In this document: one piece after another, positions 1 to 64,000 of the stretch | Layout: each line of letters starts with the position of its first letter | How positions within the stretch are numbered: the stretch's first letter is position 1 | From: Riemerella columbina | Lineage (GTDB): Bacteria > Bacteroidota > Bacteroidia > Flavobacteriales > Weeksellaceae | DNA length: 64,000 nucleotides | Reading direction: 5' to 3' | NCBI RefSeq assembly: GCF_030517065.1 | Contig: NZ_CP103950.1 | Location: forward strand, 1,798,001 to 1,862,000 | Notes under the pieces: model-generated | Database searches by the model: none | Seen by the model: the letters and a program-made list of their open reading frames with translations, nothing else | What the model was told of the DNA's origin: nothing | Position numbers and translations under genes: made by a program

Positions 1-1820
1 AAAGCTAAATTAACCGAGGTAAAAGTTTTGCCCTCGCCTTTTACCGTAGAAGTCACGAAGACCACCTTGCCTTTATTCCTATTTTTAGGGAGCATAAAAT
101 TCATATTGGTAATGAGAATTCTAAACGCTTCCGCCATTGGCGACAAGTCGTTAAGTCCCACAGTTTCAGGCTGCCCTTTCTCCACTTTTGGTAATTCTGC
201 CAATACAAGAGCGGTGGTTAATTTTTCTATGTCGTGCTTAGATTTAATCTTGTTATTGAACAATTCGGCTAAGTAAATATACGCGAATGGAATTAGCATC
301 CCTATCACAAGGGCGGCTAATAGCACAATCATTTTCTTTGGCGATACTGGAGCGTCTAAGGCATAGGCGGCATCAATCACTCGGGCTTTGTTCGCCGTAA
401 TGGACATAGAAATTGCTGTTTCTTCCCTTTTTTGTAATAATAAAAGATAAAGTTGCTCTTTGATTTGTTGCTGACGCTCAATCCCTCTAAAAATCTTCTC
501 TATGGCAGGAAGTTTAGATATTTTCCCTGTGATTTTATTCTGTTCGCCTTGGAGCTCACTACTTCTTATCTGAAGCCCAGAACGGGTTTTTTGCAAGCTT
601 TGAAGGATGGAACCTTTAAGGTTATTCAATTGTTTAGAAATATTTTGCACCGCAGGATGCTCTGGCGTAGCGGATGCCAAAAGGCGGTTGCGTTCCAATA
701 CCAATTCATTATAAGAATTGATGCCCGCAGATGCGGCAGGATTGTCCAAGCCAATGGCTGAAGGTAAAACCTGATAAGCCCCTTGACGATTAAGGTAGCT
801 GATTAAACCATCGGTCAGCTGGAGCTGCGCATCAATATCCAATTGCTTGACTCTGGCTTCCGTGGTGGTTCTTAGGTTGAGCTCTGCCTCGGTTTGGATA
901 TCCGTGAGTTTATTGTTGACTTTAAACTGTTCTTTTTGGTTCTCCACATCTCCCAACTCATTAGCAATCACCTTGATACGCCCTTCTATAAACTTCATCG
1001 TTTCTTCGGATTGGGCGTTTTTATCTTCAATAGCTTCGGTATTATAAACCGCCACCAGACTGTTGATGATATCTTTGGCTTTGTCTTTATTAGCGGCGTT
1101 CATAGAGATTTCTATCACCGTAGCATCTTTGTTGGCTAAAACCACATTAAGCGCTTTTTGCAATTGAGAAACCCGATCTTTCAGTGTCGCAATTCTCAAT
1201 TGAATGTCGGTAATTTCGCCAGCTCGTTTCGCATCAAAATGAGGATTTTTCCGAATCATAATGTTCGCAAAAGGCAGGCTAATGGTTTTGTTAAAAGCGC
1301 CTACAATATCCTGATCCCACTCTTTTGAAGATAGCGTAATTTGATTGCCTTTAATTGCTACTTCTATTGGTTTTTTAGGGAATTCTTCATCTTTTTTCTC
1401 ATTGATGATATTGACCAATATCGGCGAGGTTTCTCCATACAATTCTTGGCGCTTGCCTTCTTCTTCCCCCGTGATGGCTGTTTGTAGATTTTTAGTTTCT
1501 ACCACATTTGCCATCAGTTTTTTAGATTTCAGAATTTCTATTTCATTATCAATACTGTTGGTGCTCATCCCTCCAAATCCTGATAAATCTTTTAGAATAT
1601 CGGCTTCGGTGCCAGATTTAGATCCTTTGGAATCTTTGATGAGGACAGTGGATTGTACTTTGTAAATATTGGTGGCTTTTTTAAGATAAATAAAAGCGAA
1701 TACCAATGCCAATAGCGCAGAGATCACAAACCAATACCATCTCCGCAAATAAGGTTGAATAATTTCTTTTAAATCAAGCTCTTGATTGTCCACAGAATTA
1801 TTTGCTATATTTTGTTCCAT
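1..1820 (-). CDS. Wzc-like polysaccharide co-polymerase / BY-kinase, partial
   Basis: Inner-membrane chain-length regulator and tyrosine autokinase for capsule or exopolysaccharide export. The minus-strand frame opens with ATG at 1818-1820 ([13 protein letters not shown]) and runs without a stop to the left edge, about 606 residues. It shows a first membrane segment (about residues 23-45, [20 protein letters not shown]), a long periplasmic coiled-coil region, a second membrane segment ([19 protein letters not shown], about residue 505), and, just before the edge, a Walker A motif ([10 protein letters not shown]) typical of bacterial tyrosine kinases. The catalytic remainder and any tyrosine-rich tail lie outside the window. 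It starts 20 bases after the Wza-like gene, so the two form one operon. Confidence 0.9.
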
Positions 1821-1840
1821 CTTCTTACTCTGTTATACTA

Positions 1841-2656
1841 TTATTTTTTGAACACTGTAACTAATAATCCTAATAAACCTAAGGTTACAGAGGCTATTGA
1901 TATATAAACATTGGTCTGCGGACCATAGGAAGAGGCAGACTGTCGCGCTTTATTAGGCGCCACGGCAATGACATCGTTTTGCTTAAGATAATAATATGGG
2001 GAGTTCACAAAATCGGCATTGGTTAGATCCACATAAGCGTTGGTTCTTACGCCATCTTGCTCTCTCACCACCAGCACTCTATCCCGCTTACCATAGATGG
2101 TTAAATCTCCTGCCATACCCAAAGCATCTAAAAGCCTTACCTTTCCATCAGGAATGATGTATTGCCCAGGACGAGAAACTTCGCCCAAAACGGTAATTTT
2201 ATAATTGGCATATTTAGCGCTAACGGTTGGGTTGATAATATAGCGAGAAACGCCTTTTCTAACCTCTTCTTTTAAGTCTTCAAGAGATTTCCCCGAGGTT
2301 GATATTTTCCCTAAAATAGGAAAATCTATTGTTCCGTTATCTGAGACGGTATAGGTAAATCCTGTAAGGCTACTCTGGTTGCTATAAGAATTGTTACCAC
2401 TGGCTTGAGAATAAGTTACTCGTGAGGAAGAAGGCGTAGTTCCTTGATTGAAAGGTGCTGCCACTCCTAAATCTTTAGCGGTGACTAATATGGTAATTTC
2501 ATCACCTGGTTGTATGTTATTGTGGGTACCTCGGATAGAGGCTTCTTCTGCCAGTTGCTCTATGTTTTGCATATACTCTATATCGTTCCTTGTCCTACAA
2601 GAGGTAACAGAAAGTACCGCTACACATAAAACGAATATTGTTTTTCTTATCTTCAT
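1841..2656 (-). CDS. Wza-like polysaccharide export lipoprotein
   Basis: Polysaccharide biosynthesis/export family outer-membrane channel component, 271 residues. The N-terminus is a lipoprotein signal (MKIRKTIFVLCVAVLSVTSC, lipobox VTSC, Cys at residue 20). Then come the poly_export domain (GDEITILVTAKDLGV, later VSDNGTIDFPILGKISTSG) and a SLBB-type segment (ITVLGEVSRPGQYIIPDG), followed by a C-terminal hydrophobic helix (about residues 250-268, ISIASVTLGLLGLLVTVF). It sits between the CapD-like dehydratase and the Wzc-like kinase, which fits a Wza/Wzc export pair spanning the envelope. Confidence 0.92.
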   Translation of the reverse strand: MKIRKTIFVLCVAVLSVTSCRTRNDIEYMQNIEQLAEEASIRGTHNNIQPGDEITILVTAKDLGVAAPFNQGTTPSSSRVTYSQASGNNSYSNQSSLTGFTYTVSDNGTIDFPILGKISTSGKSLEDLKEEVRKGVSRYIINPTVSAKYANYKITVLGEVSRPGQYIIPDGKVRLLDALGMAGDLTIYGKRDRVLVVREQDGVRTNAYVDLTNADFVNSPYYYLKQNDVIAVAPNKARQSASSYGPQTNVYISIASVTLGLLGLLVTVFKK

Positions 2657-2695
2657 AATTTTGAAAAAAATGTGCTGGCAAATATACGAAATTTA

Positions 2696-4633
2696 TTATA
2701 TATCCTGAACATCTAAAACTTCATAAACGGAATTATTACTCTTAAATTCAGGCACTATTTCTTTTAAAACTTTTACTACTGCCATCTTATTTTTATCCTT
2801 CGCCGCGTTATATATCGCTTGGGTTAAGGCTTCTATTTCATCAAAATTGATGGTAGGGTCTTTAGAAATCATAATTTTCTCGTGGTGGGTAGGCATCGTT
2901 TTGGTGTTATCACTCAGCAATTCTTCATAGAGTTTCTCCCCAGGTCTTAGCCCTGTATAAATAATTTTAATATCCACATCAGGCTCAAAACCAGAGAGTT
3001 TTATCATTCGTTTTGCCAAGTTCAAAATTTTAACTGGTTCCCCCATATCAAACACAAAAATCTCACCGCCATTGCCCATCGTTCCCGCCTGAAGAACGAG
3101 TTCACAAGCCTCTGGAATGGTCATAAAATACCGCACAATCTCTGGATGGGTAATCGTAACGGGACCACCAGCTTCTATTTGCTTTTTAAAATGAGGAATC
3201 ACCGAACCATTAGAGCCCAAAACATTGCCAAAACGCGTGGTAATGAATTTGGTTGTATTGCCCGCTTCCTTCTGAAGCGCTTGCACAAACAGCTCTGCCG
3301 CTCTTTTGGAAGCCCCCATCACATTGGTCGGATTAACCGCTTTATCGGTAGAAACCATCACAAAACGATTGACTTTAAAACGGCTGGCGAGCAAAGCCAA
3401 ATTTTTACTCCCTTGGATGTTCACCAGCGCTGCCTCGTGAGGATTTTCCTCAATCAACGGTACATGCTTATACGCCGCCGCATGGTACACCATAGAGAAT
3501 TGATGTTCCTCAAAAATAGATTCTAACCGCTCTTGGTTGGTAATATCGGCTAATATAAACTTAAAATCAATGTTAGGAAAATGAGCCCTCATCTCCAATT
3601 CCACATCATAAAGCGGCGTTTCGGCTTGGTCTAAAACCACCAATAGCGATGGTTCAAACTGTGCCACCTGCCTCACAATTTCGCTGCCAATAGAGCCTGC
3701 ACCACCAGTGACCAACACGGCTTTTTGGTAATGCCTTTTCCTCACTTCCTCATTTTCTATCACGATAGGCTTTCTATTGAGCAAGTCTTCAATTTGTAAA
3801 TTCTTGATATTAGCACCGCCCTCGGAGCGCAGTTTCTGCACGGTAGGCGCTTTAAAAACTTTTAAATCCTTCTCTAAGAACAGATTAACCCACTCGGTAA
3901 GGGTTTCCCGAGAAATATTATTGGTAGAAATCAGTACGCCATCAATTCCCAAATAGTCTTTGGTGTTTTCTTCAATTACGGCTTTATTATAAATCTTTTT
4001 GCCGAGTAGCTTAGCGCGTTTAGAGTCCGTTCTTTGGGTTAGAAAACCAACCACTTCAAAGGGTAAATGGGCATTCCCCATCACGGCATTGGCTATCGCC
4101 ACAGATTCTTCATCTATCCCCAAAAGCAACACTCTTTTTTTGAGCGAACTCCTTCTGTATTCCCTCGCCCAGTGAAAAGCTTCCTTAACCACCAGCCTAA
4201 ACAAAAACAGAACAACAAAGGATATAAAGAAATAAATCAGCAATACATATGGCGAAAATAGTTTAACATGAGTAACCGCACAATAAGTATAGTTAAAAAT
4301 CAGCAATGTAGTGACGGTGCAAAAACTCGCTAATAGAATTTTGAACAAATCAATAAAAGTGGAGTGCCTAATAATCCCTGAATAGGTCTTAAACACGAAC
4401 ATAAAAATGAGGTTTACCCCAACCACTAATCCTATTTTCTGGTACAATGAAAAAAATGAAAGCGACAGAACATCTTCAAACCTATGATCCAAACTATACG
4501 ACAACCACAAAGAAAAAAAGACCAACCCGATATCAATCATCAACACCAGCCAACGCGGCAAGTATCTGATATTAGAGAAGCTAACCAGATTATCTCCTCC
4601 ATAAATTTTCTTCTTAAGTTGCGTAACTTTCAT
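2696..4633 (-). CDS. CapD/WbpM-like nucleotide-sugar 4,6-dehydratase, membrane-anchored
   Basis: Converts a UDP-GlcNAc-type sugar to a 4-keto-6-deoxy precursor for surface polysaccharide. The N-terminus has four membrane segments (first WLVLMIDIGLVFFSLWLSY), then a CoA-binding-like linker, then an extended SDR domain with NAD motif VLVTGGAGSIGSE at about residue 305 and the active-site region STDKAVNPTNVMGASK, where Met replaces the usual SDR Tyr as in CapD/FlaA1 relatives. AAAYKHVPLIEENPHEA is also characteristic. I start it at ATG 4633 (645 aa); the frame is also open to a TTG at 4654. It is the first gene of the capsule operon seen here, preceded by a good promoter. Confidence 0.9.
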   Translation of the reverse strand: MKVTQLKKKIYGGDNLVSFSNIRYLPRWLVLMIDIGLVFFSLWLSYSLDHRFEDVLSLSFFSLYQKIGLVVGVNLIFMFVFKTYSGIIRHSTFIDLFKILLASFCTVTTLLIFNYTYCAVTHVKLFSPYVLLIYFFISFVVLFLFRLVVKEAFHWAREYRRSSLKKRVLLLGIDEESVAIANAVMGNAHLPFEVVGFLTQRTDSKRAKLLGKKIYNKAVIEENTKDYLGIDGVLISTNNISRETLTEWVNLFLEKDLKVFKAPTVQKLRSEGGANIKNLQIEDLLNRKPIVIENEEVRKRHYQKAVLVTGGAGSIGSEIVRQVAQFEPSLLVVLDQAETPLYDVELEMRAHFPNIDFKFILADITNQERLESIFEEHQFSMVYHAAAYKHVPLIEENPHEAALVNIQGSKNLALLASRFKVNRFVMVSTDKAVNPTNVMGASKRAAELFVQALQKEAGNTTKFITTRFGNVLGSNGSVIPHFKKQIEAGGPVTITHPEIVRYFMTIPEACELVLQAGTMGNGGEIFVFDMGEPVKILNLAKRMIKLSGFEPDVDIKIIYTGLRPGEKLYEELLSDNTKTMPTHHEKIMISKDPTINFDEIEALTQAIYNAAKDKNKMAVVKVLKEIVPEFKSNNSVYEVLDVQDI

Positions 4634-4731
4634 TTTTACGATAATATTTTGCAATTTTATAACAATTGCCTTAAAAACACAAATATAAAACGGATATTTT
4701 AATCTGTTTATAACCGTTATAAAAACCGATG

Positions 4732-4763
4732 CAAAGATAAAGATTTATTTTATAAAAAACAAG
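4732..4763 (-). promoter_or_regulatory. promoter of the capsule operon
   Basis: On the minus strand TATCTTTG (4739-4732) matches the Bacteroidota -7 box TAnnTTTG. CTTG (4763-4760) lies 20 bases upstream as a near-match to the -33 TTTG. It lies about 100 bases before the CapD-like start. The rest of the 4655-4846 gap is AT-rich with no ORF. Confidence 0.6.
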
Positions 4764-4846
4764 ACTTTTTATTGAAAAAAAACATAATTTTATCAAAAAT
4801 ACTAAATAATTTAAATTTTAAATCCAATAATATTAAATAAAATACA

Positions 4847-5317
4847 TTATAAATCAAAATTCTCTACAACTATTAAAACCTCACTATATTCATAGCCTTT
4901 ATTGAGGAGGTATTTGATGGTTTTTTGCTTTTTCTCAAAGGCAGAATGGGCATTCACAGTTTCATAATGTTTCTCAAACAACCGTGATAAAGTTGTGCTA
5001 TAATCCTCATTATCAATCTCTTGCATCGCCATCGTTATCAGTCGGTTAGAGATACCTTTGGCTTTGAGATGCATTTCTATTTTCTTCCTGCCCCAATGCT
5101 TATGGTAGAATTTGCCCCGCACATAGCTCCGTGCAAAACGCTCTTCATTGAGAAAATCCTCCCTCATCAGGTAGAGCAAAATCTCTTCCTTCGCCTCTGG
5201 CACCAGCAAAAACTCACGCATCTTTTGTTCCACCTCCATATGGCAACGGTCTTGGTACACGCAATAATTAACGAGTTTCAGCTTTATTTCATCAAATGTA
5301 TAAGATTTTTTCTGCAT
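4847..5317 (-). CDS. recX: regulatory protein RecX
   Basis: Small modulator of RecA filaments, 156 residues, the usual RecX length. The three-helix repeat pattern is visible: YCVYQDRCHMEVEQKM, then YLMREDFLNEERFARSYVRGKF with the typical RecX phrase LNEERFARSYV, then HWGRKKIEMHLKAKGI. The protein ends YLLNKGYEYSEVLIVVENF, a common RecX C-terminal repeat. Monocistronic; recA is not in the window. Confidence 0.88.
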   Translation of the reverse strand: MQKKSYTFDEIKLKLVNYCVYQDRCHMEVEQKMREFLLVPEAKEEILLYLMREDFLNEERFARSYVRGKFYHKHWGRKKIEMHLKAKGISNRLITMAMQEIDNEDYSTTLSRLFEKHYETVNAHSAFEKKQKTIKYLLNKGYEYSEVLIVVENFDL

Positions 5318-5448
5318 TTTTTTTGAAAATCATCAACCTAAGAAAGCGTTTATCATACAATCAAACTCTCAATTCTAATTAAAATCAATTCTAATTACGA
5401 TTTTTTATCAAATTCATAAAATAGCAACAATCTCTATACGCTTCATAA

Positions 5449-5478
5449 GAAAAAAGCGATGATTACTCACCGCCTTTG
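5449..5478 (-). terminator. terminator after glyA
   Basis: Read on the minus strand, an approximately 10-bp stem (AAGGCGGTGA / TCATCGCTTT, with two G-T pairs) and a 4-base loop are followed by a T run. It lies 14 bases after the glyA stop. The rest of the 5318-5491 gap shows nothing clear. Confidence 0.6.
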
Positions 5479-5491
5479 TTATGTTCATTGG

Positions 5492-6760
5492 TTATGCAAT
5501 AAAGAGAGGTCGGTCTGCCATCAGCGTATGAACTTGCTGTTTTACCTCTTTCAGCACGGTTTCATCTTTGATGTTGGTTACCACCTTGTTGATGAGCTCT
5601 GCCACCGTCTCCATATCTTTTTCTTGCAAGCCTCGTGTGGTAATGGCCGCCGTTCCCAAGCGGATTCCTGAGGTGACAAACGCCGATTTATCATCAAAAG
5701 GCACCATATTTTTATTACAAGTAATTTCGGCTTGCACCAAGGCTTTTTCGGTTTCCTTACCATTCACGCCTTTGTTGCGTAAGTCCACGAGCATCAGGTG
5801 ATTATCCGTGCCGCCGCCTACAATATCAAAACCTCTGTCTATCATTGCTTTAGCCAAAGCTTGAGCATTGGCAATCACTTGGCGGGCATAGGTTTCAAAT
5901 TTCGGACTAAGCGCCTCCTCAAAAGCCACCGCTTTGGCTGCAATCACATGCTCCAGTGGACCACCTTGTATACCAGGGAACACAGCGCTATCCAACACGG
6001 CACTCATCATTTTGATGTCGCCTTTTGGGGTTTTGTGTCCAAATGGATTTTCAAAATCTTTGCCCATCATCACCATTCCACCTCTTGGACCTCGTAGGGT
6101 TTTGTGCGTGGTTGTGGTTACCACATCACAATATGGGAACGGCGAGCTCAACAATCCCTTGGCAATCAACCCCGCAGGGTGTGCAATATCCGCCCAAAGA
6201 ATGGCGCCCACCTCATCTGCTACCTCTCGGAATTTGGCATAATCCAAATCTCTGGAATACGCCGAATATCCTGCAATAATCATTTTCGGCTTCACTTCTA
6301 AGGCTTTTTGTCGCATAGCCTCGTAGTCTATACGCCCTGTTTCTCGCTCTACACCGTAGAATTCAGCTTTGTACTGAATGCCCGAAAAGTTAACAAAAGA
6401 GCCGTGCGTAAGGTGGCCTCCCATCGATAAATCCAGCCCCAAAATAGTGTCGCCAGGTTTTAGGCAAGCCAAATATATGGCAGCATTCGCCTGAGATCCC
6501 GAGTGCGGTTGCACATTAGCATACGCCACGCCAAACAATTGCTTAGCCCGCTCTATCGCGAGGGTTTCCACTTGGTCTACCACCTCGCAGCCACCGTAAT
6601 AGCGGCGCCCAGGGTAGCCTTCTGCATATTTATTGGTCAGCACGCTGCCCATAGCACGCATCACTTCCTCAGATACAAAATTCTCCGAGGCAATCAGCTC
6701 TATACCATTGGTTTGGCGCAATCTCTCTTGTTCTATCAGGTCAAAAATTTTATCTTTCAT
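5492..6760 (-). CDS. glyA: serine hydroxymethyltransferase
   Basis: PLP enzyme interconverting serine and glycine while charging tetrahydrofolate with a one-carbon unit, in the cytosol. 422 residues, standard length. The N-terminus has [11 protein letters not shown]; the PLP-lysine motif [15 protein letters not shown] is near residue 225 (Lys in HKT); [11 protein letters not shown] and [13 protein letters not shown] are family signatures. It has its own terminator. On the minus strand a TAACTTTG box (6797-6790) about 30 bases before the start is a plausible -7 element. Confidence 0.97.
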
Positions 6761-6968
6761 TGGGTTTATTTTTTTTAATTTAAAGCGTTCAAAGTTAAAA
6801 AATTTTATGGTAAATCAGGTAGAGATTTTGGGGATTTTTTAACTCAAAACTTAAATATTGTCATTAAAATTTTCCTAAACCAATGAATATTAAGCCACAC
6901 CACGCCATCAAAAAAGATGATAATCCAACTTCTCCTCACTGAAACAAAACCACTTTTTAAGTTTTATT

Positions 6969-7856
6969 TTAAAATAAAGTAGGCGTTGGCGTTGCCATCT
7001 GCGGCAAGTGGAGCTGAAGCCCCAAAGCGCGGTTTAGGCGCTCAATAAAATAAGCAGACAACAGCGGCGATGCCTTTTCTATATTCTGATGTACAAAGAA
7101 ATAAAGGCGCTCCAAACCTTGTGCTCGCCACTGGACAATCTGATCCACCCAAGCCTCTAACCGTGAATAATCAGAGTCGGCATTGGCGCCTACATAGCGG
7201 ATAAAAGCCGTGGGCGTGGTCAGCCGCATATGCATCATATCCCGCCGCCCTGCAGTATCCACAATAATATTGGTTATCTGATGTCGCTTAAACAGTTGGC
7301 AAGTTTCCTCAAAAATTTCAGGGTCTGAGAACCAAGTTTCATTCCTCAACTCTACCGCTAAAGGCACCTCCTGAGGCCATTTCTGGATAAAATGTTCTAA
7401 GCGGTCAAAGTTTTTAGGCTTAAAATTATCGTGAAGTTGTAAAAATACCATTCCCAATTTTTCATCAAAATGAAGCACGGAAGTGGCATATTGCGTGACA
7501 ATCTCATCAACATCAATCAGCCTGCGGTAGTGCGAAACGGTATTGGTTATTTTCGGAAAAAATTTGAAATCGGCAGGGGTTTTATCTCGCCAAGTTTCCA
7601 CTTGTTGCACCGAGGGCATACTGTAAAAAGTCGCGTTGAGCTCTATCGCATTAAATTGTGTGGCATAGTACGAGAGTTCATCCTTCGTTCCACGCGGATA
7701 GAAGCCTTTTAGGTCGGTTTTGTTCCACTTGGCACAGCCCACGGAAACTTCAAAATCTGGTGCTGGTTTGCCAGAAAGCACACGCAAAGTATCAGAGTGT
7801 GCAGGCGGCATACTAAAATCTATAATAGAAGGGTCTTCAACTTGTCCGAATTTCAT
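6969..7856 (-). CDS. DUF72 family protein
   Basis: DUF72 (YecE-like) TIM-barrel-type protein of unknown biochemical function, 295 residues. Typical family phrases are FEVSVGCAKWNKTDLKGFYP, FNAIELNATFYSMPSVQQV, FKFFPKITNTVSHYRRL, LPLAVELRNETWF-like (here PLAVELRNETWF) and LYFFVHQNIE. It starts 6 bases after the antiporter stop, so it is probably co-transcribed with it. I do not assign a substrate. Confidence 0.88.
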   Translation of the reverse strand: MKFGQVEDPSIIDFSMPPAHSDTLRVLSGKPAPDFEVSVGCAKWNKTDLKGFYPRGTKDELSYYATQFNAIELNATFYSMPSVQQVETWRDKTPADFKFFPKITNTVSHYRRLIDVDEIVTQYATSVLHFDEKLGMVFLQLHDNFKPKNFDRLEHFIQKWPQEVPLAVELRNETWFSDPEIFEETCQLFKRHQITNIIVDTAGRRDMMHMRLTTPTAFIRYVGANADSDYSRLEAWVDQIVQWRAQGLERLYFFVHQNIEKASPLLSAYFIERLNRALGLQLHLPQMATPTPTLF

Positions 7857-7862
7857 TTTTTT

Positions 7863-9098
7863 CTATTTTTTGTTAGAAGATTGGGCGACTTTACCAATGG
7901 TCAATCCCTGTACTAAAATACTGAAAAGCACGGTGATATAAGTAACCACCAATAAAATATCTTTGGTATCCGAAGCGGGCAACGAAAGCACCAACGCCAA
8001 CGAAAGTCCTCCACGAAGACCGCCCCAAGAGATAATCCGTGCATCGCTTTTATCCAAATTTAAGAATTTCGGAAACGCTTTCAGAGGCGCATACACCAAA
8101 AATGCACGCGTGAGCAACACGATAACAAGCCCCAAAACGCCCAAGATCACATACTGAATGTTAAAATCTACCACGATTAAAACGAAAGCAATCACAATGA
8201 ATAAGAGTGCATTAAGAATCACATCTACCAATTCCCAAAATTTATGGACATACTCCTCCGTGGTATCGCTCATCGCGATTTTAGTTCGGAAGTTGCCGAC
8301 CATCAGCCCCATCACCACCATAGATAACGCGCCCGAAATATGGAAATAATTCGCCAATGGATAACCCGCCATCACAAAGGCTAAAGTGAGCAATACCTCG
8401 GTTTCGTAGTGGTCTATACTTTTGAGTAAAATATGGAGAATATAGCCATAAATCAGCCCTAATAATACGCCGCCAATGGCTTCTTTAACGAAGAGCATTC
8501 CAAAATGTGCCACCTCAAAATCGCCCACTTTTAGGGTATCCAATAAAGCGATGAACAAAACCACGCCGATACCATCATTAAACAAGCTCTCCCCCACAAT
8601 AATAGATTCCGTTTTCTTGGGAACGCCAGCTTTTTTCAAAATTCCTAAGACCGCAATAGGGTCGGTAGGAGAAATTAACGCCCCAAAAATCAAACAATAA
8701 ATAAAGCTGATCTCTATCCCCAAACCATGCGCTGCATAATAGAACAAAATAGCAATCAGCACCGCCGAGAGCAACACTCCGCCCAGCGCATAACTGGCAA
8801 TGGTTTTGATTTGAGATTTAAGGTCTGCCCAATTGGTGTGCAGCGCCCCTGCAAAGAGCAAAAAGCCTAAAAATACATCAATAATAAGCTCATCTATCTT
8901 CGCTGAATTAAGGTAATCTGCAATTTTTTCAATGTGTAAATCCATCCAAAACTGAGAGGTCACCACCAATAGCGACAACGCCGTGGAAAGGAAAAACAAC
9001 CCAATAACGAATGGTAATTTCAAAAACTTTTGGTTGATGTAAGAAAATGCTGCAGACATCACAATCAACAATATAAAAACCGTATAAAGACTAATCAT
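7863..9098 (-). CDS. CPA1-family Na+/H+ antiporter
   Basis: Inner-membrane cation:proton antiporter, 411 residues with about 12 predicted membrane segments. Diagnostic CPA1/NhaP elements are visible: GALISPTDPIAVLGILKKAG, the ion-site ND motif in GESLFNDGIGVVLF, and GGLRGGLSLALVLSLP near the C-terminus. Shorter than NhaP types with large cytoplasmic tails, so only the transport core is present. It sits 20 bases after the Bcr/CflA-type exporter stop and 6 bases before the DUF72 gene, on the same strand. Confidence 0.9.
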   Translation of the reverse strand: MISLYTVFILLIVMSAAFSYINQKFLKLPFVIGLFFLSTALSLLVVTSQFWMDLHIEKIADYLNSAKIDELIIDVFLGFLLFAGALHTNWADLKSQIKTIASYALGGVLLSAVLIAILFYYAAHGLGIEISFIYCLIFGALISPTDPIAVLGILKKAGVPKKTESIIVGESLFNDGIGVVLFIALLDTLKVGDFEVAHFGMLFVKEAIGGVLLGLIYGYILHILLKSIDHYETEVLLTLAFVMAGYPLANYFHISGALSMVVMGLMVGNFRTKIAMSDTTEEYVHKFWELVDVILNALLFIVIAFVLIVVDFNIQYVILGVLGLVIVLLTRAFLVYAPLKAFPKFLNLDKSDARIISWGGLRGGLSLALVLSLPASDTKDILLVVTYITVLFSILVQGLTIGKVAQSSNKK

Positions 9099-9118
9099 TT
9101 TTTATTATTTTTTTAAGT

Positions 9119-10303
9119 TTAATTATATTTTTTACCGATTAACAACAGAACGAAACTCAGCACACTGAGCACAAAGATACTCGCCACAAAAGGAAATACC
9201 GTGCCATCAGCTAAACTTCCTACCAAAAACGAGACCAACGCCCCCAGTGCCATTCGCATACTTCCATTCAGTGCCGATGCCACACCAATATGCGTTTTGA
9301 TTTTCTCCAAAGACAGCGCCGTAGCATTCGGATTGATAAAGCCCAACAAAAATAAAATGCTAAATGTAAACGCACTCATTGCCCATAGTGACAGCTCCAA
9401 ACTGCACACGCTCAGCAAAAACAACACCGATACCAACACTTGTAAAAAGGACATCAAGCGGGTGAGTCGGTACAGATGCCAGCGTTTTAGCAATAGATTA
9501 TTAACCTGACTCCCCAAGATAAACCCAAAGGCATTCAGCCCAAAAAGAAGTCCAAATGTGCTTTTATCCACGCCATATAACGACATCAAAACAAAAGAAA
9601 TAGACGCGATATACGCAAAGAGAATAGACATCGCAATGCTCCCCGACAGGCTGAAAAAGGTAAATGCAGGCTGTTGCAGCGTGCGGACATAATTGCTAAA
9701 AATAGGTTTGAGCCGAAGCTCTATCGCTGTATTAGCGCCTTGGGTTTCTTTCAAAAAGAAAAAGAGATTGCCCAACAGCACCACCGCCACGAGGGACAGA
9801 AACACAAAAATAGCCTCCCAACTGAAATGCGTGAGCAAGAAACTCCCCAGCGTAGGCGCAATAACGGGAGCAACGCCCATCACGAGCAAAATCGATGAGA
9901 GCATCCTCGCTACCTCTGCCACAGGAAATTGGTCACGGATAATCGCCATACTCGCCACCATTCCCACACTCGCTCCCAACGCTTGCACAAAACGGCTGCC
10001 TACCAAACTCCATAAATTCGGCGACAGCGCACACGCCAACGATGCCAAGGCATACAACAAAAGCCCCAACAGTAGCGGTTTTTTGCGTCCATAGCGGTCT
10101 ATCAGCGGTCCATATATCAGCTGTCCGATAGAAATGCCAATAAAATAGCCCGTAAGTGTATAAGAAACATCGGCTGCCTCCACGCTAAAACTCTTCGCAA
10201 TAGCTGGAAAACCAGGCAAATACATATCAATACTAAACGGACCAATTGCCGCTACGCCACCCAAAAGCACCACCAGCGTGAGCCTTTCCGTTTTATTCAT
10301 CAT
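9119..10303 (-). CDS. Bcr/CflA-family MFS drug efflux transporter
   Basis: Major-facilitator exporter of the Bcr/CflA type, 394 residues and 12 predicted membrane helices. PFSIDMYLPGFPAIAKSF at the N-terminus is typical of this family, as is the loop 2-3 motif GPLIDRYGRKKPLLLGL. VGSRFVQALGASVGMVASMA covers helix 4. It starts MMNKTERL. Substrate unknown; family members export bicyclomycin, chloramphenicol or other small molecules. First gene of a likely three-gene transcript with the antiporter and DUF72 genes. Confidence 0.9.
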   Translation of the reverse strand: MMNKTERLTLVVLLGGVAAIGPFSIDMYLPGFPAIAKSFSVEAADVSYTLTGYFIGISIGQLIYGPLIDRYGRKKPLLLGLLLYALASLACALSPNLWSLVGSRFVQALGASVGMVASMAIIRDQFPVAEVARMLSSILLVMGVAPVIAPTLGSFLLTHFSWEAIFVFLSLVAVVLLGNLFFFLKETQGANTAIELRLKPIFSNYVRTLQQPAFTFFSLSGSIAMSILFAYIASISFVLMSLYGVDKSTFGLLFGLNAFGFILGSQVNNLLLKRWHLYRLTRLMSFLQVLVSVLFLLSVCSLELSLWAMSAFTFSILFLLGFINPNATALSLEKIKTHIGVASALNGSMRMALGALVSFLVGSLADGTVFPFVASIFVLSVLSFVLLLIGKKYN

Positions 10304-10475
10304 TGCGGCAAAATTAGGTATTTTTATTGAGATGATAAAACCTCAAAAACCAATCCAGCACCTTGATTTCCTCAATAATTAAAAACATTTTGCATTATCA
10401 AATGAAGGTTGAAATCTAACCGCAGTATATTCATTTTTTTTCTTTATCTTTACATGGATTAAAATTTCAATTTTT

Positions 10476-11417
10476 ATGAATCAAATTTGGAAAGGTCGGT
10501 TTGATGGCGATGAGCCGTTATACCATCGGTTATTCCAACGGGTTATTTTAGCGGACCACCACACCGAAATCCGCCCTTTGGATTTTGCACTTTTAGGATT
10601 TGCCGTAGATGAGGGCGTTAGGCGAAATCGCGGCAGAGTGGGCGCCCAAGAGGCTCCCAACATCATCAGAAAAAATATGGGCAACTTCCCTGTGGTACAG
10701 CCCCAACTTAGGGTTTTGGACTTTGGAAATGTCTCTTGCGAGCATCAGGATTTAGAGCGTGCGCAATCCCAACTCGCTGAGAAGGTCAAGCATCATCTGC
10801 AAAGTGGCGCCAAATCTATCGTTTTAGGAGGTGGCCACGAGGTGACTTACGCCCATTATTCTGGCATTCGGCAGGCTTTCTCTGATCAAAAAATCGGTAT
10901 TATCAATATTGATGCCCACTTTGACAACCGAACCCCAAGTGACGGGTTGGCTTCTTCAGGAACTGGATTTTGGCAAATTGCTCAAGAGCAAAATTGGCAA
11001 TCGTTACACATTGGCATACAGCGCAATAGCAATACCCTTCAGCTTTTTGATGATGCCCACACTTGGCAGATGAAATACATTTTAGCCGAAGAGATTTTCT
11101 TTGAAAACCTCCCTAAAATTTATGCCACCATTGATGAACTGGTTGCCAGTGTAGATGTTCTCTACCTGACCATTTGTATGGATGTGTTTAATGTCGCTAT
11201 TGCCCCTGGTGTGAGCGCTCAAGCCTATAATGGTATTTTTGCCGATGCCACTTTTATGCACTTTTATAAGCATATTCTTGGGCAGCAAAAACTTGTGGCT
11301 TTAGATGTGGCAGAGATCAACCCTCAATACGATTTACAAGAGCGCACAGCGAGGCTGGCAGGGTCTTTGCTGAACGAATGGCTGATGATACAACCTCAAA
11401 ATCACGCATTATTATGA
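10476..11417 (+). CDS. hutG: formimidoylglutamase-like arginase-family hydrolase
   Basis: Ureohydrolase-fold protein of 313 residues, probably formimidoylglutamase of histidine degradation. Metal-site motifs are in order: GGGHEVTYAHYSG (about residue 113), NIDAHFDNR (about 147) and LTICMDVFNVAIAPGVSA (about 228). In the last motif a Cys stands where arginases have the first Asp of the DxD pair. The C-terminus has LDVAEINP. Upstream, TATCTTTA at about 10446 resembles the -7 box. Its stop overlaps the next start (ATGA), so the two genes are translationally coupled. No other hut genes are in the window. Confidence 0.78.
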   Translation: MNQIWKGRFDGDEPLYHRLFQRVILADHHTEIRPLDFALLGFAVDEGVRRNRGRVGAQEAPNIIRKNMGNFPVVQPQLRVLDFGNVSCEHQDLERAQSQLAEKVKHHLQSGAKSIVLGGGHEVTYAHYSGIRQAFSDQKIGIINIDAHFDNRTPSDGLASSGTGFWQIAQEQNWQSLHIGIQRNSNTLQLFDDAHTWQMKYILAEEIFFENLPKIYATIDELVASVDVLYLTICMDVFNVAIAPGVSAQAYNGIFADATFMHFYKHILGQQKLVALDVAEINPQYDLQERTARLAGSLLNEWLMIQPQNHALL

Positions 11418-12697
11418 TAGAACAATCTTTAGAAAAAGCCCACCAAAGCTTTCTACATTGGAAGAATATTCCATTTGAAGAACGACAAACTTACCTCAAA
11501 ACATTAGCCGATGTTTTGAACCAAAAACGCCATCAGTTTGGGCAATTGATTACCCAAGAGATGAACAAGCCAATCAGCCAAGCCGTGGCAGAGGTGGAAA
11601 AATCGGCAACGATGGCGGCTTTCTACTCCGAAATAGAAAACCCTCTGCAACCAGAACACATCAACACAGAGTTTAAAATCAGCGAGGTTCACCCTACCCC
11701 ACTGGGCGTTATTTTGGGTGTGATGCCTTGGAATTATCCATTTTGGCAAGTTTTGAGATTTGCCATCCCTACCATTTTAGCGGGCAATACCGTGGTGGTC
11801 AAGCACGCTTCTATCTGTAAAGGTAGTGGTGATACCATTGCCCAAGCCTTCGCAGAAGCTGGCTTTCCAGAAGGCATATTTCAGCATTTAGATGTGGGAC
11901 ATCAGGCTATAGAAACCATTTTAAAACATCCTGCCGTGCAAGGAGTAAGCCTGACAGGCAGCGAGAAAGCAGGAAGTTCTGTAGCGAGCATCGCGGGGCG
12001 AGAAATCAAAAAATCTGTATTGGAATTAGGCGGAAGTGATGCCTTCATCATCTTAGATGATGCCGATTTACAAGAAGCCGCCAGCGTGGGCGCATTATCC
12101 AGACTTCAAAATTGTGGGCAGACTTGCATTGCTGCCAAACGCTTTATTGTCCATCAACAAGTGAAAAATGAATTTTTGCCATTATTTATTGCGGAATATC
12201 AAAAATTTCAGCCTAACGATCCATTTTTAGAAAGCACCAACCTCTCAGGGATGGCGAGAAAAGATTTGGCAGATGAGTTAGAAACCCAATATCAAAAAGC
12301 GATAGAACACGGTGCAGAGATCGTGCTACCACTCGTGAGGCTCTCCGATGTGAATTTTCAACCTGGGCTTATTTTGGTCAAAAAAGGAAATCCGATTTTG
12401 CAAGAAGAACTGTTTGGACCGCTGGGCATTCTTATGGTCGCAGAAAATGATGAAGATGCCATCAACCTCGCTAATGCGGTGCCTTTTGGTTTAGGCAATG
12501 CGGTGTGGAGTGCCAATACTTCTCGTGCGCTCCAAGTGGCAAAGGCTTTGGAGTCTGGTACAGTGAGCATTAACGCAATGACCAAATCTGATGCACGGTT
12601 GCCTTTTGGTGGCGTGAAAAAATCAGGCTACGGCACGGAACTTTCCCTAAAAGCTTTGTTTGAGTTCACTTATCCTAAGACCATTGTGGCACCTTAA
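11414..12697 (+). CDS. NAD(P)-dependent aldehyde dehydrogenase, succinate-semialdehyde type
   Basis: Aldehyde dehydrogenase oxidising an aldehyde to the acid, most like succinate-semialdehyde dehydrogenases of about 450 residues. I start at the ATG at 11414, which overlaps the hutG stop, giving 427 residues. Visible motifs: GVILGVMPWNYPFWQVLRF (cofactor region), SLTGSEKAGSSVA, catalytic Glu in VLELGGSDAFIILDDAD, catalytic Cys in NCGQTCIAAKRF, and FGPLGILMVA. Coupling to hutG hints at amino-acid catabolism, but the substrate is not proved. Confidence 0.88.
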   Translation: MIEQSLEKAHQSFLHWKNIPFEERQTYLKTLADVLNQKRHQFGQLITQEMNKPISQAVAEVEKSATMAAFYSEIENPLQPEHINTEFKISEVHPTPLGVILGVMPWNYPFWQVLRFAIPTILAGNTVVVKHASICKGSGDTIAQAFAEAGFPEGIFQHLDVGHQAIETILKHPAVQGVSLTGSEKAGSSVASIAGREIKKSVLELGGSDAFIILDDADLQEAASVGALSRLQNCGQTCIAAKRFIVHQQVKNEFLPLFIAEYQKFQPNDPFLESTNLSGMARKDLADELETQYQKAIEHGAEIVLPLVRLSDVNFQPGLILVKKGNPILQEELFGPLGILMVAENDEDAINLANAVPFGLGNAVWSANTSRALQVAKALESGTVSINAMTKSDARLPFGGVKKSGYGTELSLKALFEFTYPKTIVAP

Positions 12698-12706
12698 TAT
12701 CAACAT

Positions 12707-12749
12707 AAAACCCTCCGTTTCAATGAAAAAGCGGAGGGTTTATTTTTTT
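12707..12749. terminator. bidirectional terminator between ALDH gene and pyk
   Basis: A 10-bp perfect stem (AAACCCTCCG at 12708-12717 with CGGAGGGTTT at 12732-12741) and T-rich flank serve the plus-strand dehydrogenase and, from the other side, pyk. Confidence 0.85.
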
Positions 12750-12766
12750 ATGATTTAATGGTCATT

Positions 12767-14212
12767 TTAAACCGTAGAAAGTCTTAGCGTATTGGTCATA
12801 CCACCGTTGTGGACTGGCATCGCATTGAGGTTCACCACAAAATCACCAGTTTCTAAGAAACCATAATTTTTGGTCAATGCGTTCACTTGTATCACGGTTT
12901 CATCAGTGGTTTTCTCCATATCGTAATAGTACGCACGCACGCCCCAAAGCAGGTTGAGCATCGTGAGCACTCGGCGGTTGGCGCTATAAACAATGATGTG
13001 AGAATCTGGTCTGTGTGCAGAAATCTGGAACGCTGTATACCCCGAATGTGTGAGCGTTACAATGGCTTCCGCCCCTGCACTTTGGGCAATTTTAACCGCT
13101 GAAAGGCAGATTTTATCCGTGATAAACCGCTCATTAACACAGCTGATTTTATCATCTAAAATGGTATTTCTATTATAATAATAATGTGTTTTTTCTATAC
13201 CTTTCACAATTTTTGCCATATTTTTAACCACATCTACAGGATATTTCCCCACGGAAGTTTCCCCAGAGAGCATCACAGCATCGGCACCATCTAACACGGA
13301 ATTGGCGACATCATTCACCTCAGCTCTGGTTGGGGTAAGGCTGTTGATCATCGTCTCCATCATTTGTGTGGCTATGATGGCTGGTTTGGCATACATTCTG
13401 GCTTTTTTAACCAATGTTTTCTGAATGACAGGCACTTCCTCCATCGGTACTTCCACGCCTAAGTCGCCTCGTGCAACCATAATACCATCGCATTCCGCTA
13501 AAATCTCATCGATGTTTTTAACGCCTTCTGGTTTTTCTATTTTGGCAATAATTGGAGTTTTGAAATGGTTGGTTGGGTGTTTTTTTATCAACTCTTTGAG
13601 GTCCTTAATATCTTGAGCGTGGCGCACAAAAGAGAGGGCAATCCAATCCAACTCCAAGTCTAAAATGAAATTGGCATCTTGAATATCTTTCTCCGTGAGT
13701 GCTGGCAGAGAAACATTGGTATTCGGCAAGTTCACGCCTTTTTTGGAGCTTAAAGGTCCGCCTTGTATGGTCTTGGCGCGAACGGTATCTTTCAGGTTGG
13801 TTTCTATCACCTCTAAGACCAGTTTACCATCATCAATGAGGATTCTCTCGCCTACTTTTACATCTTGTGGAAATTTCTGATAAGTCATATAAACCTTGGT
13901 AGAATCGCCTTCCATTTTTTCATTGGTAAAGGTGAGAATATCTCCAGGGTTGAGGTACGAGCCTTCTTTTACCACGCCTACGCGCAGTTTAGGACCTTGC
14001 AAATCGCCTAAAATAGACACCGCAAAGCCGTACTCTTGGTTAATTTCTCTAATAAGGGCTACATTTTTCCGTACCAAGTCATAATCGGCGTGGGAAAAAT
14101 TGATTCTAAATACATCTACGCCCGCTTTGATGAGCTCTACCATTGTTTCCTTGGAAGAAGATGCGGGTCCTAATGTGGCTATTATTTTGGTTTTCTTTAA
14201 ATGTTTATTCAT
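12767..14212 (-). CDS. pyk: pyruvate kinase
   Basis: Glycolytic enzyme making pyruvate and ATP from phosphoenolpyruvate and ADP; 481 residues, standard length. Opens KTKIIATLGPASSSKETM. The active-site signature is IIAKIEKPEGVKNIDEI (Lys and Glu), followed by GIMVARGDLGVEVPMEEVP and ATQMMETMINSLTPTRAEV, with MLSGETSVGKYPV after it. The C-terminal domain is present. Its start overlaps the end of the IPExxxVDY-type gene by 8 bases, so it is the last gene of the acpP-fabF-rnc transcript. Confidence 0.97.
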   Translation of the reverse strand: MNKHLKKTKIIATLGPASSSKETMVELIKAGVDVFRINFSHADYDLVRKNVALIREINQEYGFAVSILGDLQGPKLRVGVVKEGSYLNPGDILTFTNEKMEGDSTKVYMTYQKFPQDVKVGERILIDDGKLVLEVIETNLKDTVRAKTIQGGPLSSKKGVNLPNTNVSLPALTEKDIQDANFILDLELDWIALSFVRHAQDIKDLKELIKKHPTNHFKTPIIAKIEKPEGVKNIDEILAECDGIMVARGDLGVEVPMEEVPVIQKTLVKKARMYAKPAIIATQMMETMINSLTPTRAEVNDVANSVLDGADAVMLSGETSVGKYPVDVVKNMAKIVKGIEKTHYYYNRNTILDDKISCVNERFITDKICLSAVKIAQSAGAEAIVTLTHSGYTAFQISAHRPDSHIIVYSANRRVLTMLNLLWGVRAYYYDMEKTTDETVIQVNALTKNYGFLETGDFVVNLNAMPVHNGGMTNTLRLSTV

Positions 14213-14672
14213 AGTATTGAATGGTTTGATAGAACTTTTGTTCTGGACTTAATACCACCTCTTGGAGGGGAAAAGTCAGCTGTTCCGGCAGCAAAATTAC
14301 AGAAAATTTAGTAAATACATCCTTTATTAACAAAATATAATCTACCTCTGGATACTGTGGGAAAATATACATAGGCTCGTATAAATCTGAAAATAAATCT
14401 ATTACATCTGTTTTTTTCTGTGCGTGATGAGATTTATTCGCTACAAAGCTATAAATGGTTCGTGTAGCTTCATCATAGGTTTGGTATCTGGCAAATTGAT
14501 ACACCAGCGAGTAATCATCCATCTCCACATCTTCCAATCTACTGAATTTAAACGGATTGATGCGGTTGAGTTTAAAAAAAAATTCATAATCTTCCATCCG
14601 ATGAGCAAGCCGCAATAACCCCACTGTGCGCTCCTCCTCCTCCGCTTCAAGAATGAATTTTTTATTTTTCAA
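14205..14672 (-). CDS. IPExxxVDY-family protein
   Basis: Small Bacteroidota-specific protein of unknown function, 155 residues, normally found between rnc and pyk. The eponymous motif appears in a diverged form as FPQYPEVDYILLIK at about residue 105. It opens KFILEAEEEERTVGLLRLAHR. No signal peptide or membrane segment. It overlaps the rnc end by 11 bases and the pyk start by 8, so it is certainly in this operon. Family assignment rests on motif plus position. Confidence 0.8.
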   Translation of the reverse strand: MKNKKFILEAEEEERTVGLLRLAHRMEDYEFFFKLNRINPFKFSRLEDVEMDDYSLVYQFARYQTYDEATRTIYSFVANKSHHAQKKTDVIDLFSDLYEPMYIFPQYPEVDYILLIKDVFTKFSVILLPEQLTFPLQEVVLSPEQKFYQTIQYYE

Positions 14673-15417
14673 TGATTTTTTGTTTTTTGTTTAATGCATA
14701 AAAAGCGCGCTGTGCCACTTTCTCTTCGGCTCTTTTTTTGGAAGTTTCCGTAGCATTGGCTATTTTTTCGCCTTCTAAGAAAAGAAAAGTTCTAAACCTT
14801 TTATTTTGGTTAGACAGACTTTCCTCTTGGGTCTCGTAGGTTATTTTGAGTTTATGTTTTTGGCTCCACTCTAAGAGCAAACTTTTATAACTGATGATTT
14901 TATGCTCCAGCCTCAGGATTTCCGAATGTGGCAAAAGCTTTGTGAGCACCAGTTTTTGGCATTCCTCGTACCCTAAATCCATATAAATAGCTCCGATAAG
15001 CGCCTCCAACAAATTCCCCGACAAGTCCTCACTATGTTTATAGCCTTTTCTCCCTTTAATAAGGCTTTTGAGCTTCAGTTGCTCCCCTATTTGGTTCAAA
15101 TTTTTTCTATTGACAATCTTGGACTTCATCTGAGTGAGAAAGCCCTCATTTTTTTGCGGATATTGGGTATAAAGATAATATGAAATAATGCTTCCTAACA
15201 CCGCATCTCCCAAGAATTCCAATCGGTCATAGTTTAAACTACACCGCTGCGTTCTTAGTGAAAAAGCCTCCTGATACCAAGCGATATTCTTAGGTTTCAG
15301 GCTTAAAATTTTGTTGAGGTTGTTATAGAGAAAATCGTCTCTATCGGTATATTTTTGAGCTGTGGAAGATGCAGGTTTCCTTACAAAAAATTTTCTAAGA
15401 TAGCCTGTAAACTTCAT
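14662..15417 (-). CDS. rnc: ribonuclease III
   Basis: Double-strand-specific endoribonuclease for rRNA and mRNA processing. I start at ATG 15417 (MKFTGYLRKFF), one base after the fabF stop, giving 251 residues; the frame stays open to 15459 inside fabF but that extension is unlikely. The catalytic signature is YDRLEFLGDAVLGSIIS near residue 62. LSGNLLEALIGAIYMDLGY is the second acidic motif. A C-terminal dsRNA-binding domain (YKSLLLEWSQKHKLKITYE onward) completes it. Confidence 0.95.
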   Translation of the reverse strand: MKFTGYLRKFFVRKPASSTAQKYTDRDDFLYNNLNKILSLKPKNIAWYQEAFSLRTQRCSLNYDRLEFLGDAVLGSIISYYLYTQYPQKNEGFLTQMKSKIVNRKNLNQIGEQLKLKSLIKGRKGYKHSEDLSGNLLEALIGAIYMDLGYEECQKLVLTKLLPHSEILRLEHKIISYKSLLLEWSQKHKLKITYETQEESLSNQNKRFRTFLFLEGEKIANATETSKKRAEEKVAQRAFYALNKKQKIIEK

Positions 15418-15418
15418 T

Positions 15419-16663
15419 TTATACTTTCTTAAAGAGTACACACGCATTGTGTCCACCAAAACCGAAAGTGTTACTCATCGCAATGTCCACTTGCTTCTCC
15501 ACAGGGTGGTTGAAGGTAAAGTTGAGACGAGGGTCTATTTTCTCATCATCTGTAAAGTGGTTGATGGTTGGTGGCACCGTATTATGAACAATAGTTCCGA
15601 TGGCTGCTATGGCTTCTATAACCCCTGCAGCGCCCAACAAATGCCCTGTCATAGACTTTGTAGAGTTGATTTGAATATCAAAAGCGTGCTCTCCCAACAA
15701 GCGAGAAATCGCGTTAGACTCCGCTATATCGCCCAATGGTGTAGAAGTGCCGTGCATATTGATATGGTCTACCTCATCAGCGGTTACACCAGCGTCTTCT
15801 AAACAATTTTTCATCACCAAATAAGCACCCAAACCTTCTGGATGTGGTGCGGTCATATGGTGGGCATCAGCACTCATACCGCCGCCTTTCAGCTCGGCAT
15901 AAATGGTAGCGCCACGCTTTACGGCGTGTTCATATTCTTCTAAAATAATACAGCCAGCGCCTTCGCCTAAAACAAAGCCATCTCGGTCTTTGTCAAACGG
16001 TCTTGAAGCGGTTTTTGGGTCATCATTTCGGGTAGAAAGTGCCATCATCGCATTAAACCCTCCTACGCCACTTGCTGTAACAGCAGCCTCTGAACCACCA
16101 CAAACGATCACATCTGCCTTTCCTAATTGGATGAGCATTTTAGAGTCTATAATGGCATTCGCAGAAGATGCACAAGCCGACACAGTGGTATAGTTAGGCC
16201 CGTGGAAGCCGTATTCTATGGAAATGTGCCCTGGTGTGATGTCCGCAATCATCTTCGGGATAAAGAATGGGTTAAACCTCGGGATTTCTGTATTTGCCCA
16301 GCCTAAAACTTCGTTTTCAAAAGTTTCTAAACCGCCAATACCAGACCCCCAGATCACACCAACACGATTTTTATCTACATTGGCTTCTATAATCCCAGAA
16401 TGGGCAACAGCCTCGCGGGCTGCTACTAAGCCCAATTGCGTATTTCTATCCATTTTTTTAGCCTCTTTTTTATCAAAAAAGTCTAAAGGATTGAAGTTTT
16501 TAACCTCACACGCAAATTTCGTTTTAAAATTAGTGGCATCGAAAAGAGTAATTGGAGCGGCACCGCTCTCACCTTTGATTAGGTTTTCCCAATACTCTTT
16601 AGCATTATTTCCTATAGGGGTAATAGCACCAAAACCGGTTACAACTACTCTTTTCAATTCCAT
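15419..16663 (-). CDS. fabF: 3-oxoacyl-[acyl-carrier-protein] synthase II
   Basis: Condensing enzyme elongating acyl-ACP with malonyl-ACP in fatty-acid synthesis; 414 residues, the normal FabF length. The Cys-His-His triad is visible: Cys in VSACASSANAIIDS (about residue 164), His in NMHGTSTPLGD (about 304), His in STKSMTGHLLGAAG (about 341). It opens KRVVVTGFGAITPIGNNA and ends NTFGFGGHNACVLFKK. It lies 27 bases downstream of acpP, its carrier protein. Confidence 0.98.
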   Translation of the reverse strand: MELKRVVVTGFGAITPIGNNAKEYWENLIKGESGAAPITLFDATNFKTKFACEVKNFNPLDFFDKKEAKKMDRNTQLGLVAAREAVAHSGIIEANVDKNRVGVIWGSGIGGLETFENEVLGWANTEIPRFNPFFIPKMIADITPGHISIEYGFHGPNYTTVSACASSANAIIDSKMLIQLGKADVIVCGGSEAAVTASGVGGFNAMMALSTRNDDPKTASRPFDKDRDGFVLGEGAGCIILEEYEHAVKRGATIYAELKGGGMSADAHHMTAPHPEGLGAYLVMKNCLEDAGVTADEVDHINMHGTSTPLGDIAESNAISRLLGEHAFDIQINSTKSMTGHLLGAAGVIEAIAAIGTIVHNTVPPTINHFTDDEKIDPRLNFTFNHPVEKQVDIAMSNTFGFGGHNACVLFKKV

Positions 16664-16690
16664 AATTTTAAGTTTTTACAAAAAAGTTAA

Positions 16691-16930
16691 TTATTTGTTT
16701 ACCACTTCTTCTACATAGGTAATTGCGTGCCCTACTGTAGTAATTTTTTCTGCTTGGTCATCAGGAATTTGGATATTGAACTCTTTCTCAAATTCCATAA
16801 TGAGTTCCACAGTATCAAGCGAGTCTGCGCCTAAATCATTAGTGAAACTAGCTTCTGGAGTTACTTCTGTTTCCTCCACATCCAACTTATCAGCGATAAT
16901 CGCTTTTACTCTTGATGCAATGTCTGACAT
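16691..16930 (-). CDS. acpP: acyl carrier protein
   Basis: 79-residue acidic carrier of growing acyl chains. The phosphopantetheine attachment Ser lies in [16 protein letters not shown] at about residue 39. The rest ([31 protein letters not shown]) is standard ACP sequence. First gene of the acpP-fabF-rnc-IPExxxVDY-pyk transcript. On the minus strand, TATATTTG (16971-16964) is a -7-type box about 35 bases before the start. Confidence 0.98.
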
Positions 16931-16963
16931 AATATATAAGATTTAAAAAATTATTAATCGGTG

Positions 16964-16971
16964 CAAATATA
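16964..16971 (-). promoter_or_regulatory. -7 box upstream of acpP
   Basis: TATATTTG on the minus strand fits TAnnTTTG. No convincing -33 TTTG at the right distance was found. Confidence 0.45.
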
Positions 16972-17160
16972 TGAAATTTAGTTTCAATTTCATTATTTTT
17001 GAAAAAAATTCCTTCACTGACCTCTTTTTTATCTTCTCCTTCGGTTGCTTACCTCGGTCTATTGCTTGTGTTTCAGTTGATCACTCCGCACTTTTTGGAA
17101 CAAAAATATTCAGCTATCTCAAAAGATTTTCTTAATTTTGCTCTCTAATATCGTTTTAAA

Positions 17161-17826
17161 ATGAATGATTTTTTTGATAATGATGATGATGTTTTTACTG
17201 GCAAAGAGCACACCCCACTCCGCGAAGATGCTTTTGTAAAAACACCCGAGGAGAAAATAAAAATTATAGAGCAACATTTTGCCGAAATTATGCATACTCT
17301 GGGGTTAGATATGTCCGATGACTCTCTAAAAGACTCCCCAAAACGCGTGGCTAAAATGTATGTGAATGAAATTTTTGGCGGCCTCCTCCCTGAGAATAAA
17401 CCAGGCATCTCTACTTTTAGTAATAAATACAAATACCGCCAAATGCTGGTGGAGAAAGACATTACCGTTTATTCTTTCTGCGAGCATCATTTCCTACCGA
17501 TTATTGGGAAAGCCCATGTGGCGTACATCTCTAACGGCGAGGTTATCGGACTTTCTAAAATCAATAGAATTGTAGATTATTACGCCAAACGCCCACAGGT
17601 GCAGGAGCGCCTTACCATGCAAATTGCCGATGCGATGAAGGAAGCCCTCGGCACAAAAGATGTGGCGTGTATTATTGATGCCAAGCACCTTTGCGTGAAC
17701 TGTCGCGGCATTAAAGACACCGCCAGCTCTACCATTACGGCAGAATTGAGCGGCATTTTCCGCACCAATCCCATTACGAGACAAGAGTTTCTGCACTATG
17801 TAGGCAGCCACACCAAGCTTGATTAA
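17161..17826 (+). CDS. folE: GTP cyclohydrolase I
   Basis: Converts GTP to 7,8-dihydroneopterin triphosphate, the first step of folate/pterin synthesis. 221 residues. The zinc-binding and catalytic segments are visible: FCEHHFLPIIGKAHVAYI (Cys and His ligands), INRIVDYYAKRPQVQERL, and CINCRG-type Cys in KHLCVNCRGIKDTASST. The N-terminal 30 residues are acidic and variable. A TAATTTTG -7-type box lies at 17133-17140. It is followed after 63 bases by cysS on the same strand. Confidence 0.96.
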   Translation: MNDFFDNDDDVFTGKEHTPLREDAFVKTPEEKIKIIEQHFAEIMHTLGLDMSDDSLKDSPKRVAKMYVNEIFGGLLPENKPGISTFSNKYKYRQMLVEKDITVYSFCEHHFLPIIGKAHVAYISNGEVIGLSKINRIVDYYAKRPQVQERLTMQIADAMKEALGTKDVACIIDAKHLCVNCRGIKDTASSTITAELSGIFRTNPITRQEFLHYVGSHTKLD

Positions 17827-17889
17827 AAGAAAAGCCACGGCAATCGTGGTCCCCCTCAACGAATTATACATTTTTAAAATTATCTTATT

Positions 17890-19362
17890 TTGGAACTCAA
17901 AATATACAACTCTCTATCAGGAGAAAAGGAAATTTTTAAACCCATTGTAGAAGGCAAAATCGGGATGTATGTCTGCGGCCCTACGGTATATAATAATGTC
18001 CATTTGGGCAATGTTAGGACTTTTATGTCTTTTGATTTTATCTACCGTACCCTCCTCCATTTGGGCTACCAAGTTCGCTATGTTCGTAATATTACCGATG
18101 CAGGACACCTGACCGATGATGGCGATGTGAACAACGACCGCTTCGTTAAACAATCTCGGTTAGAAAAACTGGAGCCGATGGAAATTGTGCAGAAATATAC
18201 CGTTGATTTCCACCACATTTTGGATTTATTCAACCTCCTGCCACCGACTATTGAGCCCACCGCTACGGGACACATCATCGAACAAATAGAGCTTACACAA
18301 AAACTCATCGACAAAGGTTTTGCCTACGAAAGCAATGGCTCGGTGTATTTTGATGTGGTGGCTTATAACCAGCGCGGACTTAACTACGGCGAGCTTTCAC
18401 GAAGAAATATAGAAGAACTTTTTGCTAACACCCGAGATTTAGACGGTCAAGGCGAGAAAAAAAATCCGCAGGATTTTGCCCTTTGGAAAAATGCCTCGCC
18501 GCAGCATATTATGCGCTGGAATTCCCCTTGGGGCGCTGGTTTCCCTGGTTGGCATTTAGAATGTACCGCGATGAGCACCAAATATTTAGGTGACCAATTT
18601 GACATCCACGGCGGCGGTTTAGACTTAAAATTCCCTCACCACGAGTGCGAAATTGCACAAGGTAAAGCCTGCAATGATACCGAGCCTGTTAATTATTGGA
18701 TGCACACCAATATGCTCACAATGAATGGACAGCGGATGAGCAAATCCACCGGCAATTACATCCTCCCTATTCAACTCATTTCTGGCAATAATGATTTTTT
18801 TGAAAAGCCTTTTCATCCTTCCGTGGTGCGTTTTTACTTTATGCAAGCCCACTACAGAAGCGTTTTGGATATTTCCAACGAAGCGCTCATCGCCAGTGAG
18901 AAAGGTTTCCAAAGGCTGATGGAAGCCATTAAAATTTTAGACCAACTAACTCCTAATCCGAACGACCAAGAAGATGCCGAATTCAAGGTTTCCGAGTGGC
19001 AAGAGAAATGCTATGCCGCATTGTTGGACGATTTCAACTCACCGATATTGATTGCCCACCTCTTTGAAGCTGTGAAGTTGATCTTCGCCTTGAAAGACCA
19101 AAAAGCGACCATTTCGGCTCAAGATTTAGAAACCCTAAAACGCCTGATGCACGATTTCGTTTTTGAGGTTTTAGGCTTGCAAACCATCGAGGAAAATAAC
19201 AACGAAAAGTTAGACCAAGCGCTACAAATCCTCATCAATCTGAGAAACCAAGCCAGAAAGGCTAAAAATTGGGAGCTCAGCGACCAGATTAGAGACCAAC
19301 TCCTCGCCTATGGCATAGAACTGAAGGATGGCAAAGACGGCACTACTTATACTTTGAGTTAA
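17890..19362 (+). CDS. cysS: cysteinyl-tRNA synthetase (TTG start)
   Basis: Class I synthetase charging tRNA-Cys, 490 residues. Zinc and HIGH-type region: [19 protein letters not shown] (HLGN). The Cys/His ligands continue in [10 protein letters not shown] and [11 protein letters not shown]. The KMSKS loop is MSKSTGN. The only start that keeps the conserved N-terminus ([13 protein letters not shown]) is a TTG at 17890; the next in-frame ATG would delete the beginning of the active-site fold. Confidence 0.95.
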
Positions 19363-19381
19363 ATTTTAAATATTTAAAATG

Positions 19382-19419
19382 AAAATCCATACAATTACAT
19401 TCAATTGTATGGATTTTTT
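19382..19419. terminator. bidirectional terminator between cysS and lnt
   Basis: Perfect 15-bp inverted repeat (19382-19396 with 19403-19417) around a 6-base loop, with A and T runs on both sides, between the convergent genes cysS and lnt. Confidence 0.9.
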
Positions 19420-19442
19420 ATTGATTTATCCCTTAATTCCGC

Positions 19443-21038
19443 TTAAAATACGCTCTTTCCTCTTATTTTTTCTACAAAAAGATAGCAAACGAGGAAGCCT
19501 AAGGCAAAAATACAAATTCTGGAAAGTAAATCGCCGGCGCGGGTATAGAAAGTAGTGCCATTATAGAGCTGAATATCGGAAACCAATACCGTGCGGTCTC
19601 CATAAAAGGTGTCTTCTAAGATATTCCCCTTAGCATCGATGTGTGCAGATATTCCACTGTTGGCAGCGCGCGCTATTTCTCGGCGGTTTTCTATAGCCCG
19701 CAGTCGTGCGTAAGCCAAAAGCTGCCGATGCCCCTGCGAGATGCCCCACCAAGAATCATTGGTGACTATTCCTAAGAAATTGGCGCCTTTTTTAACATAA
19801 TCGGTAACGAATTCGCCGTAGACGCTTTCATAACAGATGATAGGGGCTATTTTCCCTTGATTAAATGGGTTGCTGAATACGACGCGCTCCTCACTTTGTC
19901 CCAAAGAAGAGATCGTTCCTCCAAAATTAAGCATCGCATCGCCTAAAAGAGGTTTAAGGACTTTAATATAAGGGAAAATCTCTACTCCTGGCACCAATTT
20001 CCCTTTATGATAGACTTGATAACGCCCTTGTGGCTCTATCTGTATGGCAGAATTATAGGCTTCTACCTCTATTTGGTCTCTATTTCTAATTTGATAAGTG
20101 GAAACGCCGCCCATAAATACCGATTTGGGATGCGCTTGGAGAAAATTTTCCACTAATTGAACCTGTTTGCTGTCTTTCAGTCCGTTCTCTGAGAGCCCTC
20201 CATAGCCAGGGAAAGCGGTTTCTGGGGCAAGGTAATACTCAATTTGAGGGGTTTTATCGTTTTGGGCTAATTCTAAAAGTTCCGAAACAATTTGTAGGCT
20301 ATCTTTTTGGTATTTTTCGGTGTAGGGGTTTAGATCCGGCTGCATCATCATCACTCTGACTTTGCCGATCGGTTTTTCATCAAATTGTTGGTATTTTATT
20401 AAGGAAATGAGAATTGGAACACCCATCAAAGCGATCAGTATGCCCATATTCTTTATTAAATCTTTGGATTTTCTACCCGCTTCCCAGATTCTAAGGGTAT
20501 AAAATGCCCAAACATTGACTATTAGCACCCAAAAACTGCCGCCTGTGGCGCCCAAAGTGTCATACCACTGGATGAGTTGTGGTTTTTCTGCGAAAACATT
20601 GCCTAAATTGAGCCACGGCCAAGTGAATTCCCAAGCGAGGTGGAATTTCTCAAACGACATCCATATGGCGATAAAAAATGCGAGCCCCCAATAGGTGCCT
20701 TTTGCCTTTTTGTACCAATGGTAAAGCTGGAACGCCAAGCTCATCAATAACGCATTGACCACCACGGGAAAAATTACTGCAAACCAAGCGTGTGAGCCAT
20801 CTGGGTTTCTTGCTTCGTAGAGCCAGCCTGTTGTTACGGCATTCCACACAACAAACGCGAGGTAAGCGCAACCAAAAACTGCCCAACTTTTGTGATTTAT
20901 GCTTGAAAATTTTGTGATTTCGTGCTCTAACATCAGTAGCGGTACCCACGCAATAAATATAAAATAGGGAATGCCATAGGTGGGCCAAGAAATGGAGAAC
21001 AATAATGCCGAAATGAGGGCTAAGACGATGTATTTCAT
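19443..21038 (-). CDS. lnt: apolipoprotein N-acyltransferase
   Basis: Inner-membrane enzyme adding the third acyl chain to lipoproteins. I start at ATG 21038 (MKYIVLALISALLFSISWPT), giving 531 residues; the frame is open 141 bases further, but that part is not family-like. N-terminal membrane helices precede a nitrilase domain with the catalytic set: Glu in YLAPETAFPGYGG, Lys in YHKGKLVPGVEIFPY, Cys in PIICYESVYGEF. A final membrane helix (ICIFALGFLVCYLFV) closes the protein. A TATCTTTG -7-type box lies on the minus strand at 21064-21057. Confidence 0.93.
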   Translation of the reverse strand: MKYIVLALISALLFSISWPTYGIPYFIFIAWVPLLMLEHEITKFSSINHKSWAVFGCAYLAFVVWNAVTTGWLYEARNPDGSHAWFAVIFPVVVNALLMSLAFQLYHWYKKAKGTYWGLAFFIAIWMSFEKFHLAWEFTWPWLNLGNVFAEKPQLIQWYDTLGATGGSFWVLIVNVWAFYTLRIWEAGRKSKDLIKNMGILIALMGVPILISLIKYQQFDEKPIGKVRVMMMQPDLNPYTEKYQKDSLQIVSELLELAQNDKTPQIEYYLAPETAFPGYGGLSENGLKDSKQVQLVENFLQAHPKSVFMGGVSTYQIRNRDQIEVEAYNSAIQIEPQGRYQVYHKGKLVPGVEIFPYIKVLKPLLGDAMLNFGGTISSLGQSEERVVFSNPFNQGKIAPIICYESVYGEFVTDYVKKGANFLGIVTNDSWWGISQGHRQLLAYARLRAIENRREIARAANSGISAHIDAKGNILEDTFYGDRTVLVSDIQLYNGTTFYTRAGDLLSRICIFALGFLVCYLFVEKIRGKSVF

Positions 21039-21126
21039 AAGGGTTGTTTTGAGAAACAAAGATAATGTTTTAATTTTTATTGGTAAAGGGGAGGTTAAAG
21101 ATCTTGTTTTAGAGATTTTGGGGATT

Positions 21127-21309
21127 GTTCCGCTCGATTGATTGTTAGGTTTGTTCTTTTTCTTGATAAAAAGAACCAAAAATCAAGGCGGGGAAGACTA
21201 CGGCTAAAAATTTAGCCCTTTGCCTAAAAGCTCTGGAACTCGCTCCTATCGTCGCTCAAACAACAGAGCTTTCTTAACGCCAAAGGCTTTAATTTTTTTA
21301 ACGCCTCCG
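21127..21309. repeat. structured intergenic repeat, copy 1
   Basis: Starts TTCCG and ends CCTCCG. Inside are a hairpin (GTTCTTTTT / AAAAAGAAC), an outer arm pair around 21204-21222 and 21281-21298, and an inner 9-bp pair AAAGCTCTG / CAGAGCTTT around a loop holding GCTCCTATCGTC. Copy 2 shares the loop, the trailing TTAACGC and the TTTTTTAACGCCTCCG end, but has different stem sequences that still pair. Part of a long gene-free stretch between lnt and the VanZ-like gene (21039-21830). Confidence 0.7.
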
Positions 21310-21412
21310 TATTCCTATGTCGTTAATGCGTGCTTATTATTAAGCTCATTTGAGTTATTTTTAGAATTAAGGAAGTTGAAAGGTTGAGGGTTTTAAGTCT
21401 TTTGAGAGATTA

Positions 21413-21763
21413 GGTTGTTATTATTTGGAAGAATGGTTGATGTTTTGGGAATTTTGGAAGTTATTCCGCCTTTCTTTTGGCTTGACCCAAAAGAAACAAA
21501 AGCTCAAGACTCAATTTCTCGGCTAAAATGGAAACTAAAAAGCTAAAAGTTTTAAAACTTGCTCCTATCGTCACTTCAGACAAGAAAACTTTTTTAACGC
21601 TTTTTGCTTTTCCATTTTTTAACGCCTCCGAAATTGGAGGTCGGAAGGAAAGTTTGGGGATAAAAAGGGATAAAGGGTTAAGAGTGGAGAGTATTTTTTG
21701 AGATTTGATAGTTGTTATTGGGAGAATGGTTGATGTTTTGGGGATTTTGGAGGGTGTTATTAG
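21413..21763. repeat. direct repeats flanking structured repeat copy 2
   Basis: A segment of about 50 bases (GTTGTTATT, then AGAATGGTTGATGTTTTGGG) occurs at about 21414-21468, just before copy 2, and again at about 21711-21763, after it and directly ahead of the VanZ-like gene. A shorter relative (GAGATTTTGGGGATTGTTCCG) precedes copy 1 at about 21111-21131. The last copy has no structured element behind it. Confidence 0.65.
21473..21630. repeat. structured intergenic repeat, copy 2
   Basis: Second copy of the element. It has a hairpin TTTCTTTTGG / CCAAAAGAAA, an outer arm AAAATGGAAA / TTTTCCATTTT, a further AAAAAGC / GCTTTTT, and an inner AAAAGTTTT / AAAACTTTT around the conserved loop with GCTCCTATCGTC. 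Compared with copy 1, the arms have changed on both sides while keeping complementarity. Confidence 0.7.
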
Positions 21764-21830
21764 AATAAGGATTGGTATTTTAGGAGAATTGAAAAGTGTT
21801 TTTGGGAAATTGTTTGTATTTTTGTGGCTT

Positions 21831-22250
21831 ATGCTAAGGAAAATCTTTTTGGTTTTTATTATTGGCTATGCAGGGCTGGTGCTTTATCTGATGTTTTTTG
21901 GTTTTGGGAGAGTGCCTTATCCACAGCCGATTGCTCGGTTGGCACCGCTGGTTTCTACTTTCCGTTTTGTGATGCATAGCATTCGTTGGTCTTCTGTTTT
22001 TATCAATATTGTGGGGAATTTGGTGCTTTTTGTGCCATTTGGGTTTTTAGGCGTGGTTTTTCCTCAGTATCAGAAGTTGCAGCCGCTGGTTTTTGATATG
22101 ATGAGTGCTATTATCATCTTAGAGGCAGTGCAATACTTTAGCCGATTGGGTATTTTTGATGTTGATGATATCCTTCTTAATAGTATGGGCGTAGTTTTAG
22201 GTTATTGGATTTACCATGATCTACGCCCATTTTTTAATTATCGTTTTTAA
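21831..22250 (+). CDS. VanZ-like family membrane protein
   Basis: 139-residue integral membrane protein starting at ATG 21831 (MLRKIFLVFIIGYAGLVLYL); the frame is open upstream into repeat DNA but that is not coding-like. VanZ-like features: four hydrophobic helices, NIVGNLVLFVPFGFLG after helix 2, and GIFDVDDILLNSMGVVLGYW near the end. VanZ relatives are linked to teicoplanin tolerance in enterococci, but most family members have no known role. A TATTTTTG box at 21817-21824 is only 7 bases before the start. Confidence 0.82.
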   Translation: MLRKIFLVFIIGYAGLVLYLMFFGFGRVPYPQPIARLAPLVSTFRFVMHSIRWSSVFINIVGNLVLFVPFGFLGVVFPQYQKLQPLVFDMMSAIIILEAVQYFSRLGIFDVDDILLNSMGVVLGYWIYHDLRPFFNYRF

Positions 22251-22388
22251 AGTGCTTCTTTCTTTACTTTTATTAGATGTTCCGCCTTTTAGGGTTTCTA
22301 TTTTATTACAAATGATAGAATTCCCTGAGAGACAGAGGCTAAAAAAGCTTTAAAAAGGATTGTTTTAGTTCTTAAAATTATAATTAGA

Positions 22389-23045
22389 CTACTCCACTGC
22401 CTTGCCAAATATTTGAAGGAACTGTTCTTGGTCGCTTAGGGCATATTTAGCGTAAGCGTGGAGCTCTCTCATCCAATGGTCTAAGTCAGCGAAGGCTTTA
22501 TTTTTGTCTTTCGTAGATTGCTCGCTTTCGTTTTTCTCCTGAGCATAGGTGGTATAGGCATTTTTGACTTCAACCACTTTAGCCAATTGATTAGTAATAT
22601 CCTCTTGGGTAATTTTTACCCTTGCCAAAGGTGTTCTTAGGCTCTCAACCTCATCAAGGTGGGTATAAAATGCGGTAATCTGCTCCAATAGAACCAAAAT
22701 AGCAGTTGCCGTTTTGATATTTAGCCCTAAGGAAATCTTGGCTTCGGGATTGTTTTTGAAAACCAATCTTGCTTTATTCCTGTGCTCGGCATAGATTTTA
22801 GTCAGTTCATCCATTTTTTGTTTAAAATGGAGGTAGGCGACCTTTTTCTCTTCGGTTTCTTTCTTATTTGTGCCGTAGAGGGCTTGCGCTTTCTCATAAA
22901 GGGCTTTGCCTTTGGTCAGTTCTTCGGTATTATAGCCATAATCATCTAATTTTGTAGAGATGGCATTGTTTGTTTCAATGGTTTTAAAGAGCACTGCGGC
23001 ATTTTGAAGCATTTCTTCGTTGGTAAAATAGACTTTTTGTGACAT
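22389..23045 (-). CDS. uncharacterised coiled-coil protein
   Basis: I do not recognise this 218-residue protein. It has no signal peptide or membrane segment and is rich in Glu, Lys and Ala, with long helical, coiled-coil-like stretches (ELTKGKALYEKAQALYG, KMDELTKIYAEHRNKARLV, SEQSTKDKNKAFADLDHW). A less polar central helix (LNIKTATAILVLLEQITAFY) lies near residue 110. The frame is clean and the start has a -7-type box upstream. Its promoter region is the phased TTCCG array, which makes its expression control unusual. Confidence 0.75.
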   Translation of the reverse strand: MSQKVYFTNEEMLQNAAVLFKTIETNNAISTKLDDYGYNTEELTKGKALYEKAQALYGTNKKETEEKKVAYLHFKQKMDELTKIYAEHRNKARLVFKNNPEAKISLGLNIKTATAILVLLEQITAFYTHLDEVESLRTPLARVKITQEDITNQLAKVVEVKNAYTTYAQEKNESEQSTKDKNKAFADLDHWMRELHAYAKYALSDQEQFLQIFGKAVE

Positions 23046-23078
23046 CGCTTTACTTTTTATTGTTAATAAGATTATTTT

Positions 23079-23311
23079 TTCCGTTGCAATTTACACAAAA
23101 ATATGAAACTTTTCTATATTCCGAATATTTTTTTTCATTTTCCGCCAACTAATTTTATTTTCCGCTGTTTTTGGGCTATTTTCCGACATTCATTTTCTAT
23201 TTTCCGCCCTATTTTTTGTATATTCCGCCCTTTATCTTATCCATTCCGCTGCTTTTTTGTGTTATTCCGAATGCTTTTTAAGTTATTCCGCTAATTTTTT
23301 TCTCTGTTCCG
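23079..23311. repeat. phased 21-bp TTCCG array
   Basis: The motif TTCCG recurs with its CCG at 23121, 23142, 23162, 23183, 23204, 23225, 23246, 23267, 23288 and 23309: eight intervals of exactly 21 bases and one of 20. A further one at 23081 lies 40 bases before the first. Only the 5-base core (often T/A-TTCCG) is conserved; the 16 bases between are different pyrimidine-rich sequence. A 21-base period is two turns of B-DNA, so all motifs face the same side of the helix. Read on the minus strand the units are CGGAA, upstream of the coiled-coil gene. Confidence 0.9.
23096..23103 (-). promoter_or_regulatory. -7 box of the coiled-coil gene
   Basis: On the minus strand TATTTTTG fits TAnnTTTG and lies about 50 bases before the start. 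A canonical TTTG -33 box is missing. The first full TTCCG unit (23119-23123) falls near that place, so the array begins where the -33 element would be. Confidence 0.5.
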
Positions 23312-23341
23312 CTCTTCAAATTGAGTATTTTTAAGAAGATT

Positions 23342-23440
23342 ATGTCTATTTCTGTTTTCATCTTTGGTCTTTGGGAGAAAATGGAGATTTATTGGCTTAT
23401 TCTTGGTGGCATTGTAGGCATTCAATTGGTTAAAATGTAA
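23342..23440 (+). CDS. possible 32-residue membrane microprotein
   Basis: A short frame just after the TTCCG array encodes MSISVFIFGLWEKMEIYWLI followed by LGGIVGIQLVKM, one hydrophobic helix with a GG/G pattern. No clear ribosome binding site stands out and no homologue is known to me. It could be chance in AT-rich DNA. Confidence 0.25.
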   Translation: MSISVFIFGLWEKMEIYWLILGGIVGIQLVKM

Positions 23441-23446
23441 AGTTTA

Positions 23447-23478
23447 TTTGTCAATTTGTAAAATTTGTTTTACATTTG
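23447..23478 (+). promoter_or_regulatory. promoter of the membrane protein / XRE regulator pair
   Basis: TTTG (23447-23450), 20 bases, then TACATTTG (23471-23478): a full match to the Bacteroidota -33/-7 consensus, 28 bases before the ATG at 23506. Confidence 0.8.
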
Positions 23479-23505
23479 CAAGCAAATATTATAAAACATC
23501 ATCTT

Positions 23506-23994
23506 ATGAAATCTTATTCTCTCCTGCCGAACTATTATCAGAAGATAGGTTAGGCAATTTTAGTTCCTTCGCTAATGATTAGCGTGGTTTATTTTATTGG
23601 TTTTTTGGTGCCTGGTGATGAATGGGCTTGGCTTAGCCTGCTCGAACAATGGCAAATAACGGTACCTGCAATTTTTTCTAACCAATGGCTTAATGATGAG
23701 GCTTCTTTTACGCTCGTTCGGACGCCTATTATCAATCTGGTGGCTGTTTTGGTGATTATTGGTGGGCTTTTGGTCGGTTTTAGCCAAGAAAAAGAGGAAG
23801 ATGAGTATATTGCGAGCCTTAGGCTGCGCGCTGTGTTATGGAGTTTGCTCGTTAGTTATGTAGTTTTCCTTATGCTGTACTTGACTTTATATGGTCTTAT
23901 CTTTTTGGAGGTCATTTTATTGCAAGCGTTTTTGCCTTTGTTGCTTTATATCTTTCGTTTTCGTTATCTTTTGTCTAAAAATTATGAAAAATAA
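23506..23994 (+). pseudogene. membrane protein gene with in-frame TAG at codon 16
   Basis: After a strong promoter, ATG 23506 starts MKSYSLLPNYYQKIG, then a TAG (23551-23553), then the same frame continues AILVPSLMISVVYFIGFLVP to a stop at 23994. A single G-to-A change from TGG (Trp) would explain it. The remaining protein has four hydrophobic helices (two before and two after a charged QEKEEDEY loop). Translation could restart at ATG 23575, losing the N-terminus and part of helix 1. It overlaps the XRE gene by 11 bases, so the two were made together. Family not identified. Confidence 0.65.
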
Positions 23995-24187
23995 CATCAA
24001 AATAGAGCGGACTATCCTCCAACTGACACAAGAAGCCTTAGCAAAGCAAATTGGTGTAAGTCGGCAGACCATTAATGCCTTAGAAGCGGGGAAATATATC
24101 CCTTCTACCCTATTGGCGCTCAAAATTGCTAAAGTTTTTGGTAAACGCGTGGAAGATCTTTTCCAACTAGAAGACAGCGATTATTAA
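23984..24187 (+). CDS. small XRE-family regulator
   Basis: 67-residue DNA-binding protein that is almost only a helix-turn-helix: RTILQLTQEALAKQIGVSRQ then TINALEAGKYIPSTLLALKI, as in the YozG-like small XRE group often paired with a membrane protein. I start at ATG 23984 (MKNNIKIERTIL), inside the end of the membrane gene. Likely co-regulates its own promoter; targets are unknown. Confidence 0.88.
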   Translation: MKNNIKIERTILQLTQEALAKQIGVSRQTINALEAGKYIPSTLLALKIAKVFGKRVEDLFQLEDSDY

Positions 24188-24189
24188 AA

Positions 24190-24233
24190 TAAACCTCCAT
24201 TCCTATTTAATATAGGTGTGGAGGTTTGTTTTT
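24190..24233 (+). terminator. terminator after XRE gene
   Basis: Stem AAACCTCCA / TGGAGGTTT (24191-24199 with 24219-24227) with an inner CCTAT / ATAGG pair, then GTTTTTG. Confidence 0.85.
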
Positions 24234-24314
24234 GCCTTTTGAGGCTTTATTTTAAGGCTTTGGAGGGTTATTTTATCGATTTTAGATATTATTTTGATGC
24301 TCATTAGCCTTGTT

Positions 24315-26459
24315 TTAGTCCTCTGGGTGGTCTTCGGCTTGTTTTTCATCTAAATAACGGTAGTGGTTCCAAAGGAGGCGTATTTCGTGGTATTCAAAAT
24401 CTTCTGGGAGGTGCTTTTTCCAATCGTTAAGGTTCTCCTGTGGGGCTTTCTGGTACTGTTCACGGAAGCGTTGATCTTTCTCTTTGCTAATGATTCGGCT
24501 CAAATCTAATAATCCACGCTCAGCGAACTTCGCCAGATGTCCATAAATGGTAGAAGGCACCAAGTTGCGCTCTTCGGCAATCTCTGCAATGGTCTTGCCT
24601 TGCTCAAAAAGTTGAAAAGTGAGGATATGCGTGGGCACTTTTAGAGCGTTGATTTCTACTTTGGTGTCATTCTGCGCATCAAAGAGGGCAGTTTCCATTA
24701 AATGGGCGGTTTTGAGCTGGTTGAGGTAGTCCTCTAAGTCTTCTAAAAGGGTATGGGTAACCTCGTTGAACGCCTTTAAGCCCTTGGCGCCTTTGGTTTC
24801 GGCATAAAAATGCTTAATGGGTGTAAAGAATTCGTTGTGAACTTCATTATAATAGAAATTAACGGCGCCTCGGGTTTTCTCTTCTATGCTCTGCCAAGTG
24901 TCCTGCCCTTGCCCCATCTTATGCACCTTTGCGGCGATAATCTTTTGCAACTTCTCATAGATGGTATTCCAATTTTTTAGCTTAGGGAGGAGGGCTTGGT
25001 AAAGTTTTTCGGCTTTGCGGCGGTTTAAATCGCGAGAGACCAAGGCTTGATTGTACCAATTGCCCCAATCCCGCTCAAACCAAAGCGGCTCTATGCGAGA
25101 GAGTACCTTATCTAAGGCGTAAGCGTGCTTTTCGGTGTTGATGATTTCGGTGATGCGCTCGTTGGCGTGGGTATCGTCTTGAAAGCGATTAACACGGCGG
25201 TCATTAAATACGGCATTTTTGGTAATTTCGGATTTGAGAATGATGCCTTGGAGGGTGCGGCAGCGCGAAAGTGCTACATAAACCTGCCCCGAGGCAAAGG
25301 ATTGCCCTGCATCTATAATCACCCTATCAAAAGTAAGCCCTTGGGACTTGTGGATGGTGACCGCCCACGCCAAACGGATAGGATATTGCTCAAAACTGCC
25401 TAAGACTTCCTCCTCCACGCTCTTGTCTTCGCCCAAGGTATAGCGTTTGTTTTCCCAAGTTTCTTTTTTTAGGGTATAAGTTTTGTCATCGCCCTCTATC
25501 AGGACGGTAATTTCTGTGGGAGAGAGCACCATAACCTCTGCGAGTTTGCCATTATAATAGTGGCGCTCGCCACTGGCATCGTTGCGGATGAACATAATCT
25601 GTGTACCGACTTTAAGCTCCAGCTCCTCATCGTTAGGGTACTGGTTTTCTTTAAACTCGCCAGTGATTTTGGCTTTATAAGTATAAGATTTTCCTTTGAG
25701 TTCTTGGAGTTTTTTCTGGTTGATGCTATCCGCCATCTTATTATGCGAGGTCAAATAGACATAGGTTTCCTTCTGGGGTTCAAAATCGGGGAGGTAGCGT
25801 TCATTGAGCTGTTGGTAGCCTTCATCACTCAGGTGCCCTTCTCTAATTTCATTGAGGATTTTTAAAAAATCTTCATCTTTTTGTCTGTAAACCTTGGTGA
25901 GCTCTATGGTGATGAGTTCTAAGTTCTCTAACGCCTTAGCGCTGAAGAAAAACGGGGTTTTGTAATACTCACGGAGGATGTTTTCATCTCTTACCACTGG
26001 TGGCAGCTGGTGTAAATCTCCAATGAAGAGCATCTGCACGCCTCCGAAAGGCTTTCCGTTCCTTCTGATGTGCCTTAGGGCGAAATCCATCATATCTAAG
26101 ACATCGGCGCGGAGCATTGAGACCTCATCAATGATGATTAACTCCACCTCACGGAGTAGTTTGAGCTTATTCTTTCGGAATCTGAAGTGCTTGAACAAGT
26201 CTGCGATGTTATTGCCCAAGCGCTCATCCACCCTATCATGTGTTGGAAAGAACGCGCGCAATGGTAAGCCAAACATCGCGTGTATCGTGACTCCTCCAGC
26301 GTTAATCGCGGCGATGCCCGTGGGCGCCAGAATGATATGGCTCTTCTTGGTACGCCTCACGAAGTCCATTAGAAAGGTGGTTTTTCCTGTTCCTGCTTTG
26401 CCCGTTAAAAAAACGGAGCGATTGGTAAATTCTAAAAGCTCAAAGATGTCCGAATTCAT
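24315..26459 (-). CDS. Pif1-like SF1 helicase with C-terminal helix-turn-helix
   Basis: Cytosolic DNA helicase, 714 residues. Superfamily 1 motifs in order: Walker A SVFLTGKAGTGKTTFLMDF (about residue 20), Walker B ELIIIDEVSMLRADVLDMM (about 110), GGVQMLFIGDLHQLPPVV, and the late WAVTIHKSQGLTFDRVIID (about 375) followed by YVALSRCRTLQGI. The C-terminal 200 residues carry a helix-turn-helix (KTIAEIAEERNLVPSTIYG) as in RQC/HTH_40 tails. Common in Bacteroidota; the exact role (replication, G-quadruplexes, repair) is not shown by the sequence. Confidence 0.9.
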   Translation of the reverse strand: MNSDIFELLEFTNRSVFLTGKAGTGKTTFLMDFVRRTKKSHIILAPTGIAAINAGGVTIHAMFGLPLRAFFPTHDRVDERLGNNIADLFKHFRFRKNKLKLLREVELIIIDEVSMLRADVLDMMDFALRHIRRNGKPFGGVQMLFIGDLHQLPPVVRDENILREYYKTPFFFSAKALENLELITIELTKVYRQKDEDFLKILNEIREGHLSDEGYQQLNERYLPDFEPQKETYVYLTSHNKMADSINQKKLQELKGKSYTYKAKITGEFKENQYPNDEELELKVGTQIMFIRNDASGERHYYNGKLAEVMVLSPTEITVLIEGDDKTYTLKKETWENKRYTLGEDKSVEEEVLGSFEQYPIRLAWAVTIHKSQGLTFDRVIIDAGQSFASGQVYVALSRCRTLQGIILKSEITKNAVFNDRRVNRFQDDTHANERITEIINTEKHAYALDKVLSRIEPLWFERDWGNWYNQALVSRDLNRRKAEKLYQALLPKLKNWNTIYEKLQKIIAAKVHKMGQGQDTWQSIEEKTRGAVNFYYNEVHNEFFTPIKHFYAETKGAKGLKAFNEVTHTLLEDLEDYLNQLKTAHLMETALFDAQNDTKVEINALKVPTHILTFQLFEQGKTIAEIAEERNLVPSTIYGHLAKFAERGLLDLSRIISKEKDQRFREQYQKAPQENLNDWKKHLPEDFEYHEIRLLWNHYRYLDEKQAEDHPED

Positions 26460-26518
26460 AGAGCGAAAGTACGGAATTTATTTCAGATTTGGTATTCCGT
26501 TAGTTTTGTGCTCTATTT

Positions 26519-27406
26519 TTAGTGTTGGGGTATCCATTCCGCCCCTTCGGAGGGTTTTATCTCGTAATTTTTGTGCTGTGCGTAGACTTTAGTAAATACT
26601 GCGCCCAAGAATAAGATCTGGCAGATGTAGTTCATCCATATCATCACCAAAATCAAGGAGCCTGCCGCCCCAAAGACCGATGATGGCTTGGAGTATTCAA
26701 AATAAAAACCGATGAGATACTTCCCTATTTCAAACCATATTGCCGTGAGCAAGGCGCCCACCCATACTGCCCTCCACGAGATGGATATATCTGGCATATA
26801 TTTGAATATAAACATAAACAAAAGGGTGATTAACCCTATGCTGATGATAAAATTGACCACGCTGAATGCCAAAGTTACGGAAGTGCCAAAGTGCTGCTCC
26901 AGCCATACATTAGACGCGGACAATAGCGATGCTGCTAATAAGTTCGCTAAGAATAAAAGGGCAATCACCACGATTAACAAAAAGGCTAAGCCTCTGTCTT
27001 TTATGTATTCTTTAATGGTTTCGGTGGAGGCTTGGCGTACGCCCCACACCCTGTTCAACGATTGTTGGAGGTTAAAGAATAAAGTTGTTGCACCGAAGAT
27101 TAATGCTAAAACACCCACGGTCTTCATCCAGAAGTTTTTGCCGTCTGCCAAGGCATTGGTTATCATTTCTGTGAAATTTTCTGTGGAATCTTTGCCGATG
27201 ACCTCGCTCATCTTGGTTAGGAGTTCTTGTCGCACATTATCATCGCCTAAAAATAAGCCTGCAATCCAAATGATAATGATGAGCAACCCTGGCAGCGAGA
27301 ACATCGCATAATATGCCAAGCCCGCACTATCCCGAGAAGCGGGCGAGTTGTTCCATTCCTTAAAAGTGGTTTTTAATATTTCCCAAAAAGCGTTTTTTTG
27401 TTTCAT
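26519..27406 (-). CDS. YihY/BrkB-family inner-membrane protein
   Basis: 295-residue membrane protein with about six hydrophobic helices. Family hallmarks are SRDSAGLAYYAMFSLPGLLI near residue 24 (A-x-A-Y-Y-x-x-F-S-L-P) and KYMPDISISWRAVWVGALLT near residue 210, with the last helices GSLILVMIWMNYICQILFLG. BrkB was once called RNase BN; that activity belongs to another gene, so no enzyme function is claimed. Confidence 0.88.
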   Translation of the reverse strand: MKQKNAFWEILKTTFKEWNNSPASRDSAGLAYYAMFSLPGLLIIIIWIAGLFLGDDNVRQELLTKMSEVIGKDSTENFTEMITNALADGKNFWMKTVGVLALIFGATTLFFNLQQSLNRVWGVRQASTETIKEYIKDRGLAFLLIVVIALLFLANLLAASLLSASNVWLEQHFGTSVTLAFSVVNFIISIGLITLLFMFIFKYMPDISISWRAVWVGALLTAIWFEIGKYLIGFYFEYSKPSSVFGAAGSLILVMIWMNYICQILFLGAVFTKVYAQHKNYEIKPSEGAEWIPQH

Positions 27407-27571
27407 CTATCTGTGGATTTTATTCGGTTCAACATTTATCGCCTATGAAATCAATCGTGTTTGATGCTCGGCTTCTCCCCTTGCAAAATCCTTGCCTAAA
27501 TGGCGCACTGCGGCTCTTTTATTTCAATTAAAATAGATGATAAAACGCCCTTTGGATCTGGTATTCCGCTA

Positions 27572-28090
27572 TTATTCCTCCTTATACCAACTGGAATATT
27601 TGACATAATTTTGGGCGATTCTATTGACCTCGCCTTCCAATAATTCAGGGGAAATATCTTTGAGTTTCTTGGCTGGAATGCCACCCCAAACCTCGCCAGA
27701 TTTGATGTGTGTGCCTTGGGTTACCACGGAGCCTGCGCCCACAATAGAGTTGCTCTCTACCACGCAATTGTCCATCACAATGGCGCCCATTCCAATCAAT
27801 ACATTGTCGTGGAGCGTGCAGCCGTGCACAATGGCATTATGCCCTATAGATACATTATTGCCGATGGTCAGTGGGTATTTTTGATAGGTACAGTGGAGCA
27901 TCGCGTTGTCTTGAACATTCACACGGTCGCCCATTTTGATATAATGTACATCGCCACGGATCACGGCATTATACCAGATGCTGCATTCTTTTCCCATTTG
28001 TACATCGCCGATGATGGTAGCGTTTTCGGCTAAAAAAGTGTCTTCGCCAATTTGTGGTGTTTTGCCTAAAAGGGTTCTAATTAGTGCCAT
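27572..28090 (-). CDS. gamma-class carbonic anhydrase family protein
   Basis: Left-handed beta-helix (hexapeptide-repeat) protein of 172 residues from ATG 28090 (MALIRTLLGKTPQIG); the open frame continues 36 bases upstream without family support. The three likely zinc His are in NAMLHCTYQK and SIGHNAIVHGCTL. VIRGDVHYIKMGDRVNVQDN is typical of the YrdA/PaaY group. It may hydrate CO2 or be a related acyltransferase-fold protein without that activity. Faces the nifU gene head to head. Confidence 0.87.
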   Translation of the reverse strand: MALIRTLLGKTPQIGEDTFLAENATIIGDVQMGKECSIWYNAVIRGDVHYIKMGDRVNVQDNAMLHCTYQKYPLTIGNNVSIGHNAIVHGCTLHDNVLIGMGAIVMDNCVVESNSIVGAGSVVTQGTHIKSGEVWGGIPAKKLKDISPELLEGEVNRIAQNYVKYSSWYKEE

Positions 28091-28172
28091 AGTCTTGGTT
28101 ATTTTTAAAATTAAGTTATGCGCCAAAGCCTTTATCTCTCGCTTTCATTGAAAAAAACTAAAACGACTACGC

Positions 28173-28201
28173 TTTGGTCTCATTTGGTTTGTTTATTTTT
28201 G
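28173..28201 (+). promoter_or_regulatory. promoter of the NifU gene
   Basis: TTTG (28173-28176), 17 bases, TATTTTTG (28194-28201), 23 bases before the ATG at 28225. Confidence 0.65.
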
Positions 28202-28224
28202 CAGTTCCAAATTTAATTATAAAA

Positions 28225-29103
28225 ATGCGAAACATCATTATAGAAGCCACAGAAAACCCAAAGGTGATGAAATTTATTGCCGACTATACCCTGATCCCTG
28301 GGGCACTGGAGCTGGATAGACAATCGGATATTTCCGAAATTCCTCTGGCTCAGGAGTTGTTTAATTATCCTTTTGTGGATAAGATTTTCATCACGGCTAA
28401 TTTTGTGGCGGTAGCCAAGCAAGATACGGTAGAATGGGAGCATGTTGCCCAGAATTTGAAAAATGTAATTGAAGATGAACTCCTCGCCAACCCAAGAATT
28501 TATAAAGCCAAAGCGAAAATAGCGTATCAAATCTATGCGGAGATGACTCCGAACCCTTCAGTGATGAAATTTGTGTCTTCCAAGCTGCTGATTGATGGCT
28601 TTGTGGAAGTGAAATCAAGATCGGAAGCGCAAGAAGTGCCTTTAGCACAAGCTATTTTTGATGAATTTGACTTTGCTCAAGAGGTGTTTATCTCGGATAA
28701 CTTTGTAGCGGTAACGAAAGATGATTCTGTACAATGGCACGAGGTTATGGTGGCTGTACGCGCCTTTATTGCGGAATATTTACAAAATGGCGGCGAAATT
28801 TCTCGCCTTAAACCACAAGCCCACGAAAATCCTGTGGAGCAAATTATCAACCGTGAATATACCGACCAAGAACAGAAAATCAGCGATATTCTTAATGAAT
28901 ATGTTGCGCCTGCAGTGGAAAATGATGGAGGGAAAATCTCACTCATTGAATATGATGAAAGTACCAAAACGGCAAAAATGCTCCTCCAAGGGGCGTGTAG
29001 TGGCTGCCCAAGCTCTACCGCAACGCTGAAAGGTGGTATAGAAAATATTCTGAAACAATTTGTGCCAGATTTAGTAGAAAAGGTGGAAGCCGTTAATGGA
29101 TAA
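28225..29103 (+). CDS. NifU-family Fe-S scaffold with duplicated Nfu N-domain
   Basis: Iron-sulfur cluster carrier of 292 residues, starting at ATG 28225. Two tandem Nfu N-terminal domains are visible: ATENPKVMKFIADYTLIPGA at the start and MTPNPSVMKFVSSKLLIDGF at about residue 107. The NifU C-terminal domain follows (about residue 205 onward) with the CxxC cluster ligands in GACSGCPSSTATLKGGIEN. The double N-domain is usual in flavobacteria. hemH follows after 55 bases; ferrochelatases of some bacteria carry Fe-S clusters, so the pairing may be functional. Confidence 0.92.
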   Translation: MRNIIIEATENPKVMKFIADYTLIPGALELDRQSDISEIPLAQELFNYPFVDKIFITANFVAVAKQDTVEWEHVAQNLKNVIEDELLANPRIYKAKAKIAYQIYAEMTPNPSVMKFVSSKLLIDGFVEVKSRSEAQEVPLAQAIFDEFDFAQEVFISDNFVAVTKDDSVQWHEVMVAVRAFIAEYLQNGGEISRLKPQAHENPVEQIINREYTDQEQKISDILNEYVAPAVENDGGKISLIEYDESTKTAKMLLQGACSGCPSSTATLKGGIENILKQFVPDLVEKVEAVNG

Positions 29104-29158
29104 CGCCTCTCAATAAAAAAAACGCAATATCAACAACCCCAATTTCTCTCTAAAATCT

Positions 29159-30190
29159 ATGGCAAAAAAAGGTATATTATTAGTAAATTTAGGTTCGCCA
29201 AAATCGACAAAGGTAGCGGATGTTAAAAGCTATTTAGATGAATTCCTAATGGATGAAAAGGTGATAGACTACCGCTGGTTTTTCCGTGCACTCTTGGTTC
29301 GTGGTATTATTTTGAACACGCGCCCGCCTAAATCTGCCGCTGCCTATGAGAGTATTTGGACGCCAGAAGGCTCTCCACTGATTGTCTACACAGAGAAAAT
29401 TAAACAAAAACTCCAACAGCGTGTAGACCTCCCAGTAGCCATCGGTATGCGCTACGCCGAGCCCAGCATAAAACACGGCATCCAAGAATTGGTAGACCAA
29501 GGGGTAACGGATATTGTGCTGTTTCCGCTCTATCCTCAGTATGCTATGAGCACCACAGAAACCGTGATAGAGAAAGCGGAAGAGGTTCGTAAAAAGTATT
29601 TCCCGAAGATTAGAATAAACTATGTGCAGCCTTTCTATAACCGAGAAATCTACATCAATTGTCTTGCGGAAAGCCTCCAAGAGAAGCTCCCTGCCGAGTT
29701 TGATGCGTTGCAGTTTTCTTATCACGGCGTTCCTGAGAGGCACCTCTACAAAACCGACCCTACCCATACCTGCAACCTCAACGATTGTTGCTCTCGGGAA
29801 GACAATCCCAGCCATTCTTTTTGCTATAGGCATCAATGTTTTAAAACCACAGAGCTGGTAATTGAGAAGCTCAACATCCCCAAGGAGAAAACGGTGATTT
29901 CGTTTCAATCTCGGTTGGGAAAAGATAAATGGATAGAGCCTTATACGGATGAAACTCTGGCTGCCCTGCCACAAAAAGGGGTTAAAAAGTTAGCCATCTG
30001 TTGTCCTGCCTTTGTCTCCGACTGTTTGGAAACTTTGGAAGAAATCGCTATAGAAGGAAAAGAGGAATTTCTGCACGCTGGAGGGAGCGCTTACCACTAC
30101 CTCCCTTGCCTTAATGATGAAGACCGCTGGATAGAGGTCATCAAAACCCTCTGCGAAGAAGAGCTGGAGAAGTTTTATCTGGTGGGATGA
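29159..30190 (+). CDS. hemH: ferrochelatase with a cysteine cluster
   Basis: Inserts Fe2+ into protoporphyrin in heme synthesis; 343 residues. Opens KKGILLVNLGSPKS. The catalytic His is in FSYHGVPERHLYKTDP and the Glu region in FQSRLGKDKWIEPYTD, followed by CCPAFVSDCLETLEEI. Between them lies a Cys-rich stretch, CNLNDCC then about ten residues and CYRHQC (about residues 204-223), which could hold a [2Fe-2S] cluster as known for some bacterial ferrochelatases. Ends in a terminator. Confidence 0.95.
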   Translation: MAKKGILLVNLGSPKSTKVADVKSYLDEFLMDEKVIDYRWFFRALLVRGIILNTRPPKSAAAYESIWTPEGSPLIVYTEKIKQKLQQRVDLPVAIGMRYAEPSIKHGIQELVDQGVTDIVLFPLYPQYAMSTTETVIEKAEEVRKKYFPKIRINYVQPFYNREIYINCLAESLQEKLPAEFDALQFSYHGVPERHLYKTDPTHTCNLNDCCSREDNPSHSFCYRHQCFKTTELVIEKLNIPKEKTVISFQSRLGKDKWIEPYTDETLAALPQKGVKKLAICCPAFVSDCLETLEEIAIEGKEEFLHAGGSAYHYLPCLNDEDRWIEVIKTLCEEELEKFYLVG

Positions 30191-30204
30191 GATAAAAATG
30201 ATTA

Positions 30205-30238
30205 CAAAAAAGGCTGTTATTTATAACAGCCTTTTTTA
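30205..30238 (+). terminator. terminator after hemH
   Basis: Stem AAAAAAGGCTGTTAT / ATAACAGCCTTTTTT with a 2-base loop, ending in T residues. Confidence 0.9.
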
Positions 30239-30261
30239 TTGACTTACGCCATTATATCATC

Positions 30262-30297
30262 AAAAAAAATGAGGCTATATTAAATATAACCTCATTT
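30262..30297 (-). terminator. terminator after the porin gene
   Basis: Minus-strand stem AATGAGGTTATA / TATAGCCTCATT (one G-T pair) followed by eight T residues, 25 bases past the porin stop. Confidence 0.8.
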
Positions 30298-30322
30298 ACA
30301 TTACTTTAAAGATAAATGATCT

Positions 30323-31681
30323 TTAAAAAGAGAACATCATTCTTGCTTGTACAGAATGGAAGTTTTTATCATCTGGGTAATATGGATTATCTAAATTGGT
30401 ATAGGTATATCCCGCAGATATGATGGCATGCCTGTTAATGGTGTAGTTAAGCCCTACGGTAGCGGCATGCGCCTTCCCTCCTGCAATACTCAATGATTCA
30501 TTAGGGTAGTCGGTAATATTGCCATCTGGATAAAATTTATTTTTACCTTTTAGGAACACATCTCCATCCTTGATATCGTTTAGGTTAGTGTAGCTGTATC
30601 TTGCGACTAATTCTAAAGCTCCTGGCTCATAGTTCCCACTAATCAATGCGAATTCCTTATTGTATTTATAGTTGGATTTGTTATTAAGCAAGTAGCCTAA
30701 TTCTAAGTAACCACCATCAAAGTTAGAATCTCCAAGCGGGTTGGCTTTTTGCCAGCTCTTAAGTGTGGTCCAGCTCCAAACGCCACCTAACTGAGCATCA
30801 AACAGCTCTTGATCAGGTCTTTGCTTGGTTATTTTCTGCATCATATACTCTCCACGCGCAAAGAATCTTGGCGTTTTCACCAATCCTTCAAAACCTATTT
30901 TGTAAAGGTTTTTAGCCCATGGCACATTAGCATTAAGGAATTCTTTATTGTGGTCTCCCATTTCTAATGCTGATGATACATTAAGGTTGGTTTTTAGTGT
31001 TCTGCCTTCGTTAATGAGCTCTCCTCCGTTGATTTGTCTGTATCTTAAAGATGTACCAATATGAGCGGTAAGTTCTGGTTTATTTACTGGGATGTAAACA
31101 TAGCGCCCTGTGAGGTTCCAGCTTTGGTTACCTGCTGGTTTTTTATTTTCTAAGACATCTTCGGTAAATATCCCTTGGTCTGAGAAGAAGTGGTTGTTAT
31201 AATATTTATAAGTAACCCCCAAAGCACGGAAGTTCCCTAAAGCGTTTACCGTAGTAGGACGGTTGATGAACTTCATAGCATACTCACTGGTATTCAGGTT
31301 CATAGAAAACGGCTCTGCGTAGTATCCGAACTTGATGCTCTTAGAACTTTGTTCGTCATTTTTTAAATAATATCTTACAAAGAGATTGCGCTGATGGAAT
31401 TTACCTCCACCGAAATCAAAATCGCCATAGAAATACCAGTTTTTGTAAGTTAGAGAGGTTCTTACACGGGCATCTGAGATGTCTGCACCGGATCTTACTG
31501 GGGTAAAATCACTGCTGTTATAAGCTAAATCTGTAATGAATCTGGCACCTAATGTGATTTTAACATCGTCTTCCGGATTGTCATAAATATAATAAGGTTT
31601 GATAGCGGCTCTATCTTGTGCCAATGCTTGTCCTGAAATACCTAAGGAAAGTAATGCTATCAGTATGATATTCTTTTTCAT
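30323..31681 (-). CDS. OprO/OprP-type phosphate-selective porin
   Basis: Outer-membrane beta-barrel of 452 residues. Signal peptide MKKNIILIALLSLGISGQAL (cut near AQA/AQD). Alternating strands and a terminal Phe (VQARMMFSF) mark the barrel. Family phrases: DARVRTSLTYKNWYFYGDFD, KSIKFGYYAEPFSMN, AATVGLNYTINRHAIISAGY. It is the last gene of the glp cluster, 62 bases after glpQ; it probably admits phosphate, glycerol-3-phosphate or glycerophosphodiesters across the outer membrane. Substrate is inferred from context. Confidence 0.85.
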   Translation of the reverse strand: MKKNIILIALLSLGISGQALAQDRAAIKPYYIYDNPEDDVKITLGARFITDLAYNSSDFTPVRSGADISDARVRTSLTYKNWYFYGDFDFGGGKFHQRNLFVRYYLKNDEQSSKSIKFGYYAEPFSMNLNTSEYAMKFINRPTTVNALGNFRALGVTYKYYNNHFFSDQGIFTEDVLENKKPAGNQSWNLTGRYVYIPVNKPELTAHIGTSLRYRQINGGELINEGRTLKTNLNVSSALEMGDHNKEFLNANVPWAKNLYKIGFEGLVKTPRFFARGEYMMQKITKQRPDQELFDAQLGGVWSWTTLKSWQKANPLGDSNFDGGYLELGYLLNNKSNYKYNKEFALISGNYEPGALELVARYSYTNLNDIKDGDVFLKGKNKFYPDGNITDYPNESLSIAGGKAHAATVGLNYTINRHAIISAGYTYTNLDNPYYPDDKNFHSVQARMMFSF

Positions 31682-31743
31682 AAGTTTAATAATTATAATA
31701 AGTTAGAGGTGGCCCCTCTGTCTTGATTTGTTAATAATATGTA

Positions 31744-33168
31744 TTAGTATCCTAATCTTTTAAGTAGTTCTGAAGAGTCTGGTACATTCTGAGCGGCATT
31801 TTTATTTCTTACGCCTTTTTCCACATAATAATGTAGTGTTTCTTCAGCTCTGTTGGTAAACATAGCATCACAATATGGTGGTGCTGCCAAGTTACCTATG
31901 CTATTGCCAAAGTTATAATCTCCGAAGTATTTTTTCATTTGATCTTTGGTATCAAAAGAATAAGGGTGAATTTTCATATTAGAGCGTCTGATAAGGTCTG
32001 CTTGCCAAGGTTTAAGTAATTCTGGATAATTGTTAGGCGCCCCTGCAATAGATGGCCCTGCAAAATGGGCTAAATTATCTACCCCTAAGTTAATAAACGA
32101 GGCGTACCCCTGAGGAGAATCATCAGACATATCTGTAGCACCTGTACCTTTCCATAATAAGAAACACATAGGCACTTGCCCTTTAAAGAAATCTTTTATT
32201 CTCTTTAAACTTTGTAGTGAGAAGGTTTGTAAAATCACTTTACCATTGGTATTTCCTACATTTACTTTACCATTGATATAGAATGGTGTATTCTCCGCTT
32301 CTGGTTTTGTGATGATGTTCATATTGTATTGATCCAACTCATCATACACCATTTTTTCAAACTCTGCAGGGTTGAGCCACGGTTCTTTAAACTCAACATA
32401 AATCCCTGGGCGGTTCCCTGTATCTTGGTCATCTACCACATACTGCGTGGTGTATTTTACTCTTTTTTCTTTGGCACCAGATAGTGGATGAGACATCACC
32501 TCCGTGGTTAGTACTTTGGTTGTAGCCACACGCTCTCCGTTAGCATCTCTTTTGAGTTTATAACCTCTGGCATACATAATCATATCTTCTAAAGAAGAAA
32601 TGTACTGGTGCTGTGTTGTATAGCCTGCTCTGGCTCTTTCTGGGTTAACCTCATTAAACCATGTTCCAGCATCTAATTTCAATAATTCCTCATAGGTGTA
32701 AGAGCTTGGTAGGTTAGGGTAAAAATTCTTTTGGTCATCTGCTACCATTTGGTCTGCCTCTGCAGAGGTGTAGCCTAAATCTAAGTAATATTGTTTTCTT
32801 GTTGATGGTAAATGCTCACCATAAACGGTTTCAATATTTGTGGTCCGCTTCAAGTTGTCATCATGAAGGGCTAAGATCACGCCGTCTTTAGAAACTTGTA
32901 AGTCTGCTTCCATATAGTCAGCGCCTGTTTCTCTTGCCCATCTAAATGCGGCTTCTGTTTCCTCTGGCGTCCAGAATGTGGAGCCTCTGTGTGCAATTAC
33001 GGCATTTTCTGGCACATAATCTCGCACTTTAATCATCTCTGGCGAAAGCTGTTTCACCTCTACTTTTGTTGCATCAACATCAGGATTCTGTACTTCCCGA
33101 TCTGCATTACAAGACACCATAGTTACTAAACATACGGCTACGCTTGCTTTTAGTACATTTTTTAGCAT
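31744..33168 (-). CDS. glpQ: glycerophosphodiester phosphodiesterase, lipoprotein
   Basis: Hydrolyses glycerophosphodiesters to glycerol-3-phosphate and an alcohol, outside the inner membrane. 474 residues, longer than the usual 350. Lipobox VTMVSC (Cys about residue 20). GDPD active site: VIAHRGSTFWTPEETEAAF (His, Arg, Glu), YMEADLQVSKDGVILALHDD (Glu, Asp, His). The insertion around residues 130-240 (FNEVNPERARAGYTTQ region) accounts for the extra length. 27 bases after glpT. Confidence 0.93.
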   Translation of the reverse strand: MLKNVLKASVAVCLVTMVSCNADREVQNPDVDATKVEVKQLSPEMIKVRDYVPENAVIAHRGSTFWTPEETEAAFRWARETGADYMEADLQVSKDGVILALHDDNLKRTTNIETVYGEHLPSTRKQYYLDLGYTSAEADQMVADDQKNFYPNLPSSYTYEELLKLDAGTWFNEVNPERARAGYTTQHQYISSLEDMIMYARGYKLKRDANGERVATTKVLTTEVMSHPLSGAKEKRVKYTTQYVVDDQDTGNRPGIYVEFKEPWLNPAEFEKMVYDELDQYNMNIITKPEAENTPFYINGKVNVGNTNGKVILQTFSLQSLKRIKDFFKGQVPMCFLLWKGTGATDMSDDSPQGYASFINLGVDNLAHFAGPSIAGAPNNYPELLKPWQADLIRRSNMKIHPYSFDTKDQMKKYFGDYNFGNSIGNLAAPPYCDAMFTNRAEETLHYYVEKGVRNKNAAQNVPDSSELLKRLGY

Positions 33169-33195
33169 AATGAAAATTTATTTGAGTTAAAGTTT

Positions 33196-34536
33196 TTATG
33201 ATTTAGAGTTTAATAATTCCGTTTCTTCTTTATAGGTGAATGCTACAAATAGAATGGACAATAGACAGGCTACAATAAGAAGTATAAAGCCAGCATCCCA
33301 ACCGTAGTGCCCCACCAAATAACCAATGGTAATATTAGCTAAGATGGCTGTCCCAACAAGGTAACCGAGTAATCCTGTGAGCCCTGCTGCTGTACCAGCT
33401 GCTTTTTTAGGTGCTAAATCTAATGCCTGCACGCCTATGAGCATTACAGGACCATAGATTAAAAATCCAATAGCAATTAGCGCAATACTATCCAAAAGTT
33501 TGCTATCCATATTTTTCCAGTAAATGAATACAAACACCATTACCAATGCCATATAGAGCATAGTGGTAACAGAGCGTTTTTTAAACACCTTATCACTAAG
33601 CCATCCGCAAACAATGGTCCCTGGAATAGCCGCCCATTCGTAGGCAGAATATGCCCAACCTATTTCTTTAATATTATAATGTTTAACGGTTTGAAGATAA
33701 GTAGGTGCCCAATCTAACACCCCATACCGAACCAAGTACACAAAGGCATTAGCCCACGCAATAAACCATAGCGTTTTATTTTTGAGAACATAAGTAAAGA
33801 AGATCTCTTTAGCGGTAAGTTCCTCCTCCGAATGCTCTGAATAATTTTTAGGATAATCATTGCGGTATTCTTCAATTGGAGGTAAGCCACAAGACTGCGG
33901 GGTATCCCTAACCAAAAGTAAAGATATTAGCGCGATAATAATGCCTATAACCGCTGGAAACCAAAAAGTACCTACCTCCCAAGATCCAAACCACAAAGTT
34001 CCATATACCACCAGGGGACCAAGCAAACCTCCCCCAACATTATGAGCGACATTCCAAAAAGACATTTTAGTTCCTCTTTCGTTTTGGGAGAACCAGTGCG
34101 TCATAACCCTACCGCTTGGTGGCCAGCCCATTCCTTGGAACCACCCAATGAGAAACTGAAGGATAAACATAATCGTAATGGAGGATAATCCCAAACTAGT
34201 CCCTAAAAGAAATGTAACCAAGGAGGATAGAATAAGCCCCAAAGCTAAAAACTTACGAGCATCACTACGGTCAGAAATTCCTCCCATAATGAACTTAGAA
34301 AGCCCATAAGCTATTGCATTAGCAGACAATGCCAACCCTAAACTTGCTTTAGAAAAGCCCGTCTCTTCTAAATGAGGCATAGCTAAGGAGAAATTTTTCC
34401 TTACGAGATAATACCCCGCATAACCTACAAATATTCCTATAAAAACTTGTAGTCTTTTACTCTTATACACCCTATCTATCTGCTCTTTGGGTAGTAGAGG
34501 TATATGCTTAGGTGGAGATAAAAATGATTTCATCAT
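33196..34536 (-). CDS. glpT: glycerol-3-phosphate transporter
   Basis: MFS organophosphate:phosphate antiporter of 446 residues with 12 helices. Family marks: VGYAGYYLVRKNFSLAMPHL near residue 37 (the conserved Arg of the substrate site), GWFQGMGWPPSGRVMTHWF and ERGTKMSFWNVAHNVGGGL. The second half contains SAYEWAAIPGTIVCGWLSDK. Located between glpD and glpQ, which fits glycerol-3-phosphate rather than hexose-phosphate import. Confidence 0.93.
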   Translation of the reverse strand: MMKSFLSPPKHIPLLPKEQIDRVYKSKRLQVFIGIFVGYAGYYLVRKNFSLAMPHLEETGFSKASLGLALSANAIAYGLSKFIMGGISDRSDARKFLALGLILSSLVTFLLGTSLGLSSITIMFILQFLIGWFQGMGWPPSGRVMTHWFSQNERGTKMSFWNVAHNVGGGLLGPLVVYGTLWFGSWEVGTFWFPAVIGIIIALISLLLVRDTPQSCGLPPIEEYRNDYPKNYSEHSEEELTAKEIFFTYVLKNKTLWFIAWANAFVYLVRYGVLDWAPTYLQTVKHYNIKEIGWAYSAYEWAAIPGTIVCGWLSDKVFKKRSVTTMLYMALVMVFVFIYWKNMDSKLLDSIALIAIGFLIYGPVMLIGVQALDLAPKKAAGTAAGLTGLLGYLVGTAILANITIGYLVGHYGWDAGFILLIVACLLSILFVAFTYKEETELLNSKS

Positions 34537-34560
34537 ATATCAATTACTATTTTATATTGT

Positions 34561-36120
34561 TTAGTGATAAATGCTTGCCACATGATTAAAATGCTCTAAT
34601 TCTGCATCTATCCAAGTTTGGTCTTTATGTAGTTCTTCCGCCATAATTTTAGCCACTTCTGGAGCGATTCTCACGGCTTCCTCTTGATCTAAAAGTAGTG
34701 CTCTGGTTCTTCTAGCCAAAACATCTTCCACATGAACAGCCATTTCTTTTCTTACCGCCCACACCACTTGTATTTTTCTGATGCCTAACGATGGACTCAA
34801 ATATTCGTTCCCATAAGAGGTTTCTGCGGCTAACTTTTTTAATGGTTCCTCATCGCTTCCGTAGAAATAGAGCTCATCTGTTTGAGACACCCCTTCCCGA
34901 TAGCCATGAATTTTTAAATGCTCTGTGTTAGAATTTATTTTTTTCCATTGCATAACCTCTTCTATCCTATCCATGGTATCTTCTGCCATTTTTCTATAGG
35001 TTGTCCATTTCCCTCCGATGATGCTCACTAAGCGAGACGGCGCGACAATAAGCTTATGGCTACGGGAAACTTCTTTTGTTTTTTGACCTTCTTCCGCTGC
35101 CGCCAGAGGTCTTAACCCTGCAAAAACACTCTCTATATCAGCGCGTGTAGGTGCTGGCTGAAGATAATTTTTAGCCGTATCTAAAATAAAGTCTATTTCT
35201 TTCTCCGAAGCTTTAGGCTCTAATGATTCGTGTTTTACTGGGGTATCTGTGGTTCCTAAAATAATTTTATTATGCCAAGGCACAGCAAATAGCACTCTAC
35301 CATCCTCGGTTTTAGGTATCATAATGGCGGAATCTGTGGGACAGAATTTTTTATCAATCATTAGGTGTATCCCTTGGCTTGGGCTAATGGTCTTTTTATC
35401 TGTGCCGTGGTCCATTCTATTGATGGTATCCGCAAAGACTCCCGTGGCATTCACAATCGCTTTTGCTCTAACCTCATAGTTTTTTTTAGAAATCTCATCG
35501 TGAAAACGAAGACCATTCAACTGCTGATGTTCATCTTTAGAGAGGGCGGTCACCTTAGCATAATTGAGAACTGTAGCGCCTTTTTCAATAGCCGTCTGTG
35601 CTAAATTTAGTGCTAAGCGAGCATCATCAAACTGCCCATCATGATAAACCACCCCGCCTTTGAGCCCTTGTTTTTTTACCGTTGGCAGGTGCTGGATGGT
35701 TTTTTCTTTATTGATAAAGTGTGACTTTCCTAAACTCAACTTTCCTGCTAAGAAATCGTAAAATTTCAATCCTATGGTGTACATCCAGCGGTCTAACCAA
35801 GTATAGATAGGAATAACGAAGGTCATATTTTTAGTAAGGTGCGGTGCATTCTTAAGCAATAGTCCGCGCTCTTTGCAGGCTTCTTTCACCAAATCTATAT
35901 ACCCTTGTGCCATATAGCGCACACCACCGTGCACCAGTTTGGTACTCTTGCTGGAGGTAGATTTAGCAAAATCACTCTGCTCTAAAAGCAATGTTTTGTA
36001 ACCTCTACACGCGGAGTCTATAGCAACGCCTAATCCTGTAGCGCCGCCGCCTATTACCACCACATCCCAAATCTCTTGATTTTGAATTTCAAAAGAATTT
36101 AAAATTTCGCTTCGTTTCAT
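34561..36120 (-). CDS. glpD: aerobic glycerol-3-phosphate dehydrogenase
   Basis: FAD enzyme at the inner membrane oxidising glycerol-3-phosphate to dihydroxyacetone phosphate and feeding electrons to quinone. From ATG 36120 (MKRSEILNSFEIQNQ) 519 residues; an upstream ATG at 36132 adds four. FAD motif DVVVIGGGATGLGVAID near residue 20; SSKSTKLVHGGVRYMAQG and VFAGLRPLAAAEEGQKT are GlpD signatures; C-terminal regulatory domain present. First gene of the glp transcript, 24 bases before glpT. Confidence 0.95.
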   Translation of the reverse strand: MKRSEILNSFEIQNQEIWDVVVIGGGATGLGVAIDSACRGYKTLLLEQSDFAKSTSSKSTKLVHGGVRYMAQGYIDLVKEACKERGLLLKNAPHLTKNMTFVIPIYTWLDRWMYTIGLKFYDFLAGKLSLGKSHFINKEKTIQHLPTVKKQGLKGGVVYHDGQFDDARLALNLAQTAIEKGATVLNYAKVTALSKDEHQQLNGLRFHDEISKKNYEVRAKAIVNATGVFADTINRMDHGTDKKTISPSQGIHLMIDKKFCPTDSAIMIPKTEDGRVLFAVPWHNKIILGTTDTPVKHESLEPKASEKEIDFILDTAKNYLQPAPTRADIESVFAGLRPLAAAEEGQKTKEVSRSHKLIVAPSRLVSIIGGKWTTYRKMAEDTMDRIEEVMQWKKINSNTEHLKIHGYREGVSQTDELYFYGSDEEPLKKLAAETSYGNEYLSPSLGIRKIQVVWAVRKEMAVHVEDVLARRTRALLLDQEEAVRIAPEVAKIMAEELHKDQTWIDAELEHFNHVASIYH

Positions 36121-36150
36121 ATTCATTCTCATTTGTTGTTTTTAATTCCA

Positions 36151-36190
36151 CAAATATAGACATATGAAACCAAACGAAACAATATGAAAT
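36151..36190. promoter_or_regulatory. glpD promoter with three 10-bp-spaced direct repeats
   Basis: On the minus strand TATATTTG (36158-36151) is the -7 box of glpD, with a near -33 element (ATTG, 36183-36180) 21 bases upstream. On the plus strand TGAAAC (36165), CGAAAC (36175) and TGAAAT (36185) repeat exactly every 10 bases across the -33 region, which looks like an operator for the adjacent DeoR-type repressor. Confidence 0.6.
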
Positions 36191-36265
36191 TTATCATCTC
36201 TTTATCGTTCATTTTTGTTTTATTATATTTTTATTATATTTGGCTGGTTATATTTTATTATTATA

Positions 36266-37027
36266 ATGAATATCACTAAAAGACATCAGTATATTTTAGA
36301 CCAACTAAAGCAGGAGAATCATGTTTTGGTTTCGGAATTGGCTAAGGCTTTAGAAGTTTCTGAAGTGACGATTAGGAAAGACTTTAAAGTCTTAGAAAAA
36401 AAGGGGCTTTTATTTAGAAACCACGGCGGCGCCAGCTTGGTGAACCCTTATGTGGTGGATAGACCTATAAGCCATAAACAACACCTTAACAAATCTGAAA
36501 AAAACAGAATTGCCATTGCCGCAACTGAGGTTATAGAGGATCATGATGTGGTGATCTTGGGCTCCGGTACTACGGTGCTGAATATGGTGGAGAGTTTCCC
36601 AAAAGATAAAACCGTTACGGTGATTACCTCATCTCTCCTCATTGCGAATATGCTCTCTCAGTACGAAAAAATTGCCGTTATTCAAATTGGTGGAGAGGTA
36701 AGGCGCTCCTCCCAATCTACCGTGGGACCTGTGGCACAGAAGTTTATGGAAGAAATCTCTGCCAATAAGCTATTCTTGGGCGTAGATGGTATTGATTTAG
36801 ATTTTGGTATCTCCACCTCTAACACAGCGGAAGCTCACCTTAACCGGATGATGATTAAAAATGCGAGCAAAACCTATATCCTTTCCGACCATTCTAAATT
36901 TGGCAAAAAGGGCTTAGGGCAAATCTGCTCGCTAAGGAATATAGACTGCCTTATTACCGACCAATCCCCCAGCGAAGAAATAAAAAAAACTTTGGAAAAA
37001 CTGAGTATACAATTGGTTGTCACCTAG
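36266..37027 (+). CDS. DeoR/GlpR-family transcriptional regulator
   Basis: Sugar-phosphate-responsive regulator of 253 residues, starting at ATG 36266 (MNITKRHQYILDQLKQ); the open frame upstream encodes unrelated AT-rich sequence. N-terminal winged helix with the DeoR signature LVSELAKALEVSEVTIRKDF and LEKKGLLFRNHGGAS. Effector domain: DVVILGSGTTVLNMVES and LFLGVDGIDLDFGIST. Divergent from glpD, so it most likely represses the glpD-glpT-glpQ-porin cluster until glycerol-3-phosphate binds. Confidence 0.92.
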   Translation: MNITKRHQYILDQLKQENHVLVSELAKALEVSEVTIRKDFKVLEKKGLLFRNHGGASLVNPYVVDRPISHKQHLNKSEKNRIAIAATEVIEDHDVVILGSGTTVLNMVESFPKDKTVTVITSSLLIANMLSQYEKIAVIQIGGEVRRSSQSTVGPVAQKFMEEISANKLFLGVDGIDLDFGISTSNTAEAHLNRMMIKNASKTYILSDHSKFGKKGLGQICSLRNIDCLITDQSPSEEIKKTLEKLSIQLVVT

Positions 37028-37058
37028 ATCTTCTCCCCAGCATTAAAACAATAGTATC

Positions 37059-37676
37059 ATGAAAAACAAAAACGACTTCATCAAGGCTCTACTACAGGGT
37101 TTCACTATCCCCTTGAGCCCAAAAGCGCTCAATAAAGCCATTCCTCTCTTTTATTCAAAATTGATGTCGGCAGGAGATTTCATTGTCTCTAATGGCGATT
37201 ATTGCGATTTTATCTTCTACGCTAAAGACTCTGCCACCAGATGCTACACCGAAGATGCAGAAGGCAACGAAACCACAGAATGGATAGAATCTCCCGCTAT
37301 GTTCCTAACCGATCTCAAAACCTTTTTCACCCACGAGAAAAGCCAATGCAACATCCATCTCTACCAAGATTCGGAGGTTATTTGTATCAAAAAGAAAGAT
37401 CTAGACGCCCTATGCGCAGAGTTCCACGAATGGTCTTTAATCCTTAATGATATCCTAAGCAAATATTTATTAAGAACTTATGAAATATTAGACCTCTTTG
37501 TAAGGAATGATGTGGCGGATAATTACCAATTATTTGAGGAAAGGTTTCCCGACTTGCTAAAAATAGTTCCGCTAAAGCACATTGCCTCTAGGCTCAATAT
37601 ATCCCCTGTATCTTTATCTAGGATAAGAAAAAATAATAAAAAAAGTAACAATATAACCGTTTTATTTTCCCTTTAA
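37059..37676 (+). CDS. Crp/Fnr-like regulator
   Basis: 205-residue cytosolic protein with a cyclic-nucleotide-binding-type N-domain (KLMSAGDFIVSNGDYCDFIF at about residue 34; EVICIKKKDLDALCAEFHEW) and a short C-terminal helix-turn-helix (LKHIASRLNISPVSLSRIRK). No Fe-S cysteine set at the N-terminus and no obvious cAMP-pocket Arg, so the signal is unknown, as for many flavobacterial Crp paralogues. Starts 31 bases after the DeoR gene and may be co-transcribed with it. Confidence 0.82.
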   Translation: MKNKNDFIKALLQGFTIPLSPKALNKAIPLFYSKLMSAGDFIVSNGDYCDFIFYAKDSATRCYTEDAEGNETTEWIESPAMFLTDLKTFFTHEKSQCNIHLYQDSEVICIKKKDLDALCAEFHEWSLILNDILSKYLLRTYEILDLFVRNDVADNYQLFEERFPDLLKIVPLKHIASRLNISPVSLSRIRKNNKKSNNITVLFSL

Positions 37677-37721
37677 AAGCTCATAAAACCTGATTATCAT
37701 ACTATAAACCCTCTTTTTTGA

Positions 37722-37737
37722 ATTAACAAATGTTAAT
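37722..37737. promoter_or_regulatory. palindrome in the promoter of the surface-protein gene
   Basis: ATTAACA-AA-TGTTAAT, a perfect 7+7 inverted repeat overlapping the expected -33 region. The -7 box is TATTTTTG (37759-37766). The Crp/Fnr-like gene ends 45 bases before it, so it may be a binding site for that protein or a paralogue. Confidence 0.4.
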
Positions 37738-37808
37738 TTAACACCAAAAGAGTTTGTCTATTTTTGCCCAAAATATTTTCATTTATTTATAATATAAATT
37801 GATTTTGC

Positions 37809-40657
37809 ATGAGAAAAATTTTTCTACTATTGCTGATGCCCTTATTTTACTGGGCGCAGTTCAATCAATCTGTAAGTACCTCGCCAGAGTTTTGTAACGG
37901 CGATGGGAAAGCCAAAGTGAGCATCACCAATACTACTACTGGTGCGACATTAGAGTTTTTAATTTATAAACTCCCCGACTCATCTTCACCTTATAGAACC
38001 ATTAGCGGCAATACAACCACTGGCTCTACCTATGAGTATGAAGAGGTGAACCTCCCTGCTGGAGATTACACTTGGGTAACCAATGAAAACCTTAATGGTA
38101 ATACCACCACCAAGAATACCGCCTTCAAAATATCAAACAATTTTAAACCTTTGGTTTTTTCTTTTGATATCAGTGACAAAAGTTGTGGGCTAACTAATAT
38201 TGTTGTTAATACCACCCAAGGCTCTCCCGCCACCTATACCCTTAATACCACTTCTGGAAGCAATGTGAGACCAGAGCAGACCAGTAATATTTTCAGCAAT
38301 GTGCCTGCAGGGGCTTATAATATTGTTGTAAAAGATGTCTGCGGAAACGCTGTAGCCAAGTCTGTTACACTAGCCGCAGAAACCAATAATTATACATTTA
38401 ATAGAGCTGCAACCAACCAACTAGGCTTTAACTACCTGAGCAGCTGTGATACCTTTAGTCACTCTATTCAAATTAAAAGAAATAACTCTTTAGTGATTCC
38501 TAGTGATAAATTTCCTATCAACATTACCTATGAGATTACAGCGCCCGATGGTAGCGTAACCACAAAAAACTATACTATGAATAACGCGAGCGATAATGGG
38601 ATGGTTGTTACGGATGTTCCTTTCTATTACAACCAAAACTTCTCTATAAAGGCGACTTTAGTAGATCATTGCGGCAATACCTATACACAGACAGATAATA
38701 TTTCTACTGCCACAATGAGGTTAGACTATAGATTGCTTGCAGGAAATTGTGGCGTTTCTTATGTTTCATTCAATCCTTACTATGCTGCTCCTGCTTATAA
38801 AATTACTTTTGAAAGTTATCCTAGTGATTTCAAACCTTGGGAGTATAGTAGTAATTTCCCTAATGGCAGCTATACCGGTACCTTTACCGATGTGCCTTCT
38901 TTTCAACTAGGTAATGCCAATAATGGCCTACCTTCTGGAAATTACACCGTTAAACTTAGTGACGACTGTGGGCATTCTTATACCAGAACCTTTAAAATTA
39001 CATCTGAAACCAAACTTTATGCTGACATACCAAACCAGGGTGTAACACCGAGGGCGGCATCAGATTATCTATTGTTGGGACCAGCAATACCCAAGTAGGA
39101 AACATCACGTCACTAAGTATTATCTCTGGTCCTGCAGCTTACTCTGCTAGCTATCCTGTCAACATTAACCAAGCCATAACCTCAGACGGAAGAGCAAAAG
39201 TAGGCGAACTTCCTGCGGGTACTTATGAGTTTTTAGCAGAAAACAGCTGTGGCGCTGACAAAACCATTACCACAACAATAGCGGGCGCCACCTACAGCAC
39301 CACTAACAAAAAAACTTTCTTATGTGGTAGTTTCAATATTGAGTTTACCCTAACCTCCAATGTATATAACCCTTATATAGACTTAGAATGGTACAACCCA
39401 GCCACTGGCGCTTGGGAAAAAGTAGGTACTGCGACTAGACCTGCTGGTGTTCGGCCTAACTATACAGGTACCATCAGCAATATTACCAAATATGGTAAAT
39501 TCAGAACCTTACTCAGATATGGTTCTTACACCATGGGGGCTGATAAAACTTGTATAGATTTCATGGAAGAATTTGAGGTGCCACCTGGCGGACTTACATT
39601 AAATGATTATTACACGGTAAGCTGTATGGACAACACTTACAACTTGATGTTCGACGCAGCAGGGATACCACCATTAAAATACGAGATTATCGAAAAAGAT
39701 GGTACACCATTCTATAAAGATAATGGCAACGATCCTGTATTTGTCAACCTTGCAGAAGGAACCTATAAAGTAAAATTATCCGACAGCTGTGGGAATTCTA
39801 TTATTGCAAATGTAAAAGTGAACAGAAACAAACTTCCTGTCATTAAGCCAAGCAACCTCTGCGAAGGCGCTAATGGAAAACTATACATAGACGGGCTTAG
39901 CTTTATGAATATAGAATGGTCCAAAGACGGCGTAGTCATTTCACCTAGTGCTACCAACAATAATACACTAACATTCACACCGTACCACTCTGCTACACAC
40001 GCAGGTTTATACGAAGCTAAAATAACCTACCAGCCCAACCCTAACTCTTGTATTAGCAATACCATATCCTTTAACTTGGTAGCAGGTACAGAGAGCAACC
40101 CTAATGCTGGAACAGGACAAACCGTAACGATAGATAAAAACGATGTTACCTCAGGAATTGACTTGTTCTCCTACCTTACTCCTCCTTATGACAACTATGG
40201 TGAATGGGTAGAAGTATCCAACAGCGGTTTATTAGTTGATAACATTTGGTACGCAGAGCTAGCATCTGCCAACACCTACACTTTCAATTATGTAGTGGAT
40301 GGCGCCTGCTCTAACCAAGCCACCGCTACAGTGGTTATTAACCTTATAGGCGCTTGTTATGAAGACCCTACCACCACTGGCACCGTCCTATCGTCTAACC
40401 ATGGTATCACAACTCTTATTAGAGCGGGCGTTAGTCCAGATAACATCACAGGTAATGAATGGCCTATGGTACGCAAAGGCGCTTGGACAGTATTAGAATC
40501 CAACAAAAAAGGATTTGTTCTCACCAGAGTAGCAGACCCTAATACTGCCATAGCTAAACCTAAAGAAGGAATGATCGTGTATGACACTACCCAAAAATGC
40601 CTCAGCATCTATTCTGACGGCTCTTGGAAGTGCTTCAATGTTGCCACTTGTCCTTAA
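37809..40657 (+). pseudogene. large secreted SprB-repeat-like surface protein, frameshifted
   Basis: A signal peptide (MRKIFLLLLMPLFYWAQ) and an adhesin-like body of about 950 residues. The first frame runs to a stop at 39098; coding continues in another frame from about 39032 to 40657. Inserting one A in the run at 39032-39034 joins them. At least five repeats follow the pattern L-x-A/S-G-x-Y ... D-x-C-G-N/H (VPAGAYNIVVKDVCGN, LPSGNYTVKLSDDCGH, LAEGTYKVKLSDSCGN), like SprB-type repeats of T9SS cargo. The C-terminus (GMIVYDTTQKCLSIYSDGSW) is a module shared in looser form with the next gene. No type A sorting domain is seen. Confidence 0.8.
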
Positions 40658-40681
40658 TATTCACATCAAAACAACACAAAA

Positions 40682-41245
40682 ATGAATTATAGAAAATCAA
40701 CTTACATCACGCTGATATTATTTATTTGTAATGCACTTTTTATAAAAGCTCAAGTTATTATAGGAGACCCCAACAAAGTCGCTTATGAGAATGATACAGA
40801 GTCTGTTCTGTTACAGTTTTCCACATCCGAAAATAGAGGTTTAATCTTGCCTTATGTAAGAGAGTACCCTAGCAATATTACAGAAGGCACCATATTATTA
40901 GATGCCAGAGATCCTCAAGGTGCACGCGTAAGATACTATAACGGAGAATGGATTGATCTAAGCCAACAAAGTGCTGACATTACTAGCGCCCTCCAAAACC
41001 AACCCGAATTAGGCGTTGGAGACGCAGACAAGGCAAAAGTGATTATCGGAAACGCTACAACTTCTGCAGATGGTGTCCTTGTTTTAGAATCTCAGACCCA
41101 AGCCATGGTGCTCCCCATGGTTAATGATTATAAGGATATTATCAACCCCTCTCCAGGGATGATGGTTTTCATCAACAAAGCGGGTTCCAAACGCTTAGCA
41201 GTATTTAACGGAAGCAAGTGGAGTTTTTGGAAAGGCAAAGATTAA
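40682..41245 (+). CDS. small secreted protein, companion of the surface protein
   Basis: 187 residues with a signal peptide (NYRKSTYITLILFICNALFI, cut near IKAQ). I do not recognise a named family. Two copies of a short pattern are present (RGLILPYVREYPSNITEGTI and QAMVLPMVNDYKDIINPSPG, each followed by a strand ending in W/K), and the C-terminus GMMVFINKAGSKRLAVFNGS resembles the end of the preceding surface protein. It lies 24 bases after that gene, so the pair is co-transcribed and probably forms one surface structure. Confidence 0.7.
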   Translation: MNYRKSTYITLILFICNALFIKAQVIIGDPNKVAYENDTESVLLQFSTSENRGLILPYVREYPSNITEGTILLDARDPQGARVRYYNGEWIDLSQQSADITSALQNQPELGVGDADKAKVIIGNATTSADGVLVLESQTQAMVLPMVNDYKDIINPSPGMMVFINKAGSKRLAVFNGSKWSFWKGKD

Positions 41246-41252
41246 CGAACAG

Positions 41253-41290
41253 ATGGGCAAAAAATTTACTAAGAAAAAACTTTTGCCCAT
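41253..41290. other. inverted repeat overlapping the rpsL promoter
   Basis: A perfect 10-bp pair, ATGGGCAAAA (41253-41262) and TTTTGCCCAT (41281-41290). No T run follows on the plus strand. The right arm contains the -33 TTTG of the rpsL promoter. Confidence 0.55.
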
Positions 41291-41312
41291 TCAAATAAAA
41301 ATCTTATTTTTG
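41282..41312 (+). promoter_or_regulatory. promoter of the rpsL-rpsG-fusA-rpsJ operon
   Basis: TTTG (41282-41285), 19 bases, TATTTTTG (41305-41312), 33 bases before rpsL: a full consensus Bacteroidota promoter. Confidence 0.8.
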
Positions 41313-41345
41313 CAACTTGAAACTAAAATAAATAAAAGCAATTAA

Positions 41346-41729
41346 ATGCCTACTATTCAACAATTAGTAAGAAAAGGAAGAGCCACACTTGCCAAGAAGA
41401 GCAAATCGGCTGCTTTGGATTCTTGTCCACAGAAAAGAGGGGTATGTACCAGAGTATATACCACTACACCTAAGAAACCTAACTCTGCACTTAGAAAAGT
41501 AGCAAGGGTAAGACTTTCTAACGGTAAAGAAGTAAACGCTTATATCCCGGGCGAAGGACATAACCTCCAAGAGCACTCGATAGTATTGGTAAGAGGCGGA
41601 AGGGTGAAAGACCTACCGGGAGTTCGTTATCACATTGTTCGTGGTGCTTTAGATACCGCTGGCGTAAACGGAAGACTTCAAAGAAGATCTAAATACGGTG
41701 CTAAGCGTCCTAAAGAAGCTAAAAAGTAA
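41346..41729 (+). CDS. rpsL: 30S ribosomal protein S12
   Basis: 127-residue decoding-centre protein. Signature [20 protein letters not shown] and [18 protein letters not shown]; the Lys residues of TPKKPNS and GRVKDLPG, whose changes give streptomycin resistance in other bacteria, are unaltered. First gene of the str-type operon; 25 bases before rpsG. Confidence 0.99.
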
Positions 41730-41754
41730 TCATTAAATTTTAAGAAACAGAACA

Positions 41755-42231
41755 ATGAGAAAAACAAAAGCAAAAAAAAGACCGTTGTTACCAGATCCTA
41801 AATTTAATGATCAATTGGTAACCAGATTTGTTAACAACCTAATGTTAGACGGTAAAAAGTCTATCGCATTTAGAATTTTTTATGATGCATTAGACATCGT
41901 AGAAACTAAAAAAGGAGACAACGAAAAAACTTCTTTAGAAATTTGGAAAGATGCCTTAACCAATGTAATGCCGCATGTAGAAGTGCGTTCAAGAAGAGTG
42001 GGTGGCGCTAATTTCCAAATCCCTATGCCTATTAGAGCGGACAGAAAAATCTCTATGGCAATGAAGTGGCTCATCAAATACGCTAAAGCAAGAAATGATA
42101 AATCTATGGCGCAAAAATTAGCCGCAGAAATCATCGCCGCAGCAAAAGAAGAAGGTGCCGCTTTCAAAAAGAAAACAGACACTCACAAAATGGCAGAAGC
42201 CAACAAAGCATTCTCACACTTTAGATTTTAA
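41755..42231 (+). CDS. rpsG: 30S ribosomal protein S7
   Basis: 158 residues; binds 16S rRNA 3' domain and helps head assembly. Clear S7 phrases: [55 protein letters not shown]. Six bases before fusA. Confidence 0.99.
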
Positions 42232-42237
42232 GAAAAA

Positions 42238-44355
42238 ATGGGAAGAGATCTTAAATACACAAGAAATATTGGTATTGCAGCACACATTGATGCTGGAAAG
42301 ACGACAACCACGGAAAGAATCCTATTCTATACCGGAAAAACTCACAAAATTGGTGAGGTGCACGAAGGTGCTGCCACAATGGACTGGATGGAACAAGAAG
42401 CAGAAAGAGGGATTACCATTACCTCTGCAGCTACCACTTGTAACTGGGTATTCCCAAGACACGATGGTAAGCCAACTGCCGATGCTAAAGATTACCACTT
42501 CAACATCATCGATACACCGGGACACGTGGACTTTACCGTAGAGGTAAACCGCTCCCTTAGAGTATTAGATGGTTTGGTATTCTTATTCTCTGCCGTAGAT
42601 GGTGTAGAGCCTCAGTCCGAAACCAACTGGAGATTGGCTGACAACTACAAAGTAGCCAGAATGGGCTTCGTGAATAAAATGGACAGACAAGGGGCAGACT
42701 TCCTCAATGTGGTAAACCAAGTGAAGGAAATGCTCGGCTCTAACGCTGTTCCAATTGTACTACCAATCGGTGCTGAAGAAGACTTCAAAGGTGTGGTAGA
42801 TTTAATTAAGAACAGAGCAATCATTTGGCATGAAGAAACTCAAGGGGCAACTTTTGATGTAGTCCCTATCCCTGAGGATATGAAAGAAGATGTATTGGCA
42901 TACAGACAAAACTTAGTAGAAGCTGTAGCAGAATACGATGAATCTTTATTAGAAAAATTCTTTGAAGATCCAGACTCTATCACAGAAGATGAAATCAACG
43001 AAGCGCTAAGAAAAGCCACCATTGATCTATCCATCATCCCGATGACTTGTGGTTCTTCATTCAAAAACAAAGGAGTTCAGTTTATGCTGGATGCCGTTTG
43101 TAGATACTTACCTTCTCCGTTAGACAAAGACGATATTAAAGGTACAGACCCTAACACGGACGAAGAAATCACCAGAAAACCAGATGTAAAAGAGCCGTTC
43201 TCTGCATTAGCATTTAAAATCGCTACAGACCCATTCGTGGGAAGATTAGCTTTCTTTAGAGCTTACTCTGGTAGATTAGATGCTGGTTCTTATGTTCTTA
43301 ACACCCGTTCTGGAAACAAAGAAAGAATTTCAAGAATTTACCAAATGCACGCTAACAAGCAAAATCCTGTGGAATACATTGAGGCAGGAGACATCGGTGC
43401 TGCGGTAGGTTTCAAAGATATTAAAACTGGGGATACCCTTTCTGATGAAAAACACCCTATCGTTTTAGAATCTATGATTTTCCCAGATCCTGTAATCGGT
43501 ATTGCCGTAGAACCTAAAACTAAAGCGGACCAAGATAAATTAGGTAATGCCTTAGCCAAGTTGGCAGAAGAGGATCCTACATTCCAAGTGAAAACAGACG
43601 AGGCTTCTGGCCAAACCATTATCTCTGGTATGGGTGAGCTTCACTTAGATATCATTGTAGACCGTTTGAAGAGAGAGTTCAAGGTAGAAGTTAACCAAGG
43701 ACAACCTCAGGTAGAGTACAAAGAAGCGCTTACTGCTACAGCCAGCCATAGAGAAGTTTACAAAAAACAATCTGGTGGTAGAGGTAAATTTGCGGATATT
43801 GTATTTGAAATCGGTCCAGCTGAAGAAGGTAAAGTAGGTTTAGAATTCATCAACGAGATTAAAGGGGGTAACATTCCGAAAGAATTTATTCCTTCCGTAG
43901 AAAAAGGATTCAAAGAAGCGATGAAAAACGGACCTTTAGCAGGATTTGAAGTAGAAGCGATGAAGATTACCCTTAAAGATGGATCTTTCCACGCGGTAGA
44001 CTCTGACCAGCTTTCTTTCGAATTGGCAGCAAAACTCGGTTTCAAAGCCGCTGGTAAAGCCGCAAAAGCCGTGATTATGGAGCCTATTATGAAATTAGAA
44101 GTGGTAACACCTGAGGAATACATGGGGGACATCGTAGGAGACTTGAACCGAAGAAGAGGAACCATCAATGGTATGGACGATAGAAATAACGCTAAAGTAG
44201 TGAAAGCTTTCGTTCCACTTTCTGAAATGTTCGGTTATGTAACCTCTCTTAGAACCCTATCTTCTGGTAGAGCAACTTCTTCTATGGAGTTTGAGAAATA
44301 CGAACCAGCACCACAAAACATTGCTGAAGAAGTTATCGAAAAAGCGAAAGGTTAA
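42238..44355 (+). CDS. fusA: elongation factor G
   Basis: Translocation GTPase, 705 residues, normal length. G1 [19 protein letters not shown], switch [23 protein letters not shown]4 NKMDRQGAD, domain IV tip [19 protein letters not shown] (about residue 635). Nineteen bases before rpsJ. Confidence 0.99.
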
Positions 44356-44374
44356 TCTTTAAAATTGAATTAAA

Positions 44375-44680
44375 ATGTCACAAAGAATCAGAATAAAATT
44401 AAAATCTTACGATTACAACTTGGTAGACAAGTCTGCTGAGAAAATCGTAAAAACAGTAAAATCTACTGGTGCTGTAGTGAACGGGCCTATCCCATTGCCT
44501 ACACACAAAAGAATTTTTACCGTGCTAAGATCTCCGCATGTTAACAAGAAAGCAAGAGAACAGTTCCAACTATCTGCACACAAAAGATTGATGGATATCT
44601 ACTCTTCTTCTTCTAAAACAGTAGATGCCCTAATGAAATTAGAGCTTCCAAGCGGTGTAGATGTAGAAATCAAAGTGTGA
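44375..44680 (+). CDS. rpsJ: 30S ribosomal protein S10
   Basis: 101 residues; S10 and NusE of antitermination complexes. [20 protein letters not shown] at the start, [20 protein letters not shown] in the middle and [11 protein letters not shown] at the end. Last gene here: a terminator follows and rplC is not next, although in many Bacteroidota rpsJ leads into rplC-rplD. Confidence 0.99.
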
Positions 44681-44705
44681 TATTAAACACTTTGCTATGA
44701 TACCC

Positions 44706-44738
44706 AACTCCTCCTTATCATTAAGGGGGAGTTTTTTT
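44706..44738 (+). terminator. terminator after rpsJ
   Basis: 12-bp stem (AACTCCTCCTTA / TAAGGGGGAGTT, one G-T pair) and a 3-base loop, followed by seven T residues. The gap to 44901 otherwise holds a chance ORF and the TATATTCG box. Confidence 0.9.
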
Positions 44739-44876
44739 ATGGGAAATGAGGTGGAGGAAATTTTTGTTAAAAAAATGTATTGCTTTGAAATAGATGAAAC
44801 TAATATCTTTGAAATAAGAGAATTAATAAATAACAGACCAAAAGGCAAACATTACCAATATTTTACTATATTCGTA

Positions 44877-44884
44877 GCGTTAAT
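44877..44884 (+). promoter_or_regulatory. TATATTCG -7-type box before the first GLPGLI gene
   Basis: TAnnTTCG instead of the TAnnTTTG of most other genes here. No TTTG at the normal spacing. It lies 18 bases before the GLPGLI start at 44902. Confidence 0.4.
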
Positions 44885-44901
44885 GTCAACAACCTATTAT
44901 A

Positions 44902-45728
44902 ATGATTAAAAACACCATTTTAAAAGCCCTATCTTTCGTTTTCATCTTCCTATCATTAAGCTTCCAAGCCCAAGATTTAATGGTCTATTATAATGTCAGT
45001 TTTAAAGAAGATTCCCTAGCCGAGCACCTGACTAAAGATGAGGTGGTATTAGATTTATCGCCAAAAGAAACTAAATTCTACTCCTCCGAATACCTAAAAG
45101 TAGATTCTATACGCAGAGCCACCAATCAAACCCAATTTGCCCAACCTGAATTTAATGATAAAATCAAAAGGCAACTCAATAGCCATCATAACGAGGCTTA
45201 TTATACCATTTCCACAGACTATTACCGTTTAGAAACCGATGATGTTCAAAATTGGACACTTCATAACGATACTAAAACCGTTAATGGTATTCTCCTCAGA
45301 AAAGCCACCACCACTTTCGGCAAAAGAAATTGGGAAGCCTGGTTCGCAGAGGAATATCCAATCTCGGAAGGTCCGCATAATTTAGAGGATTGCCAGGGCT
45401 AATCTTTGAGCTGAGAGACACTAAAGACAATTTCATATTTTCCGTCAATAGGATTGTAAATAAAAAAGAAACCGTAGATACAGAATCTTTTTTAGAAACC
45501 GATTATGGTAAAAAAGCCATTCCTATCAATCTAAAAATGTACCGTAAATTGAATTTAGAACACTTTGACAATCCTATAAAAGATGCTCAAGACATCATTA
45601 TTTTAGATGAGCATGGTAATAAAAAAGTTATAGATATGAGAGCACAAGCCAAGAAATATCAAGCTTTCATCAAGAAAAATAACAACCCTATAGACCTTAA
45701 CCTATTGGTTAACTATCCAGACTTATAA
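44902..45728 (+). pseudogene. GLPGLI-family protein 1, frameshifted
   Basis: Secreted GLPGLI-family protein of unknown function. Signal peptide ILKALSFVFIFLSLSFQAQD. The first frame ends at 45402 in a non-family tail (NLEDCQG); from 45387 the next frame reads GLPGLIFELRDTKDNF to 45728. Restoring one G at 45385 (TTAGGAGGATTG in the family versus TTAGAGGATTG here) gives an unbroken protein of about 275 residues ending LNLLVNYPDL. First of the GLPGLI tandem cluster. Could also be a sequencing error. Confidence 0.82.
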
Positions 45729-45738
45729 TTCTGCAAAA

Positions 45739-46470
45739 ATGAAAAATCAATTTGCCTTTATTTTGATGCTTTATACCTTGTTATTCTCGGCGCAAACTTA
45801 CCAATTCAACTACCATTTCACCTTTAAAGAATACCCTTCTAACCGAGAGTATCAGGATCAGGCTAAGGTTTTAACAAAATTAGGTAGCAAAGGAAAATTA
45901 TATGAAGTTTCTTTTGGTCAGGATGATGAAAAGTATACACCCCAAGTTTCAGAAAATATGGTGCTTCCTCGCAGCCAATACCAATACACCCTCTATACTG
46001 AAGATGGCACTTCTTTTCTCATTCACGATTTTATCCAAAAGAAATATTATGATTTAGAAGACCATGTGCATTTAGATTGGCATTTTACATCAGAAACCAA
46101 AATGTTCCAGCAAGTTAAGTTAGAGAAAGCCACCGTTGATTTTAGAGGTCGGCATTATACCGCTTGGTTTCAGAAATCATCAACTTTTAGCGTGGCACCT
46201 TGGAAATTCTCTGGGCTGCCTGGCATTGTCTACGAAATTTATGATGATGAAAATCGCTTCCGTTAGACATTGAATGGATATGCTAAAACCAAAGAGATTA
46301 TGAAAAATCCTTTTAAAACGGTAACCCATTTTGAGCCTTATCAAAAATACCCTAAACTAAGATATGGCTTATCCAAACGGTTAGAGGAAGCCCTAAGCAA
46401 AAATCCAAATCGTACTATTTTTGAGCAACCAAGGGTAGATTTAGAAATAGAATTTGAATGGGAAAACTAA
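45739..46470 (+). pseudogene. GLPGLI-family protein 2, internal stop
   Basis: Signal peptide MKNQFAFILMLYTLLFSAQ, body as in the family, GLPGLI motif as SGLPGIVYEIYDDENRF, then TAG at 46264-46266. The same frame continues TLNGYAKTKEIMKNPFKTV to 46470. One base change removed a codon right after the motif. Total would be 243 residues. Starts 10 bases after gene 1 and overlaps gene 3 by 13 bases. Confidence 0.82.
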
Positions 46471-47270
46471 TTTATTTTTGGCTCTTCTGTTGGCTGGGGT
46501 GCAGTTTTAGCATCGCCCAAAATCTTTGCGTGAACTATGAAGCCTCTATAAAACCCAACCGAAATGATAGTATAAAAGACAACCTCATTTTTTCACTTTG
46601 GATAGATACCCAGAAACAAACTTCCGTTTTTGCATTCAATGATAGCCTGACCCAACAGCCCAAGCAAGATTTATTATTAGATACCTACTCTGATCAAGTT
46701 TTTAAAAATCATCAAGCGGCGCTATTCACCTTGTTCCAACAGATCAATAAGGTTTATTATAAAGTCCCTTTTTCTGCAATGCAAGGCTGGAAGCTCCTCC
46801 CTGAGACCAAAGAAATCAAAGGTTATCTTTGTAAAAAGGCAGAAATCCATTTTGCAGGAAGAGACTACATTACTTGGTTTACAGATGAAATTCCTATCCC
46901 TGATGGACCATATAAATTCGGAGGTTTACCTGGGCTTATTTTAGAAATAACCTCCAAAGATGGCGACTATCACTATACCGTTTCGGAAATTATTCATAAA
47001 AAAGGAAATATTCCCCCTGCCCTCCCCAAAAGCATCAGGATCAACCATGAGCAATTGCTTCAGCTCAAAAAGAACATCATTAAAAATCCGTCTATCGGGT
47101 TGGCACAAAAAATAGCACAAGCCAAAAGTAACAATCAGTCTTTCTCCATCGCTTATAATGGTAAAAATATTGATGAAAATGATCTCCTTAAATCCTACGA
47201 GGAAGAATACCGCAAATTCCTCAACCAGTACAATAACCCTATAGAGAAAGAAGATCTTTGGGTGAAGTGA
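46458..47270 (+). CDS. GLPGLI-family protein 3, intact
   Basis: Secreted protein of 270 residues, family of unknown function in Bacteroidota. Signal peptide LIYFWLFCWLGCSFSIAQN; core KGYLCKKAEIHFAGRDYITW; motif PDGPYKFGGLPGLILEITSK at about residue 150; end NNPIEKEDLWVK. ATG at 46458 overlaps the end of gene 2. Its 3' end and the DNA after it form copy 1 of the long direct repeat. Confidence 0.9.
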   Translation: MGKLIYFWLFCWLGCSFSIAQNLCVNYEASIKPNRNDSIKDNLIFSLWIDTQKQTSVFAFNDSLTQQPKQDLLLDTYSDQVFKNHQAALFTLFQQINKVYYKVPFSAMQGWKLLPETKEIKGYLCKKAEIHFAGRDYITWFTDEIPIPDGPYKFGGLPGLILEITSKDGDYHYTVSEIIHKKGNIPPALPKSIRINHEQLLQLKKNIIKNPSIGLAQKIAQAKSNNQSFSIAYNGKNIDENDLLKSYEEEYRKFLNQYNNPIEKEDLWVK

Positions 47271-47479
47271 TATTATTTATTTATCAATTAAATAAGATAA
47301 AAATCCTAAAAAAATAAGTTTGCTACTCTAAAAAACACAAATTCATATTATAAAATCAATTTATCAACAATACAGCAATAGTAAATATTCATTTAAAATT
47401 TTATTTTCAAGTCTGTTATTAAATTTCCCCTTAAATAATTTGGCAATAATAAAAATATAATTTATATTCGTGGAATGAT
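47232..47479. repeat. long direct repeat, copy 1
   Basis: Covers the 3' end of GLPGLI gene 3 and the following intergenic DNA. Copy 2 is at 48770-49020, about 90% identical by eye over the intergenic part and differing mostly by single substitutions. It ends with a promoter: TTTG (47439-47442), 20 bases, TATATTCG (47463-47470). Confidence 0.85.
47439..47470 (+). promoter_or_regulatory. promoter in repeat copy 1
   Basis: TTTG-N20-TATATTCG, now ahead of the truncated GLPGLI gene 4 and the intact gene 5. Confidence 0.55.
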
Positions 47480-47499
47480 AATAAATAAAAATTTATTAT

Positions 47500-47757
47500 T
47501 TGTTGTGTCTACTTGGTTTGATTTTGGAAATTAAAGAGAAAAATAATAAGATTCAAATCGTTGCAAAAGAAATAGATTTTAATAATGAAGCGTATGAACC
47601 CAAGTTGAAAATGATAGATGCAATAACTTGGGAAGAAGCTTTGTTAAAAGCAAAAAAACAATATCAGAAAAAACAAAAAGAAATAGAAAAAGAATTTGGA
47701 ACAAAAGTATATATAGATTTTTCTAGAAATTTGGAAAAGTTTGATTTAAATGATTAA
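47500..47757 (+). pseudogene. GLPGLI-family gene 4, truncated remnant
   Basis: An open frame of 85 residues that begins inside the eponymous motif (LGLILEIKEKNNKIQIV) and carries only the C-terminal third of a GLPGLI protein. It has no signal peptide in this frame. An ATG at 47475 in another frame starts MIINKNLLFVVSTW, which may be the remains of the signal peptide, so an internal deletion is possible. It ends 3 bases before gene 5. Very A-rich. Confidence 0.7.
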
Positions 47758-47760
47758 CCT

Positions 47761-48612
47761 ATGCAAAAAATAAGCTTAATACTTTTTTTAAGTTTTTGTC
47801 TTAATATATTTGGACAAGGGATTTCGGTTTTTTATAACTTAGAATATAAACCTCAGCTTAATTCTGATAAATTAGAAAATGAGAAAATGTTACTTAATAT
47901 ATTTCCTAATGAGCAAACTTCTTATTTCTATAGCTATTCAGGTATTAAAATAGATTCTCTGTCTAATGAAATTAAAATAAGTACCAACCCTTCTGAGAAA
48001 ACACACTTAATAAGTTCATTACCAAGTCAAAACTTTTGGTTTACAATTAAGAAAAACTATACGGTTAATAATGTAGAGGTCTTAGAAGAGATTAGTGGAG
48101 ATGACTACCTCTACCCTGAGGTCTTAGACCTAAAATGGAAAATTGGCACAGAAAAAAAGAAAATTAAAGGATATGATTGCCGTAAAGCAACCACCACTTT
48201 AGGAGAACGGTATTGGGAAGCATGGTTTACGGAAGATATACCAATTCCAGATGGTCCATACAAGTTTGGTGGGTTACCAGGTCTCATTTTAGAAGTCTCG
48301 AGCATTGATAAAGATTATTTTTTTACTATGGTGGGAATCGAAAATAAAAATATCTCCAATAAATGGAATACTAAACTCGCTATAAAGTTGAAAAATAAAG
48401 AAGAAATGCTTAATTACAAAGAAAAATATATTAAATCACCAAGTGCCAAAGCTCGCTTAGAAGATCAGCAAATGGGACTTTCTTCTGGTGCAATTATAAA
48501 TGGAGTAAAGTATTCTGCTGAAGAGTCTTATCAACTTTTGGATAAAGAAGTATGGGATTGGATAGAAAAACATAATAATCCTATAGAAAAGAATGATCTT
48601 TGGGTGAAATAA
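47761..48612 (+). CDS. GLPGLI-family protein 5, intact
   Basis: 283-residue secreted protein. Signal peptide MQKISLILFLSFCLNIFGQG; KKIKGYDCRKATTTLGERYW; motif PDGPYKFGGLPGLILEVSS at about residue 173; end NNPIEKNDLWVK, nearly the same as gene 3. Noticeably more AT-rich in codon use than genes 1-3, which could mean a different history. Followed by a terminator. Confidence 0.9.
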   Translation: MQKISLILFLSFCLNIFGQGISVFYNLEYKPQLNSDKLENEKMLLNIFPNEQTSYFYSYSGIKIDSLSNEIKISTNPSEKTHLISSLPSQNFWFTIKKNYTVNNVEVLEEISGDDYLYPEVLDLKWKIGTEKKKIKGYDCRKATTTLGERYWEAWFTEDIPIPDGPYKFGGLPGLILEVSSIDKDYFFTMVGIENKNISNKWNTKLAIKLKNKEEMLNYKEKYIKSPSAKARLEDQQMGLSSGAIINGVKYSAEESYQLLDKEVWDWIEKHNNPIEKNDLWVK

Positions 48613-48667
48613 TTTAATCATCAGTAACTCTTAAAAACTATAATAACAATATAGTTATAAAAACCTC

Positions 48668-48700
48668 ACACCTGCATTAGAAATTAATGCAGGTGTTTTC
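48668..48700 (+). terminator. terminator after GLPGLI gene 5
   Basis: 11-bp stem ACACCTGCATT / AATGCAGGTGT with a 7-base loop, then TTTC. Confidence 0.8.
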
Positions 48701-48732
48701 ATATAAACAAAAATCCTTATCTAATACATAAG

Positions 48733-48808
48733 ATGCTCAAGATATAAAAAAGTATCCAGTTGTTTAATCCATAATCCCCATAAAAAAGAAGATTCTTGGG
48801 CGAAGTGA
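48733..48808 (+). other. gene debris: T9SS-plug-like fragment joined to a GLPGLI 3' end
   Basis: 48733-48771 matches 50727-50764, the signal-peptide region of the T9SS plug gene, with mostly C/T and A/G differences. Directly after it, 48770-48808 reads HNPHKKEDSWAK then TGA, a decayed version of the GLPGLI ending NNPIEKEDLWVK. Neither piece has an intact frame. The rest of the 48613-49038 gap is the terminator and repeat copy 2. Confidence 0.65.
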
Positions 48809-49020
48809 TATTATTTTTTTATCAATTAAATAAGATAAAAATCCTAAAAAAATAAGTTTGTTACTCTAAAAACCACAAATCCATATTATAAAATCAATTT
48901 ATCAACAATACAGCAAGAATAAATATTTATTTAAAATTTTATTCCCAAGTCTATTATTAAATTTTTCACTTAAATAATTTGGTAATAATAAAAATATAAT
49001 TTATATTCGTGGGATAATAA
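48770..49020. repeat. long direct repeat, copy 2
   Basis: Second copy of the 47232-47479 segment, including the promoter TTTG (48978-48981), 20 bases, TATATTCG (49002-49009). It now stands directly before the GLUG-repeat T9SS cargo gene. Confidence 0.85.
48978..49009 (+). promoter_or_regulatory. promoter of the GLUG-repeat protein gene
   Basis: TTTG-N20-TATATTCG, 29 bases before ATG 49039, carried by repeat copy 2. Confidence 0.6.
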
Positions 49021-49038
49021 CATTCAAACAAAAGTAAA

Positions 49039-50514
49039 ATGAAAGCAAATTTATTCAAAGTCGCTCTCTTAGCGAGCGCCACAGTCTTTGGAGTATCATC
49101 GCTCAATGCTCAAGAACAAGGGAAAGCCCCCGTCGTTCAGCTCAGCAGCCAAACTTCAACTCAGTTTAGCAACACCCCAACCATCAATGCGGACTTCCCT
49201 ACCACAGAATGGGCAGATTACGCTGATATCTCTTGGTATATATTCGATGAAAACCATTTTGATATCTCCACAGCCGAGCAACTGGCAGGATTAGCCCAAT
49301 TGGTTAAAATGGGCAACAATTTTTCTGGTATTGACATTAATCTAACTCAAGATATAGACCTTGCCGAACATCTTTGGGTCCCTATTGGCTTTGACAACTC
49401 TGTGCCTTTTTCAGGAAATTTTGATGGCAAAGGACATACCATTCGTAATGTATTGATTAACCGAGAGGGAGATGGTGATTTCTTAGGCTTATTTGGGCAA
49501 TATGTTAGTGGTCATCTCAAAAATCTAACAATTGACACTGCCAAAATCGTAGGGCGAGATACCTTCGGTGTCATGGCTGGCAACTTGGGTATCAATAGCA
49601 CAATGGAAAACTGCCATGTAAAAAATGCCGAAGTAATTGCGGTATACGACCCCAAAGCCACTACCAGCGCTTATAATGTTGGCGCCTTATGTGGTTCCGT
49701 TGTCACTGGCAGTACAGTTACTGATTGCTCAGCGGAAGGCTCCGTAAGTGGCTTTCAGCAAGTCGGCGGCTTGGTAGGCTCGCCGTGGGATAGAGCCGTT
49801 ATTAAGCGTTCTCACTTTAAAGGCAGTGTAAAAGGTGTATATGCCGTAGGTGGGCTTATAGGTTTTAGCACCTTTGGATTCGGTCCAAATACACAAGTCA
49901 TTATAGAAGATTGTTACGCCATAGCAAATGTAGAAGCTGATGAAAAAGCGGGTGGTTTTTATGGTCAGTTACAAGTCGGTATAGTCAAAAATTCTTATTG
50001 CAGCGGAACTGTTACTGGCACAACGGATATTGGTGGTTTTATTGGAAAAATAGATGCCGGCTTAGTAGAAAATGGACACTTTGATAAAACTTTGGCGCCC
50101 ATAGCTGGGACTTCCGTTGCCACCTCTAACGCCTCTATTACAGGGCATTATTCCGCAGATATGAAAGTGGATAGTTTTGTAAATCTCCTCAATGCTAACC
50201 GCTCGCCAGAGGTTTGGAAGATAGAAGCAGGTGTTAACGATAATTACCCTATTACCATAAGCGCTGCCCTTGCTACGGCAGAAGCCGCACCACTCTATGA
50301 GGTCAAAATTTACCCTTCCTTAGCTCAAAAAGAAGTCTTTATTTCTTCTAAAAACAAGGCTTGGCATTATCAAATTGTAAATATGGTAGGCAGCGTGGTA
50401 AAGGCTGGTATAGCCTCTGACAAAGTTGATGTGAGTTCCCTTAAATCAGGTGTTTATATCTTAAAAATTAAAAATGACAGCCAACAAGGCAGCCATAAAT
50501 TCATTAAACAATAA
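49039..50514 (+). CDS. GLUG-repeat surface protein with T9SS type A sorting domain
   Basis: 491 residues. Signal peptide KANLFKVALLASATVFGVSS (cut near LNAQ). A peptidase-free adhesin-like body follows: FDISTAEQLAGLAQLV, FDGKGHTIRNVLINREGDGD, then GLUG-type repeats with VGGLVGS, VGGLIGFS, AGGFYGQ and IGGFIGK at about residues 240-340. The C-terminal 70 residues (KIYPSLAQKEVFISSKNKAW, then SSLKSGVYILKIKNDS) form the type A signal recognised by the T9SS, so it should be exported to the cell surface or medium. Role unknown. Confidence 0.9.
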   Translation: MKANLFKVALLASATVFGVSSLNAQEQGKAPVVQLSSQTSTQFSNTPTINADFPTTEWADYADISWYIFDENHFDISTAEQLAGLAQLVKMGNNFSGIDINLTQDIDLAEHLWVPIGFDNSVPFSGNFDGKGHTIRNVLINREGDGDFLGLFGQYVSGHLKNLTIDTAKIVGRDTFGVMAGNLGINSTMENCHVKNAEVIAVYDPKATTSAYNVGALCGSVVTGSTVTDCSAEGSVSGFQQVGGLVGSPWDRAVIKRSHFKGSVKGVYAVGGLIGFSTFGFGPNTQVIIEDCYAIANVEADEKAGGFYGQLQVGIVKNSYCSGTVTGTTDIGGFIGKIDAGLVENGHFDKTLAPIAGTSVATSNASITGHYSADMKVDSFVNLLNANRSPEVWKIEAGVNDNYPITISAALATAEAAPLYEVKIYPSLAQKEVFISSKNKAWHYQIVNMVGSVVKAGIASDKVDVSSLKSGVYILKIKNDSQQGSHKFIKQ

Positions 50515-50563
50515 TGATATAACACACTGATAAAGAGGTATAAAATCATTTATCCTCCATCAT

Positions 50564-50606
50564 AAAAATCCTTTAAATCCATTGGTTGGGTTTAGAGGAT
50601 TTTTTA
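50564..50606 (+). terminator. terminator after the GLUG-repeat gene
   Basis: Stem AAAATCCTTTAAATCC / GGGTTTAGAGGATTTT around ATTGGTT, then a T run. Confidence 0.85.
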
Positions 50607-50668
50607 TATCAAAACGAAATCTTAATGTTGGGTTTATTCAACTGAAACCACCAAAACAAAAATTTTAT

Positions 50669-50676
50669 TATCTTCG
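50669..50676 (+). promoter_or_regulatory. TATCTTCG -7-type box before the T9SS plug gene
   Basis: TAnnTTCG variant 5 bases before ATG 50681, the same variant as at the GLPGLI and GLUG genes. No TTTG at the usual distance. Confidence 0.35.
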
Positions 50677-50680
50677 CTGT

Positions 50681-51889
50681 ATGAAATATTTAATATTATT
50701 ATTAACGCTACTTGGGCAGTGGGTTGGCGCTCAAAATATAAAAAGCATCCAGCTGTTTAACCCACAAACCAATGATGAAACCCCTGTGATCAACTTAGGA
50801 GAACAGTTGGTTTTAAGCTTTGATGATTTAGCCAACCAGAGCACCACCTACCACTATACCCTAAAACACTACGATAGAAATTGGCAAGATGATGGGCTTT
50901 TCTTTACCGAATATGCCCAAGGCAATTTAAACGCCCTCCTCAACCAATACCGCTATTCCTTTAATACCTTGCAGCCGTACACTCACTACGAGCTGACTTT
51001 CCCCAACGATAAAATACAACCCAAGATTTCTGGAAATTTTGAAATCATCGTTTATAAAAACAAACCATCCGAGCCGCTCTTCACCCGAAGATTTTGCGTG
51101 GTAGAAAATGCCGCCCAACTCGCCCTCAACATCACAAGGTTTTCTGATGCCCGCAATCCAGAGCTCAACCAGCGTGTAGAAGTAAAAGCCATTGGTGGCA
51201 GCACCCTCTCTAACAATGTGAACAACATCAGCCTTAATCTGATCCAAAACAACAATTGGAACCTCGGAAAATACGATCTCAAACCCAGCAATACCGCAGG
51301 TGGGCAACTTTTGTTTCAGCAATTGGATATGGTATTCCCTGGCAATAATGAATTCTACTATTTTGATAATAAAAACATAGACCAAGCCTTTGATATGGTG
51401 GCTCAAGCCGAAACCGTGGACAATACCCACCACACCTACCTCTATCCCGTTTGGGCATATCCTATGAACTACCAATACCAACCCGATGTGAACGGAGCTT
51501 TTTTCTTCCGAAGAAATGATTTAGGCATAGAGCGCGTCGCCGCCACAGAGGGCGATTATTCGTGGGTGCATTTCTATTTAGATTCCGCACCGATGGAGGA
51601 AAATATTTATATTTTAGGATTGTTCAATCAGTACACGTCCAGCCCACAATCTCAGATGTATTACAATACCGAAACCAAGCAATACGAAGCCAAAATCTAT
51701 CTAAAACAAGGGTTTTACAACTATATTTTAGCCACACAGAAAGGCGATCAGCCTCTCAACTATGGGCAAATCAACGGGAACTTTTGGCAAACCGAAAACC
51801 TCTACCAAGCCTTCCTATACTACCGCCCTTTTGGTAAAAATTATGACGGACTTTTAGGCTACGGAGAATACCGAAACTCAAGACCTTAG
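50681..51889 (+). CDS. type IX secretion system plug-domain protein (DUF5103)
   Basis: 402 residues from ATG 50681 (MKYLILLLTLLGQWVGAQ, signal peptide); the frame is open further upstream but only through the terminator. DUF5103 features: NIKSIQLFNPQTNDETPVIN, HYTLKHYDRNWQDDGLF, YILGLFNQYTSSPQSQMYYN and ending FYNYILATQKG...YGEYRNSRP. Members are the plug of the SprA/Sov translocon of T9SS, which fits the T9SS cargo gene just upstream. Located in the periplasm or outer membrane by inference. Confidence 0.88.
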   Translation: MKYLILLLTLLGQWVGAQNIKSIQLFNPQTNDETPVINLGEQLVLSFDDLANQSTTYHYTLKHYDRNWQDDGLFFTEYAQGNLNALLNQYRYSFNTLQPYTHYELTFPNDKIQPKISGNFEIIVYKNKPSEPLFTRRFCVVENAAQLALNITRFSDARNPELNQRVEVKAIGGSTLSNNVNNISLNLIQNNNWNLGKYDLKPSNTAGGQLLFQQLDMVFPGNNEFYYFDNKNIDQAFDMVAQAETVDNTHHTYLYPVWAYPMNYQYQPDVNGAFFFRRNDLGIERVAATEGDYSWVHFYLDSAPMEENIYILGLFNQYTSSPQSQMYYNTETKQYEAKIYLKQGFYNYILATQKGDQPLNYGQINGNFWQTENLYQAFLYYRPFGKNYDGLLGYGEYRNSRP

Positions 51890-52010
51890 CACCAATGGTG
51901 CGCCCAAACCTCAACGCACTTAGAGAATCCAAGAGGGCTAAAAAATAAGGCTTATACCGTGCTTTATCCCTCAAAAATGCCTATATTTGCCACCGAAAAA
52001 GCCCTTTGAA

Positions 52011-52916
52011 ATGTTAGGAAGAAGACAAATCCGAGAAAAAGTAATACAAAATCTATACGCCTACCAGCAAAACCCCATGAGTATAGATGCCATACAGAGA
52101 AAAATGTTTTCAGAAATTGAAAAAATATACCATCTCTACATCTATGAACTCAATTTTTTGGTCGCCCTAAAACAACTTGCTGAGCACCAAATAGAAATCA
52201 ACAAAGAGAAATTTCTCAAAACCGAGGAAGACCTCAACCCCAACCAAAAATTCATCCGAAATCAGGTTTTAGAAAATATAGAAAACAACCAAGAGCGCTT
52301 ATCTGTAACCTCTAAATTCAGAAACCTCAAGTGGGAACTGCATAATGATTTCTTGGTCAAAACCTTCCAAAGGATGAAAGCTGGCAAGCGTTACCAAGAT
52401 TTTATGAACAATGATGAAATCTCCTTTGATGCCGACCAAAAATTCTTAGGAAAACTCTTTTTAAGATACATCGCTGAGAACGAAACCTTCCACGAGCTGT
52501 TAGAAGAACAGGAAATGAGCTGGACGGATGACCTTCACATCGCGAACTCTATGGTGCAGAAGACCATCGGTTTTATTAAAGAAAACCAACCCAGCCACAC
52601 GCTCATCAAAATCATTAAAGATGATGAGGACAGAGCCTTTGCAGAGCGCCTACTCAGAAACGGCATAGCCCACTGGGACGAGGTGGAAGAAAAACTTAAA
52701 AATAGACTCCAAAACTGGGAGATAGAGCGCGTTTCTTTGATGGATAAAATCATCCTTATCGCTGGGATTACAGAGATGGACCACTTCCCGCTAACGCCAT
52801 CAAAAATTATCATTAACGAATATATAGAAATTTCCAAAGCATTTTCCACCGAGAAAAGCCACACCTTTATCAATGGTATTTTAGGAAAATACGCCGAGGA
52901 CAACAACCGCATATAA
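52011..52916 (+). CDS. nusB: transcription antitermination factor NusB (long form)
   Basis: 301 residues from ATG 52011 (MLGRRQIREKVIQNLYAYQQ); the open frame begins eight codons earlier. The usual NusB is about 140 residues; this long type with an inserted N-terminal half is normal in Bacteroidota. The C-terminal half carries the NusB core: LLRNGIAHWDEVEEKLKN and ITEMDHFPLTPSKIIINEYI and EKSHTFINGILGKYA. A TATATTTG box lies at 51982-51989. Acts with S10 (rpsJ here) in rRNA antitermination. Confidence 0.92.
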   Translation: MLGRRQIREKVIQNLYAYQQNPMSIDAIQRKMFSEIEKIYHLYIYELNFLVALKQLAEHQIEINKEKFLKTEEDLNPNQKFIRNQVLENIENNQERLSVTSKFRNLKWELHNDFLVKTFQRMKAGKRYQDFMNNDEISFDADQKFLGKLFLRYIAENETFHELLEEQEMSWTDDLHIANSMVQKTIGFIKENQPSHTLIKIIKDDEDRAFAERLLRNGIAHWDEVEEKLKNRLQNWEIERVSLMDKIILIAGITEMDHFPLTPSKIIINEYIEISKAFSTEKSHTFINGILGKYAEDNNRI

Positions 52917-52928
52917 TAAAAACAGATT

Positions 52929-53399
52929 ATGAAACATCGTATTAAAATCAGTTTAGTCGCTTTGGGATTCCTTTCCCTTTCGGCTTGCAAAAAAGAGCAA
53001 CAACCTGAAGTGGTAGAAACCGAAACTATAGAAGCCGTAGCGGAGCCCACGCCAGTAGATGATATGGTGGCAGAAGCCCAAAAAGCACCGCTAACCACCG
53101 TGGCTTTATCAGAACCCAATTTTGATTTTGGCGTGGTAAAATCAGGCGCTATTGTGGAGCATACTTACGAGATTACCAACACTGGCGATAAACCGCTCAT
53201 CATCTCTAATGTAAAACCTGGCTGTGGCTGTACCGCTCCAGATTTTACCAAAACTCCAATCCTCCCAGGGCAATCAGGGAAGGTAACGCTTAAATTTAAT
53301 TCTGCGAGTTTTAATGGCGTACAGCACAAATTTGCTCAAGTTTTTACCAATACCGAAAAAACACCCATCACCCTCACCTTTACAGCTGATGTTCAATAA
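52929..53399 (+). CDS. DUF1573 lipoprotein
   Basis: 156 residues; lipobox LSAC (Cys about residue 20). DUF1573 core: FDFGVVKSGAIVEHTYEITN, TGDKPLIISNVKPGCGCTAP and NTEKTPITLTFTADVQ, an Ig-like (ASPM/SPD-2/Hydin type) fold. Function unknown. In flavobacteria it normally lies between nusB and yajC as here, 12 bases after nusB. Confidence 0.92.
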   Translation: MKHRIKISLVALGFLSLSACKKEQQPEVVETETIEAVAEPTPVDDMVAEAQKAPLTTVALSEPNFDFGVVKSGAIVEHTYEITNTGDKPLIISNVKPGCGCTAPDFTKTPILPGQSGKVTLKFNSASFNGVQHKFAQVFTNTEKTPITLTFTADVQ

Positions 53400-53446
53400 T
53401 TTATAACCACAAAGAAATTAAATTTTTAACTTAAAAACCATTATTT

Positions 53447-53779
53447 ATGCATACTTTAACCTTACTACAAGCCGCTCCTGCGCAGCCATCTATGCTCCCA
53501 ACCTTCTTGATGATAGGCGGAATGGTGGTCTTCTTCTACTTCTTTATGATGCGCCCACAGATGAAAAAGCAAAAAGAAGAAAAGAAATTTCAAGAAAGCC
53601 TAAAACCTGGGCGTATGGTGGTCACCACTTCTGGCATCCACGGGCGTGTATCTCAGATTTCTGAAGATGGCGTAATCTTAGAAACGATGGCAGGCAAACT
53701 CAAATTTGAAAAAGCCGCTATATCCAGAGATTTTACCCAAGCACGCTTCCCAGAAGCTAAAGAAGAAAAGAAAAAATAA
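53447..53779 (+). CDS. yajC: preprotein translocase subunit YajC
   Basis: 110 residues, accessory subunit of the Sec translocon with SecDF. One membrane helix (LMIGGMVVFFYFFMMRPQMK) near residue 25, then the soluble YajC domain (LKPGRMVVTTSGIHGRVSQI). Ends in a Lys-rich tail, followed by a terminator. Confidence 0.95.
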   Translation: MHTLTLLQAAPAQPSMLPTFLMIGGMVVFFYFFMMRPQMKKQKEEKKFQESLKPGRMVVTTSGIHGRVSQISEDGVILETMAGKLKFEKAAISRDFTQARFPEAKEEKKK

Positions 53780-53787
53780 CCTTAATT

Positions 53788-53820
53788 AAGACAAACGATG
53801 CTGAAGTTTGTCTTTTTTTA
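53788..53820 (+). terminator. terminator after yajC
   Basis: 9-bp stem AAGACAAAC / GTTTGTCTT with a 9-base loop, followed by T residues, just before the exporter gene. Confidence 0.8.
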
Positions 53821-53832
53821 TCGCCTAAAAAG

Positions 53833-54615
53833 ATGAAAAAAGTTGCCCAGCATATGCCAATAAAACAGATGGCTCATCTACTGGTAGAGGTGGCGGCGTT
53901 GCTCATATCTAACGGGGCTAACTCTACCAGAACCAAAAGAAATGTCCTCCGCATTGCCGCAGCTTACGGCTACAGAGTGGAAGTTTTTTTCTCGTTCTCT
54001 GGCGTGGTGCTTACCGTCCACCATCCAGAAGATGCCTCCACCGAAACTTTAGTGAAAACCATTACGGCACACGGCATCAATTTTAGTTTAATTTCTGCCA
54101 TTAGCATCCTCAGTTGGGATATTGCCGCCCACCAACCGTCATATCTGACCATACAAAAGCGACTTAGCACCATAAAAAAACAACCGCCCTACTCCAATTG
54201 GCTCAAGATGCTCAGCATTGGAATAGCCACTGCGGCGCTTTGCAAAATTTTCGCTGGTTCTTATTTGGAGTTCATCATTGCTTTTATAGCAGGCTGTATT
54301 GGTTTTTGGGTGAAGTTGTTCTTACATCAGAAACATTACAACATCTTTATGCTGACTTTATTTTCGGCATTTACCTCCGTATCGGTGGTTAAGGCTGCCA
54401 TTTTACTCGGAGCTGGAGATTGCTATGCAGCGCTGACAGCGTGTGTGCTCTGGCTGATTCCTGGGGTGCCGCTCATCAATGGTTTTTTAGACCTTTTGGA
54501 AGGGCACATCGTTTCTGGGTGGGCAAAAGCGGCGTTGGGGACTATGCTCATTTTTATGATTGCCGTGGGGTATTATATGTCTATATTTATATTTAAATTG
54601 GCTTATGGAATTTGA
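53833..54615 (+). CDS. threonine/serine exporter, ThrE N-half (DUF1212)
   Basis: 260-residue protein with a cytosolic N-domain (LLVEVAALLISNGANSTRTK, YRVEVFFSFSGVVLTVHHPE) and about five membrane helices. ThrE of Corynebacterium exports Thr/Ser as one polypeptide; here, as in many bacteria, the two halves are separate genes. It overlaps the C-half gene by 11 bases. Confidence 0.88.
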   Translation: MKKVAQHMPIKQMAHLLVEVAALLISNGANSTRTKRNVLRIAAAYGYRVEVFFSFSGVVLTVHHPEDASTETLVKTITAHGINFSLISAISILSWDIAAHQPSYLTIQKRLSTIKKQPPYSNWLKMLSIGIATAALCKIFAGSYLEFIIAFIAGCIGFWVKLFLHQKHYNIFMLTLFSAFTSVSVVKAAILLGAGDCYAALTACVLWLIPGVPLINGFLDLLEGHIVSGWAKAALGTMLIFMIAVGYYMSIFIFKLAYGI

Positions 54616-55141
54616 TATTTTAGAAAAAATAGCTTGGGCAGTGCTCGTTTCGTTGGGCTTTGCCATTTTGTTCAATACCCCGAGGCGCGCACTTTGGGCG
54701 GTGGCACTTTTAGGCGCTTTGGGCTTCGGGATTAAAACCATAGCCTTGCTTTTTTTATTCCCTGACCAGCTGATTATCGCTTCTTTATTGGGCGCTTCGG
54801 CAGTGGGACTTTCAGGAATTTATTTTGCACATAGAGTCCATACGCCACCCATTGTGTTTACCATTCCTGCCGTGATCAATATGATTCCTGGGACTTTGGG
54901 ATACAATTTTATGATGGGTATTTTAGAACTCGTGTCTCACAAAAAAAATCAAACGCTGAGCATAGAGCAACTCCTTACCATCATCAACAATGGGCTCAAT
55001 GCAGGCTTTATCATCTTGGTTTTGGCTTTTGGCGTGGTGTTTCCTATTCTGATGTTTAACACACAAACTGTTAAGAACAAAGACCTTAACCAATATTTAA
55101 AAAAGAAAATTATCCACTTTAAACGAAGACATCAATCATGA
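54605..55141 (+). CDS. threonine/serine exporter, ThrE C-half (DUF3815)
   Basis: 178 residues from ATG 54605 (MEFDILEKIAWAVLVSLGF), inside the end of the N-half gene. About five hydrophobic helices; FAILFNTPRRALWAVALLGA and HRVHTPPIVFTIPAVINMIP are typical. Its stop overlaps the SDR start (ATGA). Forms the exporter with the preceding protein. Confidence 0.88.
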   Translation: MEFDILEKIAWAVLVSLGFAILFNTPRRALWAVALLGALGFGIKTIALLFLFPDQLIIASLLGASAVGLSGIYFAHRVHTPPIVFTIPAVINMIPGTLGYNFMMGILELVSHKKNQTLSIEQLLTIINNGLNAGFIILVLAFGVVFPILMFNTQTVKNKDLNQYLKKKIIHFKRRHQS

Positions 55142-55887
55142 AAACGGTTCTCATCACGGGTGCCACCTCGGGCATCGGTAAGGCTACGGCACAACTTTTA
55201 GCGACTCAAAATTACCGCCTTATTCTCTGTGGGCGACAAGTTTCGATTTTGGAACATCTCGCCCAAACGCTCTCTACACTCACCAGCGTTTACACTTTAA
55301 ATTTTGATGTACGAGAGGCAGAAAGCGTTCAAAACGCCATAAAAAGCCTTCCCAAAGATTGGCAAAATATTGATATTCTCATCAATAATGCAGGGAATGC
55401 CCACGGTTTAGAACCTTTAGATGAAGGGCTAACCTCCGACTGGGATGCGATGATGGACAGCAATGTTAAAGGCCTACTCTATGTGTCTAAAGCCATTATT
55501 CCCCTAATGAAACACCGAAAATCTGGGCATATTGTTAACATTTCTTCCGTGGCTGCCAGACAAACTTATGCCAATGGTGTGGTCTACTGCGCTTCTAAAA
55601 AAGCGGTGGATGTGATCTCCGAAGGTATGAGAATAGAACTCACCGCCTTTGGTATCAAGGTAACGAATATACAACCTGGCGCCGTAGAAACGGATTTCTC
55701 CAAAGTGAGATTTAAAGGCGATGAAGAAAAAGCAAAAGCCGTCTATACAGGCTACGAAGCTCTAAAACCCGAAGATATTGCCGATGCGATTGCGTATTGT
55801 ATTAACGCGCCCGACCGTGTTTCCATTGCGGAACTTTGTATCTACCCTAAAGCACAAGCCGAGCCAAGAACCATTTACCGAACCTAA
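55138..55887 (+). CDS. SDR-family oxidoreductase, YdfG-like
   Basis: 249-residue NADP-dependent dehydrogenase. Cofactor motif VLITGATSGIGKATAQLL, active site SSVAARQTYANGVVYCASKK (Ser, Tyr, Lys), INNAGNAHGLEPLDEG. Resembles 3-hydroxy-acid (serine/malonic semialdehyde) dehydrogenases like E. coli YdfG; coupling to a Thr/Ser exporter makes an L-allo-threonine or serine dehydrogenase activity plausible but unproved. Confidence 0.88.
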   Translation: MKTVLITGATSGIGKATAQLLATQNYRLILCGRQVSILEHLAQTLSTLTSVYTLNFDVREAESVQNAIKSLPKDWQNIDILINNAGNAHGLEPLDEGLTSDWDAMMDSNVKGLLYVSKAIIPLMKHRKSGHIVNISSVAARQTYANGVVYCASKKAVDVISEGMRIELTAFGIKVTNIQPGAVETDFSKVRFKGDEEKAKAVYTGYEALKPEDIADAIAYCINAPDRVSIAELCIYPKAQAEPRTIYRT

Positions 55888-55909
55888 CATTTTCATACGC
55901 CATCTTCAA

Positions 55910-55945
55910 CAAAAAGGCTTTCATCAACTGAAAGCCTTTTTATCT
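55910..55945. terminator. bidirectional terminator between SDR gene and aspS
   Basis: Stem AAAAAGGCTTTC / GAAAGCCTTTTT with a 7-base loop; serves both convergent genes. Confidence 0.9.
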
Positions 55946-55948
55946 TTT

Positions 55949-57697
55949 CTAAGATTTTAATCTGAGGTGAAGTTCCTCTAATTGTTCTGGTGCAATGGTG
56001 CTTGGCGCATCAATCATCACATCTCTACCGCTGTTATTTTTCGGGAAGGCTATATAATCTCTAATCACCTCGTTGCCGTCTAAAATAGCCACCAGCCTAT
56101 CAAAACCGAAAGCCAAACCGCCGTGAGGTGGCGCTCCATATTTAAAGGCATTCATCAAAAATCCGAATTGGGCTTCCGCCTCTTCTTCGGTAAAGCCTAA
56201 CAACTCAAACATTTTGGCTTGCAGCTGTCGGTCATAAATCCGAATAGAACCGCCGCCAATCTCGTTGCCATTAAGCACCAAATCGTATGCATTAGCGCGG
56301 ATTTCGCCTGGGTTAGTATCCAAAAGCGGTAAATCTTCCACCTTTGGCGAGGTAAAAGGATGGTGCATTGCGTGGTAGCGTTGGCTCTCCTCATCCCATT
56401 CTAACAACGGAAAGTCTACCACCCAAAGTGGCGCATATTCATCAGGTTTTCTCAATCCTAACTGGTTCCCCAGCTCCATCCTTAGAGCGGAAAGCTGCGT
56501 TCTTACCGTATTGGTTTTACCTGACATAATGAGCATTAAATCTCCTGGTTTCGCCTCAAAGCGTGCGGCTATCGCTTGTAAATCTTGCTCGCTATAGAAT
56601 TTATTAACCGATGATGTGAGCATGCCATCTTCCTGATATTTAACCCAAACCATTCCTGTGGCACCTATCTGCGGGCGTTTTACCCAATCTATCAGTGCGT
56701 CAATTTGCTTTCTGGTATAGTACGCACAGCCTTCCACATTGATGCCCACCACCAATTCGGCTTCATCAAAAATCTTAAAATCTTTGCCTTTCACGACCTC
56801 GTTAAGCTCCACAAACGCCATCCCAAAGCGGATATCTGGTTTATCGTTACCATATTTTTTCATCGCCTCGGCAAAGGTCATCCTTGGGAAAGCACCAAAT
56901 TCTTTTCCTGTAACTTTTTTGAGGAGGTGTGCCGTCATTCCCTCAAAGACATTCATTATATCTTCTTGCTCCACAAACGCCATTTCGCAGTCTATTTGGG
57001 TAAACTCGGGCTGTCTATCGGCGCGGAGGTCTTCATCTCGGAAACATTTTACAATCTGAAAATATTTATCTAAACCACCCACCATAAGGAGTTGCTTAAA
57101 GGTCTGTGGCGACTGTGGCAAGGCGTAAAACTGTCCCTCGTTCATTCGGCTGGGCACCACAAAATCTCGGGCACCCTCCGGCGTTGATTTGATGAGCACT
57201 GGCGTTTCCACTTCTATAAAACCTTGATTGGAAAGGTAGTTGCGGACTTCCTGCGCCATCTGGCTGCGGAATATCAGTTTGTTTTTAACGGGCGTTCTGC
57301 GGATATCTAAATAGCGGTATTTCATCCTCAGTTCCTCGCCGCCATCGGTTTCATCTTCTATGGTAAACGGCGGAAGCTGAGATTCGTTAAGGATATGCAA
57401 TTGCTCTACCAGCACTTCTATATCGCCTGTCGGAATTTTAGGATTTTTGCTGCTTCTCTCAATCACCGTTCCTGTGACTTGGATGACAAACTCTCGCCCT
57501 AATTTCTTGGCTTTTTCTATCAATTCTTTGGGCGTTCTCTCTTCATCTAATACCAATTGGGTAATGCCGTAGCGGTCCCGAAGGTCTATCCAAATTACAA
57601 AGCCTTTATCTCTAATGGTCTGCACCCAGCCAGAGAGGGTTACCGTTTGGTTCAAATTCTCGAGCGATAATTCGCCGTTAGTATGTGTACGAAACAT
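55949..57697 (-). CDS. aspS: aspartyl-tRNA synthetase
   Basis: Class II synthetase, 582 residues from ATG 57697 ([15 protein letters not shown]); the frame is open 25 codons further without family support. N-terminal OB domain ([20 protein letters not shown]), motif 1/2 regions [20 protein letters not shown] and [20 protein letters not shown], the bacterial GAD insertion, and motif 3 [29 protein letters not shown] box lies on the minus strand at 57736-57729. Confidence 0.97.
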
Positions 57698-57842
57698 AGT
57701 CTGTTTTTTATTAAAAAATTGCGCTTGGCAAAGATAAGGAAATTTGTCGTGTTTTTGGTGGCACTTTCGCATTAAACTTTTGCTTCTACCCCTTATAAAA
57801 TTGAGGTTTTTATTTCATTTATGATTATCTTTACCGCCGTTT

Positions 57843-59468
57843 ATGCTATTGCTATTATTAACCATATTTTCTATTTTGCCTATTTTGGTGGGCATAGGGC
57901 TGATGTTGGAGCGCGGCTTCGGGCGTTTATGGTGTGGTGTTTCAGCAGTATTTTTTATGGGCATCATAGGGTTATCCTTGTGCTGGACACTGCTCAGCTT
58001 CTTCATTCCATTAGGAAATTGGGTAGAAATCATCAGCGGTATTTTAGGCTGGATTTTTTTCATTTATTATAAAGGCTACCGGCTATTATGGCGAGCGCTG
58101 AAGGGGCAATGGCTGTTTTTCGGTATCACGCTGATGATCATTTTATTTTTAGGCAGTGGCTTTCCGTTTATTTTTGATCATTTTGGCTATTATGTGCCCA
58201 CCATCCAATGGCTGAGTCAGGTCGGTTTGGTCAAAGGGATTTCTAATTTAGACTTGGTGCTGGGGCAGATGTCTGTGTGGCATATTTTTCAAACGGGGTT
58301 TTCGCATTTTTTAGATCCTTACCTTAGAATTAACTCCGTGGTATTGGTGGGCTACCTCCTCTATATCATCGAAAAGAAAGCTTGGGAGCATTGCCTTTTT
58401 ATCCCCTTTTTATTTTTCTTTATACAGTCGCCAAGTCCTGATTTAATGGTGATTATCGGAGCTTTAATCTTAGTTAATGAAGTGCTTCATAAAAACCCAA
58501 ATACGGCAAATTTATGGTTATTTTCCACCTTTATTTTCGCTCTAAAACCGACCGCATTATGGCTGCCGATTATGGTCGCGCTCTACACTTTATACTTTAA
58601 TGCCCAACTCGGTTGGAAGCACTTGGGCTGCGCACTTGTTTTGGGCATTTTCTTTTTTAAAAATATCTGGTGCTTCGGCTACCCTATTTTCCCTGTGCAA
58701 GTGATGGATTTTAATGTACCGTGGAAGCCCAACGCCTTATTATTAAAGGAATCTTCGGAAATTGCCATTCTCAAAACTTATGATTTTCAGTATACTTATC
58801 AAGAAATACAGCATTTTAGTGTTTGGGAATACCTCAAAAATTGGCTCACTTTAGAGGGCATCAAAGGGAAAATCAACGGCTTGTTTGTGCTTTGTCTTCT
58901 CGCTTTATGTCTCCTTGCTGGGGTTAAAAAATCAAAACTAATCGCCATTATTGTAGGTTCTATTTTGGTCAAAAGTGTCTTGGTTTTAGCGTTCTCTGCG
59001 CAATATCGTTTCTTTTTAGAAGTCTTTTTTGTCGGTTTTTTATTATTGATGCAGCCGTGGCTCACCAAGAAACGCAGTCTATTGGGTTTTGCCTTGATGT
59101 CAGGGCTTATTTTACCTTTGTTTTGCTTTCCAAAATTACTTTCTAATGCCGTACCCAGTTTTAGTGTGGGCGCCTTTATCGGGCGAACGCAAACTTCTCA
59201 AATTCTCTGCCCCAGCGTTTACCAAAGCACCGACTATCAAAGCTTTACCTTAGGAAATTTATCTTTTAATACGCCAAAACACTACCCTTTTTCCTACCAA
59301 ACGCCACTGCCTTCCATCTCTCCAGATGCTTTGGATGACTACCTTTCGGCAGGAATTTTTCCTCAAAAACAAGACTCGCTTTTAAAACAAGGCTTCATCT
59401 GGAAACCGCTATCCACCGAGGAAAAACAACAGCTAAAAGCCATTATCTCGGAAATCCAGAAGCCCTAA
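57843..59468 (+). CDS. LIC_10190-like membrane protein
   Basis: 541-residue polytopic membrane protein with about 12 hydrophobic helices (first LLLLLTIFSILPILVGIGLM). It resembles LIC_10190-family proteins, which look like glycosyltransferase-type membrane enzymes of unknown substrate: FDHFGYYVPTIQWLSQVGLV in the first large loop and NSVVLVGYLLYIIEK. The C-terminal 100 residues are soluble and lie outside or in the periplasm. Divergent from aspS. Confidence 0.72.
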   Translation: MLLLLLTIFSILPILVGIGLMLERGFGRLWCGVSAVFFMGIIGLSLCWTLLSFFIPLGNWVEIISGILGWIFFIYYKGYRLLWRALKGQWLFFGITLMIILFLGSGFPFIFDHFGYYVPTIQWLSQVGLVKGISNLDLVLGQMSVWHIFQTGFSHFLDPYLRINSVVLVGYLLYIIEKKAWEHCLFIPFLFFFIQSPSPDLMVIIGALILVNEVLHKNPNTANLWLFSTFIFALKPTALWLPIMVALYTLYFNAQLGWKHLGCALVLGIFFFKNIWCFGYPIFPVQVMDFNVPWKPNALLLKESSEIAILKTYDFQYTYQEIQHFSVWEYLKNWLTLEGIKGKINGLFVLCLLALCLLAGVKKSKLIAIIVGSILVKSVLVLAFSAQYRFFLEVFFVGFLLLMQPWLTKKRSLLGFALMSGLILPLFCFPKLLSNAVPSFSVGAFIGRTQTSQILCPSVYQSTDYQSFTLGNLSFNTPKHYPFSYQTPLPSISPDALDDYLSAGIFPQKQDSLLKQGFIWKPLSTEEKQQLKAIISEIQKP

Positions 59469-59533
59469 TTGGCTGTTAAAAATCAACCTGACACTCTATT
59501 TTTTTATCCCACCAAAACGCGTAAATTTGCAGT

Positions 59534-60598
59534 ATGCATAATCAATTAGGACATTTACTCTCCCTAACCACTTTTGGCGAAAGCCATGGCGCGGCTTATG
59601 GCGGCATCATCAACAATTTTCCTGCGGGTATCACCATCGATTTAGAAGCGGTACAACATCAGTTAGACCGCAGAAAACCAGGACAGTCCGCCATTGTAAC
59701 CCAGCGCAAGGAGAGCGATACCGTTCGTTTTCTCTCAGGGATTTTTGAGGGCAAAACCACAGGAACGCCCATTGGATTTATCATTGAAAACGAAAACCAA
59801 CGGAGCAAAGATTACGACCATTTAGCCCAAGCCTACCGCCCCAGCCACGCCGATTTTACCTATGATAAAAAATTTGGCTTTCGTGATTATAGAGGCGGCG
59901 GCAAGTCTTCCGCACGAGAAACCATCAATTGGGTTGCTGCAGGGGCTTTAGCTAAATTTATCCTCCCTAAGGAAGTACAAATCCACGCGTATGTGTCCTC
60001 CGTGGGCGATATTTTTTGCGAAAAACCTTATCAAGATTTAGATTTTTCTAAAATTGATGATAATATTGTGCGTTGCCCCGATGAAACCACCGCCCAGAAG
60101 ATGATAGAGCGCATAAAAGCCATTAAAAAAGAGGGCAATACCATCGGTGGTACCATCACTTGCGTGGTTAAAAATCTGCCAGTGGGTATAGGCGAGCCCG
60201 TTTTTGGAAAACTCCAAGCTGAATTAGCCCACGCGATGCTCAACATCAACGCTGCTAAAGGCTTTGAGTACGGCTCTGGCTTCTGTGGTGCCAAAATGAC
60301 AGGACAGGAACACAACGATTTATTCAACCCTGATTTTACCACCAAAACCAACCTCTCTGGTGGTATCCAAGGCGGTATTTCTAACGGTATGGATGTTTAT
60401 TTTCGGGTTGCTTTTAAACCTATTGCCACCATCCTCAGACCTCAAGAAAGTGTAGACCAGCACGGCAATTCCGTGATTGTGGAGGGCAAAGGCAGACACG
60501 ATCCTTGCGTGCTCCCCAGAGCGGTTCCTATCGTGGAAAACCTTACCGCATTTATATTAGCCGATTTATTTTTAATTAACAAAACCAGAAAATTATGA
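59534..60598 (+). CDS. aroC: chorismate synthase
   Basis: Last step of the shikimate pathway, making chorismate from EPSP with reduced FMN. 354 residues. Signatures: [20 protein letters not shown] (site 1), [20 protein letters not shown] (site 2), and [11 protein letters not shown] with [16 protein letters not shown] (site 3). A TAAATTTG box lies at 59522-59529, very close to the start. Its stop overlaps the next gene by ATGA. Confidence 0.97.
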
Positions 60599-61161
60599 TA
60601 GAAAAATATTGGAACCAAGCTGTTTCTTTTGAAACTTACCTGAAAGACACTGAAGAAAAAATCACAAACCCGCAAACGGAAGAAGACCGCCAGCAAAAGC
60701 CTTATTATGAGTTAGGGCTGCAGCGGATGAACCGAATGCTTAAAGTTTATAAACCAGCACCTGAGGATTTAAAAACATTAGAAGAGAAAAATTTCAAAGG
60801 TAAAATCCTCATCATTTCCGAGGGTTGGTGTGGAGATGCCAGCCAGTCTGTACCTGTTTTAGCCGAGTTTTTTAAAGGCAGAAATGAACTTCGGATTTTC
60901 TACAGAGATAGCGATACCACGCTGATAGATCAATTTTTAACCAACGGCGGCAGGTCTATTCCTAAGGTTTTAATTTTAGATGAAAACGACCAAGTGGTGA
61001 ATACTTGGGGGCCTCGCCCTGCCCATGGCACAGCGCTGTTTCATCGCTATAAAGCCAATCCTGAAGAATATCCTAAAGACCAGTTTTATAACGATTTACA
61101 AGTATATTACGCCAAAAATAGAGGCAAAGATACCATTAAAGAAATTTTGGATTTGTTATAA
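60595..61161 (+). CDS. thioredoxin-fold protein, single-Cys motif
   Basis: 188-residue cytosolic protein. The redox-type motif is [20 protein letters not shown], with one Cys where thioredoxin has CxxC, plus the cis-Pro region [17 protein letters not shown]. No signal peptide. Translationally coupled to aroC. The WCGDA motif defines a widespread bacterial family of unknown role; a disulfide reductase is unlikely with only one Cys. Confidence 0.85.
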
Positions 61162-61203
61162 ACCCAACCTCATCATTATTACCATAAAAAAACGAAAAAA
61201 CAG

Positions 61204-61761
61204 ATGAATTTTCTTAAAAAAAATACCCTTTTTCTCATCTTAACAGGCTTATTGTTAGCAGTTTTCTTATTTCCAAAGTTTGGGGATTTCGTGCGCAGCC
61301 AGTTATTGATGAAACCGAGCATTGAGAAATTAAAAAACGACATTAAGCTCTCTGATGAGGATTACGACATCACGCTGAAAGGCATCAATGTTCCTGATGC
61401 GAATCTTAAAGATTTTAAAAACCAAGTGGTGTTTCTCAACTTTTGGGGCAGTTGGTGTCCGCCGTGTCGCGCGGAATGGGGCTCCATCCAAAAACTTTAT
61501 GACCAACAAAAAAACAACGCTGCCTTTATCCTCATCGCGATGCAAGATGAGGAAGAAAGCGTAAAGAAATTTTTGGCAGAAAACCATTATACTGCGCCCG
61601 TTTACATCGCTCAGAGCCCCATTTCGGAGAAGTTGCTGCCCAAAGTCTTTCCCACCACTTTCATCATTGACAAAATGGGATACATCGCTCAGAAAGATGA
61701 TGGTGCCAATGATTGGAATGCCGAAGCGGTGCATCAGCTCATCACCAGCTTGGCGCCATAA
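61204..61761 (+). CDS. TlpA-like thiol-disulfide reductase, membrane-anchored
   Basis: 185 residues with an N-terminal membrane helix (TLFLILTGLLLAVFLFPKFG) and a periplasmic thioredoxin domain: VVFLNFWGSWCPPCRAEWGS (CxxC), cis-Pro in LLPKVFPTTFIIDKMG. Likely keeps periplasmic cysteines reduced, for example for cytochrome c assembly. Confidence 0.9.
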   Translation: MNFLKKNTLFLILTGLLLAVFLFPKFGDFVRSQLLMKPSIEKLKNDIKLSDEDYDITLKGINVPDANLKDFKNQVVFLNFWGSWCPPCRAEWGSIQKLYDQQKNNAAFILIAMQDEEESVKKFLAENHYTAPVYIAQSPISEKLLPKVFPTTFIIDKMGYIAQKDDGANDWNAEAVHQLITSLAP

Positions 61762-61818
61762 TTTTTTTGGAATAGATTTTGCAAAATGGGCTTTGTAACC
61801 AATCAAATAGAAAAAACA

Positions 61819-62148
61819 ATGGCATCTAAATTCACATTATTTAAAGAAGTAGTAAAACACAGAGGATTTATCGGCAAGCTGCCCACGCTGGTAAGAATGG
61901 TAAAAGCCATTATGAAAAAACAATACAAACCAAAAACCAAAAATATTTTGGTTCCTGCGCTGGTCGTGGCGTACATCATCTCGCCGATAGATATTCTACC
62001 CGACTGGATTCCCGTGATTGGGGCATTAGATGATATTGCGCTGATTGCCTTGGCTATGCCGATGCTGATGGAGGAACTCCACGCTTATTCGGAATGGGAG
62101 GAGCGCCAAAGAAACATTAAAACCATAGATGCCGAGGTGGTCTCATAA
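61819..62148 (+). CDS. YkvA-family protein (DUF1232)
   Basis: 109 residues from ATG 61819 (MASKFTLFKEVVKH). The DUF1232 core is VVAYIISPIDILPDWIPVIG followed by ALDDIALIALAM: a hydrophobic hairpin with the P-I-D-I-L-P-D motif. Membrane-associated, function unknown. The open frame starts 11 codons earlier without support. Confidence 0.88.
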   Translation: MASKFTLFKEVVKHRGFIGKLPTLVRMVKAIMKKQYKPKTKNILVPALVVAYIISPIDILPDWIPVIGALDDIALIALAMPMLMEELHAYSEWEERQRNIKTIDAEVVS

Positions 62149-62171
62149 CCCTAAACGGCATTTTTACCGAT

Positions 62172-62222
62172 AAAAACCTCTTTTAAGATTTTGAGTTTCA
62201 ATTTTTTAAGAGAGGTTTTTTA
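62172..62222 (+). terminator. terminator after the YkvA gene
   Basis: Stem AAAACCTCTTTTAA / TTAAGAGAGGTTTT (one mismatch), then a T run. Confidence 0.8.
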
Positions 62223-62331
62223 TTGACAGTTATCAACATTCATCAAAACTTAATTGCTTGCTATATATCAACACCTTACAATATTTTTACACGATTTTTT
62301 AACATTCGTTTTTTCTCTACTTTAAAAGGGT

Positions 62332-62339
62332 TATCTTTG
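62332..62339 (+). promoter_or_regulatory. -7 box of dnaB
   Basis: TATCTTTG 4 bases before ATG 62344, so the leader would be very short or absent. TTATCAACA (62230-62238) and ATATCAACA (62265-62273) upstream resemble DnaA boxes with one or two mismatches. Confidence 0.5.
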
Positions 62340-62343
62340 CTGT

Positions 62344-63921
62344 ATGGTACAGAGAGAAACATCATCATTAAATAACGATAATTTAGTTCAGCAACTTTCT
62401 ATTTCTCAGGGCAAAATGCCCCCTAACGCCGTAGATTTGGAGCGGTTGGTTATCGGTTCTTTTCTCATCGATAAGAAGGCGTTAGATGATACTTACGACC
62501 TCTTGGTTCCTGATGTGTTCTACGATCCCAGACATCAGGAAATTTATAGAGCCATCATCCAACTATTTTCGGAGAATAAACCGATAGATATGATGACGGT
62601 GATCCAAGAGCTCAAGCGCCAAGAGAAACTCAACTTGGCAGGTGGCGATGCTTATATCATTGACCTCACCACCACGGTCAGCTCTTCGGCACACATAGAA
62701 TACCACGCGCGCGTGATTTTAGAAAAGTACATTTTAAGGCGCCTTATCAGCGTATCGGCAGGGGTTATTGACAATTCTTACAAAGAATCTACCGATGTTT
62801 TTGAACTTTTGGACCGCGCCGAACAAGAATTTTTTGATATTACCAACGGAACGATAAAAAAAGGCTTTGATACCGCCAGCGCTTTGGTGAGTGAGGCGAT
62901 AGAGAAAATAAAATCTCTAAAGGATAAAGAAGGACTTTCGGGTATTCCTTCTGGATTTTCGCTTTTGGATAAAGAAACGGGAGGCTGGCAAAACTCAGAC
63001 CTCATCATCATTGCGGCGCGTCCAGGTATGGGTAAAACCGCATTTATCCTCTCTATGGCGAGAAATATTGCCGTGGCACAACAAACGCCCATTGCCGTAT
63101 TCTCGTTAGAGATGGCTTCTATACAACTCATTACCAGAATGATATCTTCCGAAACGGGGATTTCTTCCGAAAAATTGAGAAAAGGACAAATGACCGATGA
63201 TGAGTGGCAACGCCTCTTTAATAATGTTGCCGCGTTGGAGAATGCACCGCTCTTCATCGATGAAACCCCCGCCCTCTCCATTTTTGATTTTAGAGCCAAA
63301 GCACGGCGTTTGGTGATGCAGCACGGCGTTAAAATCATTATGGTGGATTACCTCCAGCTGATGACCGCCAGCTCAGGGAAAGGTGGTACCAGAGAGCAAG
63401 AAATTTCCACCATCTCCCGTTCATTAAAAGCCATTGCGAAGGAATTAAACATTCCGATTATTGCCTTGTCTCAGCTTTCCAGAACGGTGGAAACACGCCC
63501 CAACAAACGCCCCCAGTTGTCGGATTTAAGGGAATCTGGCGCCATAGAGCAAGATGCGGATATTGTGTCCTTTATCTTCCGTCCTGAGTATTATAAAATT
63601 GAATTTTGGGATAATGATGAAGAAGAACCAAAAACATCAACCACCAACCAAGCCGAGATTATCCTCGCAAAACACCGTAATGGTGCTACTGGCGAAGTGC
63701 GGCTTTCGTTCCAAAAAGAAATTGCCAAATTTGGAGATTTGGATACCTCGTTGAGTTTCTCGGATTTTAACAATACGACTAACCATACCCCGAGTGGTTT
63801 TGGGATGATTAAAACTTCCATCAACCCTAATGATGCCTTTGGAGTGCCTGCCAATCCGCAGGTGATGGGCTCCGCAATGAATGATGAATCCCTCGATTCG
63901 GATGAGGAAATGCCGTTCTAA
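62344..63921 (+). CDS. dnaB: replicative DNA helicase DnaB
   Basis: Hexameric replication-fork helicase, 525 residues. N-terminal domain PPNAVDLERLVIGSFLIDKK, RecA-type core with Walker A LIIIAARPGMGKTAFILSMA (about residue 225), Walker B VKIIMVDYLQLMTASSG, arginine-finger region EISTISRSLKAIAKELNIPI. The C-terminal 60 residues are an acidic variable tail. No intein. Confidence 0.97.
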   Translation: MVQRETSSLNNDNLVQQLSISQGKMPPNAVDLERLVIGSFLIDKKALDDTYDLLVPDVFYDPRHQEIYRAIIQLFSENKPIDMMTVIQELKRQEKLNLAGGDAYIIDLTTTVSSSAHIEYHARVILEKYILRRLISVSAGVIDNSYKESTDVFELLDRAEQEFFDITNGTIKKGFDTASALVSEAIEKIKSLKDKEGLSGIPSGFSLLDKETGGWQNSDLIIIAARPGMGKTAFILSMARNIAVAQQTPIAVFSLEMASIQLITRMISSETGISSEKLRKGQMTDDEWQRLFNNVAALENAPLFIDETPALSIFDFRAKARRLVMQHGVKIIMVDYLQLMTASSGKGGTREQEISTISRSLKAIAKELNIPIIALSQLSRTVETRPNKRPQLSDLRESGAIEQDADIVSFIFRPEYYKIEFWDNDEEEPKTSTTNQAEIILAKHRNGATGEVRLSFQKEIAKFGDLDTSLSFSDFNNTTNHTPSGFGMIKTSINPNDAFGVPANPQVMGSAMNDESLDSDEEMPF

Positions 63922-64000
63922 ATGAAGATTGATATTTATACCGATGGCGCTTGTAGTGGCAACCCTGGCAAAGGTGGCTACGGTGTGCTGATGCGCGTTG
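63922..64000 (+). CDS. rnhA: ribonuclease HI, 5' part
   Basis: ATG directly after the dnaB stop opens MKIDIYTDGACSGNPGKGGY, then GVLMRV to the window end: the first beta-strand and catalytic Asp (YTDGACSGNP) of RNase H1. Truncated by the right edge. Confidence 0.92.
   Translation, partial: MKIDIYTDGACSGNPGKGGYGVLMRV

Follow-up and report, generated by a model that had tools for sequence, protein, structure and literature searches.

A phased 21-bp TTCCG array before a PQLLE family gene of Riemerella columbina, considered as a possible iterated operator

The genomic window considered here, a stretch of 64,000 nucleotides from Riemerella columbina, contains a short motif, TTCCG, that recurs in almost perfect helical phase close to the start of a coiled-coil gene. 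What does such an array do, and does it belong to the gene beside it? A sequence-only reading of the window had suggested a binding platform in helical phase or, alternatively, a DNA-end or partition type of element. In this work, we describe the array and the adjacent gene, follow both of them across the Bacteroidota, and weigh the possible functions of the arrangement. The coordinates of the features are collected in Table 1.

Table 1. Features of the array region in the window
Feature	Position	Strand	Remarks
TTCCG array, ten cores, 20/21-bp steps	23119..23311	+	unit = core + T-rich part
Eleventh TTCCG core	23079..23083	+	two steps (40 bp, 20 each) off the array, beyond the -7 box
TATTTTTG, -7 box match (TAnnTTTG)	23096..23103	-	position -58 from ATG
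PQLLE family protein, 218 aa, all-helical, two ~105-aa units	22389..23045	-	NF052641; AlphaFold; half-size profile

The ten cores begin at 23119, 23140, 23160, 23181, 23202, 23223, 23244, 23265, 23286 and 23307, and thus follow each other at steps of 21, 20, 21, 21, 21, 21, 21, 21 and 21 bp. The CCG positions reported in the sequence-only reading are correct, and its eleventh motif is in phase with the ten. In the sense direction of the PQLLE gene, the core reads GCGGAA or TCGGAA. The earlier description of five conserved bases surrounded by variable sequence holds for TTCCG itself, which is invariant in 10 of 10 units (2 bits at each position of the information profile), but not for the whole of the rest: TTCCG is followed by C in 7 of the 10 window units, and unit positions 9-15 are biased toward T (about 0.6-1.5 bits), with only the remainder of the unit being nearly random. 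The unit in the window is therefore an invariant core with a T-rich part about 10 bp off.

Three-unit TTCCG matches occur 8 times in the window versus 0 times in 100 dinucleotide shuffles, so that the 21-bp spacing stands out clearly from shuffled sequence. In the whole 2.04-Mb genome there are 38 such matches and none of the reversed pattern, and three further TTCCG arrays are located at 521, 1234 and 1309 kb. When overlapping 330-bp segments of the window are considered with the array excluded, 2 of 386 attain a weak period-21 chain of five; these two are not TTCCG-type arrays, and the region is AT-rich. As a separate observation, five T-rich heptamers (TTATTTT or TTGTTTT) are placed at exact 21-bp steps between converging genes at 24226-24330 of the window; they are weak, and may be the remains of an array or no more than a chance feature of AT-rich DNA. 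The array at 1309 kb (L016, 1308772-1309252) comprises about 24 units with a 62-bp higher-order repeat (21+21+20), is mostly common to the 1234-kb array, and adjoins an apparent decayed LysR-type gene.

A protein-level repeat can be discarded, as had been argued from the sequence, because the 20-bp steps break the frame and the arrays sit upstream of genes. The make-up of the array is also not that of a CRISPR array, since just a five-base core repeats, every 20 or 21 bp; no cas gene was found among the neighbouring ORFs examined.

The adjacent gene, whose start is 34 bp from the eleventh core, matches the NCBIfam family NF052641 (PQLLE family) with 208.1 bits (cut-off 80, E 1.2e-61), a family name to which no function is attached. 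The AlphaFold model of its product (mean pLDDT 91) consists of helices only, and contains two copies of an arrangement in which short helices lead into a 56-residue helix and a further short helix. There is no separate N-terminal domain in this model, which begins with two helices running into the 56-residue helix. Half-size relatives of about 105 aa, which fall below the NF052641 cut-off, contain a single copy of the unit that is doubled in PQLLE proteins: the model of a 105-aa relative is one such helical copy, and a profile built from half-size proteins aligns with each half of many full-size ones (two-domain matches). No known DNA-binding domain was found in the window protein, which has neither a Pfam family nor a Pfam or NCBIfam HTH match. 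The PDB sequence search was negative, and fold searches, including PDB and viral structures, gave no significant match for either the 218-aa or the half-size model. The family carries almost no net charge, which is a point against DNA binding by PQLLE. The association with arrays, the internal duplication and the existence of half-size relatives are described here for this family; in the open-access PMC literature, nothing was found on PQLLE or on 21-bp arrays in this group.

The genome contains four full-length PQLLE copies, one truncated copy (955 kb) and two half-size relatives (982 and 1168 kb). The locus at 955 kb (L012) is a C-terminal remnant adjoining an apparent insertion-sequence fragment. 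The family is patchy, with matches in 18 of 120 genomes of the taxonomic family (15 over the cut-off) and with members over the cut-off in 6 of 396 genomes of the phylum. Collections of plasmids, phages and viral contigs contain no homologs, and a phage or plasmid origin was rejected on this ground. The neighbours of the window gene are VanZ-like, small membrane, HTH and Pif1-like genes. At 23506-23994, a 139-aa membrane ORF has an apparent upstream in-frame extension (MKSYSLLPNYYQKIG) that is ended by a TAG at about 23551; this ORF overlaps an XRE-type HTH gene (to 24187), and the two form a membrane protein and regulator pair.

To relate arrays to genes, we used 53 non-redundant loci of PQLLE relatives, chosen by protein homology alone, and a blind array statistic, namely the longest chain of a 7-mer with one mismatch allowed and steps of 20-22. 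An upstream array of at least five units at period 21 is present at 34 of the 53 loci, while none has such an array at periods 15, 18, 24 or 27, or downstream. The 37 strong arrays have steps of 21 (227 times), 20 (14 times) and 22 (3 times). Distant members show the linkage as well, in other families of the Bacteroidota (L304-L308, L326, L328, L334, L336, L344, L349-L351), and one locus picked up by the TTCCG pattern only (L019) turned out to adjoin a PQLLE gene. About a third of the members, chiefly distant ones, are without a clear array, which is a point against the arrays being binding sites of these proteins. Marinifilum fragile (G925; L144, L406-L420) has a TTCCGC array and about a dozen PQLLE-related genes, with a clear upstream array at L406 only and most of the distant paralogs there having none.

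Upstream of the homologs, the period is the same but the letters are others. Even within the genome of the window, the cores of the paralogs are of the GCGGAA, GGAGCA, GTAAAGGG and CAACCGC types, at a constant period. Because the core letters change from paralog to paralog, a scan of the genus for TTCCG, as had been recommended, is nearly empty: none of five congeners has a TTCCG array, and G003 has a lone three-unit match. The letters thus fail as a search key, whereas the conserved gene context sought in that scan is recovered through the gene family; the context is the coiled-coil gene family itself. The same arrangement in other letters before most relatives suggests that each protein may bind its own array.

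Promoters of Bacteroidota have a -7 box with the consensus TAnnTTTG. In the window, the array abuts the -7 box and its first core occupies the -33 position of the PQLLE promoter, in agreement with the sequence-only reading; taken with the eleventh core, it straddles the promoter, and only the unit that would cover the -7 box is absent. For the 37 strong arrays, the median distance between array and ATG is 76 bp, and in 19 cases versus 8.7 expected a TAnnTTTR box separates the last unit from the ATG; given this excess, the array lies at the promoter or upstream of it. A bound strip straddling the promoter would favour, rather than prove, autorepression. In L305, L307 and L308, the last unit forms an inverted repeat resembling a terminator (TCCGGCAACATTGCCGGA with a T run) immediately before an apparent complete promoter.

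The symmetry of the units provides a different kind of evidence. If a half-size protein binds as a homodimer, palindromic units are expected, and if the full-size protein is a fused dimer, an asymmetric site is expected. Units of significant dyad symmetry are found at 7 of 10 half-size loci versus 1 of 36 full-size loci (Mann-Whitney p = 4.8e-5 in a per-unit test; averaging the columns had given a weaker result, p = 0.002), where the half-size proteins come from four genera only and the comparison is accordingly not free of shared ancestry. The half-size palindromes are unrelated in sequence, for example TCCCA..TGGGA, GGTAA..TTACC, AAAGC..GCTTT and GTAGGA..TCCTAC. This match between protein and site is the strongest argument that the protein would itself read the DNA. 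A general rule of two sub-sites one helical turn apart was also considered, but the information profiles of 33 arrays do not bear it out uniformly, and we do not claim it.

Among 12 close relatives with four cores, the type of core tracks a basic N-terminal arm, six or seven residues long (p = 2e-4 by permutation), more closely than it tracks the body (p = 0.025). In particular, L285 and L292 have bodies that are 98% identical and differ in core and arm, and L286 and L292 have bodies that are 96% identical and unrelated arrays, leaders and arms. The latter two look like one locus in two species, their downstream DNA being 90-97% alike. Note that the arm adjoins the array, so that their joint replacement may simply reflect linkage within a single recombination block; the association of arm and core may serve as a lead to specificity, short of proof.

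In our view, the array is probably a cis-linked iterated operator of the adjacent PQLLE protein, which would coat it cooperatively and control its own gene. One full-size protein, a fused dimer, would occupy each 21-bp unit, and in the half-size form one homodimer would do so. Since all units are on one face of the DNA, the proteins could line up next to each other and form a cooperative nucleoprotein strip; this strip would cover the -33 region and thereby control the promoter, most likely by repression, and same-core arrays at other places in the genome would serve as further targets. The binding platform in helical phase proposed earlier is thus supported as a reading, in which we infer the binding itself. 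A bolder version, which we offer tentatively as possible rather than probable, is that the family constitutes an undescribed class of sequence-specific DNA-binding proteins of the Bacteroidota that has neither an HTH nor a ribbon-helix-helix. In this class, a coiled-coil homodimer of ~105-aa chains would recognise palindromic 21-bp units, or a duplicated chain asymmetric ones; the basic N-terminal arm would set the core, and arm and array would be swapped together, giving each paralog a private and fast-rewritten array code.

Other explanations are conceivable. Some other regulator or nucleoid protein might bind the array, with the PQLLE gene being just its commonest target and the PQLLE protein doing something else. 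The failure to find a DNA-binding fold in PQLLE and the existence of orphan arrays near unrelated genes agree with this, but we consider it unlikely, because the cores of paralogs differ within one genome, so that one regulator per paralog would be needed, and because the site symmetry tracks the size of the PQLLE protein, which a third party does not predict. The persistence of this half-size symmetry, together with period and position, while the letters turn over, also makes it quite improbable that the array is a mobile or slippage minisatellite, carried along with the gene and without a role in binding. A minisatellite would account for the different unit numbers of the close orthologs L011 and L291, for the 62-bp higher-order units shared by the 1234-kb and 1309-kb arrays, for the many orphan arrays in convergent gaps and for the patchy distribution. 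However, the cores in the window are invariant and the rest has drifted, which neutral decay would not yield, and a hitchhiker need not keep to one gene family phylum-wide.

The array might instead act as RNA, either as a leader or as units of ~21 nt that contact a protein or a target RNA. We regard this as very improbable: in spite of the strand asymmetry of the units at full-size loci, which are purine-rich on the sense strand of the gene, and of the constant unit size near 21 nt, the likely -7 boxes counted above lie between array and ATG, the dyad symmetry at half-size loci suits recognition of a duplex by a dimer, and no Rfam match was obtained at E up to 1. A role in single-protein partition or chromosome anchoring, with centromere-like arrays and PQLLE as adaptor, seems to us still less probable. 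Plasmid stability loci typically have repeats ahead of the gene for a helical binding protein (KfrA, PMC7783346), and several same-core arrays are present on one chromosome; against this, the mobile-element collections mentioned above hold no homolog, no NTPase partner adjoins the PQLLE gene (in particular, there is no ParM- or TubZ-like NTPase of plasmid partition type II/III among its neighbours), and the family is absent from most relatives. The suggestion of a DNA-end element is not supported so far.

Returning to the proposed operator, arrays with such cores also occur with no adjoining PQLLE gene. They were sought by core patterns only (two were used), and their counts are lower bounds. 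These arrays are found in genomes that carry PQLLE, namely that of the window and G002, G004, G005, G076 and G100, which agrees with the model. With the two core patterns, the PQLLE-free genomes searched give only scattered matches resembling coding or simple repeats, and one unrelated three-unit match in G006. According to our reading, about half of the orphan arrays precede a gene and the other half occupy gaps between convergent genes, so that not all of them need be regulatory. An orphan at 864 kb in the genome of the window, with the core GTAGGA, has no intact same-core PQLLE gene, and the orphan core of G005 has no exact PQLLE partner; neither of the two agrees with the model in its simplest form. 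In G100, a nine-unit array GAAGATAATCCCTCTACACGT lies between converging genes at 877 kb (L363), and its core is unlike those of the PQLLE arrays of that genome.

A letter search for TTCCG in 85,000 species yields, among the matches listed, mostly coding 21-bp repeats; the non-coding arrays among them belong to Bacillota, Prevotella and other groups. Marinifilum fragile is the only one of 16 genomes with such arrays that has PQLLE over the cut-off, and these arrays are therefore a separate matter. They include non-coding 20/21-bp TTCCG-like arrays in Bacillota (L145, L122, L109, L134, L112), and in Prevotella and viral contigs (L099, L208, L239), whose cores are partly palindromic, e.g. TTCCGGAA. 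The Bacillota and Prevotella array genomes tested have no PQLLE gene; Lysinibacillus has several such arrays per genome. On one viral contig (L186, 112-300), a TTCCG array with 21-bp steps is immediately upstream of an XRE-like gene.

With the operator model, PQLLE, a family that is unannotated and patchy across the phylum, gains a concrete and cheaply testable function. More generally, a regulatory architecture can escape homology searches when its period and symmetry are kept and its letters are not. Should binding be confirmed, the protein would add a further fold to those that recognise DNA, and its natural paralogs, each with its own core, would offer a ready collection for decoding specificity.

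Several known systems resemble this arrangement in part. ParR-parC and StbA-type plasmid sites consist of phased direct repeats upstream of the gene of their binding protein, and the PQLLE array likewise consists of phased direct repeats upstream of the gene of its proposed binder; in contrast, the PQLLE locus is without an NTPase partner, a plasmid context and a detected ribbon-helix-helix. BrickBuilt of Porphyromonas gingivalis is a minisatellite within a MITE, with 23-nt repeats and leader and tail subunits (PMC4596501). Like the PQLLE arrays, it consists of short tandem repeats spread over intergenic regions of a Bacteroidota genome, whereas the PQLLE arrays are composed of degenerate 21-bp units with a fixed core and have a linked gene family. 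KfrA of the IncU plasmid RA3 is an almost entirely alpha-helical, monocistronic and oligomerising protein with an N-terminal HTH, and it autoregulates via an iterated direct-repeat operator of five 9-bp repeats that overlaps its own promoter on the plasmid (PMC7783346). The PQLLE system differs in that no HTH was found, the units are 21 bp long, the locus is chromosomal, and there are several paralogs and an exact half-size form; as the defining HTH is missing here, we do not claim membership. What is proposed is an iterated-operator autoregulator from a family that is not known to bind DNA. By analogy, KfrA may nevertheless be considered the nearest functional counterpart, since the PQLLE protein is also helical and coiled-coil in its AlphaFold model and has direct repeats at its own promoter, with the first core at -33.
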